Virus record (IMG/VR): IMGVR_UViG_3300042991_000632
Span: 91,036 to 148,025 of that record
Length of the DNA: 56,990 nucleotides
DNA from: a virus
Reading direction: 5' to 3' (one strand)
Every line of letters begins with the position of its first letter. Within the stretch, counting starts at the first letter, position 1. Below are positions 1 to 56,990 of this stretch, in pieces. Both the position numbers and the translations under genes were made by a program. A model generated the notes under the pieces. It did not search any database. It was not told where the DNA came from and was given only the letters and a program-made list of their open reading frames with translations.

Positions 1-204
1 TAACAATTTTTGATTCATATTAAATATTGTTGCAAACATTCCAACTAAAAATAAAACAATTGCCGGAATTGCAAAACAATTTCTCACCCATAAATCCTTT
101 TTAACTGTATTGGTTGAGAAATATCTAAATGCAAATCTTATCCAGAAATTTGGTGGATATTTGTCATATGCAGCCAAAAATTGTTCTTTTGTAATTGTAT
201 TCAT
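1..204 (-). CDS. Small membrane protein, 3' end cut by window edge
   Basis: An open frame runs from an ATG at 204 to the left edge without a stop, giving 68 residues of a longer protein. A soluble, aromatic-rich N-terminus (about residues 1-42) is followed by a hydrophobic stretch, AIPAIVLFLVGMFATIF, that looks like one membrane segment. The ATG follows the TAA stop of the gene to its right with no gap, so the two are probably translationally coupled. I do not recognise the family. The N-terminal half could sit in the cytoplasm and the rest be a membrane anchor; that is inference from hydrophobicity only. Confidence 0.6.
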   Translation of the reverse strand, partial: MNTITKEQFLAAYDKYPPNFWIRFAFRYFSTNTVKKDLWVRNCFAIPAIVLFLVGMFATIFNMNQKLL

Positions 205-3200
205 TTAGAACCCTCTGTTCTTTTTTACATTTTTCGTATCAACAAAGTTATTTGGTTTGTAACCAGTTAAATGTTTCATTTTTTCAAATTGCTCATTTAT
301 TACTGGTTTTGTTTTTAATGCAGCCTCGTTTAAGTTTTGAAGGGGTGATTTAAACCTGTAAACAGTAATGCCATCGGTGTAGAATTTATATTTGTTCAAT
401 ACTTTTGAAACACCTTCCATTATTTCACCCTTATTATCATAAACATTTCCGAGTCCACTTAGATTGATTTCTGAATATTTTTCAGAGTCTTCTTCATTTA
501 CAATTTCAAGAGTTTCATTTAATCTGAAATCAATCAAACATCTCTTACCAAGTGCGCTATAATATCTGCCACTAACAACCGATTCACCAATGCCATCTCT
601 TCTGTTCCACATTGATTTTTCTCTATTGAACTGATCTTTATCAACTTCAGTATCTTCAACTGGTTGTGGGTCTTTATTATACATAGGTGCTTCACTACGC
701 CATACAAGTTTTTTCTGTCTTTCGGCATATAATTTATCGCCCATGTCTGCTTTCATGCGATCTTCAAAACGCTTACCCGGTTCATTATCATAAACTAAAT
801 CTTGCTGACCAAGACGATGCATATCAACATCATTTTGTTCATCATCAGTGCGATTACGTTTAGGTATTTCGTCACCTTTATCGTTGGCTGAATCGCCAAC
901 ATTTTTCAATGCGTTGCCATCAGTTACTTTAAGAACTTTCTTTTCGATATCCTGACCTAATTTTTGTGGATCATCACCAACATCTGTCTGCTGATCTTTC
1001 CATTGAAGTTCTTTTTCAACATCAATGATTTCTTTAGTACCGCTATGTTGTAAATCTTTTTTGAAATTCTTTTCATTTTCTCCACCAAGACGGTCTTTCA
1101 TCACTAATGATGAGGGTTTTTTATCTTCTGCCATAACTTTTAATTTATTATGATGAATTGAAAATGCTTCCAATTCTTTATTTAATTCTTCTAAGAGTCC
1201 CATTTCATTATTATTTACATATAAATAGTCTCCATTTTTAATAAAATCTTCATTCATTCCGCCACTTGCTTGCATACCCATTGGTACACCACTTCCCTGT
1301 TCACCTGCTGGTGTTGGTTTGTTTGACATCGAAGTACCATTGTTTTGTATCATTGTTTGTGTATCTTCTTTAATTCTACCAAATATTTGTTTATATAATC
1401 CTTCAGCATATGCCCTTAATTTATGTGTAGATGCACTACTTAATTGTGTATTGACAAAATCAACATTATCATCTCTCATATCTGCTTCAATATTGGCTGT
1501 CATCATTATTGGATATTTTTGTCTTAAATAACCTAACATAAATTCCATCGGAGAAACTTTTATTGTTGAACTAAAAATACTCTCTTTTATGTTTGACGCA
1601 TTTAATTTATTTTGTTCGGGAGTCATAGTTAATTTTTCATCAACCTTTTCAGGTAAATCTTCATGTTTGGTTGATGCAAAATCTTCAACATCATCAGGAT
1701 TTACTGTTTTAGCAATCTTCTTAACAGCACCGCCAACTTTACTTGGACTCAATTCACCCTTTTGAACAGCATGCGCCATACCGAATAAACGTTGCTGTGC
1801 TTTTGATGTTGCTTTTTCATTAACCATTTCGTTTAATTGTCTACCATTTTCAAAACTTATAACGGTTTTATCAGCATCATACCAATCAGAAACAGCATAA
1901 TTATTATGGGAGATTTGGTTTACGTGTTGTGCTACACCCTCTTCCTTGCTGATTCTTTGTGCTTCTGCTTTTACTTTCTCAAGATTATTTTTTGATTGTG
2001 AATTTTCATCGAGATCGAAATTAAATGGCATATCTTCGTTTGAAATTCTATCATTAACTGCTTCTTTTACAGCAGCCATGAAATCTTCATATGTCATCCC
2101 ACCGTTTTCATCAATGTAGTCCCACATGGAATTTGTGTCGCTTAAATCATCCCAACCTAAACCAACTTTATTTGATATTAATTTGTTTGCAACACCAATC
2201 GCCATTTTATGTAAAACTTCCCCGGCAAATAACGGAACATCTTCTTTGGTCATATTTCTACCAACAGATTGTTTCCATGCCATAAATTGTTCTTTTGTCT
2301 TTATCTTGCCAACATTTGCTTGTTCTGCAACATTAAAATTAGGTCTGTCCATTTGACCAGTTTTTATGGTATCCATTTGAACTTTTTTATCGTTACCATT
2401 CCAACTTTTTACAGTATCACTACTGAACGCTGCTGTTTTATCAATAATTTCGTTATCCATATTCTCAGCAAATTTTTCAAACCCAGATGGGTCGGTTAAA
2501 TAATTGGTTTCAGCAATTATTGTTCCACCGGGAAATATTGGTTTTCTCATAACTTTAGATTTTCCTTTTGATTTCATTAAATCTCCGCTACCCCAAGCAG
2601 CAGGACCGGCATAACCAACATAACTTTGTGAACCAGCAGCACTTCCAGCAGATGTTGTTTCATCAACCTTTTTATCATATCCTAATGGAGCAGCATATCC
2701 AACATAACCTGCAGCACCACCAGCACCGCCAGCACTTGTGGTTTCATTTGCTTGATTAATAACATCAAGTTCATAACCAATTTGATTTTCAAGTTCTGCT
2801 TTAAGATCAGCATATTCTTCTGGTGTTGCGGGTCTACTTTCTTCAGCATATTCGGGATGACATGATGAATGTTGTCCTATATGTGAATAACAATCACGAT
2901 ATTCACCATTATGTATATTATCCGGGAAATACGCAAATAAATCTGGATTTTCCGGGTCTTTTTCGTTAACCAAAAATTGAACTTTTGTTACTTCTTCATT
3001 AAGTTGATTTGATTTTTTATCTTGTTTTGGCAAACCAGATGGATCAAGTTTTTTTGGTTTAAATGTTGGATTTGTTTTTTTCATGGTTTCTTCTCCCGCT
3101 TTTTTTGCTTGATTTATGCCACTTTTATCTCTTCTTTTCTTTTCTTTTGGAATTGCCATTTTATATTTCTGTAAATATTTTGGACTATTAAGGACATAAT

Positions 3201-3522
3201 CATTAAATATCATATTCATAATGGTTTCATTATAATGATAACCATATTTTTCTTCACCATTTACTGACATTTCATCATAAACGGCTCTTAATTTCGGATC
3301 GGCAAATACCAATGCTTCCATTTTTGGAAGACTAAATATTTTCTTTTTTAATGAAAATTCTGCTTCTGACAGCATACCATCGATTTCATTTAATCTAATA
3401 TTCGGTGCAACTTGCGGTGCTTGACGAAGCATAGTCTTTTTAAAATTTTTCTCAAAATTTTTAGACTGATCGTTAACAGGCTTTTTCACTGTCGGTTTAA
3501 ATATTTGTTCTTCTTTAATCAT
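205..3522 (-). CDS. Large conserved phage protein (1105 aa), polyvalent/virion-associated type
   Basis: No enzymatic domain is recognisable. The protein is hydrophilic and lysine/glutamate-rich. A Gly/Ala/Ser-rich segment (about 260-310) has two copies of an ETTSAG...YVGYA unit, followed by an IFPGG motif near 329-333. Similar low-complexity TTSA...PGG segments occur, from memory, in long proteins of marine T4-like phages. The tripeptide LNE occurs five times (44-46, 174-176, 563-565, 1001-1003, 1064-1066), which fits the T4 prohead protease site (L/I)-x-E. Residues 800-970 form a charged helical region. The ATG overlaps the TAA of the upstream 68-residue gene by one base, so it belongs to that transcription unit. 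Likely a virion or internal-head cargo polyprotein; function unknown. Confidence 0.7.
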   Translation of the reverse strand: MIKEEQIFKPTVKKPVNDQSKNFEKNFKKTMLRQAPQVAPNIRLNEIDGMLSEAEFSLKKKIFSLPKMEALVFADPKLRAVYDEMSVNGEEKYGYHYNETIMNMIFNDYVLNSPKYLQKYKMAIPKEKKRRDKSGINQAKKAGEETMKKTNPTFKPKKLDPSGLPKQDKKSNQLNEEVTKVQFLVNEKDPENPDLFAYFPDNIHNGEYRDCYSHIGQHSSCHPEYAEESRPATPEEYADLKAELENQIGYELDVINQANETTSAGGAGGAAGYVGYAAPLGYDKKVDETTSAGSAAGSQSYVGYAGPAAWGSGDLMKSKGKSKVMRKPIFPGGTIIAETNYLTDPSGFEKFAENMDNEIIDKTAAFSSDTVKSWNGNDKKVQMDTIKTGQMDRPNFNVAEQANVGKIKTKEQFMAWKQSVGRNMTKEDVPLFAGEVLHKMAIGVANKLISNKVGLGWDDLSDTNSMWDYIDENGGMTYEDFMAAVKEAVNDRISNEDMPFNFDLDENSQSKNNLEKVKAEAQRISKEEGVAQHVNQISHNNYAVSDWYDADKTVISFENGRQLNEMVNEKATSKAQQRLFGMAHAVQKGELSPSKVGGAVKKIAKTVNPDDVEDFASTKHEDLPEKVDEKLTMTPEQNKLNASNIKESIFSSTIKVSPMEFMLGYLRQKYPIMMTANIEADMRDDNVDFVNTQLSSASTHKLRAYAEGLYKQIFGRIKEDTQTMIQNNGTSMSNKPTPAGEQGSGVPMGMQASGGMNEDFIKNGDYLYVNNNEMGLLEELNKELEAFSIHHNKLKVMAEDKKPSSLVMKDRLGGENEKNFKKDLQHSGTKEIIDVEKELQWKDQQTDVGDDPQKLGQDIEKKVLKVTDGNALKNVGDSANDKGDEIPKRNRTDDEQNDVDMHRLGQQDLVYDNEPGKRFEDRMKADMGDKLYAERQKKLVWRSEAPMYNKDPQPVEDTEVDKDQFNREKSMWNRRDGIGESVVSGRYYSALGKRCLIDFRLNETLEIVNEEDSEKYSEINLSGLGNVYDNKGEIMEGVSKVLNKYKFYTDGITVYRFKSPLQNLNEAALKTKPVINEQFEKMKHLTGYKPNNFVDTKNVKKNRGF
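2596..2745 (-). repeat. Two-copy ETTSAG...YVGYA repeat inside the 1105-aa gene
   Basis: Residues 260-281 and 288-309 of the 1105-residue protein are near-copies: ETTSAG, a Gly/Ala/Ser stretch, then YVGYA and a P-x-(G/A) end. They look like a flexible linker duplicated in frame rather than a folded domain. Confidence 0.7.
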
Positions 3523-3728
3523 TACTTAATATCAGTTTTCCAAAAATCTTTCTTTTGCCATAATACTTTATACACAGAATCAAACGCATTTCTAATAATA
3601 TCAACCAATTCTGCTCTTGATTGGCTGTTAGAATTACGTAAGATTTTTTTAACTTCTTTATCTAAAGAATCGTTAACGAATTTACTGATTTCATCCTTAA
3701 CTATTTCCTTAATATCGTTCTTATCCAT
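3522..3728 (-). CDS. Conserved small phage protein, 68 aa
   Basis: A short acidic/basic helical protein beginning IKEIVKDEISKFVNDSL, with a mid-section NSNSQSRAELVDIIR and a C-terminus ending WKTDIK. I recall near-identical small proteins in other large T4-like phages but know of no assigned function. It is the first gene after the terminator at 3787-3820 and has the GTATTTATA motif 19 nt before its ATG. It therefore heads the unit containing the 1105-residue protein and the membrane protein at the left edge. The length and helical pattern would suit a small structural or chaperone-like virion protein; that is inference. Confidence 0.75.
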   Translation of the reverse strand: MDKNDIKEIVKDEISKFVNDSLDKEVKKILRNSNSQSRAELVDIIRNAFDSVYKVLWQKKDFWKTDIK

Positions 3729-3747
3729 ATTATGTGTATCTGTTGTT

Positions 3748-3756
3748 TATAAATAC
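3748..3756 (-). promoter_or_regulatory. GTATTTATA promoter-like motif
   Basis: Exact GTATTTATA on the minus strand, 19 nt before the 68-residue gene and just downstream of the terminator at 3787-3820. Confidence 0.6.
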
Positions 3757-3780
3757 TTAGATAACATAAAAAAACGATAT

Positions 3781-3820
3781 TAAAGAAAAGAACGCATAAT
3801 ATATTACCCATGCGTTCTTT
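3781..3820 (-). terminator. Intrinsic terminator
   Basis: Perfect 11-bp stem (arms 3787-3797 and 3810-3820, AAAGAACGCAT) with a 12-nt loop, followed on the minus strand by TCTTTA and a later run of seven T. It ends the transcript of the gene at 3868-4416. Confidence 0.8.
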
Positions 3821-3867
3821 CAACATACAAAAATGTTCCTCACCAATAATTATGTTGTTTCCTTATT

Positions 3868-4416
3868 TTATTCTACGTTAGTTGTTGTTGGTTTTTCTTC
3901 GGATTTTTCCATTGTCGGCTCATTACCCAATATATTGTTTCTCCAATACTTATAGAATAAATCATAATATGATTCAACTCTTTTAATGATCACATCATTT
4001 TCTGGATTATCTGGTGAGAAATCTTCAACATAATTGAATTCAACGCCACTTGTTTTTTCATCGGGTGTTACCGTATATATAAATTGAATGACACCATCAA
4101 TCGTACCACCCCAAAATACTAAACTATCGTAAACTTCCAGATCAATAAATTTAACATTTACATTTAAGTCCCTGAAAAAATTATTAAATCTTTCTTCCTC
4201 TTTGCCTTGGTCATAAACGTTTTTTTTGTTTTCTGCTTTTTTTTTATCTTCCACATCAACCTGTTCATTCAAGTTACGTGTGATTTTGAGCATATCACGT
4301 ATAGTTAATGCTTTCTTGGGTTTCTCTTCTTTTGCTTCTTTTGCTTCCATAACATAACCCTCACGCATTCTGCGCAATAAAATTCTCATTTGATTTGGTG
4401 TGGATTTATCGTTCAT
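3868..4416 (-). CDS. Conserved phage protein, 182 aa, unknown function
   Basis: The N-terminal 70 residues are charged and helical, with LTIRDMLKITRNLNEQV at about 37-53; an LNE lies at 49-51. The C-terminal part (about 75-165) looks folded: DLEVYDSLVFWGGTIDG, a TPDEKTSG loop, and a final helix ESYYDLFYKYWR. This arrangement, a short leader, an LNE, then a compact domain, matches other proteins in the window and would fit a leader removed by a prohead protease. It is the last gene before the terminator at 3787-3820. It has its own GTATTTATA motif 13 nt before the ATG. No function is assigned. Confidence 0.75.
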   Translation of the reverse strand: MNDKSTPNQMRILLRRMREGYVMEAKEAKEEKPKKALTIRDMLKITRNLNEQVDVEDKKKAENKKNVYDQGKEEERFNNFFRDLNVNVKFIDLEVYDSLVFWGGTIDGVIQFIYTVTPDEKTSGVEFNYVEDFSPDNPENDVIIKRVESYYDLFYKYWRNNILGNEPTMEKSEEKPTTTNVE

Positions 4417-4429
4417 TTTAATAATTTAA

Positions 4430-4438
4430 TATAAATAC
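4430..4438 (-). promoter_or_regulatory. GTATTTATA promoter-like motif
   Basis: Exact motif, 13 nt before the ATG of the 182-residue gene, in a 24-nt intergenic gap. Confidence 0.6.
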
Positions 4439-4440
4439 TT

Positions 4441-5100
4441 TTAATCTGCAGAATCTTTGGGTTCAGTTAATTTTGTTTCCCTGTTGTCATCGTCAAGCAT
4501 CTCATGTCTTTCATTAATCACCTTTTCGAGCAATTTTGCGAGCCATTCCCATGCTTTGCGCTTATCACCATCGGTTATTCGAAGTTCTTTATCCTGTTCC
4601 TTGCTCATCTCACTATTTTGATAAGCATACCATTCAGACTTATCGTCTTTACTACCCTTTTGCAACTTATTACCCGCTTCATTTGGTGGAATAATAACAT
4701 AAGAACTCGATAAGCCACCAGCTTTTTTCTTTTCTAAATCCCAGACATATTCTACTTCACGTCCTTTACCAAAACGCACAATACCATAGTCATGAGTAAA
4801 TTCAAGTCTAAAATAAAGTACAGGAATTTCCCAATCACCCCCTGCACTAAATAATTCGGCATTGATTTCATATTTAATTGGTTGGTCTTTTCTGAGATTT
4901 TTCTTTACAAAAAATCTTTTCTTCTGACCAGTACTATCATCGTTCTCAAAATCAAAATGAATTTTTTGGAAGTCCTGCGCATTATGCTTCGGGTCACTCC
5001 ACGTATCTTCTGTAATAGAGTGATAATCAAAGATTTCTTCGTCTTTGTTTTTCGTTATTGCCGAAATTTCTTCTTTAATTATTTGAATTAATCTGTTCAT
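4441..5100 (-). CDS. Conserved phage protein, 219 aa, with short N-terminal helical tag
   Basis: Starts with MNRLIQIIKEEISAI, a short amphipathic helix of a kind seen at the N-terminus of several proteins in T4-like phages and comparable to KLTKRQLKEII at the start of the protein at 43750-44622. The body (about 45-150) is beta-rich and aromatic, with FFVKKN, WEIPVLYFRLEF and YVIIPPNEAGN. The C-terminal part is charged and helical. Such a helix could act as a capsid-targeting tag like those of T4 internal proteins, but this is inference. Function unknown. The gap to the upstream amidase-like gene is 14 nt and holds a GTATTTATA motif. Confidence 0.7.
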   Translation of the reverse strand: MNRLIQIIKEEISAITKNKDEEIFDYHSITEDTWSDPKHNAQDFQKIHFDFENDDSTGQKKRFFVKKNLRKDQPIKYEINAELFSAGGDWEIPVLYFRLEFTHDYGIVRFGKGREVEYVWDLEKKKAGGLSSSYVIIPPNEAGNKLQKGSKDDKSEWYAYQNSEMSKEQDKELRITDGDKRKAWEWLAKLLEKVINERHEMLDDDNRETKLTEPKDSAD

Positions 5101-5105
5101 GTTTA

Positions 5106-5114
5106 TATAAATAC
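5106..5114 (-). promoter_or_regulatory. GTATTTATA promoter-like motif, unusually close to start
   Basis: Exact motif only 5 nt from the ATG of the 219-residue gene. If it is a promoter, the transcript would be nearly or fully leaderless. Confidence 0.45.
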
Positions 5115-5735
5115 CTATTCACTATCAGTTTCGCCCTTTAACATTGCATTAAATTTCTCAATATCGAACAATGGATTAATGTCACTGCTGTCTTCAACAT
5201 AGTTACTTCTAAATAAAATTCCTCTAAATCTTGAGATATCCTTATGATAATGATGAAAATCAATACAGGCTTTGGGTATTTGATGCTTTTCACATAAATC
5301 TCTGCAGAGCAAAACCAAACTTTCAATTTGTTCATCATTAAATATTTCCCAATAACTATACCCTAACCAATTTTTCACAACAACTCTTTCTTCCGGGCAT
5401 GTTTCATTTAACCAATTGATGTATTTTCCATCTGGTGCTTTGAACAGATAACCCATATTCTCTAAGACTATTGATATTGATTGTTTATCACCTTCTTTAA
5501 TACCAAGAAAATCACTATGAAATTTAGTATCAAAATGTTGAAAAACAATACCGTCTCTGGAAATTGTGAAAGTGTTCCACTTTTTAGTTTTACCAAATTC
5601 TTTATGTAATAATCTGGTGATGTGATAACTATTTTTTCTCATGCTTGATGCAAGCACTATTTGGGTTTTAACACTTTGTGTTTTATGACGATTAATATCT
5701 TTTACAACATATGTGGTGTTATCAATTTCCATCAT
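5115..5735 (-). CDS. Amidase-2/PGRP-like peptidoglycan amidase, candidate endolysin
   Basis: The pattern resembles N-acetylmuramoyl-L-alanine amidases of the amidase-2/PGRP fold: NSYHITRLL near 36-44, then WNTFTISRDGIVFQHFDTKF, and SISIVLENMG at about 85-95 in the position of the substrate-groove strand. A helix EQIESLVLLCRDLCEKHQI precedes DFHHYHKDISRFRGI. His residues at 38 and in DFHHYH are possible zinc ligands. The C-terminus NPLFDIEKF resembles the usual 'DPGPLFPW' region. At 206 residues it fits a single-domain enzyme without signal peptide, so it would need a holin. It may be the endolysin or a tail lysin. The assignment rests on motif spacing and is not certain. Confidence 0.55.
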   Translation of the reverse strand: MMEIDNTTYVVKDINRHKTQSVKTQIVLASSMRKNSYHITRLLHKEFGKTKKWNTFTISRDGIVFQHFDTKFHSDFLGIKEGDKQSISIVLENMGYLFKAPDGKYINWLNETCPEERVVVKNWLGYSYWEIFNDEQIESLVLLCRDLCEKHQIPKACIDFHHYHKDISRFRGILFRSNYVEDSSDINPLFDIEKFNAMLKGETDSE

Positions 5736-5744
5736 TAATACATA

Positions 5745-6257
5745 CTAAAACGAATGTGAAAGTGTTATTAATGGCATGAATTTACCGTCAATATATCCAA
5801 CACCACCACCAATAAGTTTATTAAATATATCGGCAGTAATTGCACCACCAATTTTAACACCTTGAACATCACCAAACTTATATGATGATATTAATAATGC
5901 ATTTACTGAATATTCACAATATGCTTGATTATCTGCAGAAAATTTACCATACGATATCCCAACTCCGGCAATTTCAAGTGATTTAATAACTGCTGGTTTT
6001 TCATAAAAATCAATTGCAGCAAATGAGAGCATAAATGTTGGTCTAAAAAACATATATGCATCCGGTTTAACAATAATGCTATCGGGATTAAAACCATATT
6101 TTTCCATACGATTAAAATTTTCGACCTTAATTTCACTCAAGTCTTCAGCAACTACATGCTTAACTGGTTTAATAAAACCACGCCAAGGACTCTGCTGGGC
6201 GTTCAGCGATACCACAAAACATAGTAATGTGAATATCAATAAGATTCTTTTTTTCAT
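5745..6257 (-). CDS. Secreted outer-membrane beta-barrel-like protein
   Basis: Begins MKKRILLIFTLLCFVV and ends its signal peptide at SLNA|QQ, a normal signal peptidase I site with the NAQ ending frequent in Bacteroidota exports. The remainder alternates polar and hydrophobic residues with Gly pairs (VGISYGKF, VKIGGAITADIFNKL, GGGVGYIDGKF). It ends in SHSF, with a C-terminal Phe as in outer-membrane barrels. An ATG 27 bases further upstream (6284) is in frame but would overlap the deaminase gene and put charged residues before the signal peptide, so 6257 is preferred. About 170 residues would suit an 8-stranded barrel. Possible role: changing the host surface, such as blocking superinfection; inferred. 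Confidence 0.6.
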   Translation of the reverse strand: MKKRILLIFTLLCFVVSLNAQQSPWRGFIKPVKHVVAEDLSEIKVENFNRMEKYGFNPDSIIVKPDAYMFFRPTFMLSFAAIDFYEKPAVIKSLEIAGVGISYGKFSADNQAYCEYSVNALLISSYKFGDVQGVKIGGAITADIFNKLIGGGVGYIDGKFMPLITLSHSF

Positions 6258-6267
6258 ATTTTTAATT

Positions 6268-6732
6268 TTATCTATGTGCTTCATAATTCATATATATAAC
6301 TTCAACCCCACCTTCCTGAAAAATAACCAACGCTCTTTTGAACGCTTCACCGAATTTGGGGTCAGTAAAATCCGGTTCTTTGTCAACAAAAACTCTTTTT
6401 ATACCTGCTTGTACAATAAATCCGGCACAAGTATCACATGGGAAAAGATTAACGTAAATATCACTGTTTAGTGTGCTTTTACCCTGCCTTGCTGCATTGA
6501 TAATCGCATTGGCTTCAGCATGAATAAACCAATGATACTTTTCAGGTCTCTCATGTCTTGCATCAATATCATCGTTACATCCTCTTGGCATACCGTTAAA
6601 GCCAGTTGATATCAGTTCCCTGTCTCTGACAATAGCAGCACCAATTTTTCTTGAACGATCTTTACTCCATTGAGCAACTTCCAAATCTGCAATTCTCATG
6701 AATCGCAAGTCCCATTTTGTAATTTCAGTCAT
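6268..6732 (-). CDS. dCMP deaminase (cytidine deaminase-like zinc enzyme)
   Basis: Contains the full zinc-binding signature: HAEANAI (His ligand and catalytic Glu, about residues 88-94) and PCDTCAG (two Cys ligands, about 114-120). An N-terminal helix DLEVAQWSKDRSRKIGAAIV and the substrate loop GFNGMPRGCNDD are typical of dCMP/ComE deaminases. The 154-residue length matches the family. It would convert dCMP to dUMP to feed dTMP synthesis during phage replication. It is packed between the small gene at 6740-6931 (7-nt gap) and the outer-membrane-like gene (10-nt gap). T4 and many other phages encode the same activity. Confidence 0.9.
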   Translation of the reverse strand: MTEITKWDLRFMRIADLEVAQWSKDRSRKIGAAIVRDRELISTGFNGMPRGCNDDIDARHERPEKYHWFIHAEANAIINAARQGKSTLNSDIYVNLFPCDTCAGFIVQAGIKRVFVDKEPDFTDPKFGEAFKRALVIFQEGGVEVIYMNYEAHR

Positions 6733-6739
6733 AATAATT

Positions 6740-6931
6740 TTATCTTAAATCCCACAAACCGCTTCGTTTTAATTCTCTTGCTTTCTGTATTAATTTCACT
6801 AATTTATCATAGTCAAATCCATCAACCATGAATGGATAATCTGCTTCAACCAAATCAGATTCAGCAAGTTTATCAACAATCCTCAAAGCATCTTTAATTA
6901 TTTTTGCTTTTTCCTTATTTAAATCACCCAT
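6740..6931 (-). CDS. Small hypothetical protein, 63 aa
   Basis: A charged, probably all-helical protein with the pattern AKIIKDALRIVDKLAESDL and a C-terminus KLIQKARELKRSGLWDLR. No motif is recognised. It is the first gene after the large nuclease gene and has a one-mismatch motif (GTATTTATT) 19 nt before its ATG. It is probably co-transcribed with the deaminase, whose ATG lies 7 nt beyond its stop. A small regulatory or binding role is possible but unsupported. Confidence 0.65.
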   Translation of the reverse strand: MGDLNKEKAKIIKDALRIVDKLAESDLVEADYPFMVDGFDYDKLVKLIQKARELKRSGLWDLR

Positions 6932-6950
6932 GTTAATTATGTTTACTTAC

Positions 6951-6959
6951 AATAAATAC
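6951..6959 (-). promoter_or_regulatory. Near-match to GTATTTATA motif
   Basis: GTATTTATT on the minus strand, 19 nt before the ATG of the 63-residue gene; one mismatch. Confidence 0.4.
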
Positions 6960-6960
6960 T

Positions 6961-9900
6961 TTATTCAACTGATAGTGTTGAAATACCATTATCACCCAAT
7001 GTTACGTTAATCAAATAGTCAGGATTGATCTCATGATTATGTTCAATGATTAATACCTTCTTAACATTTGATTTAATCATTTGAAGAATTTCAATAAATT
7101 CCTCAACACTGTTTTCATCCAGTTTACCCATGACTTCATCGAGTAGGAAAATCGTTGGTTTTGCCTTCACATTGATTTGGTTTAACGCAAATTTTAATAC
7201 AACACTTGCAAAAGTTCTTTCTTTACCACTGGCACTAATACAATCAATAATTGATGCTGGTCTATCATTATACGTCAATTTTGGTTTTAAATCGTCCTGA
7301 TCAAGCCATACCTTAAACGGTGCAACTGTTAGAATGTTCTGCAACGTAATATTGATTTTAGGTATTATGTAGTTGGCTAACATCTGTCTTGGAATACCAT
7401 CACGATGAACGCATTTCTTATAAAGAATCATAACTAAATCACGATGTTCTTGTGCCTTAAAATCTTCAATCAATTTATTGTTGGCTGTTATTCTTGCTTC
7501 CTTTTCAATAACGCTTGATTTCTTTATAAGAATGGTTTCTTTTTTTGTTGATTCTTCGGCTTCAAGTTCGGTTATTTTCAGTTTTGCTGCCGTAATGCCC
7601 TTTTCAATTTTTTGATTTTCTTCAATTTGTTTTAAACTGTTCTCATGATTATCAATTTTCTGTTGAAGAATATTAATCTTTAATTGTTCATTTTGAACTA
7701 AAGTTGGTATCTGATTTAATTCAGTTTGAAGTTCTTTACGCTTTTCAACATCATTCTTGTCATTAGTTAAGTCTCCGATTTCTTTCTGCACAGATTCCAT
7801 CTCAAGTGCAGCATCCTCAATCAGTATCTTTATTTTACCAATTTCAAGTTTTTTCTCATCAATAGTACGCTGATGTTCAGCCTTATTAACAGTCTCCTTA
7901 ATGTTAATCTTATTGGCAATTGCAAACATTTCTTTCTCTTTTTCACCAATAATTTTGGCAATATGATCAATATGTTCCTGCTTCTTTATTTCCTGACCAC
8001 ACTGACTACAAACCTTACTATTCTTTGCTTCCTGAATTTCTTTTTTTAGTTTAGCACCATCTTCTTTTAGTTTAAAAATATCACCATTGATAATTTCAAT
8101 TGCATGTTCTTCATCACGCACAACTTGTTCAATGTTTTTGATTTTTAATTTTTCATTGTATTCATTGGTTTTATGGTCATCCTTTTTTTGAATTAATTCA
8201 TTTAACCTTGCTTCGTCATATGTCTGTTTCAATGGTATGATACTTTGATCTAAAACCGATTTTCGTGCGTTATAATCAGTTATGTTCTTCTTATGATCAT
8301 CTATGTCACCCTGAACCTTATTAACGTCCAGAGAGTAGATTTCGGGGTCTATTTTGAATAATTTCTTTGTTAGTGTTTCAACATAATCTCTGCCGATCTT
8401 TAATCGGTTCTGTGTGTCGGGAAGACTCACAGTTTCGATTTCTTTAATTTCAACATCAAGAATGCGTATCTCATCATTTAATGTTGTATTCTGCAGTGTT
8501 GTTGCTTCAATATTACATGTGATTCTACTTAAATCATTAACCTTTTTCTGATATGCCTTTAACCCTTCAAGTTTTTTATCGAAAATATCCAAACCGCTAT
8601 CAAATAAAAGTGAATCAACAAACACTGCCATATCATTTGATAATATTCTGTTTAGTGTATCAGATGTTGTCATAACAATACGCATGAAGTTATCATATGA
8701 TCCAATGATTGCCTCAATTCTTTTTTGTGTTTTATTTCTTCTATCTTCATCAAGTTTTTCGAGTGATGTTTCATCGTTCATTTCATCATCCGGTGTTGGA
8801 AGAAGATAGTAACTTAATGTAGTTGGTGCACCATTAACTTCACCACTCCTTGTCTTGGTGATTTCAGTTCTTTTCTTTATTCCATAGTATTCACCATTTG
8901 CTTCCAATACAAGATATCCTTCGCAGAAAGTTGCACCATTTCGATTATTAACAAAACGAATATCACCATATTTCATTCTGGTCTCAGTTTCCAGTGTTTT
9001 GCCGAAAAGAATATATGATATGAGTTTCATGATTGTTGTTTTCCCGGCAGTATTCATCCCGGTTATCTGAAACAAACCATCCATATCACGCCAATCAACA
9101 TCTAATTCGGCATATGACATGAAATTTTTTCCACCGAATTTAATAATATTCCATTCAACACTTGCCTCATTCTCAATTTCAACCTCTTTTAATATTTCCT
9201 CATCAAGCAATAGAATATCGTTAATTATTTTTTCTTCAGTTCCAATTTTTTCCAAATATTCTTTGAAAATTTCATGTTGAACAGTATTTTCACTTATATT
9301 TTGTAATGTTATATCCTCATTTACTTCTAATTTTTCACTTTCGATAAATTCATTTTTATGTGAAATAACTATGTTTCCGTATTTTGTTTTAACATATTCA
9401 ATCACCTTTCTTTCATTATCTTTTGTTCTGGTTTGTGGTAATGTGCCCCAGACAAATCTTATCCTCATAAATTTAGTTGGATTTTCTATTTCAAAATCCA
9501 AGTCATCAAAGTCGGTATATGGTGTGATACGAACATTTTTAAATGAATATTCATTTTCGATTGGTATTAGTTCAGCGACTTTATTTTCAACATCCCAAAG
9601 CATGTAACCATGAAAATTATCATCACCCTCAGTAACATCTTGTGCTATCAACGAACCACAATATGCCTTAGTCATTTCCTTGTCTAAGAATTGCATGCGG
9701 TGTATGTCGCCAAACATTGAAATATCACCTTTGAAATCACTTATTTTATAAAGTGATTTACTTTTCATATCAAATCCGGTTGTGGTTTTACAACCATTTA
9801 CGGGGTCGTGAAATAAATCAATAGCAATATAATCACCATTGATTTTCAGTTTCTCATATATCTTTCCTTCTTTTGTCTTCCAAGGATTATTTTTTGGTTC

Positions 9901-10290
9901 ACCATGATGCCAAACAAACCAAGCAATGTTTTCATCATAATAAACATCACTTTTATCGTAATAAATAACATCTGGATTGTTTAATGTTTTAACAATAGCA
10001 CGAATACTATCAACACGTTTAAGATTCTTTTTTCTGCAATCATGATTACCTCTGGTAATGCGAACTGGTGCTATTTTACTCAGAGCATTGAGTAATTCGT
10101 TAGCCATGATTAATTGTTCACCCTGAAGATCAAGATAATCATGAACCAAATCACCAACAATAACAATTCTATCGGGTTTTTTTCCTTTTACTGATTTTAT
10201 TAGATTTTTAAATACTTTCTCATATTCATCGTTTCTTGTTGGGGTTTTGCGGATATGGATATCCGCAAGATGTACTATTGTTTTAATCAT
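6961..10290 (-). CDS. Fused Mre11/SbcD-Rad50/SbcC-like recombination nuclease (T4 gp47-gp46 in one chain)
   Basis: Residues 1-240 are a calcineurin-type nuclease: HLADIHIR (7-14), GDLVHD (46-51), RGNHD (80-84) and GDIHRM (194-199). From about 378 a Rad50-type ATPase follows, with Walker A GMNTAGKTT (411-419), long coiled-coil arms, a zinc hook CSQCG (761-765) at the centre, an ABC signature-like SASGKE near 1021, and Walker B TIFLLDE (1046-1052). In T4 the two activities are separate proteins, gp47 and gp46; here they form one 1109-residue chain. The complex resects DNA ends for recombination-dependent replication and may degrade host DNA. It has its own Bacteroidota-type promoter. Confidence 0.92.
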   Translation of the reverse strand: MIKTIVHLADIHIRKTPTRNDEYEKVFKNLIKSVKGKKPDRIVIVGDLVHDYLDLQGEQLIMANELLNALSKIAPVRITRGNHDCRKKNLKRVDSIRAIVKTLNNPDVIYYDKSDVYYDENIAWFVWHHGEPKNNPWKTKEGKIYEKLKINGDYIAIDLFHDPVNGCKTTTGFDMKSKSLYKISDFKGDISMFGDIHRMQFLDKEMTKAYCGSLIAQDVTEGDDNFHGYMLWDVENKVAELIPIENEYSFKNVRITPYTDFDDLDFEIENPTKFMRIRFVWGTLPQTRTKDNERKVIEYVKTKYGNIVISHKNEFIESEKLEVNEDITLQNISENTVQHEIFKEYLEKIGTEEKIINDILLLDEEILKEVEIENEASVEWNIIKFGGKNFMSYAELDVDWRDMDGLFQITGMNTAGKTTIMKLISYILFGKTLETETRMKYGDIRFVNNRNGATFCEGYLVLEANGEYYGIKKRTEITKTRSGEVNGAPTTLSYYLLPTPDDEMNDETSLEKLDEDRRNKTQKRIEAIIGSYDNFMRIVMTTSDTLNRILSNDMAVFVDSLLFDSGLDIFDKKLEGLKAYQKKVNDLSRITCNIEATTLQNTTLNDEIRILDVEIKEIETVSLPDTQNRLKIGRDYVETLTKKLFKIDPEIYSLDVNKVQGDIDDHKKNITDYNARKSVLDQSIIPLKQTYDEARLNELIQKKDDHKTNEYNEKLKIKNIEQVVRDEEHAIEIINGDIFKLKEDGAKLKKEIQEAKNSKVCSQCGQEIKKQEHIDHIAKIIGEKEKEMFAIANKINIKETVNKAEHQRTIDEKKLEIGKIKILIEDAALEMESVQKEIGDLTNDKNDVEKRKELQTELNQIPTLVQNEQLKINILQQKIDNHENSLKQIEENQKIEKGITAAKLKITELEAEESTKKETILIKKSSVIEKEARITANNKLIEDFKAQEHRDLVMILYKKCVHRDGIPRQMLANYIIPKINITLQNILTVAPFKVWLDQDDLKPKLTYNDRPASIIDCISASGKERTFASVVLKFALNQINVKAKPTIFLLDEVMGKLDENSVEEFIEILQMIKSNVKKVLIIEHNHEINPDYLINVTLGDNGISTLSVE

Positions 10291-10305
10291 ACATATAAAT
10301 TTTTA

Positions 10306-10336
10306 CAAATATAAATACAATCTGCCAAAATGTCAA
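10306..10336 (-). promoter_or_regulatory. Bacteroidota-type promoter for the fused nuclease
   Basis: On the minus strand, TTG (10336-10334, within CTTGACA), 20 nt, then TATATTTG (10313-10306), matching the Bacteroidota TTTG/TAnnTTTG pattern. The ATG is 15 nt downstream. Confidence 0.65.
10310..10318 (-). promoter_or_regulatory. GTATTTATA motif overlapping a host-type promoter
   Basis: Exact motif, 19 nt before the nuclease ATG. Its last bases are also the first bases of the TATATTTG element, so both classes may act here. Confidence 0.45.
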
Positions 10337-10380
10337 GGTATTTTATAAACAATATGTCGAGGTTTCCGATTGATTAGTTT

Positions 10381-11040
10381 CTAATCATAAAATAAATCAC
10401 AATTGTTTTTTTTGAGTTTAGTTTTTAGATAATTCACACGATTACTAACTGTTGAACTTGTGAGTTCAAATTCTTTTCCAATTTCACAATATTCATATCC
10501 TTCCACATATTTCATATTTAATAGTGTGAAATCAGATGGTGATATTTGATTTGATATATGAGTAATTGAATTACAGATTTCAAAATCACAGGTGTTGCTT
10601 AATGTTATTGTGTTATTATCGCTTGAATATGTAAATGTATTCGGTGATGCTATAATGTTATTTGTCCATTCAGGTAAACCGTTTTCATCACTTTCATATT
10701 TGCAAGAACATGTGAGGCTAATCTGGTTATCACTGGAAACATTATTTGATAATGCAACATTACATCTCCACGCATCAATCATGTAATGTCTCGTGATTGT
10801 TAATACCCAAGATTTAAAACTTGCTTTTTCTGGATCGTATTTATCAAGATTGTAGAAAATTTTAATCAAAATATTTGAAACACAGTCATCAAAATCATCA
10901 TCATAAATTTTGGGAAATTTAGATTTCAAATAGTCTTCAATGATTTTTTTATATTTGTCGTAAAATTTTTCTTCAGCAACTCTATTTTTATTTAAAACAC
11001 CTTCAATTAATTCGAGTGTTTCTTTGTCTTCTTTCAACAT
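10381..11040 (-). CDS. Phage-encoded sigma-70/ECF-type RNA polymerase sigma factor
   Basis: Region 2 is seen at about residues 25-95: FYDKYKKIIEDYLKSK, then DDFDDCVSNILIKIFYNLDKYD and FKSWVLTITRHYMIDAWR, the helices that bind the -10 element. Region 4 is at the C-terminus: DFTLLNMKYVEGYEYCEIGKEF and SSTVSNRVNYLKTKLKK, a helix-turn-helix. Between them lies an unusually long Ser/Thr/Asn/Cys-rich linker of about 80 residues. It is a candidate for reading the GTATTTATA promoters. I chose the ATG at 11040; an in-frame ATG at 11076 would lengthen the overlap with the primase gene from 38 to 74 bases. Confidence 0.8.
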   Translation of the reverse strand: MLKEDKETLELIEGVLNKNRVAEEKFYDKYKKIIEDYLKSKFPKIYDDDFDDCVSNILIKIFYNLDKYDPEKASFKSWVLTITRHYMIDAWRCNVALSNNVSSDNQISLTCSCKYESDENGLPEWTNNIIASPNTFTYSSDNNTITLSNTCDFEICNSITHISNQISPSDFTLLNMKYVEGYEYCEIGKEFELTSSTVSNRVNYLKTKLKKNNCDLFYD

Positions 11041-12031
11041 ACGGTTTCTGTAATTTTTGAATAAAATAATCTTCAACCGTTAAACTTCTTGCACTACGTA
11101 AACTTTTAATTACCTCATCAATGCCTTTATTTCTTCTTAGTTCATCCAAATCTTCATCTGTTGGGAGTTTAACGATCTTGACCCTATCCTCATAGCCGAC
11201 ATATATGTTATTCAACGTATAATATAATTGAACGGCATTTTTATAAGCATCCGGGTCTAATAATACAATAACTTCAGGTTTCAGTTCTTTCAATTTCAAA
11301 AATAGTAATGTTGACAGTGTTTTTCCCAGCATTGGTATTATATTTACCGGGAATGATAACATTTCAAATGCACCTTCAACAAGGTATACAGTAGAGTCCC
11401 AATTCACAAATCCCTCATTAAAAATGATCTTATCTTTATCCGCAAATGGATTCAGATATTTTCTTTTCTTTTCTGCGGGATCATAACTTCTTGCAACAAA
11501 ATAATTTATTTCGCCATTAATATCATATGACGGAATGATTATTCTTTTTGCATATTTTCCAGTAGTACAAAAACCAAGCCGATATTTTAGAATAATTTCT
11601 TTAGATATCTTTCGATTCAATAATAAATAACTATATGCTTCAAAATGTTCAATATTACCACTATCCATTTGTGAAAACAATATCATTTCACTTGGAAGTT
11701 TAACCTGAACATATTCCTTTTCATCTTCAGCATAATCATAATCATGAAATATACCAGCATATGATTTGTATAATTCATAATCGGCAGCACTCCCAAACAT
11801 TCTTATAAGTCTGCCTAATGATCCAGAAAATTTTGGTTCATCGCATTTCCAGCATCTGAACATGCGTTTGGCAGTATTGATCTCAAGATTGTATTTACCG
11901 TCAGGATATGCTAAACCATCTCTTTCTTGGCAACGAGGACAGTTAGTTTGCACTTGTTCAGACATATGCAAACCTTTAACATCGCTAAAGATGTTATTAA
12001 TGATCGAATGAAATTCTTGACCCCTAACCAT
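11003..12031 (-). CDS. DnaG-like primase
   Basis: An N-terminal zinc-binding domain has CPRC at 31-34 and CWKC at 60-63. A central region LLNRKISKEIILKYRLGFC leads to a Toprim domain with VYLVEGAFE (the conserved Glu) and VIVLLDPDA (the DxD pair). This is the order of DnaG/T4 gp61-type primases, which make RNA primers for lagging-strand synthesis. The longest open frame begins at 12091, but its first 20 residues read through the promoter. The ATG at 12031 lies 5 nt after a TATATTTG element and is preferred. No helicase domain is present in this chain. The sigma gene overlaps its 3' end. Confidence 0.85.
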   Translation of the reverse strand: MVRGQEFHSIINNIFSDVKGLHMSEQVQTNCPRCQERDGLAYPDGKYNLEINTAKRMFRCWKCDEPKFSGSLGRLIRMFGSAADYELYKSYAGIFHDYDYAEDEKEYVQVKLPSEMILFSQMDSGNIEHFEAYSYLLLNRKISKEIILKYRLGFCTTGKYAKRIIIPSYDINGEINYFVARSYDPAEKKRKYLNPFADKDKIIFNEGFVNWDSTVYLVEGAFEMLSFPVNIIPMLGKTLSTLLFLKLKELKPEVIVLLDPDAYKNAVQLYYTLNNIYVGYEDRVKIVKLPTDEDLDELRRNKGIDEVIKSLRSARSLTVEDYFIQKLQKPYVERRQRNTRIN

Positions 12032-12036
12032 GAGTA

Positions 12037-12067
12037 CAAATATAAGAAAAATATAAATTATATCAAA
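12037..12067 (-). promoter_or_regulatory. Bacteroidota-type promoter for the primase
   Basis: TTTG (12067-12064), 19 nt, TATATTTG (12044-12037) on the minus strand. The -33 part lies in the last codons of the repeat/GIY-YIG gene. Only 5 nt separate TATATTTG from the ATG, so the mRNA would be almost leaderless. Confidence 0.6.
12038..12051. repeat. 14-bp direct repeat, left copy
   Basis: AAATATAAGAAAAA, repeated exactly at 13600-13613. The two copies flank the GIY-YIG repeat gene and both sit at promoter positions. Confidence 0.6.
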
Positions 12068-13593
12068 GAAATCGTTAACATATGTGTACATATTTCATTA
12101 AGCCAACCGTTTCTTTTTGCTGCATTATATGCGCTATTGAAACATAATTTAAATTCTTTTTTTGTTTTGCATTTCAATGCTGCCTCTTGACACTTTTCTT
12201 TTATCCAATAATTATTTGGTTTGTGCCATTCAATTGATATGTGTGAAAACATGTCATCAAGCCATCCATTTTTTTTTGCAGCACGATATGCTCCACTATA
12301 TTTTTCAATAAATTCTGTTCTTGTTTTACATAATAATGCTTTTTCCTTACATCTTTCTTTAGTGGTATAATATAATTTCCCACCTGTCATATGAGCACAT
12401 ACTTCAACAAGCCAACCATGTTTACATGTAGCACCATATGCTTTAGGACTTTTTTTATAAAATTCCATTCTTGAGTTATATTTTAATGCTTCTAACTTAC
12501 ACATTTCAAGAGTCCAAATCATCAGACCACCACCCGTTTCACCACCTCTTTTAATATTTAACATATTCCATCCATTTTCTCTATATTTCTTTATATACTC
12601 TCTTTCCAAAATAACAGCATTGTCAATTGGAATATATTCTGTTAATTGTTTTATGACTGGTTGTAAATTCGTTTCCTTTATGTGTTTGGTAACACCATCC
12701 TTTTCATTTGATTTTCTAATTAAATTTCTTCTTTTTATATCATATGTCAAACCAACATATGCAAAATTATCTGGAAATTCATACACATATACGCACCTAA
12801 ATACCCAATTTCCAATTCTTTTAAAATGTGTGGTAATTTCATCAAGCCATCCATTTAATGATGCTGAAGAATATGCAGATGAATGATTTTGATAAAATTC
12901 TTTTCTTGTTTTACATTTTAACGCTTCTTCATAGCACCTTTCTTTAGTCCAATAATTAAGTGGTTTATTTCCTTCTGTCATGTGTGAACACACGACATCA
13001 AGTAAATTATTTTTCTGTGCATAATCATAGGCTCGATGACAACCTTTAACAAAATCAACTCTTGTGTTATATTTTAACGCTTCTTCTTGGCATTTTTCTA
13101 TTGTCCAATTTCTACTAACCATATGAGAACAAATTTCTTCATACCACCCATTTTGTTTCGCAGACCAATATGCGCTCTTTTCATTTTGATGTAATTCATT
13201 TTTTGTTTTATATTTCAACGCAGTACTATGACATCTTTCTTTTGTCCAATATCCACTTGGTTTATGTAGTTCTATTATATGGGTACATATTTGATCTAAA
13301 ATACCCTTTCTTAAACTCCAATTATATGCACCATGACTATTAAGAGAAAATTCAGACCTACTATTATACTTCAACGCTTCTTGATGGCATGTTTCTTTAG
13401 TCCAATGAACGCTTACTGGTCTTAATCTTATCATGTGTGAACAAACATCATCTTGCCACCCATTTTTCATTGCTTTTCGAGCAGCACTTCCAGAAGATTC
13501 GCTAAATTCTTTTCTTGTTTTATATTTTAATGCTTCTTCTCGACATCTTTCCTTAGTCCAATAATTTGGTGATTTGCGTTTTTGTTTCATCAT
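12058..13593 (-). CDS. GIY-YIG homing-type endonuclease embedded in eight helical repeats
   Basis: Counting from the ATG at 13593 (511 residues), there are eight repeats of about 44 residues with pattern (Y/H/N)WTKExC..EALKYxTRxEF...AY..A..NGW...IC.HM, at about 11-54, 64-106, 115-158, 162-205, 214-257, 359-402, 408-452 and 461-505. Between repeats five and six sits a GIY-YIG nuclease domain (about 263-355), with VYVYEF...AYVGLTYDIKRRN and a later Glu in ILEREYI. The repeats are probably modular DNA-binding units that direct cutting, and the gene is likely a mobile intergenic element. The open frame extends to 13653, but its first 20 residues cross the terminator, so the double ATG at 13593/13590 is taken as the start. 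Confidence 0.8.
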   Translation of the reverse strand: MMKQKRKSPNYWTKERCREEALKYKTRKEFSESSGSAARKAMKNGWQDDVCSHMIRLRPVSVHWTKETCHQEALKYNSRSEFSLNSHGAYNWSLRKGILDQICTHIIELHKPSGYWTKERCHSTALKYKTKNELHQNEKSAYWSAKQNGWYEEICSHMVSRNWTIEKCQEEALKYNTRVDFVKGCHRAYDYAQKNNLLDVVCSHMTEGNKPLNYWTKERCYEEALKCKTRKEFYQNHSSAYSSASLNGWLDEITTHFKRIGNWVFRCVYVYEFPDNFAYVGLTYDIKRRNLIRKSNEKDGVTKHIKETNLQPVIKQLTEYIPIDNAVILEREYIKKYRENGWNMLNIKRGGETGGGLMIWTLEMCKLEALKYNSRMEFYKKSPKAYGATCKHGWLVEVCAHMTGGKLYYTTKERCKEKALLCKTRTEFIEKYSGAYRAAKKNGWLDDMFSHISIEWHKPNNYWIKEKCQEAALKCKTKKEFKLCFNSAYNAAKRNGWLNEICTHMLTISLI

Positions 13594-13599
13594 ACAGGT

Positions 13600-13613
13600 A
13601 AATATAAGAAAAA
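13600..13613. repeat. 14-bp direct repeat, right copy
   Basis: Exact copy of 12038-12051, next to the terminator and just upstream of the repeat/GIY-YIG gene. On the minus strand it reads into TATATTTA, 19 nt from a TTTG at 13629-13626, giving a weak host-type promoter for that gene. Confidence 0.6.
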
Positions 13614-13641
13614 AATGCTCTAAAGCAAAACATTTTAGAGC
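13610..13641 (-). terminator. Intrinsic terminator
   Basis: 8-bp stem GCTCTAAA (arms 13617-13624 and 13634-13641), 9-nt loop, then ATTTTTTTC on the minus strand. It ends the transcript of the coiled-coil gene at 13667-14176. Confidence 0.75.
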
Positions 13642-13666
13642 AATTAATTTCAAATCAAGATTTAAA

Positions 13667-14176
13667 TTAAAACCTTTTAATTTTATTAACTTCAGGAAAC
13701 AAATCCATCATTCTATCCAACATGTATCTTACGAAAACAGTTGTTGAATTTCTTGTTTGCTGTGGATACTTCAAATAATTTGTTTGAAGTTCATTAAAAA
13801 GCATTAAAACACCATCGTTTGACACGTGAGGTGTATTTACACCTGCCCTTAGTTTCTGATTTTCATCGAAAATTTTTCGATAATCATTTTTGGCTATTTC
13901 AACTTCACTCTTTAACAATTCATTTTCCGATGTTAATGCTGTAACTTGCTCACTAAGCCATTCAACGTCTTGTGGCTTATTGTCGTCAAGTTCAAGAACA
14001 TTTTCATCTTTTTTTGATGTTAAATTAACATCGCTAAGTAATTCTTCAACTTTTTGTTTAGCCTTTACATCTCTTTCTTCTGCCGGAGTTAGTTGTTTTA
14101 CCTCTGCAGGTATTTTTGCTTCGGAAGATTTTTTTCCGGTTTTTACAAAACTCATTAATTTTTTAGTACTTGCCAT
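13667..14176 (-). CDS. Conserved phage protein with coiled coil, 169 aa
   Basis: A lysine-rich N-terminus (1-25) and a charged linker lead to a leucine-zipper-like coiled coil (about 80-120: WLSEQVTALTSENELLKSEV). A compact C-terminal domain follows, NDGVLMLFNELQTNYLKYPQ, ending RYMLDRMMDLFPEVNKIKRF. I recall homologous tails in other large phages, next to a phosphoesterase as here, without known function. A GTG at 14185 is in frame; the ATG at 14176, just past the stop of the upstream phosphoesterase gene (TAA at 14178-14180), is the simpler start. It may be a partner of that phosphoesterase; inference from position only. Confidence 0.7.
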   Translation of the reverse strand: MASTKKLMSFVKTGKKSSEAKIPAEVKQLTPAEERDVKAKQKVEELLSDVNLTSKKDENVLELDDNKPQDVEWLSEQVTALTSENELLKSEVEIAKNDYRKIFDENQKLRAGVNTPHVSNDGVLMLFNELQTNYLKYPQQTRNSTTVFVRYMLDRMMDLFPEVNKIKRF

Positions 14177-14177
14177 T

Positions 14178-15680
14178 TTACTCACTTATTATTTTCATAT
14201 TTGAATTTATGTGTGCAAGCAAACCTTTTTCATCATTCCAGATGAATCCGTCTGCACCCTTAACTGCACCAACAAAACCTTTTTTATGATGCCATTCTTC
14301 CGTACCAGTAAGACTTGAAAGATATCTAACCGTTACACCTAAATCCTCATTTAATGTTCTTATTTTATCAAGTGTTGCTGAATATTTCATATCTCTTTTT
14401 CTATGAATATGACCAACATGAAACTCATGATATATTGTTTCACTCCAATGAGGTTTTGATTCATGATCATTTGCCATAATCATAGGAAGTGAACCTTCTT
14501 TTTCTTCACTACCATGTGTAAATCCAAGCAATACCTTACCAAAACGATAATATTTTCTTGGTGATGCACCATTGATTATTGAAACAGTTTTATCGTTATT
14601 AAACCATGCTTCAAGATATTTACCCATGTAATAACTGCGTTCAAAATCATGATTACCGGGGATGACAATCACATCAACAGGAACACCTGTTTGTTTCAAC
14701 ATATTGATTGCATCAACAAGAAGTTGTACACCAACATTAAATGTTTTTTGCCAACGAAGGTCTTCGTCCTGCTGAGTTCCCTGTGTGGTTGTATTAAATA
14801 TTGTATCACTATTGAAGAAGTCGTTACCAACCGGGAACAGTATTCTGGAAAAATCAAATCTGCTTGCGGTGATCAGCAAATCGTTAATTGCATCCAAAAA
14901 TCTCCTGCGTGCTATTTTGGTGTCATAATTTTCACCAGTTTCACCACCCCACGCTAACTTACCTAAATGTAAATCGAAAATACATAATTCAAGAAGATTA
15001 TTTTCATCAGGTTTTATTTCAAAATTTGTTACATCAAGAATTGGTGGCTCATATCCTCTGATCATTTCAAGAAAAACTTCACCAGCAAGCCTATCTCTAA
15101 CAACTTGAAGTCGTCTTTCAAGGTCTGCTCTCACCTGAAAGTTCTGAATTGTTCTTGCAAATCCATCTTTCCAAGCAGTAACATCCCATTTATTGAGGCG
15201 AGTACGTGTAACTTTCCAAATTTGAGAATCTACATTACAATACTCAAGCAGGTCATCTAATGTTTTAATGTGATTTTTGGGGTAACTTTCAGTGCCTTCA
15301 AACACTGGTGTTTCCGTAAACAATGGTTTGTCGGTTATGATACTTAAAACTGCTTTATTGCCATGCTGATTGAAATCAAATTCGTCTTTCTTGTTTCCAA
15401 CTGGAATGTCAGCAGGTTTTTCTTTTTCAATTACAACAGTTTCTTCATTTTTCAATCCGAATGTTTTATTTTCAATGTATTTTGTGTATGTGGTGTCGAA
15501 CTGTGAAAAAAGTTCATCTTCAAGATTGCCCTGTTCATACTTTTCATAAACAACGGCTTTAATGTTTTTTACATACGTATCAGCATATCCATTTTTAACG
15601 GATGCTTCTTTAACTGATATTTGATTTTCGATTGCATAATTGATTATTTCTACCGCTTTTTCTATTCGTTCTTTTGTCAT
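14178..15680 (-). CDS. Calcineurin-like metallophosphoesterase, 500 aa
   Basis: Residues 1-60 resemble a helix-turn-helix (AVEIINYAIENQISVKEASV...YVKNIKAV). The catalytic domain (about 230-440) has the metal-binding series FDLHLGKL, VGNDFFNSD, PGNHDFERS, FTHGSEE and HVGHIHRKRD. This places it with Mre11/SbcD-like and phage phosphoesterases, but it has no ATPase partner of its own and differs from the fused nuclease at 6961-10290. It probably cuts DNA or a nucleotide substrate during takeover or recombination. The N-terminal HTH suggests DNA binding. It has a host-type promoter 40 nt upstream and is co-transcribed with the coiled-coil gene. Confidence 0.8.
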   Translation of the reverse strand: MTKERIEKAVEIINYAIENQISVKEASVKNGYADTYVKNIKAVVYEKYEQGNLEDELFSQFDTTYTKYIENKTFGLKNEETVVIEKEKPADIPVGNKKDEFDFNQHGNKAVLSIITDKPLFTETPVFEGTESYPKNHIKTLDDLLEYCNVDSQIWKVTRTRLNKWDVTAWKDGFARTIQNFQVRADLERRLQVVRDRLAGEVFLEMIRGYEPPILDVTNFEIKPDENNLLELCIFDLHLGKLAWGGETGENYDTKIARRRFLDAINDLLITASRFDFSRILFPVGNDFFNSDTIFNTTTQGTQQDEDLRWQKTFNVGVQLLVDAINMLKQTGVPVDVIVIPGNHDFERSYYMGKYLEAWFNNDKTVSIINGASPRKYYRFGKVLLGFTHGSEEKEGSLPMIMANDHESKPHWSETIYHEFHVGHIHRKRDMKYSATLDKIRTLNEDLGVTVRYLSSLTGTEEWHHKKGFVGAVKGADGFIWNDEKGLLAHINSNMKIISE

Positions 15681-15695
15681 GTTAATATAAATTTA

Positions 15696-15704
15696 TATAA
15701 ATAT
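15696..15704 (-). promoter_or_regulatory. Near-match to GTATTTATA motif
   Basis: ATATTTATA on the minus strand, 15 nt before the phosphoesterase ATG; one mismatch in the first base. Confidence 0.35.
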
Positions 15705-15720
15705 TATTTTAAAATTTTGT

Positions 15721-15751
15721 CAAACATATAACAAATATATCAAATTGTCAA
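15721..15751 (-). promoter_or_regulatory. Bacteroidota-type promoter for the phosphoesterase
   Basis: TTG (15751-15749, within CTTGACA), 20 nt, TATGTTTG (15728-15721) on the minus strand, 40 nt before the ATG. Confidence 0.65.
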
Positions 15752-15755
15752 GGTT

Positions 15756-16064
15756 TTATATAAATACACTGCTATTTTTTTTCAAGAAAACCAATGTTTC
15801 CTCGATCTGTTGACATTCTTTAAGAAACGAAACCTCATGGCTTATGCCCATATCAAACCACTCACCTTCTCTACGGAGATGTGAATATCTTCTTTGTAAA
15901 GTTTTTTCGATTTTATTGGCATATTCAGACTGATATGTTAAGACAAGCCTCAATTCTGAGGCATTACCCGTCTGTAACTGCTCAACCCTTTTTTTCGGAT
16001 GTTTCGATATGCCGATTTTATAATAACTGTTTTCTAAAGATTGAATTAAATATACATATTTCAT
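15756..16064 (-). CDS. T5orf172/Mug113-type GIY-YIG protein, 102 aa
   Basis: A stand-alone GIY-YIG-fold domain of the T5orf172 type. It has MKYVYLIQS (first strand), YKIGISKHPKKRVEQLQTG (the YIG-like strand and Arg helix), then IEKTLQRRYSHLRREGEWF with the conserved Glu in the helix and the GEWF signature. Such proteins in phages are probably DNA nucleases, although few have been tested. At 102 residues it is essentially the domain alone. Its ATG overlaps the end of the RuvC-like gene by 4 bases. Its last codons contain a GTATTTATA string, so the 3' end may double as a promoter for the phosphoesterase. Confidence 0.75.
   Translation of the reverse strand: MKYVYLIQSLENSYYKIGISKHPKKRVEQLQTGNASELRLVLTYQSEYANKIEKTLQRRYSHLRREGEWFDMGISHEVSFLKECQQIEETLVFLKKNSSVFI
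15759..15767 (-). promoter_or_regulatory. GTATTTATA motif inside the end of the GIY-YIG gene
   Basis: Exact motif in the codons for Val-Phe-Ile, 78 nt before the phosphoesterase ATG. It may be chance or a distal promoter. Confidence 0.3.
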
Positions 16065-16690
16065 TTAAGAATTCCAAGTTTTTTTAGTCCCGCAAATCCA
16101 ACAGCATAACTATCTGACATATCAAAACACATGTCTTTTGGTTCTTTGCTGTCTTTTTTATAAAACCATTCGATTTGGGGTTCTAATTTACAAACTTTTT
16201 TCCAGATATACAACTTTTTTTCTTTAATATATTCTGGTGGAAATGATAATGTTTCAGTTCTTTCTACTTGACCAGTCTTTTTATTCTTCTTCATTGAAAC
16301 ATTCACTAATTCAGAACAGAAAATTTTACGTGATTCATAAACAGATATTTTGATCGGATAAATTCCGAACATCATGTATAGTATGTATCGACAAATACCA
16401 TTAAATCCATATAGTAACGATACTGTATTTGCGTTATTGCTTCCACCAAGCGGTTCTTCAACAATAATGTGTGTTATTTCACCGTTTAATTCATTTAAAA
16501 TACGTTCTTTAAAATCAATAACATATTTTCTGAATATCTCGGCTTTATGAATATCACGTTCTTCAATTGGAACGTGTTTATCTGTTTTTAATTCAAGATG
16601 TTTAAGTTCAATTAACTTACCATTCGAATTCCATAACGCAAATCCAATGTTAGTCGTACTAATATCTAATGACCAAATATAATTTTCCAT
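16061..16690 (-). CDS. RuvC-like RNase H-fold nuclease, probable Holliday junction resolvase
   Basis: The RNase H fold is seen from the first strand WSLDISTTNIGFALW with catalytic Asp at 9. A second acidic position occurs in HIIVEEPLGG (about 76-79), and a C-terminal DMSDSYAVG carries the last acidic residues. In RuvC-type resolvases these residues bind two metal ions and cut four-way junctions. Phages use such enzymes to resolve recombination intermediates before packaging, the role of T4 gp49 (a different fold). At 209 residues it is slightly longer than bacterial RuvC. It is flanked by the small ribbon-helix-helix-like gene (3-nt gap) and the T5orf172 gene (4-nt overlap). Confidence 0.8.
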   Translation of the reverse strand: MENYIWSLDISTTNIGFALWNSNGKLIELKHLELKTDKHVPIEERDIHKAEIFRKYVIDFKERILNELNGEITHIIVEEPLGGSNNANTVSLLYGFNGICRYILYMMFGIYPIKISVYESRKIFCSELVNVSMKKNKKTGQVERTETLSFPPEYIKEKKLYIWKKVCKLEPQIEWFYKKDSKEPKDMCFDMSDSYAVGFAGLKKLGILK

Positions 16691-16693
16691 AAA

Positions 16694-16945
16694 TTATTTT
16701 TTTACGACTTCACGAATGTATTTTGATCTTTCTGCTTCGTTTATTTCATCCTTAACAGCATTGATTACTTGTTGCATTCCGTTTGGATCACTTAGATATG
16801 CTCTAATGAGGTCTTCAATAACTCCACCAATTTTCATGCTCTTACCTCTGCAAAGCATTTTAAACCTACCATGTAATTCTCCATCAATTATGATGGATTT
16901 TGGTTTTGTTCCATTTTGTGAAAATAATTCTTTCATATGTATCAT
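16694..16945 (-). CDS. Small ribbon-helix-helix-like putative regulator, 83 aa
   Basis: The sequence KPKSIIIDGELHGRFKML can form the strand and first helix of a ribbon-helix-helix, followed by KIGGVIEDLIRAYLSD as the second helix. An extra helical tail NEAERSKYIREVVKK follows. Arc/MetJ-type proteins of this size bind DNA as dimers and repress transcription. It heads the resolvase cluster, so it may regulate that unit or itself. The start could also be the ATG at 16936, three codons later. A near-match to the phage motif lies 22 nt upstream. The family assignment is by pattern only. Confidence 0.55.
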   Translation of the reverse strand: MIHMKELFSQNGTKPKSIIIDGELHGRFKMLCRGKSMKIGGVIEDLIRAYLSDPNGMQQVINAVKDEINEAERSKYIREVVKK

Positions 16946-16967
16946 AAATATTTAAATCATAATTTAT

Positions 16968-16976
16968 AATAAATAC
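16968..16976 (-). promoter_or_regulatory. Near-match to GTATTTATA motif
   Basis: GTATTTATT on the minus strand, 22 nt before the ATG of the small regulator gene. Confidence 0.4.
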
Positions 16977-17018
16977 TAAGATTTTATAAAAAATTATAGA
17001 TTTTTACGATTTTTCTAA

Positions 17019-17777
17019 TTAAAAATCAATTGCGAACACAATTGTTCTGGAAATTGTTGAATCTTTTGTTATCGGATCATTTAACTTACCGATAGCAACA
17101 AGTTCTTTAGTGCCGTTAACATTAGCATATATACCAACTTCAGATATTGCAACCGAATTATCTCTTGAATTATCCCAAGTTGCATTTGTTGATGAATTAA
17201 ATTCATCCAATAATAAACTTATTGGAAGTTCCAACACATAAACATCTGCCTTAATATCGGTTGTAACATTTCCAAGGAAATATACTTCATCACCAAAACA
17301 TAATTTATCTGTTTCGGCAACAACCGGATATGTTAGATAGTCTAAATTATATTCACTAAATCCAGTAAAACCAGTAGTATCATAATTAAGTAATGGTATT
17401 TCAAATACAACACGCTTCATGTCTGCAGCAGATAATAATCTGGTTGTACCTGTTGGATATGTTGGGATTTGATGTGTTAAATCATATTTTTTCCATAATG
17501 CTGGGTCTGGTTTAACGTCCGATAGATCATCGACATTAGTGTAATGAACCAATTGAAGCAATGCATATATTTTATGTGCCGAATAACCTGTTGTAACACC
17601 AGTATTTGAATCTAAAAATTTGAAATCGTTAATATCCGAAAAGCCAAGTCTTATTTTTTCAATATAAGGATTAAGCGGATTTAATTCCAATCTATCAATG
17701 TAGTTACAATGAATTGCTTGTGAATATCCACTTAATGGCACAAATAAATATGATATGAAAACTGTATAACCGTTCAT
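17019..17777 (-). CDS. Tail/baseplate-associated structural protein, 252 aa
   Basis: A beta-rich protein without charged helices, typical of tail parts. The C-terminal segment NSVAISEVGIYANVNGTKELVAIGKL resembles the 'exhibits sEvGly' element of tail-collar and baseplate-periphery proteins, and the central part has many short strands. It is the last gene of the tail unit, 15 nt from the 547-residue protein. A baseplate or tail-fibre attachment role is likely from context. Its exact T4 counterpart is not clear; a loose analogy with the gp8-gp10 periphery is possible but not shown. Confidence 0.6.
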   Translation of the reverse strand: MNGYTVFISYLFVPLSGYSQAIHCNYIDRLELNPLNPYIEKIRLGFSDINDFKFLDSNTGVTTGYSAHKIYALLQLVHYTNVDDLSDVKPDPALWKKYDLTHQIPTYPTGTTRLLSAADMKRVVFEIPLLNYDTTGFTGFSEYNLDYLTYPVVAETDKLCFGDEVYFLGNVTTDIKADVYVLELPISLLLDEFNSSTNATWDNSRDNSVAISEVGIYANVNGTKELVAIGKLNDPITKDSTISRTIVFAIDF

Positions 17778-17792
17778 TTTTTATTTTATTAA

Positions 17793-19436
17793 TTATTCTT
17801 CATCAATATTACCGTTAAAGCAATAGTTATTTGTATGATTAACATTAGTTAAACTCAAAGTGCCAGTACTATTAGTTAAAATATTACAAACGCCATCGGT
17901 TAAACAACAGCCATTAATATAATCACAAGCATTAAGATAAAGCCTACCGCCAATCGCTATTGATAATGCACATCCGGTAGCCTGATAACCAGTATTGACA
18001 ACATTGCTTAATGTAACCGTATTACCAACAGGGAATGATATCCATCCACTTGATGTTCCACCCGATTGATAACAATAGCATTGTGATACGATACAAACTT
18101 TTCCAACATCTTCAATAGTCGGTGTTTTCCAAGTTACTTCAGGTGCTGCTGGCGGACATGGTATTAAATCAGTCATATCAGCAAGAAAATCTGGAAGCGT
18201 CCAAGACCTGTTTGATTTATATGATAAAGCAAATAATAATTCCTGATCTTCAATCACAAATATTTTTAAATCTGGAAATACTTTACCAACAACATTTCCA
18301 TCTAAATCTGCTAAATCATAATATGCTTCATCTAATGATGCTGTTGCACCACTTGATATTTTTACATTACCTGTTGGAACGAATCTTGCACCTAATTTTG
18401 TGTTGCTTGATTTATGCCACATTATTGTTGGAATATCCAATATTGTGGTTTTTAAATAAAAACCCTCACCATAAACATTTGCTGGTGATGAATTCGTATA
18501 GTGAATAATTCCCAATTTCTTATAAACTGGTGCTTGGTTTTGAATGTATGAAACAAAACCACCATATTTTGCCGTGTCAAATTGACTGTATTTTAATTTA
18601 TTTGCTGCAACACCAGCGATTTCTTCGGTAAATACAATACTCATATTCCAGAATGGAAATATTATTGTTGGACATTGACTATTTTCTAAAAATGATAATA
18701 CGCTTTCATCAAGATATTCTGTTGATGACATATTAAATACGGTACTACCTGAGAAGTTAATGTAATCATAATATATTAAAGCACCAGCCATACTGGTTGC
18801 TGAATATCCACTGAAGTTTGGTAAATTCCTATCTACGATAACCACTAAATTATTGGCTGCTAAAGAACCGGATGAATATCCAACAATTTTATACATTAAA
18901 TATGGTGTTGGACAATTTGGTGTAATCGTATGTCCCGTTGTACTTGTATTGCATGCCCACTTAATCAACACAATATCACCAATTGCTGGTTCTTGAGCAC
19001 TTGCACCATAAGTTGGTGCTTTTAGTAGATATAATGTTGTTTCACCAGTCATACCACTCATTGCAACCATTGCATCAGGTTGTTTAACATGATTGCTATC
19101 AGTAATAAATGTTGTAGCACTATTTGTGAAAAATCCAATTGGATCAATAGAATTAATTACCTGATACGTGCTTGGTGCACTTGAAATTATGTTATATGGA
19201 TCACCTGATAATGTTTTTGGTATGAATGATAATATACTTGGATTTTTATCTGCTGATCTTAAAATTGATGAGTTAAATGGCACGAAACCTGTATCTGCAA
19301 TGAAATTATAATCAATTTCACTATCGCCAATAGCATAATAATCAAAACTCAAATTTCCTGCAGATAATAATTCTCTACCTTTTGAGGTTAACTTAATATT
19401 AATTACAACAGGGTCTTTTTTATCAATGAATGCCAT
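17793..19436 (-). CDS. Tail/baseplate structural protein, 547 aa
   Basis: The first 50 residues match a type I recall from large T4-like phages: KKDPVVINIKLTSKGRELLS followed by a FDYYAIGDSEIDY element, in proteins encoded among the baseplate and fibre genes. The remainder is beta-rich with many Ser/Thr/Gly turns. The last 150 residues gain cysteines (CIVSQCYCYQSGG, YLNACDYINGCCLTDGVC), a feature shared with neighbouring tail genes. It probably sits on the outer tail or baseplate, perhaps as adhesin support. A one-mismatch promoter motif lies 15 nt upstream. Confidence 0.65.
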   Translation of the reverse strand: MAFIDKKDPVVINIKLTSKGRELLSAGNLSFDYYAIGDSEIDYNFIADTGFVPFNSSILRSADKNPSILSFIPKTLSGDPYNIISSAPSTYQVINSIDPIGFFTNSATTFITDSNHVKQPDAMVAMSGMTGETTLYLLKAPTYGASAQEPAIGDIVLIKWACNTSTTGHTITPNCPTPYLMYKIVGYSSGSLAANNLVVIVDRNLPNFSGYSATSMAGALIYYDYINFSGSTVFNMSSTEYLDESVLSFLENSQCPTIIFPFWNMSIVFTEEIAGVAANKLKYSQFDTAKYGGFVSYIQNQAPVYKKLGIIHYTNSSPANVYGEGFYLKTTILDIPTIMWHKSSNTKLGARFVPTGNVKISSGATASLDEAYYDLADLDGNVVGKVFPDLKIFVIEDQELLFALSYKSNRSWTLPDFLADMTDLIPCPPAAPEVTWKTPTIEDVGKVCIVSQCYCYQSGGTSSGWISFPVGNTVTLSNVVNTGYQATGCALSIAIGGRLYLNACDYINGCCLTDGVCNILTNSTGTLSLTNVNHTNNYCFNGNIDEE

Positions 19437-19451
19437 TTTTTATTCTTTAAA

Positions 19452-19460
19452 CATAAATAC
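19452..19460 (-). promoter_or_regulatory. Near-match to GTATTTATA motif
   Basis: GTATTTATG on the minus strand, 15 nt before the 547-residue gene. Confidence 0.45.
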
Positions 19461-19474
19461 TGATTATAAAAAAT

Positions 19475-20485
19475 TTAACCACTATAAGCACATGAACTTT
19501 GACATGTCGTACCAATATCAAATGTGCCAGCACCAGAAATTGATGTAACTGCTTTAATACATGCACAACTATTTGTACCACCTTGACCCATCTCACCTGA
19601 AAGTGTAACTGCTTTTTGATAGATACGAATAATATCACCATAACACATTTTTATTGATACATTTGAAATTGTGTCTGGTGAACATGATGTTTGATAAAGA
19701 TCACAACTTTGAAGCATTACAAAACCCAGCATACTAACACCTTTACAATACACACAATAAGAAGAACATGATGTGGTTAAACTAACACCATCCCAAACCA
19801 AGGCAGGTGCAACATATAGTGGAACACCCAAGCAAAGGCAGTAACATTCACCTGAAACCATTGGTGGTGTTGTTACAATACAATGGCATTCAAATCTTGA
19901 TGCCAAACCATCAGTGCCCGTGCTACCATATAAACATAAATTAACATCCTTTGCGTTTGCAGTTTGTTGGGTACAAACATCACCATATCCAGAACCAATT
20001 GCATTTCTCGCAAATGCCCTATAATATGTTATAGTATTTTCACTAAGTCCGGTAAGCGGTGTTAAATATTGTGTATCGTTAGCAATTGTAGCAAAATTTG
20101 ATGATTTACAAACAAGTGATGGAACATTCTCGTAACATAATGATGCTAATGTTCCAAATGTCGGATTCTGTGTGTATAATGCACCATATTCTGCAATTGG
20201 AGCACCATTATTATTACACATCTTATTAAATTTCAACAACATTGAATCACTTGTGATTGAAATAGCACCAGAAGCGGTGCAGACAGTTGGAATTCCTGCG
20301 GGTACTGCCTCAGTACAACCAGTTAAAACATTTCCATAGTATGGAACACCACTAATAACAGCATATGCTCTATATTCATAGATTGTACTTGCTGATAATG
20401 AATTAATATCCATATCATATGTATCACTAATAAGTGATCCTGTACATAATGGTGTTAAAACCCAAGGTGTTGGAAATGTTGGCAT
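19475..20485 (-). CDS. Cysteine-rich tail protein with FN3-like repeats, 336 aa
   Basis: Two fibronectin-III-like modules are suggested by TIYEYRAYAVISGVPYYGN near the N-terminus and NTITYYRAFARNAIGSGYG near 150-170, each followed by a Cys-containing turn. The second half is strikingly cysteine-rich (CHCIVTTPP, ECYCLCLGVP, SYCVYCKG). The C-terminus SISGAGTFDIGTTCQSSC resembles the end of the neighbouring 1491-residue tail protein, which suggests shared ancestry of the tips. It is likely a host-contacting tail or adhesin component. Cytosolic assembly would keep cysteines reduced, so their role is unclear. Confidence 0.6.
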   Translation of the reverse strand: MPTFPTPWVLTPLCTGSLISDTYDMDINSLSASTIYEYRAYAVISGVPYYGNVLTGCTEAVPAGIPTVCTASGAISITSDSMLLKFNKMCNNNGAPIAEYGALYTQNPTFGTLASLCYENVPSLVCKSSNFATIANDTQYLTPLTGLSENTITYYRAFARNAIGSGYGDVCTQQTANAKDVNLCLYGSTGTDGLASRFECHCIVTTPPMVSGECYCLCLGVPLYVAPALVWDGVSLTTSCSSYCVYCKGVSMLGFVMLQSCDLYQTSCSPDTISNVSIKMCYGDIIRIYQKAVTLSGEMGQGGTNSCACIKAVTSISGAGTFDIGTTCQSSCAYSG

Positions 20486-20517
20486 TTTTTATTTAATTTT
20501 CATTTTTCATAAATACA

Positions 20518-20526
20518 TTTTATTTT
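20518..20526 (-). promoter_or_regulatory. Near-match to GTATTTATA motif
   Basis: GTATTTATG, 32 nt before the 336-residue gene and overlapping the end of the large tail gene. Confidence 0.35.
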
Positions 20527-23500
20527 TATGGAAGTAGTGGCATATTACTACATGTTATACTACTACTGAATGGAGATACACCAATGCTAAAACTACCAAC
20601 ACCAGCACCAATACTTGATATATGAATTGATGCTCTACTTGGTTTTGCCTGACCGCCCCAAGTATCTTCTTGTGCTGATGCATATGTGATAACTTCAATA
20701 CAATCGCCATATAAAAGTGATGTGTTCCAAGTACCACCACAAGTACATTCTGCTTTTGAACTCACTGATTTAGTATTAATTGTAATTCCATTACGTTTCA
20801 ATTCAACGCATTGTACGTATGGCGCATGTGCTGTACTTGGTTTACAAATACACCAGCAGAATGTAGGATAAAAACATTCACCCGGTGACATTGATGGATT
20901 TATACCACCAATACTGCTACCAAACGCACCACATGCACATATTATTTCATCAATATAATTAGTTCCGCTACCACCCGGTGAACAAAGAATACATACAGAT
21001 TTTGACGTTGGCACATATGCTGCTTGTGTTACGCAAACACATTTTGTTGTACCAACAGTTGGTGTATAGCATATTAATGTTGATCTTGCTACACCAGCAT
21101 TTCCAGTAACATCAATTCTATGTGATACTCCTAATGGTGCTGGTGGTTCAGGTGCTTCAGTATTTATCCACGATGGCAACGGATATGGAAGTATTGAATA
21201 TGTGTTTGTTGGATCGCCACATATTGTAATAAATTGTGAACCACCTGCTGAAGTAAACGTTAATGCTGTTGGACTTAATGTTAGATCGCCAAACTCACCT
21301 ATTGTTCCAATTGCTCTATACATCATTCCATAATATTCAACATCAGCACCACAACCAGCAGGTGTTACAATACCACCAGTGCTACATATACCAGTATAAC
21401 TCATAATTCCAACACATGTTTCAATTGTAATTGGAACTGGTGGCGGTGTAAAAGGTATTATTGTCGATAATGTGTTGCCATATGCTGTTAATGCACTTGA
21501 AATTACCATTGCTCTGTAATTATAAGTACATCCTTCTGTTAATCCAGTAATTGATGCTGGATATGTGTTTATTATAAGTGGTATTGTGCATAATGGTGTC
21601 GGTTGATTTAACCATGTACCGCTTGAATTAACTTTGTATTGCATACCATATTGTGTGACGGTTGTATATCCACTAATATTTAAACCACCTGTTGATTGAA
21701 CATACCCTAATCCAATACCATAAGTTCCAGATGATCCAGTTATTGTTCTCAATGATAATACTATTGGTGCTGGTGCTTCGCTTTGTGGAATTGAGAATTC
21801 ACTACCATCATCACCTAAATATTGATACATAGCATTACCTCTCATATCAATAGTTGTTGATCCATCGGCATATAAATTCACACCCCTTTTGTATGTAAAT
21901 TTTTGTTTTGTAAACACTGTGTTCCTAACCAAAAGACCAGACTTTCTTAATATTATTGTTGCAGAAAGTAATTGGTCAACAAATCTTTGGAAGAATGCAT
22001 TATATTTGCTCAAGAATGAATATAAATTTTCAAAAGTATAACCATTTGATTGTAATGGATTACTTGAGTCAAGTTCTGCTCTTTGTAAATATTGTATATA
22101 AACATTTAGTAATGTTGGATACCAACCACCTTTAAAATCACTAATTGTTTTTCTATTTCTAACGTTTATCATTCTTCTTTGAATTAACTCAATAAATTCA
22201 AGGAATGATAATTGACTGATATCACCAACGCCAAAAGTATCTCCAATAACCGGAGTAAAATAATCACTACCACCAACAAGATAATAAGCACTAATTACGC
22301 TACCATATTTTAATCCGGCTGGTAAGAAAATTTCATATGGATTACTAACGTTAATACTATAATCCATTCCCGGTTCTAATCCAATACCATCTATTAATAT
22401 TTTAACTTCTTTTGCGTCATTTACCTTATAATTGAGTTTATACACAAATTTACCAGCCAAACTATTATAATAAACTTTCCCACCAGAAAAACTATTAATT
22501 TTATATATTTCGTTTCTTGCAGCAATACTTGTACTTCCAATAACATTAACATATGCTACTTGTATATACGCATTTGTCACCGATTGATTCATTACTGCCA
22601 AATAAGAAATAACCTCTGGATTGGAAATAATGATTTCGCTGGTGTTGCTTGGATTAACTGTGTAGTCGCCAGTAAAAACACCATTATTTTTTGTCAAAGC
22701 AATACCATTGATTGTGACCTGAACATCACCACTTGCTGGTGATGGTAATGGTATTGTTGTTCCAACAAGATTTGGTTTTATTCTTGTTACCATATATTGA
22801 ACAGATATCCCGGTAACAGGACTTGTCATTGCCGAATAAATATATGTTGCTTGAATTACATCTCTACGATATGGATTATTTACAGCACTTGCCGTTAATA
22901 ATGTAAATGTATTTGCCGTGTAATCAATACTATAATCTGCTTCTGCTGTTGTATAATATGTGCCACCAGTTGTTCCACTATATTCTCTTGGTGCATTTAA
23001 TAAAATACCATTGAAACGAACCTCTAATTCACCTTCTGCTTTAGAATATGGTGCGGGTAGTGGAAATGTTGTTTGTGTTGCCCTAACACCCAATGATATG
23101 TTAATGAATTTATATGGTAATGTATATCCGCTTGAATTTGCCGGAAAGTCAGTATTCTTTATATAATCAAAAACATCGTATTCAATACCACGTGCCGTAT
23201 CGAGTGAGATATCAACTTCTTTTGTATTTAAAACTAACCTACTATCCTGTTGATAATATTGTGGTGTTGTATCATCGAGTCTCATTGTAGCACCTGTTTG
23301 AATCCACGATTTTTTGTTATCAACAGTTTGCATCAAATTAAAGCCAGCCATGCGGAACACATCCATGTATGCCTGACCACTATCAGTATCACCAGAAATC
23401 TGGAAATAAAAACTGTTTATTTCTTCTGGCGCAACAGGATAACCACTCGTATCATAAGGTAATGAGTTCGATGGAAAATCCAGTTGTGTTAATGTGACTG

Positions 23501-25001
23501 AATCGGGATCAATTTTACCGTCAACAGTATAAACATATTCTGTGATATTAATAAAAGGTTCTGGAATACCGATCAATAAAAACATTGATTTTATTGCCTC
23601 ACGTGTACCCTTTGATTTCCAGAAATAATTTGTATTGATTAAAATTCTTCTCCAGAGTTCAATATCAATTTCGGCTGGCATTAAATCAGTATGCAAGTTT
23701 CTTTCGTCCTCATCAATAGTTAAAAAACTTTCAACTAATTCATCTTCATTGATTAATGAAAAATAATTCCAACCAAATGTTCTTGCAAGGTTTTTTACTA
23801 ATTGGTCAGGAAGATTATTGATTTTATCGTATGTAACATGATTAATATAAACCAATGAATCAATAAATTCTCTCATTTGATCGAATTCCCAACCATATAA
23901 CCTTAATAGTTTCGTCATTTTACCTTCTTCGGTAAGGTCATATGTTTTAATTGATGTTGGTGTTAAAAATCTGGCAATTAAATCTGTTTTAATTGAATCG
24001 TATTTGCTTCCAATTGTTAAAAGACTATCTAAAAAATTTCGATAATTGGCGGTATCAATATCAATATTATAATCATCTGCTGTTTTCCAAAGTAAATATG
24101 TATCAGAATAAATTATTGATCCATCATCAAGTAAGGTAGGTTCTTTAATTTTAAATCTAAATCCACTTGTAGCACCGGAAATTCTTTCAGAAACAATATA
24201 TTTCTGATAATCATCCAATAATTCTCTGAATTCCTCAAAAACTTTATTGTTCGGTTTAATATGAAAATTAATTGAACCTGATGTGCCAGTAACAATTGGA
24301 AATGGATTGCCAACCACTTTCAAAATAAGATTATTGTAATTTTCTTTAGTTGGTTCAGTTATTGTGAATCCAGTAAATCCAATTACTGAAAATGAATTTC
24401 CGGTTGGATAATCTAAAGACCAAACAATATAATCCTCATAGGATAAATTTAAATTTTTTAATTTAATATCATCAGGTTCAGTTAAATTTCCGTCATTATA
24501 CACCAACCCAAATTTATTAACGAGATATGCTATTGGTACTCTGAATGTTGTTGTATTTGCTGTTGAATCATATTTATAATTATTTACGGTATATACACCA
24601 GTACCTGTTTTTGAGTTTGCAAATAAACTTCCCGGATAATTTAAAATAATTGTTTCAATACAATTACGTAAAAATTCATATGCTGAACCGTATCTAACAA
24701 AAGTATTTAAATCTGATTTATCTAAATTTAAAACAGCATTTACCGCTTTGTCATAGATTATTTCTGATTGCACATCAGATAATTCCATTGTTTCCAACGT
24801 AATTGGACGAACAAATGAACTTAATTCATTGGAATAATCAATATATCGTCTTCCTTCAAGATTTGATGTTACTACAAACTTACCAAATGAAAATACTGTT
24901 TGTGATGCAGTGTTGTTGAAATTTGTACCATTTAAATTTGAATCGAGACTTCCATACAATCGTATTTTGTCTATGTCAATTATAGATTTTACTTTTGCCA
25001 C
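20526..25001 (-). CDS. Large baseplate/tail protein with Tail_P2_I-like, FN3-like and BACON-like domains
   Basis: About 1491 residues. The N-terminal 430 residues are beta-rich. Around 437-487 the segment ELWRRILINTNYFWKSKGTREA...LIGIPEP recalls the 'KsKGT' region of P2 gpI-type tail proteins. The middle has repeated Ig-like stretches such as (I/L)NG(I/A)x(L). An FN3-like module lies at about 1115-1180. A BACON-like module follows at about 1239-1328 (LSPTALTFTSAGGSQFI...SWIN...VCVTQAAY), then a cysteine-rich tip. BACON domains are typical of Bacteroidota and their phages. The frame opens at 25046 but crosses the promoter motif, so I chose the GTG at 25001, 15 nt from it. Probably links baseplate and fibres. 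Confidence 0.75.
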   Translation of the reverse strand: MAKVKSIIDIDKIRLYGSLDSNLNGTNFNNTASQTVFSFGKFVVTSNLEGRRYIDYSNELSSFVRPITLETMELSDVQSEIIYDKAVNAVLNLDKSDLNTFVRYGSAYEFLRNCIETIILNYPGSLFANSKTGTGVYTVNNYKYDSTANTTTFRVPIAYLVNKFGLVYNDGNLTEPDDIKLKNLNLSYEDYIVWSLDYPTGNSFSVIGFTGFTITEPTKENYNNLILKVVGNPFPIVTGTSGSINFHIKPNNKVFEEFRELLDDYQKYIVSERISGATSGFRFKIKEPTLLDDGSIIYSDTYLLWKTADDYNIDIDTANYRNFLDSLLTIGSKYDSIKTDLIARFLTPTSIKTYDLTEEGKMTKLLRLYGWEFDQMREFIDSLVYINHVTYDKINNLPDQLVKNLARTFGWNYFSLINEDELVESFLTIDEDERNLHTDLMPAEIDIELWRRILINTNYFWKSKGTREAIKSMFLLIGIPEPFINITEYVYTVDGKIDPDSVTLTQLDFPSNSLPYDTSGYPVAPEEINSFYFQISGDTDSGQAYMDVFRMAGFNLMQTVDNKKSWIQTGATMRLDDTTPQYYQQDSRLVLNTKEVDISLDTARGIEYDVFDYIKNTDFPANSSGYTLPYKFINISLGVRATQTTFPLPAPYSKAEGELEVRFNGILLNAPREYSGTTGGTYYTTAEADYSIDYTANTFTLLTASAVNNPYRRDVIQATYIYSAMTSPVTGISVQYMVTRIKPNLVGTTIPLPSPASGDVQVTINGIALTKNNGVFTGDYTVNPSNTSEIIISNPEVISYLAVMNQSVTNAYIQVAYVNVIGSTSIAARNEIYKINSFSGGKVYYNSLAGKFVYKLNYKVNDAKEVKILIDGIGLEPGMDYSINVSNPYEIFLPAGLKYGSVISAYYLVGGSDYFTPVIGDTFGVGDISQLSFLEFIELIQRRMINVRNRKTISDFKGGWYPTLLNVYIQYLQRAELDSSNPLQSNGYTFENLYSFLSKYNAFFQRFVDQLLSATIILRKSGLLVRNTVFTKQKFTYKRGVNLYADGSTTIDMRGNAMYQYLGDDGSEFSIPQSEAPAPIVLSLRTITGSSGTYGIGLGYVQSTGGLNISGYTTVTQYGMQYKVNSSGTWLNQPTPLCTIPLIINTYPASITGLTEGCTYNYRAMVISSALTAYGNTLSTIIPFTPPPVPITIETCVGIMSYTGICSTGGIVTPAGCGADVEYYGMMYRAIGTIGEFGDLTLSPTALTFTSAGGSQFITICGDPTNTYSILPYPLPSWINTEAPEPPAPLGVSHRIDVTGNAGVARSTLICYTPTVGTTKCVCVTQAAYVPTSKSVCILCSPGGSGTNYIDEIICACGAFGSSIGGINPSMSPGECFYPTFCWCICKPSTAHAPYVQCVELKRNGITINTKSVSSKAECTCGGTWNTSLLYGDCIEVITYASAQEDTWGGQAKPSRASIHISSIGAGVGSFSIGVSPFSSSITCSNMPLLP

Positions 25002-25016
25002 AAGTTTTACATTTAC

Positions 25017-25025
25017 TATAAATAC
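25017..25025 (-). promoter_or_regulatory. GTATTTATA promoter-like motif
   Basis: Exact motif, 15 nt before the GTG at 25001 and 12 nt past the terminator at 25038-25063. Confidence 0.6.
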
Positions 25026-25033
25026 GATAATAT

Positions 25034-25063
25034 AAAAAAATCCCAATACGGATATTGGGATTT
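25034..25063 (-). terminator. Intrinsic terminator
   Basis: 11-bp stem AAATCCCAATA (arms 25038-25048 and 25053-25063), 4-nt loop, then a run of seven T on the minus strand. It ends the unit containing the small membrane gene at 25093-25209. Confidence 0.85.
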
Positions 25064-25092
25064 ATCTGTCAAGACCGTCTTTGCTTTTTGAT

Positions 25093-25209
25093 TTAGTTAT
25101 TTTTTCTATCTCTACTAATATCAAACAGCATTTTAATAAATGCGCCAACAAAAATAACTAATGGAAGTGTTTTTGGCTCACCGAATAAATCTTTTAAATC
25201 ATTTAACAT
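25093..25209 (-). CDS. Small membrane protein, 38 aa
   Basis: A short frame MLNDLKDLFGEPKTLPL followed by the hydrophobic stretch LVIFVGAFIKMLFDI and a charged end SRDRKNN, which gives one membrane segment with a positive C-terminal side. It lies between the structural gene at 25220-26131 (10-nt gap) and a terminator, in the right direction and position for a real gene. No family recognised. It could be a small holin-like or antiholin-like peptide; only the topology supports this. The frame may also be untranslated. Confidence 0.5.
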   Translation of the reverse strand: MLNDLKDLFGEPKTLPLVIFVGAFIKMLFDISRDRKNN

Positions 25210-25219
25210 ATTACTTTTT

Positions 25220-26131
25220 TTAACTAATCTCGCTTATTATTTCATCAAAGTCCTGTGTTTCATCAATGTTTTCACGTTTCTCCTTAACCTCATATAATGG
25301 AACATCAGTAACGTCATCTTTTATTTCAAACAAATTAAATTGTTTGGTTATTATTCTTTCCTTATCATAGTATGTCAATATACCCTTCTGTATATCTTTA
25401 ACTTGTTCACCAGCAATTATATCAACAATCGTATCTATCGTATTTTCAACTAATTCAACTTCCATAACCAATGGTGTAAAGAATGTATTTGACAGTAACA
25501 TAACATCACCCGGATTACCAATAAACGGTAATGCATTTGGTTTAACATCCGATGAACTGCTTGGTGTGAGTTGTAAAAACACTAATGATCCGGCATCATC
25601 AAAGCGATACCTTACTGCTTTCTGCGATGTGTTACCTACGTTTTCGCTAACGGGAACAACTCTGTTTGATGTTACAACATAACGAACAACATTTCTTAAT
25701 TTAGTGCCATCTGAGTTCAAATATTCAACACGATATCCCTGTAATGCGTTGTTTGTTCTAAATCCTTCCGGTAATGAATTAATATCAACAATAATACCTT
25801 TAATGCTTGGTAGTGATGATAAAACACTACAATCAACAATAACAACAGGTGTTAGTTTAGGTTTGATATATATCGTGTAAATTCCTAATTGATTAAAAAT
25901 GTCAGCAGGTAATCTTAAATTATACATACCTTCTAACAAATTCTCATTACCAACAATATAATTATTATCATCATCAGGTAAATAACAGTATTCCAATAAT
26001 TCTGTTGGGTCTTCGATTTTTATTATATCATCATTTCTTGTTTCTCTGTTTGGCGTATAATTATAATAGATATCAATATCATTGATATTTACGTCTGAAG
26101 GTCTTGATATGCCATATGTTCCTATTGCCAT
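25220..26131 (-). CDS. Conserved structural protein of the baseplate region, 303 aa
   Basis: Opens with AIGTYGISRPSDVNINDIDIYYNYTPNR, a start I associate with hypothetical virion proteins of other large phages. The motif GMYNLRLPADIFNQLGIYTIYIKPK at about 68-92 looks like the core of a beta-sandwich. The C-terminus is acidic and helical (ENIDETQDFDEIISEIS). Its position two genes after the gp6-type wedge genes suggests a baseplate or tail component. Exact role unknown. The stop of the upstream gene is 3 nt away. Confidence 0.6.
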   Translation of the reverse strand: MAIGTYGISRPSDVNINDIDIYYNYTPNRETRNDDIIKIEDPTELLEYCYLPDDDNNYIVGNENLLEGMYNLRLPADIFNQLGIYTIYIKPKLTPVVIVDCSVLSSLPSIKGIIVDINSLPEGFRTNNALQGYRVEYLNSDGTKLRNVVRYVVTSNRVVPVSENVGNTSQKAVRYRFDDAGSLVFLQLTPSSSSDVKPNALPFIGNPGDVMLLSNTFFTPLVMEVELVENTIDTIVDIIAGEQVKDIQKGILTYYDKERIITKQFNLFEIKDDVTDVPLYEVKEKRENIDETQDFDEIISEIS

Positions 26132-26134
26132 TTT

Positions 26135-26728
26135 TTAACTATTTTTTACAATATTAAAATATTTACCACCCGCATATGTTTCCAGATCATTTAAATTTCT
26201 AATGTGTTCTAACCTGTAATTTTTTTCAAATGCGGATAATTCTTGTCTGATTATAAATACATCATTAGTGATTTTAGGATTGCTAATAATATTTTCTTTT
26301 TTCGGGTCTTTATATATAGGGTTATTAATAAAACTTGGACCCAGTATGCCAACTGTTGTGAAATCAAATGTTGTTGTTGCTGATGTTCCGGTTAATACAT
26401 CCAAATAACGTATTCCACCAAGATAATAAACCACACTAACACCGGAAATTGAATTTACATAATCAACACCATCAATAGTATATGATCCACCGCCAGTATA
26501 TTGTTGGCTAAATGGAACATTAACCGCAAATTTTTTCAATTCACTTAATCTGCTGATTGAATATCCGGTAACGACATCTGAACTTAATATAATATCTGAG
26601 TAGTCTGCATCATTGGTTGTGCCAGATATAATACCTGTTGAAACTGCTGTATCCAGATCATTTATTGATGTTCCACCAGTTAAGTATGAATAAAATTTAT
26701 TATTCGCTATGATATACGTATAACCCAT
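26135..26728 (-). CDS. Structural protein of the baseplate region, 197 aa
   Basis: An uncharged, Ser/Thr/Gly-rich N-terminal half (YTYIIANNKFYSYLTGGTS; DYSDIILSSDVVTGYS) suggests beta structure. The C-terminal 45 residues (NDVFIIRQELSAFEKNYRLEH and a following helix) are charged and may bind a partner. No catalytic motif. It is co-transcribed with the neighbouring baseplate genes with gaps of 3 and 10 nt. A trimeric attachment or adapter role would fit; not established. Confidence 0.55.
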   Translation of the reverse strand: MGYTYIIANNKFYSYLTGGTSINDLDTAVSTGIISGTTNDADYSDIILSSDVVTGYSISRLSELKKFAVNVPFSQQYTGGGSYTIDGVDYVNSISGVSVVYYLGGIRYLDVLTGTSATTTFDFTTVGILGPSFINNPIYKDPKKENIISNPKITNDVFIIRQELSAFEKNYRLEHIRNLNDLETYAGGKYFNIVKNS

Positions 26729-26738
26729 ATTTAATTAA

Positions 26739-27203
26739 TTAAGGAATATAACTCAACGTAATCCACCCTCTATTCCAACTTGAACAATTAAATGCTGATT
26801 GTGCGAAAAAATAATCTGCTTTTCTTGAAAGTGCAATAACCGCATTTGTTTTTGGGGTGCAGCATAGTTTCCAATAACCCGATATTTCCTCATTACTATG
26901 AGGATATACTAACGGAAACATTTCACAAGCATCAGACCTTATTAACACATCAACACTTCTTATTTGGCATAAACAAACACCCAAACTAACACTTACTCCG
27001 GGTGTACCACACATATTCCAATTGCCAATACATACCGATTTTGTACATAGTGTTACTGGTGCTGTTGTGCCAGTTATCCAAGTTTTTAATGCACTGAGCG
27101 TCATATTCTGTGTTTCAGTTGAATCATCACCTAATGCAATTCTTTTTGTACCTAATGGTGATGTTACCATTGGATTCCCACTAAATAATTTTTTATTTGC
27201 CAT
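26739..27203 (-). CDS. Cysteine-rich fibre-like tail protein, 154 aa
   Basis: The first 45 residues (KLFSGNPMVTSPLGTKRIAL... MTLSALKTWITGT) match the start of many phage fibre or tail-spike-associated proteins that attach to the virion. The rest is rich in Cys (CTKSVCIGNWNMCG, VCLCQIRS, KLCCTPK) and ends in a beta-rich tip (SWNRGWITLSYIP). At 154 residues it would be a short fibre or cap. Its location just after the wedge genes suggests it is mounted on the baseplate. Host-recognition function is inferred. Confidence 0.6.
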   Translation of the reverse strand: MANKKLFSGNPMVTSPLGTKRIALGDDSTETQNMTLSALKTWITGTTAPVTLCTKSVCIGNWNMCGTPGVSVSLGVCLCQIRSVDVLIRSDACEMFPLVYPHSNEEISGYWKLCCTPKTNAVIALSRKADYFFAQSAFNCSSWNRGWITLSYIP

Positions 27204-27217
27204 AATTTTAAATTTTA

Positions 27218-27541
27218 TTAATATAAATAATATGTGCCCTCACTATCGGTATATATATTATCTTCATTATCTTCATAGTAGAAAGTTTCTACTGGTATTG
27301 GTGGTGCTGGTGGTTCGGATTCTTGTTCATATTCGGGATATGGATCAAAAAATCCGATATCATCAACTACTGTTGTAAGACCAATTTTAAAATTATATAC
27401 AGCATTTAAATCTGGCACAAGAAGATAGCAAGTCCCGGTACAACCTGTAATGAGTTCACCAGTTTCAATATCTCTTAGTGTGCATGGAACAATATTTCCC
27501 TTTGTTAATGCTTGTAATACACTTTTTTTTATTGTTTCCAT
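27218..27541 (-). CDS. Small acidic structural-region protein, 107 aa
   Basis: An N-terminal beta-rich part (VLQALTKGNIVPCTLRDIE, GCTGTCYLLVPDLNAV) is followed by an acidic, Pro/Glu-rich stretch (EQESEPPAPPIPVE) and Tyr-rich end. No family recognised. Its ATG overlaps the TAA of the gp6-like gene by one base, so expression is coupled. It is probably a small tail accessory subunit. Confidence 0.5.
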   Translation of the reverse strand: METIKKSVLQALTKGNIVPCTLRDIETGELITGCTGTCYLLVPDLNAVYNFKIGLTTVVDDIGFFDPYPEYEQESEPPAPPIPVETFYYEDNEDNIYTDSEGTYYLY

Positions 27542-29385
27542 TAACCAACCTTTTTCCTTAAAAATACTCTGATATCTTTTTCTGGGTATTTTATTTCAAA
27601 CATTGAGTCTTCGGTTGAATGGATTGTATTATTAATAATTTGTATTTCACCAGTTGTTGTATCTGCAAATTCTTGTGAAATTACGTTACTTGAATACTGT
27701 CCACCAACTTTATTATATACTTTAACATCAATAATATTTATAACACCATTTGCTTCAAGAATTTGTCTTTCAAGTCTGCCAAGAAATACATCTTGGTTCA
27801 TTTCATAATCGTTGATATCGAAATATTCTCTAACAAGAGTAATTATGTTATTTGCTATCGTATTATCGCTAATATTTTCAACATAAACATCAATATCAAA
27901 TGCCAAATTAAATATCTTGCCGTCTTTAATCTCAACATAATCATTAATCATTCGATATTGACTAAGATACTCTGCAATATTTTCCTTTAATAATGTATTA
28001 CTTGTGTTTGATAATTTACCTGTTTCACCATTAAGACTAAGAATAGAAATGACAACTTTGTTATGTTCCTTAAATGCATTTGCACGGAATGGTGAACCAA
28101 ACTTACCCGGTATTTTATAAACCTGAAGTAAGTAATCGGTTAATGTTACATCTCTGAACTGACTTGAAAAATTATATTTAATTAATTGCCTGATTTGTTC
28201 TGTACTTAAACCATCATTACCACCAATTGCTGGAATTGGATTGGTTACTTTAAGACTTCTTTTAACAGTTTGATTAAAATCAGAACGTGATCCAAGAACA
28301 TTTAGATTATAGTTACCAAGTTGCGTTAGTGTTCTTGCACCAATATTTGAATTACTTCCACCACCAGTACGATATTTTACGAATAATGTGTATCCTGCTT
28401 TAAGTTTTTCACCTAATGCTGTATTATTCAAGAAATTTTCAAGAAAAGCACGATTACTAACACCTTCTTTTAAAAATCCTTCTCTGAATGCATTAACGTC
28501 TGCATCACCAGAACCAAAAGTTAATTTACAATAACCATTTGGTGTGTATTCCTTAATGAATTTTCTTGTTATGTCAAGCCAGCGTGCTGCTTTAACTAAT
28601 GTTGTATTTTGTGAACTTTGTGTATCCTCAACAAATATTCTTTGTTGTGCTAAATATTCAACCTCATAATATCTGTTGTCATCCTTATAGAATTCACTTA
28701 TTGCCGGATTAGATGAATAATTAGTACCTTCCAATAATATTACACTATCTATTTCAAGCACATCAGCGTCAGGTAATGTTACAGTAAAGAATGGAACAAT
28801 ATCTGCTGATGTTATAATTTTCTTATAGATATTTGACGAACCATTGATTACAACTTCTCTTTTAGTAACACTATAATTTACAATGATTCCATTTGAATTT
28901 AAATTAGGAATAATTGAACGGTTTGGATCACCAAGATTGCTGACCGGGGAATTCCAATCAATAATATCTTGTGTTTCAAAGGTTTTGCCAGCACCAATAA
29001 CTTGTGCACCAATATCTAATACCGGATAATATGATGCATCGGGTCTGTCGCCAAGAACAGGAATAGTAACAGTAAAATCAACAACGGTAACAGATGGTCT
29101 ACGTGCAGGAATATTAAATCCCATGTTTTTCGCAATATTCAATATTGACGTTCTTTGCTGTGCATATTCCAGTTGTGTTTCTTGAAATACCCTATCGGTA
29201 TTAATCGCCAAATTGTTACCAACACCAGCATTGAGGTCAATAAGCATTGCACCAACGCTTGAATCAGTAAAGTCACTGAGTACTTCAGGATATGCTTGTC
29301 TGATGTACGCAATCAGGTCTGTTCTGATCTCTCCGAAAGTTCTACTTCCGTATCTGATAATGTTTGTTACTGTATCTGTTGCCAT
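27541..29385 (-). CDS. Baseplate wedge protein, T4 gp6-like/gpJ-like
   Basis: The N-terminal 100 residues are characteristic: GSRTFGEIRTDLIAYIRQAYPEV, then DFTDSSVGAMLIDLNAGVGN and an AQQRTSILNIAKNMGF helix. The middle has beta domains and a motif YKIPGKFGSPFRANAF. The end contains the FDIDVYVE and IINIIDVKVYN strands. This follows the order of T4 gp6, which forms the inner ring of the contractile baseplate (P2 gpJ family). At 614 residues it is close to T4 gp6 (660). It follows the gp25-like gene with a 10-nt gap, the order gp25 then gp6 found in contractile tail clusters. Confidence 0.85.
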   Translation of the reverse strand: MATDTVTNIIRYGSRTFGEIRTDLIAYIRQAYPEVLSDFTDSSVGAMLIDLNAGVGNNLAINTDRVFQETQLEYAQQRTSILNIAKNMGFNIPARRPSVTVVDFTVTIPVLGDRPDASYYPVLDIGAQVIGAGKTFETQDIIDWNSPVSNLGDPNRSIIPNLNSNGIIVNYSVTKREVVINGSSNIYKKIITSADIVPFFTVTLPDADVLEIDSVILLEGTNYSSNPAISEFYKDDNRYYEVEYLAQQRIFVEDTQSSQNTTLVKAARWLDITRKFIKEYTPNGYCKLTFGSGDADVNAFREGFLKEGVSNRAFLENFLNNTALGEKLKAGYTLFVKYRTGGGSNSNIGARTLTQLGNYNLNVLGSRSDFNQTVKRSLKVTNPIPAIGGNDGLSTEQIRQLIKYNFSSQFRDVTLTDYLLQVYKIPGKFGSPFRANAFKEHNKVVISILSLNGETGKLSNTSNTLLKENIAEYLSQYRMINDYVEIKDGKIFNLAFDIDVYVENISDNTIANNIITLVREYFDINDYEMNQDVFLGRLERQILEANGVINIIDVKVYNKVGGQYSSNVISQEFADTTTGEIQIINNTIHSTEDSMFEIKYPEKDIRVFLRKKVG

Positions 29386-29395
29386 GTTCTATATC

Positions 29396-29794
29396 TTAAA
29401 AGTTTAAATCTAATTCACCTTGTTCACTAAACGCATCTTCACTATATGTGAATTTAATCTTTACGTTTAATTGATTATCTGATATTGGTTGTCCTTCATT
29501 GTCTTCATTATAATTAAATTCAACCATTTCAATTGTAAGTGCTGGAATATATAATGAAACTGTTCTTTTTATTTCCTGTTCAATATCACTTGCCGTTAAA
29601 TTATCGTTAGGTTCAAAAATGAACTTCAATAGATTTGTACCATAATCAGGCTCATAATATCTTTCGCCTCTTTGTGTTAGCAAAAGTAAAAGCAAATCAG
29701 AACTAAATGCGTCTTTAGTTACATTACTCATCGCAAAATAAGTATTCGTAACTACGTTATCGTTAAGCGGAAACTTGATATTATATGAAATCAT
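29396..29794 (-). CDS. Baseplate wedge protein, T4 gp25-like (GPW/gp25 family)
   Basis: A 132-residue gp25-type protein with RGERYYEPDYGTNLLKFIFE at about 57-76, the signature loop and helix of the GPW/gp25 family, then SDIEQEIKRTVSLYIPAL and strand EMVEFNY. This family joins the baseplate inner ring and sheath. The frame opens at 29842, but the first 16 residues read across the GTATTTATA motif and toward the terminator, so the ATG at 29794 (MISYNIKFPL), 15 nt from the motif, is preferred. It heads the baseplate unit. Confidence 0.85.
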   Translation of the reverse strand: MISYNIKFPLNDNVVTNTYFAMSNVTKDAFSSDLLLLLLTQRGERYYEPDYGTNLLKFIFEPNDNLTASDIEQEIKRTVSLYIPALTIEMVEFNYNEDNEGQPISDNQLNVKIKFTYSEDAFSEQGELDLNF

Positions 29795-29809
29795 TATAAA
29801 ACAGTTTTC

Positions 29810-29818
29810 TATAAATAC
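29810..29818 (-). promoter_or_regulatory. GTATTTATA promoter-like motif
   Basis: Exact motif, 15 nt before the ATG of the gp25-like gene, immediately after the terminator at 29831-29857. Confidence 0.6.
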
Positions 29819-29826
29819 TAATAAAC

Positions 29827-29857
29827 AAAAAAATCCCGACATTACCTGCCGGGATTT
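29827..29857 (-). terminator. Intrinsic terminator
   Basis: 8-bp stem AAATCCCG (arms 29831-29838 and 29850-29857), 11-nt loop, then a run of T on the minus strand. It ends the unit of the gene at 29875-30348. Confidence 0.8.
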
Positions 29858-29874
29858 CTTCTACGATATTATTG

Positions 29875-30348
29875 TTATGCGAAAACGTCTTTTTTCTTTC
29901 TTCCACGTTTACCTTTAGTCGCTGCTTTTTCTTCGGCTTCTTTCTGCTTTTGAACATCAAAGATGCTTTTGATTGATTCATGTAGTGTGAGAATTGAATT
30001 ATCACCGTATTTTTGTAACACACCACTATACGTATTAAAATCAGGTTTTTCATATCCAACAGCATCAGTTTCGGATACTGTAACACCAGCAAGACATTCA
30101 TCAATTACCATTCTTTTCATATCATCTGGTAACTGATTAAAAACATCCTCATTGATAATGATTGCGAAATTTACGCCTTCTGCAAGTGCTTGTACAAGAT
30201 CATTTGCTCTCCAAGGTTTGCATACTTCTTTCTTTTGTTTATTGTTGCAGAGAACTCTGAACTCAACCCACTGAGGGATTGACGATTTATCTCTGACTTC
30301 ATCAAAAATTTTTACTACGTCTTCAGACGCTTCTTCGAATTTTGCCAT
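29875..30348 (-). CDS. Conserved phage protein, 157 aa, basic C-terminal tail
   Basis: A compact domain with IPQWVEFRVLCNNKQKKEVCK and VNFAIIINEDVFNQLPDDM, followed by DECLAGVTVSETDAVGYEKPDF and a helix. The C-terminus is very basic (KGKRGRKKKDVFA). I recall close relatives in other large phages with no known function. The 'NEDVFNQL...RMVIDECLAG' layout recalls putative metallopeptidases, but no HExxH motif is present. It ends before the terminator at 29831-29857, so it is the last gene of the glycosyltransferase unit. A nucleic-acid binding role for the basic tail is possible. Confidence 0.65.
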   Translation of the reverse strand: MAKFEEASEDVVKIFDEVRDKSSIPQWVEFRVLCNNKQKKEVCKPWRANDLVQALAEGVNFAIIINEDVFNQLPDDMKRMVIDECLAGVTVSETDAVGYEKPDFNTYSGVLQKYGDNSILTLHESIKSIFDVQKQKEAEEKAATKGKRGRKKKDVFA

Positions 30349-30377
30349 AATTTTTCAGTTTTTAATTATTAATTGAA

Positions 30378-30839
30378 TTATATTTTCTTGTGTGCATACT
30401 TCTGTGCATATTGTATTAATGTCGGTTCATATTTGTTCTTAACCTCTTCGATTTTCAAACTAAGATCACCAAACATCGGGTCTTCTGCTTCAAATTCTTT
30501 TTCGAATTTTTGTTCAAGTTCTTGTGCAAATGAAAGCATGTCCTCGATGCTTGCCTTTACCATATCCTCAACCTCAATCAATGTTGCAAGTTGTCTGTTT
30601 ATCGCATCTTGTTTTTTAATTTCTTCCATTTTTTTCTCATAATCAGAATTGAGTTCGATTGCTTCTTCAGTAACCAGTTTTACCATACCAGCCTCTTCAA
30701 GTCGCTTTTCAATTAATTTTTCGGCATTCTTTTTTTCGTCTGCCAATTTATCAATATCTTTAATTTTTTTCGCTGCTTCTGAATTAAATTCACCATTATC
30801 GACAGCATTTTTTAATTTTTCTAAAAATTCTTTTGCCAT
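30378..30839 (-). CDS. Coiled-coil phage protein, 153 aa
   Basis: Nearly all helix: KKIKDIDKLADEKKNAEKLI, then EIKKQDAINRQLATLIEVED, then LSFAQELEQKFEKEFEAED and KNKYEPTLIQYAQKY. Charged heptads suggest a coiled-coil dimer or trimer. It has no enzymatic motif. It could be a scaffold, chaperone or small structural component. Gaps of 29 and 11 nt separate it from its neighbours, so it belongs to the same unit. Confidence 0.6.
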   Translation of the reverse strand: MAKEFLEKLKNAVDNGEFNSEAAKKIKDIDKLADEKKNAEKLIEKRLEEAGMVKLVTEEAIELNSDYEKKMEEIKKQDAINRQLATLIEVEDMVKASIEDMLSFAQELEQKFEKEFEAEDPMFGDLSLKIEEVKNKYEPTLIQYAQKYAHKKI

Positions 30840-30850
30840 ATTAGTTAAAT

Positions 30851-31774
30851 TTATATTCCCATTTGTTTCATTTCAATTCCTTGAAATTTCCAAACCTCAT
30901 GGGTATTGTTATGTATTATTCTTTTTAAAAATTTCGTAACACCAAATCCGATTACTGTACCATATTGATCCTTAACATAAACTTCCTTAACATCAATAAG
31001 TTCATTGAACACTTCGGATTGGTCAGTCACGCCTGACGTTTTGAATTTCAAAGGTACGAAAAATTCCAATTGCCTATGCTCAAAACCAATTTTTTTTACA
31101 TGTAAAAATTCAGTGAGTTGTTCGATTTTATTCACAATATTTTCGTTATTGTGTCCGACCCTTATTGGAAATTCAAATTGCTTTGATTTCTTAAACATGT
31201 CTTGAACTTCGTATTCAAAATCGGCATTATTCTTCTCACTCTTTTCAAGAACATCAAACACTTTCACAAATCCAACCTCAATTGGTTTATTGTCAAACAT
31301 ATAAAGCAATTTTAGATCATCATCCTTCGTTCTTCGTTCTTCCATTTCAAGTTCAAGAACCTCACCTAATGTTTTTCCGGCATGTTTATGTGATTCATCA
31401 AAAAATCCGGTATAATTATATCTCCTGCCATACTGATCTTTTTCTTCCATCTCATTATTTAAATGACGCATGTGTTTGTCAATTGCCAATAATCTTTGAT
31501 TTGGTAATGCAGTACGTATGAACTTATCTGCCTTTTTTAAAACATCATAGTATTCACGAACATACTTTTCATCCGTTTTCCCGGCATAAAACTTTTCAAG
31601 CAATGGATTGTGATGTAATTTACGTTGAACCCTTTTGTCACGTTCCTGTAAATTGTTTGGGTCTGCTTTAAGTATTTCAATTTCAGTATTGTATAATGCA
31701 ATACTTATTGAAACCATAATTGTATGGTATTTAACATAAATCCAGAGAAGTATCTTCTGAAAGAATTTCTTCAT
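30851..31774 (-). CDS. Conserved large-phage protein, 307 aa, N-terminal hydrophobic helix
   Basis: Starts with FFQKILLWIYVKYHTIMVSISIA, an amphipathic or partly membrane-associated helix. It continues with a helical part containing KYVREYYDVLKKADKFIR and DQYGRRYNYTGFFDESHKHAGKTLGEVLEL. A beta-rich half ends in YGTVIGFGVTKFLKRIIHN. I recall relatives in other T4-like marine or jumbo phages with this same order, without function. A 1-nt gap to the glycosyltransferase gene suggests co-translation. Confidence 0.6.
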   Translation of the reverse strand: MKKFFQKILLWIYVKYHTIMVSISIALYNTEIEILKADPNNLQERDKRVQRKLHHNPLLEKFYAGKTDEKYVREYYDVLKKADKFIRTALPNQRLLAIDKHMRHLNNEMEEKDQYGRRYNYTGFFDESHKHAGKTLGEVLELEMEERRTKDDDLKLLYMFDNKPIEVGFVKVFDVLEKSEKNNADFEYEVQDMFKKSKQFEFPIRVGHNNENIVNKIEQLTEFLHVKKIGFEHRQLEFFVPLKFKTSGVTDQSEVFNELIDVKEVYVKDQYGTVIGFGVTKFLKRIIHNNTHEVWKFQGIEMKQMGI

Positions 31775-31775
31775 T

Positions 31776-33158
31776 TTATACCACCGCTAATATTTTTGCT
31801 ACTGCTGCTTTATAGAATTCAGCACGTTTCTTTGTTACTTCAGCAAGATTATATTCAACCTTAAAATCTTCGTACAACTGTTCGCCAAGTTGTTTCCTTA
31901 AATCAGCATCAAGTATAAGTTTCTTTAGATATTTCTTCCAATACTTATGTGCATTCTTTTCATTAGGAATCAACACACAGTTTTCCATATGTCTACCATC
32001 AATATTATATGGTGCAACATCACTACAAACAATTGGAAGTTTTCTTGACCAGCATTCAACTTGTTTCAAGTTTGATTTCATTCTGTTGAATGAATTATCG
32101 GCAAGCGGAGCAATCTCAATATCTGTTTCATCAAGAACTTGTGCATAAATATTTGCCTTCTGAGTCCAACGTCTGGCAAAATTACCTTCATTTTCGTATC
32201 TAACGTTTCTTTCGAAGTTCATAAGCCACTGAAGATAGTCAGGATTGGTTATTATTCTATGATTATCCGTGAGAATCTTTTCATAGTGCAAATAAACACT
32301 TTCAATTGATTTAATATCTCTTTGCTTTTGATCGAAAACCTTTCCTCTATATTTTTCTCTAAGATCATCCGGTAAGTTCGGTAATACATCAACATTTCCT
32401 CTTGATCTGTTTATTGCCTTCACCATTTGGTTTGTCCATAAACCTTTTTTTTGAAGTTCAGCACCAAAGTCCTGATTGAATGTAATATCTGTTGTATTAC
32501 CTTCAGTGTCCCATCCGGCAATAATAACTTTGAATTTACCATGTGTTTGAGGATCGGCATCAAGCCAGTTCACAACACCTTCAAGTTGTTCAACGTCAAC
32601 CATGTGAGAAGAACCAGCCATGTAAGTAATCCTTACAAGTCCATTTGGGTCTGGCTTCCAGTTATTTTGAAACTGTTTCATCCATGTCGGGTCAACTGAG
32701 TTATATAGCACATTAACATTATCTTTACCTGTTACTTTACGAATTTCTTCGGCAAATAAATCCGTTGTTGTTGTAACATAATCGGCAATTTTAAGGTTTT
32801 CCATTATTGGAACATGCATTTTTCTTTCAAGATTCAACGCATAGAATGGATGTTTCTTATGTAACTCCCAATAGTCATCAATGTCAACAATCAAGATTGT
32901 TCCTGATTTTCTTAATTCATTTGCAAGATTCAACATCTGCTTAGTGTCACCTAAGAATTGACGATGATAATGTATTATGTGAAATGTTTTCAAATAATCA
33001 ACAAATTTCGGATCATTGAAGTCGATTTTTGGGTTTATCTCAACATAAAATTCGTCTGAGTGATTTCTTTCAAGTTCCATCGCTGGCGTTAATGTTCTAA
33101 AGTAATTAACACCTGCACCATCAAGGTTGTAGAATAAAATTCTGATTTTTCCGTCCAT
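31776..33158 (-). CDS. GT-B fold glycosyltransferase
   Basis: The N-terminal Rossmann-like half begins IRILFYNLDGAGVNYFRTLTP, with an ADYVTTTTDLFAEEI segment near 125-140, the layout of GT4-like glycosyltransferases. The C-terminal half has ITYMAGSSHMVDVEQLEGVV, the region that would hold the donor, and DIEIAPLADNSFNRMKSNLKQVECWS at about 345-370, matching the acceptor-donor helix of that family (the usual E-x7-E is replaced by NSFNRMKSNLKQVE). It may glycosylate virion proteins, DNA or the host surface. The substrate is not predictable from sequence. Confidence 0.75.
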   Translation of the reverse strand: MDGKIRILFYNLDGAGVNYFRTLTPAMELERNHSDEFYVEINPKIDFNDPKFVDYLKTFHIIHYHRQFLGDTKQMLNLANELRKSGTILIVDIDDYWELHKKHPFYALNLERKMHVPIMENLKIADYVTTTTDLFAEEIRKVTGKDNVNVLYNSVDPTWMKQFQNNWKPDPNGLVRITYMAGSSHMVDVEQLEGVVNWLDADPQTHGKFKVIIAGWDTEGNTTDITFNQDFGAELQKKGLWTNQMVKAINRSRGNVDVLPNLPDDLREKYRGKVFDQKQRDIKSIESVYLHYEKILTDNHRIITNPDYLQWLMNFERNVRYENEGNFARRWTQKANIYAQVLDETDIEIAPLADNSFNRMKSNLKQVECWSRKLPIVCSDVAPYNIDGRHMENCVLIPNEKNAHKYWKKYLKKLILDADLRKQLGEQLYEDFKVEYNLAEVTKKRAEFYKAAVAKILAVV

Positions 33159-33194
33159 AAAAATTATAAAAATTTATAAAATAATGTAATTTCT

Positions 33195-33203
33195 TATAAA
33201 TAC
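33195..33203 (-). promoter_or_regulatory. GTATTTATA promoter-like motif
   Basis: Exact motif in the 138-nt gap, 36 nt before the glycosyltransferase ATG and 47 nt past the terminator at 33251-33271. Confidence 0.55.
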
Positions 33204-33242
33204 GTAAAAATAAGGTAAAGTCATCAAAGATGAAAGAGTTTT

Positions 33243-33271
33243 TAAAAAAAAAGCCAACATTTTGTTGGCTT
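33243..33271 (-). terminator. Intrinsic terminator
   Basis: 9-bp stem AAGCCAACA (arms 33251-33259 and 33263-33271), 3-nt loop, then nine T-type bases on the minus strand. It ends the unit of the gene at 33297-33689. Confidence 0.85.
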
Positions 33272-33296
33272 CATTGAATAGATCAAATATTTGAGG

Positions 33297-33689
33297 TTAT
33301 TCTACTTCTTCCTTTTCGTCTTTTTTTACAACTTTCTTCTTACCGTATTTCTTATCCTCGTCTTCTTCTACTTTGGGTTCAACGATCTTTTTAAAACTCT
33401 TGAAAAATCCTTTTTTTTCTTCTACCTTTGGTTTTGGTTGTTCTGGTTTTTTTATTAATTTCGCTAATTCGGATTCACTAATTTCTTCAACAATAACCAA
33501 TCCCTTTACTCTCAATCTATGAACAGATAATGGTAACGCATCTGCGTTTAGAAAAATATTATTGCCCGGTTTAACCTTAACAATTTTTTTAACCATGTGA
33601 TCAATAAATTCAACATCCAATATTGAATTATATTTTGGCTCACGCTTTCCTATCGAATTTGTAATATTCGTAATTTTGTATGTACTCAT
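33297..33689 (-). CDS. Conserved phage protein with Lys/Glu-rich tail, 130 aa
   Basis: The N-terminal 75 residues are beta-rich (YNSILDVEFIDHMVKKIVKV, NNIFLNADALPLSVHRLRV). The tail from about 85 is charged and low complexity (KKPEQPKPKVEEKKGFFK). The first part could be a small beta-barrel head or neck subunit and the tail a disordered partner-binding arm. No recognised family. It is the last gene before a strong terminator and directly follows the ParB-type gene. Confidence 0.6.
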   Translation of the reverse strand: MSTYKITNITNSIGKREPKYNSILDVEFIDHMVKKIVKVKPGNNIFLNADALPLSVHRLRVKGLVIVEEISESELAKLIKKPEQPKPKVEEKKGFFKSFKKIVEPKVEEDEDKKYGKKKVVKKDEKEEVE

Positions 33690-33697
33690 AATTTTAA

Positions 33698-34531
33698 TTA
33701 TTTTAGTCCTTGAATTAATTTATCACCATATTTGATGCCGTCATAACCCATTTTCATTGCTTTTTCGGCAATTGCTTTATTTTTTAAATTTAACACATCA
33801 AGATTATATTTTTCCGCTAATTTTTCAAAATTAACATTTGGAAACCATATTTTTGCCATAATATCAACAGGTTGTTGACTGTCTTTATATGTAACGCCTA
33901 ATGCATTCGTATCAAGAAGATTTTCGAAATCAATTTGAAACTTGGAGAAACCATTTAATGGTTCTAATGTAAAGAAGTTTCCAACAACTGAATTTTCTTT
34001 TATCGGTTCTTTTCGATATGCAACAATTGATTGTGGATTTACGCTTGGCTTTTCGGATTGAACTTCAGCATTATCTTCTTCTAATGATGATAAAAATTCA
34101 CTTCTGTCAGTATAATTATTATTAATATCATTTTCATCATTAATAACATCATTGTTAACAATCTCTTCTACGTTATGTGCTTGTTCGTATTCAAAAATAT
34201 CTTCGATCTTATTTAATAATCTACAAGCATCTTTGTCACCCAAGTCAATTTTAATTGCTTTAATTGGTGTACCACTTTGCATTGCTTTGACCCATCTGTG
34301 ATGACCATCAAGAATTTTATTATCGTTACTAAGCCAAATTGGATTCATATCATCAAGACTTACACCTTCAACCTCATCAGAAAATGTTATCCCCTGTGAT
34401 GGTTCTAATTCGTTTGGATCAATCTCAATTAAATTATAATCCACTTCTTCCTCATCAAGTTTTTCCAATATAATATCATATGGTGCACTTATCTGTGGGA
34501 GAAAACGTGGTTTATATCTCATATCAATCAT
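33698..34531 (-). CDS. ParB-like plus ADP-ribosyltransferase-like polyvalent protein, 277 aa
   Basis: Residues about 37-105 resemble a ParB/sulfiredoxin-like domain: EIDPNELEPSQG, then IWLSNDNKILDGHHRWVKAM and PIKAIKIDLG, the DGHHR motif being typical. A charged linker follows. The C-terminal 60 residues (EKLAEKYNLDVLNLKNKAIAEKAMKMGYDGIKYGDKLIQG) match the end of ADP-ribosyltransferase-like domains found in phage polyvalent proteins, where 'GYDGIxY' is common. Such proteins are thought to be delivered with the DNA and to act on host targets. It has its own promoter motif and lies beside other polyvalent genes. The exact activities are inferred. Confidence 0.65.
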   Translation of the reverse strand: MIDMRYKPRFLPQISAPYDIILEKLDEEEVDYNLIEIDPNELEPSQGITFSDEVEGVSLDDMNPIWLSNDNKILDGHHRWVKAMQSGTPIKAIKIDLGDKDACRLLNKIEDIFEYEQAHNVEEIVNNDVINDENDINNNYTDRSEFLSSLEEDNAEVQSEKPSVNPQSIVAYRKEPIKENSVVGNFFTLEPLNGFSKFQIDFENLLDTNALGVTYKDSQQPVDIMAKIWFPNVNFEKLAEKYNLDVLNLKNKAIAEKAMKMGYDGIKYGDKLIQGLK

Positions 34532-34546
34532 TGATTTATAATTTTA

Positions 34547-34555
34547 TATAAATAC
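34547..34555 (-). promoter_or_regulatory. GTATTTATA promoter-like motif
   Basis: Exact motif, 15 nt before the ATG at 34531, in the gap after the HAD gene. Confidence 0.6.
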
Positions 34556-34557
34556 GT

Positions 34558-35118
34558 TTAAATTATTTTTTGAATTTCATCACGAATAATGTCAATTAAT
34601 TTGAAATTTGATTCAACTAACGTTAATTTACCATTATTTGAATGATAAACATTAAATGTTATGTGTTCAGGAATCTGACTTTTAATTGTTTGGTATGCAA
34701 TTATATGTTCTTCCATGTCATCATAAACATTAATTTCGGTTATATCAGGAAATTGTTGAATATAATTTAAAATCTTTTGACCCTTATCTTTCCAATCATA
34801 TTTCATGTCAAGTTTATCAACATGAATGTTATTTTTATCTAAAACAGCCTGAACATATGGGCGTAACTTCTCCTGTCTGGATGTTAAAACAATAACATAA
34901 CTATCGGGTATTGACTGTTCTCTTTCTAATTGGTGTAATACAACCGGGAATGGTTTTATATCGAAAACATCCAAATCCAAACTTTCTGGTCTGCCCCACC
35001 AACCCTGATGTGGATATTGATATCCCATTTTATCCTGCCAAAACTGTTTTCCGTTTTCTTTTTCGGGAGAATTTATTAATGTACCATCAAAATCAAATGC
35101 TGCTAATCGTTTTATCAT
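34558..35118 (-). CDS. HAD-superfamily phosphatase, resembling RNA-repair-associated HAD proteins
   Basis: HAD motif I is RLAAFDFDGTLINSPEKE (nucleophile Asp in AFDFDGTL, about 8-15), motif II is YVIVLTSRQEKLRPY, and motif IV is VYDDMEEHIIAY. The cap is small, as in the 'Swiss Army Knife RNA repair' class of HAD phosphatases, although I am unsure of that class. The pairing with a 2H phosphoesterase and a CCA-adding enzyme supports a role in RNA end processing. The longest frame starts at 35133; the ATG at 35118 is just before the stop of the 2H gene and gives the standard MIKRLAAFDFDG start. Confidence 0.75.
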   Translation of the reverse strand: MIKRLAAFDFDGTLINSPEKENGKQFWQDKMGYQYPHQGWWGRPESLDLDVFDIKPFPVVLHQLEREQSIPDSYVIVLTSRQEKLRPYVQAVLDKNNIHVDKLDMKYDWKDKGQKILNYIQQFPDITEINVYDDMEEHIIAYQTIKSQIPEHITFNVYHSNNGKLTLVESNFKLIDIIRDEIQKII

Positions 35119-35119
35119 A

Positions 35120-35515
35120 TTATCTAAATTCAACTTCAGTTACTTTTCCTGTTAGTTTTAATGGAAACGGTATGGGTTTCCAGTCGGTTAATTGATTTGA
35201 CATTACTGGTTTACCGCCTTCAGCAGCATTTACCGCTAATGTAATATGTGGCTTTATGTTTACTGATTCATAACCATTAACACCAACAGCAATTACCTTA
35301 TCATTAATTGCATAATCCTCAACATTCAATACAATCTCACTACCATTTATCAAATCATTTTTCGCCTGAGATTCTGGATCAAGTGCACCTGTCATTATTG
35401 TCATATGATGTGCAAATATTTTCCAGCCTTCAGGTATCATTGACTTGAAAACCTTAACTAATTTCTGATGAGACTCATCATCAAGAATAACTGCACTATA
35501 TGAAATATCTGCCAT
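35120..35515 (-). CDS. 2H phosphoesterase-like protein, possible cyclic phosphodiesterase
   Basis: The two H-h-(T/S)-h signatures of the 2H superfamily are visible: HMTI at about residues 38-41 and HITL at about 90-93, with strands and helices of the right spacing. 2H enzymes open 2',3'-cyclic phosphates on RNA ends, including in tRNA repair. This 131-residue size equals a minimal domain. It is flanked by a HAD phosphatase (1-nt gap) and the giant polyvalent protein (1-base overlap, ATG inside the stop region), so the three are translated together. Activity and substrate are inferred. Confidence 0.6.
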   Translation of the reverse strand: MADISYSAVILDDESHQKLVKVFKSMIPEGWKIFAHHMTIMTGALDPESQAKNDLINGSEIVLNVEDYAINDKVIAVGVNGYESVNIKPHITLAVNAAEGGKPVMSNQLTDWKPIPFPLKLTGKVTEVEFR

Positions 35516-38500
35516 TAGAGTAATTTATTGTTTTCGTTTAACATTTGTGTATCGTTCACAAAAGTAGATAATTCTTTTTTATTATTCTGTAATTTATCGG
35601 AATATATTTTTAACAATAACATTTTTTTTATCTTACCAACTTCCTCACCCTTTGGAATGCCAAGATTAATAATATCATTACCATTAATTGCTAATTCATT
35701 AACAGTTTTGGGATATTTACCCGATAATAATTCTTGTGCAGCAACATCAATTACGTGTGGTAAAATCTTACTTTGAAGTGATTCAATATATTTAACATAC
35801 ATATTATGTGCTACCGATCTTGCTTCAATCTTTGTTGTTGCTTCACTACTATCATAAGCAATTTGCAATGCCTGTATTTCTTTATAAATTTTAGTTCCTG
35901 TCGCATCTTCTGTTGCAAATCTTTTTAAGAAATATTCTGCTGGGTTTGGAAATAAACGTATTAATAAAAATATAAATTCACCAATCGTATTAACATCTTC
36001 AAATGGACTCCTATCGATTACTGATTGGTTTAATTCCGTACCAAATATTTGAGTATAAAGTCCGGTATTTTTCAATAACTGTGCTCCAATCCTTGGCTCA
36101 CCCTTCTCAACGATTTTACCAAACTCTGTTAATATTCTATCGGCAGGTTCTTTTTTTATCATTTCAGCATTGTCAATAATCATTTGCATTGTCTTTGGTT
36201 CAATTGAGAAACCAAAACGACTTGAAAATTGAACAGCACGTAACATCCTTAATGGATCATCACTAAATGCTTCAGGATTAACAGCACGGATAATTTTATT
36301 CTTTAAATCTTCCTGACCGTTATATGGATCAATAATATTCCCATCAATATCTTTTGCAATTGCATTTATTGTAAAATCTCTGCGTTCCAAATCTTTTTCA
36401 ATTGGTAATGTATGATCTGAGGTTATTTTAAAATCCTTATGTCCACCACCACCTGTTGGTTTTTCTGTTCTTGGAACTGCAATGTCTATGCTTTCAGTTG
36501 AACCATCTGGTGTAAATATTATCACACTAAATGATTGACCCTCAATGCTTGCTCTACCATATTTTGATAATATATTTTTTAGTTCTTCAATTGGTATACC
36601 AGCAATAAGTAAATCCAAATCTTTTGATTCTTTACCTAAGAAACCATCACGTACAGCACCACCAACTGAATATATCTTACCGCCACGTTCTTCAACCTCT
36701 TTTTTGAACGGTAAATCGTCCAACGACATTAGTTGTGCTTCATTTAGATTATTTTTAATTAAAACAAGATAGCCACCATCACCATCTTCAGCAATAACAT
36801 CACCATTAAAATCAAATTCCTCAATATCCGAAAAATCGGATTCGTTTGAATATCTTTTAGCATCTTCAAATGTTTTTGTAACCCAAACAATACTTTTTGC
36901 CGGGTATTTATCGAGTTCTGCTAATTTTTCATCAGTAATGTGTGCGAAATCATCAGTGTTTTCCAATTCATCTCTTTCATGTCTGACAACATCACCTGCA
37001 GTTGTTCCACGTTCATGCCAAAATCCACTATCAACACGATATGCTTTTCCAGAATACGCTTCTTCATTCAAATTCCCACTATTTGGTAATCTATACATCA
37101 ACTGCATCGTTTTAAAATCTTTATTTTTTCCTTTGTTCATTACAAATCCCAGAGAACTATACCATGCCTTTAACTTAGGTACGCTTGCTCCCCAAACATT
37201 ATCGGGGGTCAAGGTAATAATTTTATTTTGTTTATCAGCATAATCAAACAATGATTTTATTGCATCATTAGCATATCCTTTACCTCTGAATGATTTATAA
37301 ATAAAAATTTTATCTAATGTAAGATATTCTTTATTTCGATTCATAATTTCGATCTCACCAACAACCTGACCATTATCCGTTATTTTATATGAACCCCAGC
37401 CACCCTGTATATCACTACTTGGTAAATCAACGGTTGTTGTTTCGTGCACCATGCTTTTAACGCCACCCAATAATTCATCATAATCTGTGTTTTGAAACAC
37501 TTCACTATATTCTTCATTGGGTTCATCGTATGCATCCAAACCAGTCATTTCATAAAATGCTCTTAATCTTTTTTTCATATCATCAGTAATTGTTACCTTA
37601 CCTTTGTATGTACCCTGCACTGGTCTTCTATATCTAACCTCTTTTAAATGAGCGAAGTCACCAATATCCCAATGTGAAATATCCACATCCGGTTTTTCTG
37701 AGATTTCATAAATATAAAATACTTCTGGATTTTTATTGTGTTGTAGGAACATTGAATATAATCCCATCACTGCACCACCAATGCTTTTACTTGCAGCAAC
37801 CTCTGGTTTATCACTAATCCAGAATGTATCGTATTTCCACACAGGACTACCGGAATCATCAATTGCCTCATAAAAACCTTCAGGTTCAAATTCTACGGTT
37901 TCACCCATGTTCTTTTCAACAGCACGATAATATTTTTGAGTATTTGCTACTTCACCCAATACAAATTTATTGTCGTCACTAACATTTGCAACATAATCTG
38001 ACCACATATCAGAATATATATTAACTGGAATTGTTGTTTCTTTATTAAGATATGCTTGAGCAACCCTATGATAACCATCTTCAACCAAAAATTTTTGTTT
38101 TTCTATGTTATAAAACACTAAAACTGGTTCATCAGTTTGAGAGGGTTTTCCTTGTTTAATATCCTGAATAGCACCAAAGATACCACGCTTACTTACGGTT
38201 AAATCTTTTAATGGAAAATCAGGAATTGATAACATTTCATCTTTTCCAACACCACGATTTAATTTATTATAATCAATTCCTTCACTTATTTTTTTTAATT
38301 CTAAATTATTAATATCGCCTTGATTGCATGCAACACTGGTATTACCCAATCCACCCAACCTGCATTTTTTCTTAACATTAACAGATTGTGCTCCGGGCAT
38401 ATATGATAACTTTCTTTCTGTCATCATATATTCATCATCAGTTGCATCACCAACGACATGATTATATTCTAAATCTTCATCAACGGGTGGCACATTATTG

Positions 38501-40959
38501 TCTGTCAACGGTGATGTATCATTTTGATTATATGTTGGAAATCCATCCTGACCTAAATCACTATCGGTTGAAAATTTCGATGATCCATCTTCAGCAACCA
38601 TAATTTCTTTTGCACCCACCGGATTTTGAAGTGCATTACCAAAACCAACATCAAAAAATCCTAATGCACCACTTTTCTTATATCCAAGATTTTCTTTATT
38701 TACGAAATCAATACTTTCAACACCATATTGTTGCAATTCTTCAGCAATTCTTATTAATCCATAGAAAAATTCAGAATCTTGTGAATTCTTTTTTAAATAT
38801 GCATCAATTTTTCGTTTATCAACAACACCATCACGCCACCAGCCAAGATAAAATTCGATTGCGTCTGGAATTGTAATATTTAATATTTTATTAAAAGCAA
38901 AATCTAATCTCGAATATTGTTGTGCAATACTTGGATCGGTATCAAGTTTTTCAAGTACAATTACATATGTTTCCGGTATTGTGTCATCAGATTTTGATTT
39001 AACTCTATAAACACCATATGGTTGTGCAATATATTTTAATTGCTTATCAATAAGTTTTAAGTTTTCAACGGCTTCTGTTTTATCTTTTGTTACTTTTAGT
39101 ATTTTATCATCACCAATATCATAAGCAACACCAAAATTACCACCAGCAATATATTTAGGCTGTTCATATCCAAGTTTATCGGCTACTTGCTGTGCAATTT
39201 TATCGGCAATTGTTTTATCATAAACTTCAATTAGGTTAGACATATTTTCTGGTAGAAATACCGTATTGCTATCATTAAAATATGGCTCTGTTGCGCTATA
39301 ACCGCCAACATCAAAATATTTTAATACACCATCCTTATATCCAAGATTTCTCGGTTCAACAATATAATCATGTGATTTAATTTCTAAACTAATCAGATCA
39401 TTTCTGATGTTTAATAAATCCATTATATATTTATACGCAAGTTTTCGATCATCCTCAGATACCTTGGCTTCTGGGTTATTGGTTAAAATCTTTTTTGCAA
39501 TTTCTGCGATTTGTTCTGATGTGTATTTTTTCTTAACAAAATAAAAAGCAAAATCACCAAAATTTAAACCGTCTGGTTTTATTTCTTCTATGATTTTTTC
39601 AAGTCTATAAAATTCCTGTGTTGGTTTATCGATAATATTTTCTTGTAATATTCCATAGAATGATGCATTATTATTTTCAGTATCAACAATTTTATATAAA
39701 CCAAACACATCTGCAATATGCATAGGATGTCCTCTCATCACTTTGGTTGCAGAATCCGCTTCACTAACATCAGATGTTATTTTAAAAACATTCTCACTAT
39801 CTAATTCATATGCATAACCAAAGCCACCAGAACCTAAAAATTTTGGTGTGTTTGGTGATAAATTTATTTTCTTAATAGTAGCATTTGCTAATTTTAATGC
39901 ATATTCAGGATTCAAATCATTGATACGTGAAAGTCCTGATCTTGAATTTGGTTTTGTTGTTTCGTCAATTTCACGTACTTCTTTTTGTAAAAGATCACGA
40001 TTGTACCAACCTTGCTCTACAAGATATTCCTGAAGAATTAGTAAATTATCATAAAATTTCTTTTTATTTGGAACACGTTCTAATGTTTCTTTAAGATTGT
40101 TTACACATTCATGAAACATATCAACAATATATGGCATGCTTGGTAACTTTCTTGTTGGATATTTATTCCTATTTAAAATAAATGAGATGAAACCTTCATT
40201 AACAACATCATTGCCATCGCCAACACCATAAGGTATTAATCCCCACATACCATGTCTAACCTCATCGCCACTTCCAATGTCTGAAAGTATATCGTCATTA
40301 CCATCATTAAAACCATAAAGTTCATATAGTTGATATTTATTTTGTTTTCTTTGTGGACTATAATATGTATCAAACACCTCATCATTTAAACCATAATCGG
40401 TTAAAACAATTATTGGTTGACCATCACGAAGAACTTCACCATATGAACTTGGTCTGTTCATATCCCCGGCAGATTGATCATGATTTGCTATGAAATTTTG
40501 TAACTCCTGTGCAAATTCGTTATCGTTTAATTTTTCGACAACACTTTGATCTTGTCCAAATATTGCCCTACGACCTTTATTACTATCAGAAAAATTTCTG
40601 AGATACATGTATAATTCGCTTAAATTTGGTATTTCGGTTAGTTGTATGATTCTTTTTTCATTAACCTTCTTACCCTTCTCAGCAATTATCCACGTGTAAT
40701 CATCAGCAGATTCAAATATTTTTGTGACAATACTATGATTATATGAATAATACCCAATATTTATTTCGGCTTCATTTTGAGCAACACCTTTTGCATTCTT
40801 AGCAACCTTAAAAACTTTAGTGCCGTCAATGTCATACACAACCCTGCCACTACCACTACCAATTCGTGTTAGATTATCATTGGCTGCATTTATTTTTCCC
40901 GAAAAAGATTTAATTTCTTCAAAATCATCCAGAAAGACTAAAAATTCATCGTATGTCAT
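35515..40959 (-). CDS. Giant polyvalent protein: three kinase-like domains, ParB, ART, GNAT and C-terminal CCA-adding enzyme
   Basis: 1814 residues with discrete modules. Kinase-like folds recur at about 34-210 (IGSGSGRVVYDI), 376-560 (LGSGGFGYAYEL) and 605-780 (AGGNFGVAYDIG), with TDYGL and FDVG-type DFG equivalents. A linker includes KKKCRLGG and CNQGDI (864-882). A ParB-like domain follows at about 905-990 (VEDGYHR), an ART-like domain at about 1008-1120, a GNAT acetyltransferase at about 1185-1285 (RGKGYAN), another ART-like piece at 1306-1400, and a class II CCA tRNA nucleotidyltransferase at 1409-1800 (GGAVRD, DLD, RRDFTINA, DDPLRMLRA). LNE tripeptides lie at 1297-1299, 1405-1407 and 1807-1809, bracketing the last two modules. 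Probably virion-delivered and cut. Confidence 0.8.
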   Translation of the reverse strand: MTYDEFLVFLDDFEEIKSFSGKINAANDNLTRIGSGSGRVVYDIDGTKVFKVAKNAKGVAQNEAEINIGYYSYNHSIVTKIFESADDYTWIIAEKGKKVNEKRIIQLTEIPNLSELYMYLRNFSDSNKGRRAIFGQDQSVVEKLNDNEFAQELQNFIANHDQSAGDMNRPSSYGEVLRDGQPIIVLTDYGLNDEVFDTYYSPQRKQNKYQLYELYGFNDGNDDILSDIGSGDEVRHGMWGLIPYGVGDGNDVVNEGFISFILNRNKYPTRKLPSMPYIVDMFHECVNNLKETLERVPNKKKFYDNLLILQEYLVEQGWYNRDLLQKEVREIDETTKPNSRSGLSRINDLNPEYALKLANATIKKINLSPNTPKFLGSGGFGYAYELDSENVFKITSDVSEADSATKVMRGHPMHIADVFGLYKIVDTENNNASFYGILQENIIDKPTQEFYRLEKIIEEIKPDGLNFGDFAFYFVKKKYTSEQIAEIAKKILTNNPEAKVSEDDRKLAYKYIMDLLNIRNDLISLEIKSHDYIVEPRNLGYKDGVLKYFDVGGYSATEPYFNDSNTVFLPENMSNLIEVYDKTIADKIAQQVADKLGYEQPKYIAGGNFGVAYDIGDDKILKVTKDKTEAVENLKLIDKQLKYIAQPYGVYRVKSKSDDTIPETYVIVLEKLDTDPSIAQQYSRLDFAFNKILNITIPDAIEFYLGWWRDGVVDKRKIDAYLKKNSQDSEFFYGLIRIAEELQQYGVESIDFVNKENLGYKKSGALGFFDVGFGNALQNPVGAKEIMVAEDGSSKFSTDSDLGQDGFPTYNQNDTSPLTDNNVPPVDEDLEYNHVVGDATDDEYMMTERKLSYMPGAQSVNVKKKCRLGGLGNTSVACNQGDINNLELKKISEGIDYNKLNRGVGKDEMLSIPDFPLKDLTVSKRGIFGAIQDIKQGKPSQTDEPVLVFYNIEKQKFLVEDGYHRVAQAYLNKETTIPVNIYSDMWSDYVANVSDDNKFVLGEVANTQKYYRAVEKNMGETVEFEPEGFYEAIDDSGSPVWKYDTFWISDKPEVAASKSIGGAVMGLYSMFLQHNKNPEVFYIYEISEKPDVDISHWDIGDFAHLKEVRYRRPVQGTYKGKVTITDDMKKRLRAFYEMTGLDAYDEPNEEYSEVFQNTDYDELLGGVKSMVHETTTVDLPSSDIQGGWGSYKITDNGQVVGEIEIMNRNKEYLTLDKIFIYKSFRGKGYANDAIKSLFDYADKQNKIITLTPDNVWGASVPKLKAWYSSLGFVMNKGKNKDFKTMQLMYRLPNSGNLNEEAYSGKAYRVDSGFWHERGTTAGDVVRHERDELENTDDFAHITDEKLAELDKYPAKSIVWVTKTFEDAKRYSNESDFSDIEEFDFNGDVIAEDGDGGYLVLIKNNLNEAQLMSLDDLPFKKEVEERGGKIYSVGGAVRDGFLGKESKDLDLLIAGIPIEELKNILSKYGRASIEGQSFSVIIFTPDGSTESIDIAVPRTEKPTGGGGHKDFKITSDHTLPIEKDLERRDFTINAIAKDIDGNIIDPYNGQEDLKNKIIRAVNPEAFSDDPLRMLRAVQFSSRFGFSIEPKTMQMIIDNAEMIKKEPADRILTEFGKIVEKGEPRIGAQLLKNTGLYTQIFGTELNQSVIDRSPFEDVNTIGEFIFLLIRLFPNPAEYFLKRFATEDATGTKIYKEIQALQIAYDSSEATTKIEARSVAHNMYVKYIESLQSKILPHVIDVAAQELLSGKYPKTVNELAINGNDIINLGIPKGEEVGKIKKMLLLKIYSDKLQNNKKELSTFVNDTQMLNENNKLL

Positions 40960-40978
40960 GGCAAGAATATAGTATATC

Positions 40979-40987
40979 CATAAATAC
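40979..40987 (-). promoter_or_regulatory. Near-match to GTATTTATA motif
   Basis: GTATTTATG on the minus strand, 19 nt before the ATG of the 1814-residue gene and 19 nt past the terminator at 41007-41024. Confidence 0.5.
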
Positions 40988-40999
40988 AGAATTAACCGT

Positions 41000-41024
41000 A
41001 AAAAAAGCGCAACTATTGTTGCGC
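41000..41024 (-). terminator. Intrinsic terminator overlapping a gene end
   Basis: 7-bp stem GCGCAAC (arms 41007-41013 and 41018-41024), 4-nt loop, then TTTTTT on the minus strand. It overlaps the last codons and stop of the gene at 41013-41693. Confidence 0.7.
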
Positions 41025-41693
41025 CTTATTTTGCTTTGATTTTGCTTGAATCTCTCGAATTGTTTCGATAACGATTGTTCGAATAAGGTCTTTATTTTCA
41101 GTAAGTACCGATTTGATCCTATCAACAGCATACATTTCAAGTATGGTATCCTTGATTGCTTCTTCGAATATTGGACTCAGGCTTTCTGCCAAATAATTAT
41201 TAACAATTTTCTTCACATTTTCAGTGAGATACTGTTCATTTAAATTCATTGGTTGTGCTGGTGGTTGATTTTTCATTGGAGCACCAACTGCTGGCATTTT
41301 AGAAAACTCTGACATTGATTCAGTCAATGTTTGTTTTCTTTTTGACTCCATGTCACGATATAACTGTTCATCCCTTTCGGGCGACATGTCAACATCTTGT
41401 GCTGGCATTGGAATATGACCACGTTGTGGTTGTGCGACAGGTGTTTCATTAATACGCATTCTTAGACTTTCGCCTTTCTTTTCAGCCACCCTACCGTCAA
41501 CAACTTTAACCAAACTTGTTGCTGCGTTTTCTTTTCCGGTTCTTAGTGATTCAAGTAATCCATTTAAAAAAACATCTCTTGGTGCGACACCAGCACCAAC
41601 TGACTCTCCTAACGGAGATTGAGTCATGTTTCTTTCTCTTTTACGACTATCAATTTCGGTTTTTAATTTATTTAAATCGACACTTTTTGCCAT
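41013..41693 (-). CDS. Conserved phage protein, 226 aa, unknown
   Basis: An N-terminal helical part VDLNKLKTEIDSRKRERN, a VAPRDVFLNGLLESLRTGKEN segment, a Pro-rich linker, then an LNE at 151-153 (NLNEQYLTENV) and a C-terminal helical domain VKKIVNNYLAESLSPIFEEA...DTILEMYAVDRIKSVL. I recall near-identical organisation in other T4-like phages, without known function. The LNE between linker and C-terminal domain resembles a processing site, so a prohead-core or packaged role is possible. The gene has a promoter motif 22 nt upstream and a terminator at its end, forming a single-gene unit. Confidence 0.65.
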   Translation of the reverse strand: MAKSVDLNKLKTEIDSRKRERNMTQSPLGESVGAGVAPRDVFLNGLLESLRTGKENAATSLVKVVDGRVAEKKGESLRMRINETPVAQPQRGHIPMPAQDVDMSPERDEQLYRDMESKRKQTLTESMSEFSKMPAVGAPMKNQPPAQPMNLNEQYLTENVKKIVNNYLAESLSPIFEEAIKDTILEMYAVDRIKSVLTENKDLIRTIVIETIREIQAKSKQNKAQQ

Positions 41694-41715
41694 TTTATAA
41701 AAATTTATATTTTTT

Positions 41716-41724
41716 TATAAATAC
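41716..41724 (-). promoter_or_regulatory. GTATTTATA promoter-like motif
   Basis: Exact motif, 22 nt before the ATG of the gene at 41013-41693. Confidence 0.6.
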
Positions 41725-41728
41725 TACA

Positions 41729-42688
41729 TTATTTGAAAAAAGTCTTTCTTTCAACAGGAGTATTTGATAAATTATCTTTTGGAAGTTTACTTTTTAAATT
41801 ATTTTTTGTTTTATCAACAAATCTTCTCATTTCAATATCGCTTGATATTGGTGGTCGAACCATTTTATCATACAATGACATTAAATTTCCAACAAAAACT
41901 TCTTTGGGATATTTGTCTTTCTGACTAATATGTATTGTTCTGAAATTACCATTTCTATCGATGGCAACCATATAATCATTTGGCGATTTTTTCTTTTGTT
42001 TTCGTATCAAATCATATAAGCCACCAACAGTATCTTTTGTGATTTTTTTATTTTGTTTGGTAACATTATGAAAATCTCTGAATTTTTTTGCTTGTGATGC
42101 GAATGTTGATTTATCAACCTTTTGTGCTATTTTATCAGGTTCGTTAACTGAATCAGTTCCCTTAACCATCATTTCCTTTTCTTTTGATATTGAAACATGT
42201 GCAATCGCTGTTGGTATAAACTTATCTTCCTCACTATATTTGGGTGGTATGTCTACTTTTCCATCTTTATCAACAAATCGTTGACCGTTACCAATTGGCA
42301 ATACCTCAGTGATGTTATTAACTAAAAATAATCTCCATCCCGGCTTATTACCCCAATACTCATGTTCTGATCTGCGTCTTCCTTTTTTATCACCCCATTT
42401 ATAAGAATCACTATCACCCTTTTCTTGCCACGCCCTGAGTGCTAATTCACCGTTATGATTCTCAATTGGATTACCTTTTTTATCAGTTGTTTTCGTTTGT
42501 AACAAGCCTAAACGCATAGGTCTGACTGTTCGATATCCTTTTGAAATTGTCTCATCACCAGCATAATAGATATAGATATACTGATAGTTATTGATTGCAT
42601 CCACAAGTCGCTTATCAACAACACTTTCAGTTATAAGATAACGAAAAGTATCAATATTATCACGCAATATTTTAGTTTCTGATTGCAT
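41729..42688 (-). CDS. WYL-like domain protein, 319 aa
   Basis: The segment at about 28-135 resembles the WYL ligand-binding fold: AINNYQYIYIYYAGDETISK, RTVRPMRLGLL, LALRAWQEKG and WRLFLVNNITEVLP. WYL domains bind nucleic acids or nucleotides and often sit in regulators. No helix-turn-helix is seen. The second half is charged (KKFRDFHNVTKQNKKITKD; MVAIDRNGNFRTIHISQKD) and unfamiliar. It might sense nucleotides or single-stranded nucleic acid. Its ATG overlaps the end of the 79-residue gene by one base. The assignment is by pattern. Confidence 0.5.
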   Translation of the reverse strand: MQSETKILRDNIDTFRYLITESVVDKRLVDAINNYQYIYIYYAGDETISKGYRTVRPMRLGLLQTKTTDKKGNPIENHNGELALRAWQEKGDSDSYKWGDKKGRRRSEHEYWGNKPGWRLFLVNNITEVLPIGNGQRFVDKDGKVDIPPKYSEEDKFIPTAIAHVSISKEKEMMVKGTDSVNEPDKIAQKVDKSTFASQAKKFRDFHNVTKQNKKITKDTVGGLYDLIRKQKKKSPNDYMVAIDRNGNFRTIHISQKDKYPKEVFVGNLMSLYDKMVRPPISSDIEMRRFVDKTKNNLKSKLPKDNLSNTPVERKTFFK

Positions 42689-42927
42689 TATGCAGTCGCA
42701 TCGTTATATTCTTTGTTTCTGTTATACTTGTTTCTTACCACTGATTTTTCTCTGGTTCTGATATCGGTTAAACCACCAACCTGACCATCAACTTCGCCTT
42801 TACCCGGCTCATCACCATTCGATAATGCATTTGAGTGACCAACTTCATATTTGTCGTTTTCATCGTATGCGTTTCTGGCAATATGTTTTACTCTAAACGG
42901 TAAACTAATTCCTTCTAATCTGCTCAT
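42688..42927 (-). CDS. Small polar phage protein, 79 aa
   Basis: A compact polar sequence with SLPFRVKHIARNAYDENDKY and a Gly/Asp-rich segment (GDEPGKGEVDGQVGG), then TDIRTREKSVVRNKYNRN. No recognised family. The repeated NKYNRN-like end suggests a flexible binding tail. It precedes the WYL-like gene and shares its transcription unit. Confidence 0.55.
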   Translation of the reverse strand: MSRLEGISLPFRVKHIARNAYDENDKYEVGHSNALSNGDEPGKGEVDGQVGGLTDIRTREKSVVRNKYNRNKEYNDATA

Positions 42928-42959
42928 TTTTGTATGTTTTAGTTTTTCATGTTATTTTT

Positions 42960-42968
42960 AATAAATAC
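42960..42968 (-). promoter_or_regulatory. Near-match to GTATTTATA motif
   Basis: GTATTTATT on the minus strand, 32 nt before the 79-residue gene. Confidence 0.35.
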
Positions 42969-43757
42969 CTACTTATCATAATTTTTAAATGCAAGTGTTA
43001 TATATTCCATAAGATGCGGAACAGTATTTAAAAATCTAATCTCTTCAACATTAAACCAACCATAATTGGTGTTTTCTTCATTTAATGTTATTTCCGTAGG
43101 TTCACCATCATATCTGCATGCAAATATGTGTTCAATGCTATCTGGGTTTTTTTGGATTGCGAATGTTTTAATAAATTTATCAATCTCCAATCCAATTTCT
43201 TCAGTAATTTCTCTTTTAACTGCTTTTTCAGGTGTTTCACCCTTTTCAATACCACCGCCAACTAACGCCCATTTGCTTGGTTGCCATATCTTCGGATCAT
43301 CCGATCTTTTTAATAATAAAAATTTATTATCGGCATTAACAATTATAGCAACAGCATTTTTTGTTAATTCTTTCTTCTCTTTTTTTTCTTCGTTTAATTC
43401 CGGTGATGCATCGTATGGTCTTGTTCCAAGATTAACATTAACGTTAGCATCTCTATTTACTTCCTGTGATCTTTCAACGGATGCTCTTTCTGAATTCAAT
43501 TTACTATCAACAAAAGATTTCATTAAATTACCACCAGCAAGTTCATACTGTGCCTTGTTACCAGTTTGCATGTTAAACGTATCAAAGAAATGTTTTAATC
43601 CCTTTAATTCCTGATAACTTAAAACACCATTTTTAACGATGAATTTTGCCCTTTTAACGCCCTCACCTGTTGGATTGGATACCAGTACCGCTTGGACATA
43701 TTTAATCACGTCTGGGGGCACGCTATACGTTTTATTGTATAATTCTGAGTTAGCCAT
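42969..43757 (-). CDS. Nudix hydrolase with separate N-terminal leader domain
   Basis: The Nudix box at 168-190 is complete: G-x5-E-x7-REITEEIGL. The Nudix domain starts near 132 (NAVAIIVNADNKFLLLKR). Residues 1-90 form a separate domain (VLVSNPTGEGVKRAKFIVKN, LKHFFDTFNMQT) that I recall as a recurring N-terminal piece in phage proteins. The LNE at 121-123 lies exactly between linker and enzyme, consistent with a cut that would release a free hydrolase. Nudix enzymes cleave NDP-x compounds, mRNA caps or NAD-related molecules; the substrate here is unknown. The gene overlaps the next by 8 bases. Confidence 0.8.
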   Translation of the reverse strand: MANSELYNKTYSVPPDVIKYVQAVLVSNPTGEGVKRAKFIVKNGVLSYQELKGLKHFFDTFNMQTGNKAQYELAGGNLMKSFVDSKLNSERASVERSQEVNRDANVNVNLGTRPYDASPELNEEKKEKKELTKNAVAIIVNADNKFLLLKRSDDPKIWQPSKWALVGGGIEKGETPEKAVKREITEEIGLEIDKFIKTFAIQKNPDSIEHIFACRYDGEPTEITLNEENTNYGWFNVEEIRFLNTVPHLMEYITLAFKNYDK

Positions 43758-44622
43758 TATCTCTTTCCAATAAATTTATCAACTTATCAATATCTTTCTT
43801 ATCAAATTTCTTATTAATCAAACCAGCAATTTTTTGAAGATTCTTTTCACGAACACCCTTATCATCACTTTTTTTCGATATTTCATCTTCGGTTTTTTTA
43901 TCAACAACCTTATCTTCAATCACTGCTACTTCATTCAATGAATTATCAACTAAATAAAATTCAGGATATTTTCTTCTAAAAAAATTAATAATGTCTGTCT
44001 CTGGAACTTCTAATCCCCACCAATCAGGAAAGCCAATATCCCATTTATTATCAACACTACTTAATCTTTCATTATCATCAAATTTAAATGTAATGTAAAA
44101 CAAATCATTCTTTCTGCTTTTAAATGTTATCGGTTTTTTTGATGAAATTTCTTCATCAACAGGTTTCTTTTCAACATCCTTATCTTCTAAATATGGATGT
44201 ATTAAAGCAATAACTTTTTTTGCCCAATCAAAATCTACTTTTCTTTTATCTTCCGGCTGGCTTTCAAAATCATGTTCAGAATGTATTCTGAAATCAGATT
44301 TTAATTTATTGGGATTACGATAATAATATTCTAATGTTTCCATATATTTATCGTACATTAACTTAGCCAAATCTTTAAGTATTGGAACATCATTGGGATC
44401 AACATCATCAGCATCTTTACCTTCAAAGAATGGTAATAATGTGAATCCAAAACGACCAAGCATGTCATATCTAAATGGTTGCATACCTATTTTAGCATTA
44501 ATATCTGTAGTGTTACTTGCTTGTGTTTCTAAATTACCACCACTTTTAGGTATATCGTCCTTGCCAATTAAATCATCATTTGAGTCAATTATTTCTTTTA
44601 ATTGTCTTTTTGTCAATTTCAT
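43750..44622 (-). CDS. Phage protein, 290 aa, with KLTKRQLKEII N-terminal helix
   Basis: The start MKLTKRQLKEIIDSNDDL is the short basic helix found at the N- or C-terminus of many proteins in T4-like phages, possibly a targeting tag. The remaining domain contains FGFTLLPFFEGKDADDVDP, FDWAKKVIALIHPYLED, DLFYITFKFDDNERL and WDIGFPDWWGLEVPETDI. An LNE is at 229-231 (NSLNEVAVIED), followed by a charged helical C-terminus. Function unknown. Its promoter motif lies 15 nt upstream, and it is transcribed with the Nudix gene. Confidence 0.65.
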   Translation of the reverse strand: MKLTKRQLKEIIDSNDDLIGKDDIPKSGGNLETQASNTTDINAKIGMQPFRYDMLGRFGFTLLPFFEGKDADDVDPNDVPILKDLAKLMYDKYMETLEYYYRNPNKLKSDFRIHSEHDFESQPEDKRKVDFDWAKKVIALIHPYLEDKDVEKKPVDEEISSKKPITFKSRKNDLFYITFKFDDNERLSSVDNKWDIGFPDWWGLEVPETDIINFFRRKYPEFYLVDNSLNEVAVIEDKVVDKKTEDEISKKSDDKGVREKNLQKIAGLINKKFDKKDIDKLINLLERDNG

Positions 44623-44637
44623 AATTGCATATTTTTA

Positions 44638-44646
44638 TATAAATAC
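44638..44646 (-). promoter_or_regulatory. GTATTTATA promoter-like motif
   Basis: Exact motif, 15 nt before the ATG at 44622, just after the end of the DNA polymerase gene. Confidence 0.6.
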
Positions 44647-44661
44647 TAAATAGTTTCGATA

Positions 44662-47600
44662 TTAATCGTTACTATCATCTTCATCGTCCAAATATTCATC
44701 ATATTCATCCAAATCCTCAAGATTAATATTTTTTTCTATTTCATGTATGAATAAGTCAAATGTCTTACTTGCTGTTTCTTCCAACGCAAACAATTCATCC
44801 ATTGTCATTTGAGCAGGAATCTTGAAGCGTTTCTTAAATCTGTCGAAGTATTTAATACGATTATATTGTAAGTAATCTAATTGTTTCTCTCTTTCTGATT
44901 TGTTAGCAGATGCAATTTCAAGTTCTCTAAGTTTTGCCATTTCTGCTTCATGTTTACGATCAAGTTCGATTTCAATTTCACTTTTGGGTACATCAATATT
45001 TTCTCTGACAATTTCCATATAAACGCCATTAAATGCTGCCACATTATATTCACTACCATTTTTAATTAAAACCAAATCACCATCTTTATAATCATCATTT
45101 ATTGATTTAATGCGTGGCTTATTGGCTGCAGTCATTTTTTCATTAAGAAAATTCAATGCATTATCATAAATTTCATAATGTATCTTTAAATCATCAAAAA
45201 CTTTAAAACCATCCCACACCTTTTTTGGTTCATAACCAGTTCTATTCCAGAAATTAACTTCCATTTCTTCAAGATACATTGATTCATCAAGATCATTTAA
45301 GTCAAAACTTTTTAGTTCCAACTGATATGACGGAAAATCTGCTTGTATAAATTCATATTCTTTTGATTTTTTGATTTTAACAACCTTTGATAACATTTTT
45401 TTTGCAACTTCCGGGTCAAAACCAACTAATATTGTTGAAACCCTCTCATTAAATGCTGACAAATATTTAATAGCATTATAATCACCAGTCATGTTTGGAT
45501 TTTCAAGTAATTCATCGGCAGTTATTATTTTCGAATTGTATATTTTCTTTCCTGTTTCCGGGTCTACTATTGCACTTGAACTACCAGCAGATTTTTTTGT
45601 ACCAGTATTATAATAATAAATAACACTGTCGAGTTCCGGTTCAGGTGGCATATAATTCGCAACCAATTTCATTTTAACATCAATATTCAAATTCTTAATT
45701 TTTGTTAAATCAAATTCATGCTTATGTTCTTCAAACAACTTTTCAGCAAGTTCCTCACGTTGTTGTATTATTAGTTCCATATGTGCTTGCATGCCCTTAT
45801 CCCTGCCATTTTTATCCTTACCCCTCTTTTTGTATGCAGCAATTGTTGTTTTTATCCTGTTCTTGTTTGCTATCTTTTTTAACGGTATTTGTTGATAGTA
45901 TATATTCGCAGCATAATCATTATAATAATCAAAGAATTCTTTACCCTTACCATTAAGGATCAATTTAAATCCATTATTGATAAATTCTTCGATATATTCA
46001 GGCATCACTTTCGATTTAATCGTATTACCAGTGAGTTTAATCTTCTCCTTTAACTCACCAGTTTTCTTGTCAGGCACTAATGCCAATGTAGCATAGTTAA
46101 TTCTTGCAAGGTTCAAACAAGACACAAATTCACCATCATCATCAACAGACATAAATGGTGGTTTCATTTCTTCTTTATTAAATTTCTCAATAAGTGCTGC
46201 AACACCTGTCTTACCACCATACTTCCACATAGTTTCGATAGGTCCGTCTTCCTGCATTACTGTTTGAAATGCTTCATTTTCATATAAAGTATCATCCACA
46301 TAGATATTCGTTCTTTCGGGAAAATGAAAGTTAACGCCATCAGTTACTGCAAGTAGTGGTGTACAACCATAACCATTGAACCAAGATATGGCATGACGCA
46401 AATGTAGTCTACCAGTACAAGTTATCCTTGATGCACAAATATTGTCAGACCAGTTAAACGATATATGTGAACCCAAAGCACCATATAGTGAGTTGTTCAA
46501 AATTTTAATAGGTAATTGTTTGATTTTGAACGATGATGTATCTGTTGATTTTAATTCCTTATTTATATATTTAACATGTGCTTCATGATCTATTTGTCTT
46601 AATAGCGTAACTTCTTCATTGTTTAGTTCACTGCCATTAGCCATTTTCTTATAAATGTTACGAGTTGTTGTAAGATACAAAAGCAATTTCTTTAATACAC
46701 CAGTAATATCAAATATTGGAAATACACCTTCAGTTAATTGAACCATAGGATAAAGAGATGCATAGTCAATCTTTTTTATTCTTTTCACGTATCCAGATTT
46801 GTATGTTCTTACCAACCCACCAGAAAATTTTTGATATGTATCAGGATACGGTATTGCCAAATCATTCTCATAACTCCAAGCAGTCATAAGCAAGTTCCAT
46901 ACACCTGCAGTTCCCATTGTACATATTCTTTGATATGTTGTTGGAACTATTTTAGCAAGCAAAAATGATGATTGATTATACAATTCATCAACCTGTTCAG
47001 TTTCCCACAAGTCATCAAGAAGATATTGTTTAACAAGTTTCTTACCGCTTATAAGACTAATCATTGATTTTGGTAACGCCTCTTTTTTAAACCATTCATA
47101 AAATGTTGGCGTACCATCTAAATATTTTTTTCTCGTTGCCTTATATTCTTCATCAATGAATTGTTGTTTATTTGCCTGAAGAATATATAAGTTTCTTGTA
47201 ACATACTGAAATTCTTCAGGTATCTGCATGTAATTGTTTTTTTCATCAATCACAAACATTTTGTTTTCTGAGTAGAACCTACCAATAGAATTATCTTCTC
47301 CGGGAATATATGTTCTGTTGGGTTTTGCAATTTTCTCTAATTTTGCAATATATTTTAATTTGTTTTCCTTGATCTCACTATTAACAGCAGCAGTTCTTTT
47401 AACAGCATGAAGAATGTCAATAATTGAATATCCCCACATTTCAGTTGCCGTATATCTGTCAGGGGTATTGCCATATTTAACCGATGTGTTAGGTCTTCTT
47501 CTTAAATGTACATCATTTCTTAATCCAGTTGGAATTGCTTCCAAGTTCATCTTCAATAATTTAGCACGACCAATAATAAAGTCAAAGTCGAACATTTCTG

Positions 47601-48354
47601 AGTTATATCCACAAATTACAGCAGGTTTTATATGGTCAATAACGTTAAAAAAGTCCTGAATTAATTTTATTTCACATTCATCGTCATCAAGTTTTTTCGG
47701 TTCAAGTGTTACTTCAAAACCTCTGTTGTCACGAATACCAATTGAAATTATTCTGCTTATTTGATATCTCAATCCGGTTGTTTCAATGTCAAACGTTAAT
47801 TTATGTATATTCTTATATTCTTCAATACCTTTGTAAAGTCGTGTTTGTGTTGAAACAAAAAATTGTTCGGCTAATCTTAGGTTATAAAAAAGATCACCAT
47901 TTACAAATTTAACTTTACCCTTACTATCCTTAATATCACGACCTTCATGATCTTTTAATTTTTGAAAAGGGTTGATACCACCATCACCAAAATAATCAAC
48001 AATACTATTAAATGATTTATGACTTGTTACTTTATAACAAAAACCATTAACCAATCTCTTCTGATTTCCAGTTTTTAATTTGGTAATGGTTATTCCGTGC
48101 TTTACTTTAAGACTTTCTTTAAGTGTTTCAGATTTTCCGGGATACAAAAAATGATTTAGTTTCTCTAAATCCTTCGTATACATGAACGGCTCATATTGAA
48201 TTTTGACTATTTTTGGGTCAGTACCGGGTTCATGTATAATGCATTCTGCATAATTTGTGTTTGGGTCGGTTTCTACGTTTACAAGATACTTCAAGTCTTG
48301 ATTATATCCTTCGAGAAACGCTTTAATTTCACCTAACATAGTTAATTTATCCAC
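44662..48354 (-). CDS. Family B DNA polymerase with 3'-5' exonuclease domain, 1230 aa
   Basis: Exonuclease motifs: ExoI FDIETTGL (188-195), ExoII GYNSEMFDFDFI (249-260), ExoIII YSIIDILHAV (309-318). Polymerase motifs: A DYASLYP (530-536), B KILNNSLYGALG (617-628), and C LLAVTDGVNF (667-676), where the usual first Asp of D-T-D is Val but the catalytic second Asp (672) is present. The C-terminal 300 residues form the thumb plus a charged helical extension and acidic end. T4 gp43 is 898 residues, so this one has about 330 extra residues. It is the last gene in the replication operon and overlaps the QueC-like gene by one base. Confidence 0.93.
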   Translation of the reverse strand: MDKLTMLGEIKAFLEGYNQDLKYLVNVETDPNTNYAECIIHEPGTDPKIVKIQYEPFMYTKDLEKLNHFLYPGKSETLKESLKVKHGITITKLKTGNQKRLVNGFCYKVTSHKSFNSIVDYFGDGGINPFQKLKDHEGRDIKDSKGKVKFVNGDLFYNLRLAEQFFVSTQTRLYKGIEEYKNIHKLTFDIETTGLRYQISRIISIGIRDNRGFEVTLEPKKLDDDECEIKLIQDFFNVIDHIKPAVICGYNSEMFDFDFIIGRAKLLKMNLEAIPTGLRNDVHLRRRPNTSVKYGNTPDRYTATEMWGYSIIDILHAVKRTAAVNSEIKENKLKYIAKLEKIAKPNRTYIPGEDNSIGRFYSENKMFVIDEKNNYMQIPEEFQYVTRNLYILQANKQQFIDEEYKATRKKYLDGTPTFYEWFKKEALPKSMISLISGKKLVKQYLLDDLWETEQVDELYNQSSFLLAKIVPTTYQRICTMGTAGVWNLLMTAWSYENDLAIPYPDTYQKFSGGLVRTYKSGYVKRIKKIDYASLYPMVQLTEGVFPIFDITGVLKKLLLYLTTTRNIYKKMANGSELNNEEVTLLRQIDHEAHVKYINKELKSTDTSSFKIKQLPIKILNNSLYGALGSHISFNWSDNICASRITCTGRLHLRHAISWFNGYGCTPLLAVTDGVNFHFPERTNIYVDDTLYENEAFQTVMQEDGPIETMWKYGGKTGVAALIEKFNKEEMKPPFMSVDDDGEFVSCLNLARINYATLALVPDKKTGELKEKIKLTGNTIKSKVMPEYIEEFINNGFKLILNGKGKEFFDYYNDYAANIYYQQIPLKKIANKNRIKTTIAAYKKRGKDKNGRDKGMQAHMELIIQQREELAEKLFEEHKHEFDLTKIKNLNIDVKMKLVANYMPPEPELDSVIYYYNTGTKKSAGSSSAIVDPETGKKIYNSKIITADELLENPNMTGDYNAIKYLSAFNERVSTILVGFDPEVAKKMLSKVVKIKKSKEYEFIQADFPSYQLELKSFDLNDLDESMYLEEMEVNFWNRTGYEPKKVWDGFKVFDDLKIHYEIYDNALNFLNEKMTAANKPRIKSINDDYKDGDLVLIKNGSEYNVAAFNGVYMEIVRENIDVPKSEIEIELDRKHEAEMAKLRELEIASANKSEREKQLDYLQYNRIKYFDRFKKRFKIPAQMTMDELFALEETASKTFDLFIHEIEKNINLEDLDEYDEYLDDEDDSND

Positions 48355-49202
48355 TATATTCCTTTTTTTTCTATTTCAATTTTCTGTTCTATTTTATTAC
48401 AACCGCATTCCATATCACACATTAGTTCGAAATTAATTTCAAGTTGATATGGCTCATTCTTGGGTTCTAATGTACTGCAATTGACTTCAAAATAATCTTT
48501 TCCATTTGCATCAATTATCTTATATCCGTTCCAATGTAATGAACGTGCGTGTTGCATTAAGATTTTCTTTTTATATATCTCAGGAAAGCTTCTGGTATTA
48601 TAATAATCTGTTGCTATAATATTCTTACATGGAACACATTCACAACACGGTTCATATTCTATAAATGCTGCCGTTTCCGAACCAATAATTCTTGCATTTT
48701 CACAACTGAAAATAAGTTTACGATATTGTTCTGGAAGTTCATCTGCCATTTTCCATTTCTTTGTTTTAATCAATGGAAATACAAGTGGCTTCATTGGCTC
48801 ACAAATCGGTTGATACGACTTATAGATATTCTGTATATCATCGAGATATGAAATAGCATCATCATTTGAAACATAACCAATTTGAATTTCATCAACATCC
48901 ATGCCTTGCAGAAATACCATTCCAAATATCCAAATAGGCATTTGTTTAAAGTACAAACTATCTTCATTTGCATTAACACCAACGCTTACAGCATATTGAA
49001 TATTGTTGATTTTTCTATTGAATTCTTTTCGATATTCTTCCAATAATAATTCAATACGATTTTTTTCAATAGTTGATTTGGTTTTATTGTTTTCAATTTC
49101 TATGTAAACCGGGGTAACTTCATTACCATCTTTAAGATTTTTCCAGACTAAATATGTGGAATCCAAACCACCGGAAAACAAAACAGCTACTTTTTTACTC
49201 AT
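48354..49202 (-). CDS. QueC-like PP-loop ATPase, possible 7-deazaguanine synthesis
   Basis: The PP-loop SGGLDSTYLVW (10-20) and a C-terminal cysteine cluster (CENARIIG... EPCCECVPC) match QueC, which makes preQ0 from CDG using ATP. A region IQIGYVSNDDAISYLD (about 107-122) corresponds to the substrate part. Phages use preQ0 to make modified DNA (7-deazaguanine) that resists host nucleases, but the other genes of that pathway, such as DpdA, are not in this window. It could instead serve tRNA modification or another PP-loop reaction. It sits in the DNA polymerase operon, which supports a DNA role. Confidence 0.7.
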   Translation of the reverse strand: MSKKVAVLFSGGLDSTYLVWKNLKDGNEVTPVYIEIENNKTKSTIEKNRIELLLEEYRKEFNRKINNIQYAVSVGVNANEDSLYFKQMPIWIFGMVFLQGMDVDEIQIGYVSNDDAISYLDDIQNIYKSYQPICEPMKPLVFPLIKTKKWKMADELPEQYRKLIFSCENARIIGSETAAFIEYEPCCECVPCKNIIATDYYNTRSFPEIYKKKILMQHARSLHWNGYKIIDANGKDYFEVNCSTLEPKNEPYQLEINFELMCDMECGCNKIEQKIEIEKKGI

Positions 49203-49557
49203 AGATTTTTGTATGTGTCAATTCATATGTCTTATTATTGAAATGATATTTTCTATTACCAATAACGAATGTATTATTTTTCATTATAAGTTCTGTATTA
49301 TCAACCAATATACCACTTAACCATAAAGCACTAAGTGCATTTTTACCCAAGACTTTATAATATTCACCTTCACGCTTTATTTCGAAATCCAAAAGTAATG
49401 CATCTTTTCTATTATTCAAAACATTTTCCAAAATATATGTGAAATATGCACTAAGTTCATTTTTAATTTTTTGTCTGATATATCTAACATCAAATTCAAT
49501 TGATTTTAGTAAAAAATCCTGAAAAGGATTCCTGCCAAACTTATAAAGACTTCCCAT
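49195..49557 (-). CDS. Small phage protein, 120 aa, unknown
   Basis: A helical N-terminal part (NPFQDFLLKSIEFDVRYIRQK, YFTYILENVLNNRKDA) and a beta-rich end (FVIGNRKYHFNNKTYELTHT). No family recognised. The ATG overlaps the helicase gene end by 17 bases and its own end overlaps the QueC-like gene by 8 bases. The tight coupling implies a part in replication or DNA modification, though no motif shows it. Confidence 0.6.
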   Translation of the reverse strand: MGSLYKFGRNPFQDFLLKSIEFDVRYIRQKIKNELSAYFTYILENVLNNRKDALLLDFEIKREGEYYKVLGKNALSALWLSGILVDNTELIMKNNTFVIGNRKYHFNNKTYELTHTKIYE

Positions 49558-51340
49558 GCTTTTCTTTAATTTTTTGTATTACATCACTTAGTACAGACTC
49601 GTTTACATTTGACGTATAGTCCTCATTATCAATAACTTTGACTATTTCTTTTCTCTTGCTCTCAATTGCGGAAAATACATAATCATCAATAGTGTCCCTG
49701 AAAATCAATGGATATATATTAACGACTGCTTTTTGTCCAATACGATGCAATCTGTCACTCACTTGGTCATAATCACCAACAGAATATGGTAATGTTGTAA
49801 TAAATAATTTACTTGCTGCAGTCAATGTTAATCCATATCCACAGGTTTGTATTGACCCAAGAAACACCTTTAAATCACTGTTAGGGTCTTGAAATTTCTT
49901 AACTATGTCTGCACGTTCATCATCCTTCTGGTCGCCAGTATGAAGTGCTGCTACATCGCCAAGTTTTTCTTTTAACTGATATAGTGCATCTTTAAAGAAG
50001 TCAACGATTACTACTTTTTCGCCAGTTTCAAGAATATTTTCAACCAGTTCAATCATATCTTTAACTTTTAAAGAGGCGGTATATTGCCTTAATCGAAGCA
50101 TAATTGTTAATGGATTGCGTGTTGGATGTTCGAGAAATTCGTTTGCAACCCCTTCCTCAATCTTATCGTAGGTGTCATATTCCTTATCATCCATTTCAAG
50201 AACAACACGCTGGTATATTTTGTCAGGCAAATCTGTTAATACTTCGAATTTCCTTTTTCTGTGTGCATAGGGCGCAATCTTATGATAAAGTTCTTCAAGC
50301 CTTTGCTCTGCAGTATCAGTGATATATCCCCATCCACCATTGTAGTCATACGTCATTCCACAATAATATTCATAAAAATATTTCTTTGTGCTGAAATCGG
50401 TTGGAGATATTTGATTTAAAATTGTATAGAGTTCATATGCCCTATTTGGTGCAGGCGTACCGGACAAAAATATTTTACTTGTCTTATCGCCCTTAAATAT
50501 TGACTTATTGAAAGTTTTCTTGAAATTCTTATATGTGTTTGCTTTAGTATTCTTCAGTTTCTGAGATTCATCACAAATAACTGCATCAATCTTATCAATC
50601 TTTAATTTCTTCCACTTCGCCAAGAACTTTTCCTGACTTTTAGAATTAAAATAATCGTAATTGACAATCACATATTTTGCATGCTCGACATCGCATTTAT
50701 TCTTTTTCCAGTTTACGATATAGTATGTGCTATTTGTAAACTTTTCAACCTCATTTCCATAATTGAATTTTAATGAATTAGGCGTGATTACAACAACCTT
50801 ATTGAAACCATTCATTTCAACATAAAGTATTGAAGATAAGGTTTTTCCAAGTCCCATTTCATGTGAAATCAACGTATTTTTTGTGACATTCATGAACATA
50901 GCTGCCACAATCTGATGCGGATAAAGTTTCACCCCTTCGTTAAGTAATGCATGTAGCTTATCTGAATATTGGGCATAGGTTTCTTCAAGTTCTTTTTTAT
51001 ATTGAACCCAATGCTCTTTTTTGATATCTAATTCGGCAATAAATTTGCGTTTTTCTGCTTCAGTAACTTCAATTTTCTTTATTTGTTCAATAAAGACTTT
51101 ACGACTATCTTCATTGCCAAAGTCAAAATGTATCTTATTAGAACCCTTATATTTTTTAATTAATGAATATAAAGCAGGTGTCGCTAATATCCATACACGA
51201 TTCAAAGCATCCCATTTTCTTTGGTCATCGGGAAGTTCTCTTATTCTTTGAACTAATTGGTCGTTGATAGGAAAACGTACTTCATACGCTGCTCTTTTGG
51301 CAATTCTGTTACAATGGACAACAAAAACAATTTCCTGCAT
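49541..51340 (-). CDS. SNF2-family (superfamily 2) DNA helicase/translocase
   Basis: Motif I is HEMGLGKTLSS (160-170), motif II DESQ (257-260), motif III LSGTPAPNRAYE, and motifs V-VI are GYGLTLTAAS...LFITTLPYSVGDYDQVSDRLHRIGQK. This is the SNF2/UvsW-like pattern, with an RIGQK-type motif VI. The N-terminal 100 residues (DDQRKWDALNRVWILATPAL) resemble the HARP-like region of annealing helicases such as SMARCAL1. Such enzymes reanneal or migrate branched DNA at replication forks. It heads the replication operon and has a Bacteroidota-type promoter 20 nt upstream. Confidence 0.88.
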   Translation of the reverse strand: MQEIVFVVHCNRIAKRAAYEVRFPINDQLVQRIRELPDDQRKWDALNRVWILATPALYSLIKKYKGSNKIHFDFGNEDSRKVFIEQIKKIEVTEAEKRKFIAELDIKKEHWVQYKKELEETYAQYSDKLHALLNEGVKLYPHQIVAAMFMNVTKNTLISHEMGLGKTLSSILYVEMNGFNKVVVITPNSLKFNYGNEVEKFTNSTYYIVNWKKNKCDVEHAKYVIVNYDYFNSKSQEKFLAKWKKLKIDKIDAVICDESQKLKNTKANTYKNFKKTFNKSIFKGDKTSKIFLSGTPAPNRAYELYTILNQISPTDFSTKKYFYEYYCGMTYDYNGGWGYITDTAEQRLEELYHKIAPYAHRKRKFEVLTDLPDKIYQRVVLEMDDKEYDTYDKIEEGVANEFLEHPTRNPLTIMLRLRQYTASLKVKDMIELVENILETGEKVVIVDFFKDALYQLKEKLGDVAALHTGDQKDDERADIVKKFQDPNSDLKVFLGSIQTCGYGLTLTAASKLFITTLPYSVGDYDQVSDRLHRIGQKAVVNIYPLIFRDTIDDYVFSAIESKRKEIVKVIDNEDYTSNVNESVLSDVIQKIKEKHGKSL

Positions 51341-51360
51341 GATGATGTGACAATATCATG

Positions 51361-51392
51361 CAAAGATAAATAAAAAAAATATGATTGTCAAA
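51361..51392 (-). promoter_or_regulatory. Bacteroidota-type promoter for the replication operon
   Basis: TTTG (51392-51389, within TTTGACA), 20 nt, TATCTTTG (51368-51361) on the minus strand; the helicase ATG is 20 nt downstream. It exactly matches TTTG/TAnnTTTG. Confidence 0.75.
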
Positions 51393-51431
51393 TATTTTCC
51401 ACAATATGATTTATAGAAAATCAAATATAAA

Positions 51432-51440
51432 GTATTTATA
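51432..51440 (+). promoter_or_regulatory. GTATTTATA promoter-like motif on the plus strand
   Basis: Exact motif, 11 nt before the ATG at 51452, in the only plus-strand gene. It reads in the direction of that gene, which supports the motif being a directional signal. Confidence 0.65.
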
Positions 51441-51451
51441 TGAAAAATATT

Positions 51452-52273
51452 ATGAAATCTGGAATATATGTAATTGAAAATCTTCTTAATAGAAAAAAAT
51501 ATGTTGGGAGTGCCAAAAACATTGATAAAAGATGGTATCAACATAAATATACTCTCAATAATAACATACACGATAATTTATATTTGCAAAAGGCATGGAA
51601 TAAATATGGTGAGAATAATTTTAAATTTATGATTATTGAAAATGTTGATTTCCAAAAATTAATTGAGCGAGAACAATATTATATTAAATTATATGATGTT
51701 TGTAATAGAAAATGTGGTTATAATTTAGCACCAAATGCTGGTAGTTCATTAGGATTTAAATTTTCTAATGAGAGTAGAATTAAAATGAGTAATGCTAAAA
51801 AAAATAAACCATCAACACGAAAAAACTATATAATGTCTGATGAAACTAAGAGGAAAATTGGTGAAGCAAATAAATTAAGTCAACTTGGAAGAACACATAC
51901 TGATGAGACTAAAAATAAAATGAAAAAACCTCATGGTGCTATGTCTGAAATTACAAAGAAAAAATTAAGTGACTGGAGAATGGGGTTGATACCATCTGAA
52001 AAAAACGGTCAATGGATGATAAAATCAGAAAAATCAACAAGATCAACAAAATTGAATGATGATCCAATGAAAAATAGAAACATAAAGAATAGGGGTGAAG
52101 GGAATGGTATGTCTATTTCAAATAAAAATGAAGTTATTGCAATACGAAATGATTATGATAATGGTGTTCCAATATCAGAATTACAAATAAAGTATAATAA
52201 AAAATATATATTTATATATAAAATAGTGAAACGATTAAGATGGCAATGGTTAGATAACAGTAGTCTTTGTTAA
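51452..52273 (+). CDS. GIY-YIG homing endonuclease with NUMOD-like DNA-binding repeats
   Basis: The GIY-YIG nuclease core is clear: SGIYVIENLLNRKKYVGSAKNIDKRW at the N-terminus and a later Glu in LIEREQYYIKLY. From about 105 there are NUMOD3-like repeats (SNESRIKMSNAKKNK, SDETKRKIGEANK, DETKNKMKKPHG, SEITKKKLSDW), then a helix-turn-helix-like end NKNEVIAIRNDYDNG and ELQIKYNKKYIFIYKIVKRL. It is the layout of T4 SegA/I-TevI-type intergenic homing enzymes. A frame to 51440 exists, but the ATG at 51452 fits the motif spacing. The 3' end overlaps the convergent structural gene by 24 bases. Probably a mobile element inserted here. Confidence 0.85.
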   Translation: MKSGIYVIENLLNRKKYVGSAKNIDKRWYQHKYTLNNNIHDNLYLQKAWNKYGENNFKFMIIENVDFQKLIEREQYYIKLYDVCNRKCGYNLAPNAGSSLGFKFSNESRIKMSNAKKNKPSTRKNYIMSDETKRKIGEANKLSQLGRTHTDETKNKMKKPHGAMSEITKKKLSDWRMGLIPSEKNGQWMIKSEKSTRSTKLNDDPMKNRNIKNRGEGNGMSISNKNEVIAIRNDYDNGVPISELQIKYNKKYIFIYKIVKRLRWQWLDNSSLC

Positions 52274-52666
52274 GGAATCTGATATTATAATATTAATGTA
52301 TTCATTAACAGGTAATTTTATTTTACCACAATGTCCTTCTGATAATATATCAACAACAAATTCCCCCAAAAATCTTCCTGCTTTTTTTGTGTCACGTAAT
52401 GTAAATCTGTAAACAAGTGTATATTTTATTTCATCAGGATAACCGGGTCTATCATTATTAACAACAAGATTTGCCGGAACGTTAGCGATATGATATATGC
52501 CAGTATCAGCATCCATCATTGAAAATGTAACAGCAACATCTTCCATCATATCATCAGTAAGATCATATTTCTCTCTCAATCTCTGAACAAGCGGAAATTT
52601 CAATTCGGGAAGCGTGCTATCCTTCTTTATGAAAAAATTATTAAGATTAAATGTTGAGTAATCCAT
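52250..52666 (-). CDS. Virion structural protein of the fibre region, 138 aa
   Basis: Opens FNLNNFFIKKDSTLPELKFP, resembling the start of a small baseplate or fibre-attachment protein of other large phages. The centre (MMEDVAVTFSMMDADTGIYH...DEIKYTLVYRFTLRD) has the alternating strands of an Ig-like fold, and the end carries NEYINIIISDSL. Its place between the homing gene and a membrane protein near the tail fibres suggests a fibre base. The stop overlaps the homing gene by 24 bases on the opposite strand. Exact role unknown. Confidence 0.6.
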   Translation of the reverse strand: MDYSTFNLNNFFIKKDSTLPELKFPLVQRLREKYDLTDDMMEDVAVTFSMMDADTGIYHIANVPANLVVNNDRPGYPDEIKYTLVYRFTLRDTKKAGRFLGEFVVDILSEGHCGKIKLPVNEYINIIISDSLTKTTVI

Positions 52667-53082
52667 TATCCTATATCATCATTACCAGAATTATTATTTT
52701 TTTCTTCATTCTCAACAATATCAGTCATTATTTTGATCCTGTTTGCACCAACTGCCTTTACCCTCTCCTTCAATATTGCTGCAACGCCATCACCAATTAA
52801 ACCTATCGTCACAGCATCAATATTACTGAATGGATGACCACTAAGTTCATTATAAAATCTAAAAAGAATGTATGAACATAAAATTGTTATTATATACCTA
52901 CGCCAGTTATCAAAAAACCAGAATTTCCAACTCCATTTTTTTGGAGTATTTAAACTATCAACATCACGACCAGTCGTTTCGGTAAGTCCATAAACAAAAT
53001 AACCAATTATGAAAAACCACATAAAACCAAATAATTGTGCTGTGGTATAATCACCAAAAATTATATTTAAAAATTCTGTCAT
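52666..53082 (-). CDS. Membrane protein, holin candidate, 138 aa
   Basis: Three hydrophobic segments: LFGFMWFFIIGYFVYGL (about 17-33), YIITILCSYILFRFY (about 63-77) and AVTIGLIGDGVAAIL (about 90-104). A charged C-terminal tail (KERVKAVGANRIKIMTDIVENEEK) follows. The size and topology fit a class I holin, which would pair with the amidase-like protein far away at 5115-5735. The tail-fibre location is compatible but not decisive; it could also be a small membrane protein of unknown role. It has a promoter motif 14 nt upstream and heads the short unit with the 138-residue structural gene. Confidence 0.5.
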   Translation of the reverse strand: MTEFLNIIFGDYTTAQLFGFMWFFIIGYFVYGLTETTGRDVDSLNTPKKWSWKFWFFDNWRRYIITILCSYILFRFYNELSGHPFSNIDAVTIGLIGDGVAAILKERVKAVGANRIKIMTDIVENEEKNNNSGNDDIG

Positions 53083-53096
53083 AGTTTTTAGTTTCT

Positions 53097-53105
53097 TATA
53101 AATAC
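53097..53105 (-). promoter_or_regulatory. GTATTTATA promoter-like motif
   Basis: Exact motif, 14 nt before the ATG of the membrane protein gene. Confidence 0.6.
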
Positions 53106-53125
53106 AAAATAATTCTTATTTCACT

Positions 53126-54373
53126 TTATAATACTTTAAGTAATGTTAAATATCTATTAGTATTTGCCGTAGCAGTACCTGTTGTTGTTCTCCAACGAAT
53201 ATCAACAGTTTGTGTTGATGCCAATGTTATCACAAAATTAGAATAACCATGAACAGTTGTAATATTACCTTGACTACTACCTCTTGTCCAAGTTAACGAA
53301 CTATTCGAAACAATAGTATTATTTGCATATATTGATGTCACAATACTTGCACTGGCAGAACCATGTGATAGCGAAGTGCCAAAACCAACTAAATATTTTC
53401 CTGCAGGTATGTTTGTCAACTGCATACCAGTCATTAATGTATCTGAAGTAGATGTTGTGGTAATATTACCAGTAGCACTTGTTTCATATGTTGTTATTGT
53501 AGTACCAGTACCACCGCCTAATGCAGAAATTGTAATATAATTACCATTTGGCGTTATGGTTACATTGCTGCCACCACTTAATGACTTGAATTGTAAGTTA
53601 CTATTTACAGTGTTTACATAAATTCCAGCACCTGTTCCAAGATTTGTAGCACCAGTTATTCCACCCGATGCACCACCACTTGCATTAATTGTAATTGTTG
53701 TACCATCGGAACTAAGCGTAACATTTGTGCCACCACTTAATGACTTCAATTGTATTTTTTGTGCACTTAAACTCGTATAAATTCCCTCTCCTGTTCCAAG
53801 ATTTGTCGCACCATTAACCACACCACTATTGGTTATTGCTCCAGCAACGATTAAGTTACCACCCATCGTAGTATTACCACCAATTGCAGCACTACCACCT
53901 AAATTAAAATTACCACCGACATCCAATGTACCATCAACACCACATATTGTACCAGTTGTTTTTATATCACCATTAACAGTACCACCAGTAACATTAAATT
54001 TAATGTCGGTTACACCAGTAAGAGAAGTATCATTTACAGATACACTACCCAGAATAGCGGTAGCACCTATTTTAGTCATGCTGTTTATACCAACGGTGGC
54101 ATATTTTTCCAAAATCAAATATTGTTCAGGTGTTGGTACGTCAGGTATTAATTTAATAATTTCTTCCTTTATCTGTGCAGGTGTTAATAATGTGTTCCAA
54201 CCAAAATTATCCCAATAATTAACCGATGAAATATCAGTATAATTATTTGGAGTACTGCCTGTATCGGGAATAGTCATAAACGCAGTATTTCCACTCAGCA
54301 TGTCTTGTGTCCATGTTTGAATGTCAATACCGATTATTTGACCACCAATTGTATATGCTAATAATTTACTCAT
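53126..54373 (-). CDS. Tail fibre protein with duplicated module and beta-helix, 415 aa
   Basis: The N-terminal 90 residues (AYTIGGQIIGIDIQTWTQ, NYTDISSVNYWDNFGW, AQIKEEIIKLI) form an attachment domain. Residues about 130-185 have hexapeptide-like GG-rich turns (VNGDIKTTG, GGNFNLGGSAAIGG). Two copies of a 44-residue module (188-231 and 241-284, GATNLGTG...LSGG.NVT) follow. The last 115 residues form a C1q-like or jelly-roll tip (NIPAGKYLVGFGTSLSHG, RWRTTTGTATANTNRYLTLLKVL) that probably trimerises and binds the host. It lies 4 nt from the next fibre gene. Confidence 0.75.
   Translation of the reverse strand: MSKLLAYTIGGQIIGIDIQTWTQDMLSGNTAFMTIPDTGSTPNNYTDISSVNYWDNFGWNTLLTPAQIKEEIIKLIPDVPTPEQYLILEKYATVGINSMTKIGATAILGSVSVNDTSLTGVTDIKFNVTGGTVNGDIKTTGTICGVDGTLDVGGNFNLGGSAAIGGNTTMGGNLIVAGAITNSGVVNGATNLGTGEGIYTSLSAQKIQLKSLSGGTNVTLSSDGTTITINASGGASGGITGATNLGTGAGIYVNTVNSNLQFKSLSGGSNVTITPNGNYITISALGGGTGTTITTYETSATGNITTTSTSDTLMTGMQLTNIPAGKYLVGFGTSLSHGSASASIVTSIYANNTIVSNSSLTWTRGSSQGNITTVHGYSNFVITLASTQTVDIRWRTTTGTATANTNRYLTLLKVL
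53522..53812 (-). repeat. Two 44-residue in-frame repeats in the fibre gene
   Basis: Copies at about 53681-53812 and 53522-53653: GATNLGTG(E/A)GIY, then (I/L)QxKSLSGG and a TITIN/YITIS end, 53 residues apart. They lengthen the fibre shaft. Confidence 0.7.
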
Positions 54374-54377
54374 TTCA

Positions 54378-55502
54378 TTAAATCTTTCTTATTCTTATTG
54401 ATGAGAATGTTGCACACGCAGTACCACCTGCTGCCCAATAATATACATTAAAGCAATTTTGCCCTGCTGTTGTTCCACCTGATAAATATAAATCTCTCGA
54501 TAATGTATTCGTAAAAGTAAATCCTGCTTGATTCATCTTCAATAAGAAATCACTACCCTGTGTAACACCATTAACTTGAAATCTACCATAAACAGTTGAG
54601 TTTGCGTTTGATTGTCCCACTTGTTCACTAAAGTCAACTTGATATATACCTGCTGGCATTGTTGTTCCAGTATAACCTAAATATTTTTGTGGAGAGGTAC
54701 TTGTTGTTGTAGATAATGCAATATTTTCTCTATAATAATAATTAGTACTACCCCCACTCACCAAATATACAGCAATCCTTTTGCTAACAGGATTCCAAAA
54801 CATTGTATATGAAGTATTTCCTGTTAATGTTGGTGGATTAAGTAAACAAACATCAGACTGAAATTTAGTAATTCCACTTATATTAAGTGTTGATGCAGCA
54901 GTTGTCGCACCTTGTAATCTTGTAATTCCAATTGAGCAAAGATATGTGGATGCACTGATACTTGGAGAGCACATACTTACACTACCCAAAATTCTTGGTG
55001 AGCAAACACATGACGTTCCAATTGTTATTGGTGCTATTGAACAAGTGCTACCTGTTAATATTGGTGATTGAATCTTTGTAGAACCACAAATAAATGGTGA
55101 ATGTACCCAAACCCCGCCACAAATACTTGAACCAGATACTAAGCCAGCAGCAGTAAGATTAGCTGTTGTGCCTAAACTACCAGTCATTGTATCACCACTT
55201 CTATAAACTCTGGTATTAATATTAGCTAAAGTACTACCACTAAATTCAGTAAATTGACTATATGTGATATAATCATCCGGTGTTGGTGGTGCAGTCGCTT
55301 CCTGATATTCATCAATTGTTTCTGGGTCATTATATACAATTGTACCACCACTTTCTTTAAATAGATATAATGATTGTGTCTGGGGAATAAAATAATCAAT
55401 ATATATTTCCCCATATGGTGGTGAAGGAGCAAAACTTATATTGCTCCTTTCTACCAAAGTATTACTATATCCAGTATGATACAAAAAATATTCCCAAGCC
55501 AT
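54378..55502 (-). CDS. Tail fibre protein with cysteine-rich beta-helix, 374 aa
   Basis: N-terminal adaptor (EYFLYHTGYSNTLVERSNIS; IYIDYFIPQTQSLYLF), a short linker with SQFTEFSGSTLANINTRVYRSGD, then a beta-helix with 11-12-residue units at about 116-197 rich in Cys and Ser-Pro turns (SPFICGSTKIQ, SPILTGSTCS, GTSCVCSPRILG, SVSMCSPSISAS). The C-terminal 140 residues form a jelly-roll tip (YYRENIALSTTT...AGIYQVDFSEQVG...IRIRKI) related to the other two fibres. It is probably a trimeric receptor-binding fibre. Confidence 0.75.
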   Translation of the reverse strand: MAWEYFLYHTGYSNTLVERSNISFAPSPPYGEIYIDYFIPQTQSLYLFKESGGTIVYNDPETIDEYQEATAPPTPDDYITYSQFTEFSGSTLANINTRVYRSGDTMTGSLGTTANLTAAGLVSGSSICGGVWVHSPFICGSTKIQSPILTGSTCSIAPITIGTSCVCSPRILGSVSMCSPSISASTYLCSIGITRLQGATTAASTLNISGITKFQSDVCLLNPPTLTGNTSYTMFWNPVSKRIAVYLVSGGSTNYYYRENIALSTTTSTSPQKYLGYTGTTMPAGIYQVDFSEQVGQSNANSTVYGRFQVNGVTQGSDFLLKMNQAGFTFTNTLSRDLYLSGGTTAGQNCFNVYYWAAGGTACATFSSIRIRKI

Positions 55503-55505
55503 ATA

Positions 55506-56990
55506 TTATGATAATCTATTTAAAACTAAAAATACTGAATAAGGTACTGTATTAACAGTTCCACTGTTCGTTACTCTAAATCCAACTAAATCAACCTTAT
55601 CGTTTGTATTAAAATCTACAATAACTGAAGGTAGTGTCAATGCTTCGCTTGATGTTGCTGTTGTTAACACAGCACCTGCAGCAGTTAATTGAATTGTTGA
55701 CGCATTATTCAACACTAAATAACTACCAACTGAACGTGGCGTTGCACCAGCACCATTTATGACAGTTATTTGATATGAAATCTCATATTTACCTGCCTGT
55801 AAAATCCAAAGTGAAGTACCCCCACTCCATAAATAAGTGTCAGATGCACCAGTAACCACCGCACCAGTTCTATCAAGTAACATGGAAGTTGCCCAAGTAA
55901 TTGGAGTTGCAGCAATTGTATTAATATCAGTGGTTGCGCTTGATACTAATTGAATTTTTTTATCTTTATTCTTTGTACTTGCAGTATATCCAGTAAACGC
56001 CCAATAATTAGCATCAGTTACACCACTAATATAATCAATATCTGCTTGTAATGCTGCTGTTTCACCAGTTACATAACCTTTGTCAACAAGTGAACGTGCA
56101 GTATAATTTGTACTATAATCAGTAGCATATTCAAGACCTGCATTGCTTTCTAAGCTAACTGACGTACCTGAAAATTCCAATAAAATTCCAGTGGTATCTA
56201 CACCAAATGTTGTGCCAGTTAAACCATCGGTTGAAACTTGGAACTCATTGATGTTTGTAATAGATAAATTATGTAAATTTAACCCATTAATTGTCGTATC
56301 ACCAGTCAATGCGCCACCAAGCGCAACATCGTGGTCGCCAACTTTCGTTAAACCATTTGTTGCACCAGTTATTACTATATCAAGGAATTGTTGTGTGCTT
56401 GCAGTATATCCCGTGAATGTTGCAATATTAAGTTTTGTGTCTGTTACACCGGAAATATAGTCAATATCGTTTTCAATTGCTTGAAGTCTTTGAGCGGTTG
56501 TTGCGCTGTAACCAGTAAATGCTACAATATCAAGTTTTTCAGCCAATGCTGCTTGCAATCCACCTGAATTAACATCAACATTGAATGTATTCCCACTCCA
56601 AAGAATTGAATTACCAGCAAGAGCCGAACCATTAACAGCAATTGTATTACCAGTAATACTAATACCATGACCTGCTATTGGTTTGAACTGACTTGAGAAT
56701 AATGTGAAACTAAGTGGTGTCATTCCAACTGTAATTGGATTTGGTGTCGTTAATACCCAAATTGTATTGTATAATGTATCACCACTAAGCACAGGAATTA
56801 AGTTACCATCAGTTACTTCACCATATATAGGTGCTCCGTCAAAGTCTGCTGAACGTGTGAATCCGCTTGTCGATGCACTATAAACATATATACCATTTTG
56901 TGCAGCATCTGTTTGATTTTTAACTAAAACTCTCCAACCGTTAAGAACGATTTCACCATCAATCGTTCCAACAAACGTACCACCAGTAAG
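55506..56990 (-). CDS. Tail fibre protein, 5' part beyond the right edge
   Basis: The open frame reads to the window edge with no start (at least 494 residues); the GTG at 56792 is internal. The visible N-terminal part, EIVLNGWRVLVKNQTDAAQN followed by GIYVYSAS and DFDGAPIYGEVTDG, is a recurring fibre domain in phages. The middle has repeated ATFTGY(T/S)ASTQQ-like and FTGYSATTAQRL units separated by 'DIDYISGVTD' hinges, a coiled shaft. The C-terminus is a jelly-roll tip (WILQAGKYEISYQITVING...SVFLVLNRLS). It is the first of three tandem fibre genes. Confidence 0.8.
   Translation of the reverse strand, partial: LTGGTFVGTIDGEIVLNGWRVLVKNQTDAAQNGIYVYSASTSGFTRSADFDGAPIYGEVTDGNLIPVLSGDTLYNTIWVLTTPNPITVGMTPLSFTLFSSQFKPIAGHGISITGNTIAVNGSALAGNSILWSGNTFNVDVNSGGLQAALAEKLDIVAFTGYSATTAQRLQAIENDIDYISGVTDTKLNIATFTGYTASTQQFLDIVITGATNGLTKVGDHDVALGGALTGDTTINGLNLHNLSITNINEFQVSTDGLTGTTFGVDTTGILLEFSGTSVSLESNAGLEYATDYSTNYTARSLVDKGYVTGETAALQADIDYISGVTDANYWAFTGYTASTKNKDKKIQLVSSATTDINTIAATPITWATSMLLDRTGAVVTGASDTYLWSGGTSLWILQAGKYEISYQITVINGAGATPRSVGSYLVLNNASTIQLTAAGAVLTTATSSEALTLPSVIVDFNTNDKVDLVGFRVTNSGTVNTVPYSVFLVLNRLS

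Follow-up and report, generated by a model that had tools for sequence, protein, structure and literature searches.

Polyvalent proteins are large, multi-domain phage proteins whose modules are swapped between relatives, and those of Bacteroidetes phages include kinase domains (PMC5512222). In phage T4, the prohead protease gp21 cleaves after L/I-X-E, and Alt, an ART that modifies the host, is processed, carried in the head and ejected (PMC9026906). Furthermore, an RNA-repair toolkit made up of phage-encoded enzymes has been described for jumbo phages (PMC7824862), and in the E. coli-type CCA enzyme an HD domain gives 2',3'-cyclic phosphodiesterase/phosphatase activity (Yakunin 2004, as cited in PMC10673834).

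The gene analysed here resembles the polyvalent proteins in its size and multi-domain build, in its GNAT and possible ART and ParB modules and in the swapping of modules, and its kinase domains recall those of the Bacteroidetes-phage proteins. Unlike them, it carries a CCA-adding enzyme, a module that an earlier, sequence-only reading of this DNA had rightly called unusual for such proteins, as 'CCA' is absent from the main text of the PMC5512222 survey. In addition, no metallopeptidase module was found in it, and motifs of prohead-protease type mark its module borders instead. The motif is the same L/I-X-E that is used in T4 Alt and the other gp21-processed internal proteins, but here it recurs at several borders within a single multi-enzyme chain, whereas the T4 proteins carry terminal propeptides (PMC9026906). 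Host-modifying enzymes carried in the head, as Alt is, are likewise proposed here, where the motifs suggest packaging. The enzymes of the jumbo-phage toolkit (CCA enzyme, Thg1, RNA ligase, 2H and HAD) also occur together in the present phage, but the CCA enzyme, with or without 2H, sits inside a polyvalent chain. Finally, CCA synthesis would be joined to cyclic-phosphate removal as in the E. coli-type enzyme, with an unrelated 2H and a separate HAD replacing the HD domain.

Gene, strand and neighbourhood

The window, the whole stretch of 56,990 nucleotides that was analysed, corresponds to positions 91036-148025 of a virus record 148025 bases long. The record, in which neither a gp21-type protease nor tRNA genes were found, is apparently a fragment and probably derives from a phage of Bacteroidota. 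The fusion ORF runs on the minus strand from 40959 to 35515. Its coordinates and length had been given correctly before, but its strand had been missed; the plus strand across this interval is full of stops.

35515..40959, minus strand: 1814-aa fusion ORF, KIN1-KIN2-KIN3-linker-ParB?-ART1?-GNAT-ART2?-CCA
33698..34531, minus strand: conserved ParB-like (DGHHRW) protein, in the same place in relatives; PHROG 2859, unknown function
41013..41693, minus strand: 226-aa protein that carries five [LIM][NT]E motifs and is a candidate for a core/scaffold-like protein of the prohead
41729..42688, minus strand: 319-aa protein; [LIM][NT]E is enriched in its family
42969..43757, minus strand: NUDIX hydrolase extended at the N-terminus; [LIM][NT]E is enriched in its family

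The neighbourhood is T4-like: upstream lie genes for a DNA polymerase and a DNA helicase, and downstream those of the baseplate wedge. The fusion gene has DNA polymerase and baseplate genes close by and lies outside the capsid cluster of relatives. The ParB-like protein at 33698..34531 gave no meaningful Pfam match.

Kinase-fold repeats and linker

40060..40959, minus strand: KIN1, protein-kinase-fold repeat 1, residues 1-300 (K51, E65, D166, D188; model and fold matches)
39274..39912, minus strand: KIN2, residues 350-562 (K393, E400, D531, N538, D550)
38590..39237, minus strand: KIN3, residues 575-790 (motifs ILKVTKD, SIDF, ENLGY, GFFDVG)
38260..38592, minus strand: linker, residues 790-900; predicted disorder at 791-855, then a conserved CRLGGLGNTSVACNQGDI motif
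38416..38424, minus strand: MTE motif in the linker, candidate prohead-protease site with the cut after E848

Within residues 1-790 the protein-kinase fold occurs three times, its catalytic residues being conserved. The kinase signature (Gly loop, Lys, Glu, catalytic Asp and DxG Asp) is present in the repeats, and in repeat 1 Lys51, Glu65, Asp166 and Asp188 do not vary across 28 sequences. The predicted structure of the region (mean pLDDT 77) contains three well-folded domains, and the best 50 PDB fold matches all have the protein-kinase/APH fold, among them aminoglycoside and methylthioribose kinases and protein kinases. At the sequence level, the KIN profile found a single weak kinase match among PDB sequences (0.004), and a search of the genome collection returned only one Bacteroidota MAG contig. 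The kinase-like module proposed earlier is therefore borne out by the model, the fold matches and the invariant residues, and is in fact threefold.

The CCA-adding module

35542..36717, minus strand: class II CCA-adding enzyme (tRNA nucleotidyltransferase), residues 1415-1806 (profiles, motifs)

The C-terminal 390 residues of the ORF form this module at full length. Pfam matches are PolyA_pol (1.4e-22) and PolyA_pol_RNAbd (3.9e-13), PHROG 2244 'tRNA nucleotidyltransferase' matches at 1.8e-63 and CCA enzymes in the PDB at 2.9e-29. The match to NF009814 (4.9e-53, under the equivalog cut-off of that model) spans profile positions 13-393 of 396 and covers neck, body and tail, the tail more weakly. 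The CCA motifs are intact, namely GGAVRD (1433), DLD (1447-1449), RRDFTINA (1526) and, at the EDxxR position, the templating motif DDPLR (1567); the latter reads EDALR in the PDB homologue, whereas the DDPLR form also occurs in nearly all relatives with a readable motif. The best family models are of the CCA type and not PcnB. By its profiles and motifs, the module is a genuine class II CCA-adding enzyme with predicted CCA-adding activity, as the sequence-only reading had proposed.

Middle modules

37951..38280, minus strand: ParB/Srx-like module, residues 894-1003; weak (PHROG 17560, E 1.2e-5)
37444..37938, minus strand: ART1-like module, residues 1008-1172; candidate R-S-E pattern YYRAVE / FWIS / KEVRY
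37081..37401, minus strand: GNAT module, residues 1187-1293 (Pfam, Foldseek)
36748..37062, minus strand: ART2-like module, residues 1300-1404; conserved in 6 non-redundant proteins

The GNAT call was confirmed by profile and fold: Pfam matches reach the 1e-5 level, with one model (PF00583) over its cut-off, Foldseek retrieves GNAT structures at E values as low as 6e-5, and the closest sequences are GNATs of annotated DarB-like/PLxRFG phage proteins. Support for one ParB-like module is weak and comes from the match to PHROG 17560, a family of unknown function, and from a DGYHR-type motif read by eye, but the module has no Pfam match; in the middle region of one relative (L109), PF02195 is matched at 2e-4, below its cut-off. 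For both ART-like modules, Pfam and PHROG searches gave no meaningful match, and no ART occurs among the listed fold matches of the low-confidence model of the middle region (pLDDT 58), so the ART assignments made earlier could not be confirmed, although the modules are conserved, ART1 in L003, L065 and L109.

At least two effector-type domains are thus joined in one large phage protein whose modules are swapped. The earlier description as a polyvalent protein fits by the kinase repeats, the GNAT and the swapped middle modules, with the two ART-like modules as candidates. The earlier list of modules also fell short of the locus, as it lacked the threefold kinase, the neighbouring 2H, which is often fused, the HAD phosphatase and the protease-type border motifs.

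A conserved family of fusions

Relatives were gathered by scans of IMG/VR and a custom module search. Among 46 non-redundant CCA ORFs, 31 are fused to KIN or the linker, and 27 have KIN1 and CCA in one frame, on contigs that reach about 325 kb or more. The constant core consists of one to three kinase repeats, the linker and CCA, between which ART1, GNAT and ART2 have been gained, lost and reordered. A 2H phosphoesterase follows CCA in the same frame in 21 of the 46, with an LNE-like motif at the fusion point, and other relatives carry there a different 2H-like module that is similar to Acb1 and 2'-5' RNA ligase. No phage record in the GenBank collection showed the fusion. That the ORF might be an assembly chimera or a chance read-through fusion, a possibility raised together with the first description, is refuted by the relatives and has negligible probability, since the same fusion and the same module order recur in many independent contigs.

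In some relatives KIN and CCA are separate ORFs with a gap at the module border, which indicates that covalent linkage is not essential. The gaps often hold another ORF, as most of the longer ones do; some of these ORFs have the appearance of homing endonucleases (by eye). The separate CCA ORFs have their own start, mostly without a border motif there, and the upstream KIN ORFs often end in a junction remnant (MNEAQ / NINEAK). Group I/II introns joining the two parts were considered, and Rfam gave no match in nine such loci or in the window; likewise, recoding of TAG across the gene was considered, and no internal TAG lies between the modules at the loci checked. Relatives have tRNAs labelled Pyl by ARAGORN.

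Protease-type motifs at the module borders

37063..37071, minus strand: LNE at the GNAT/ART2 border, candidate cut after E1299
36739..36747, minus strand: LNE at the ART2/CCA border, candidate cut after E1407
35533..35541, minus strand: LNE after CCA, candidate cut after E1809, 5 residues before the end

In the window protein, LNE or a similar motif occurs at 848 (linker), 1299 (before ART2), 1407 (before CCA) and 1809 (after CCA), with VLGE before ART1 and MVHE before GNAT. Across the family, border windows of 28 residues contain [LIMV]xE in 71 of 72 module junctions, where random windows drawn from these proteins at full length predict about 34, and strict [LIM][NT]E in 36 of 72, where about 7 are predicted, counts that overstate significance because the homologues are related. 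Strict motifs number 211 in the linkers and 69±7.5 in shuffled linkers, while a control of 110 large ORFs shows almost no excess (1.92 vs 1.74 per 1000 residues). The three nearest upstream genes (226-aa, 319-aa and NUDIX) are similarly enriched, with z-scores of 16.8, 12.1 and 9.1 over 44-45 homologues per gene, inflated for the same reason, and enrichment is absent from DNA polymerase (0.3), HAD (0.6), the ParB-like protein (-1.8) and a glycosyltransferase (-2.3). The triplet [LIMV]xE is by itself common, and two of the strict motifs in the window protein (E109, E1612) fall within folded domains.

The border motifs fit the L/I-x-E cleavage motif of gp21 and look like candidate cut sites. A gp21-type protease (PF03420) is encoded in 11 of 26 related records; none was found in the 148-kb record itself, apparently a fragment. 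The capsid protein of the relatives is of the gp23 type, and its N-terminus has 'YMINE|SSD' near the position of propeptide removal in T4, as judged by eye against the alignment. The marking of module borders by this motif is new in this analysis.

Taken together, these observations make it on balance probable that the ORF encodes a modular precursor from which a large, T4-type phage would obtain internal head proteins by packaging and cleavage; delivery together with the DNA is predicted from the motifs. Alternatively, the protein could act inside the cell as an unpackaged and uncut multi-enzyme, in which the fusion holds tRNA-end repair and translation-modifying enzymes together and the [LIM][NT]E linkers are flexible spacers. 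The position of the gene beside DNA polymerase and away from the relatives' capsid cluster would agree with this, as would the occurrence of KIN repeats and CCA as separate ORFs and the service of CCA, 2H and HAD in one pathway (PMC7824862). However, the motif excess is limited to the linkers and three neighbouring genes, with none in DNA polymerase and the downstream genes, and the motif is similar to that with which the propeptide of the phage's own capsid protein ends, which renders an intracellular role unlikely.

RNA repair and the proposed route

35120..35515, minus strand: 2H (cyclic) phosphoesterase with both HxT motifs (HMT, HIT); 55-65% identity to its CCA-fused counterpart in relatives
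34558..35133, minus strand: HAD phosphatase of Swiss-Army-Knife / polynucleotide-3'-phosphatase type (PF10307 3.8e-5; PHROG 415 1.3e-6)

The fusion ORF is followed by the 2H gene, with which it shares one base, and then by the HAD gene. The family scores of both are modest: the best family of 2H, whose 55-65% identity spans homologues including the fused ones, is PF08302 (2.7e-4, below cut-off), the cyclic phosphodiesterase domain of fungal tRNA ligase, and PF10307 is just below cut-off for HAD, PHROG 415 being 'polynucleotide kinase'. Also encoded in this record are Thg1 (1.1e-26), an RNA ligase (1.1e-14), a HAD_SAK_2 phosphatase (1.9e-23) and a small 'hydrolase' of PHROG 3668. Among the 26 related records, this one included, Thg1 occurs in 11 and an RNA-ligase match in 14 (13 over cut-off), and Thg1 lies within about 3 kb of such a match, weak in one case, in 8 of the 11. 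By family assignment, CCA, 2H, HAD, Thg1 and RNA ligase are a predicted RNA/tRNA-repair kit in one record.

If the modular-precursor reading holds, the precursor would enter the prohead, the gp21-type protease would cut it after [LIMV]xE into separate enzymes, and these would be injected together with the DNA into the next host. There, 2H would open 2',3'-cyclic phosphates, HAD would remove the phosphate and the CCA module would rebuild CCA, a healing chain that we infer from the enzyme families and that would make tRNA acceptor ends chargeable at once. Its targets would be tRNAs of the host that defence nucleases have cut or trimmed, and tRNAs of the phage, most of which are encoded without CCA, while RNA ligase and Thg1 would mend other breaks, and the kinase and GNAT modules, possibly also the ART-like ones, would modify host proteins as T4 Alt does. 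More tentatively, at a little under an even chance, we suggest that the head-packed polyprotein is cut at every border and delivers tRNA 3'-end repair together with host-modifying enzymes, such that translation is protected before phage genes are expressed. If true, one gene would join capsid proteolysis to phage counter-defence, the T4-type protease would also serve, beyond scaffold and propeptides, as the release step for a multi-enzyme cargo, and tRNA repair would begin at injection. LxE at module borders would furthermore be a sequence signature from which the injected cargo modules of uncultivated jumbo phages could be predicted.

The CCA module might instead mainly mature the phage's own CCA-less tRNAs, with damage repair being secondary. 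Several relatives have 19-53 tRNA matches, and among the 202 tRNA genes read in seven tRNA-rich relatives CCA is present at the 3' end in 12 and absent in 190. However, the enzyme is also kept in relatives with 0-3 tRNA matches and in the 148-kb record, where no tRNA genes were found (these records may be fragments), and the 2H fusion and HAD linkage point to end healing; own-tRNA maturation as the main role is therefore possible, but clearly short of an even chance. It has also to be considered that 2H, like other small modules, acts against nucleotide-signal immunity (e.g. CBASS) instead of healing tRNA, as in one relative (L041) the alternative module after CCA has matches to Acb1 (1.9e-6, above cut-off) and to 2'-5' RNA ligase (3.9e-6). 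This seems quite improbable for the window, where 2H is closest to the fungal tRNA-ligase domain and has as its neighbour a HAD phosphatase of RNA-repair type.

Module borders of the kinase-CCA protein

The linker motif CRLGGLGNTSVACNQGDINNL is strongly conserved, and despite this conservation much of the sequence around it is predicted to be disordered.

Window 38260-38592 (residues 790-900): linker with the motif CRLGGLGNTSVACNQGDINNL

In five loci from relatives (L005, L007, L043, L044 and L078), the ORFs encoding the protein-kinase-fold repeats (KIN) and the class II CCA-adding enzyme (CCA) are separated by ORFs positioned exactly at the module border, which by eye look like homing endonucleases. 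No internal TAG between modules was found in the KIN/CCA ORFs checked. ARAGORN assigns one tRNA-Pyl label per tRNA cluster in L121, L123, L125 and L126, possibly representing a CUA suppressor.

Other relatives, as well as L041, carry a second type of 2H phosphoesterase-like module C-terminal to CCA, matching the anti-CBASS protein Acb1 (1.9e-6) and also 2'-5' RNA ligase.

L041 8141-8947: 2H-like module of the second type

Other large proteins and the prohead protease

The strict motif [LIM][NT]E, a candidate site of the T4 gp21-type prohead protease, also occurs in other large proteins.

L015 5185-8763: 1192-aa protein, ART-PolyVal domain (1.2e-8, above the Pfam cut-off) and N-terminal LINE motif with a candidate cleavage point directly behind it
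Window 205-3522: 1105-aa protein, 7 [LIM][NT]E motifs observed vs 1.8 expected

The latter is possibly a second processed multi-module protein.

In five related virus records (G004, G016, G019, G022 and G023), the prohead protease match falls into two pieces, separated by about 0.8-1.2 kb. As both pieces lie inside a single open ORF of 598-653 aa, the split suggests an intein or a large in-frame insert in the protease. An intein-like insert is also apparent in the helicase of L139, beginning directly behind the P-loop GCGK with CLGIDTSILMYDG.

L139 4730-7228: helicase ORF, 832 aa compared to about 495 aa in relatives
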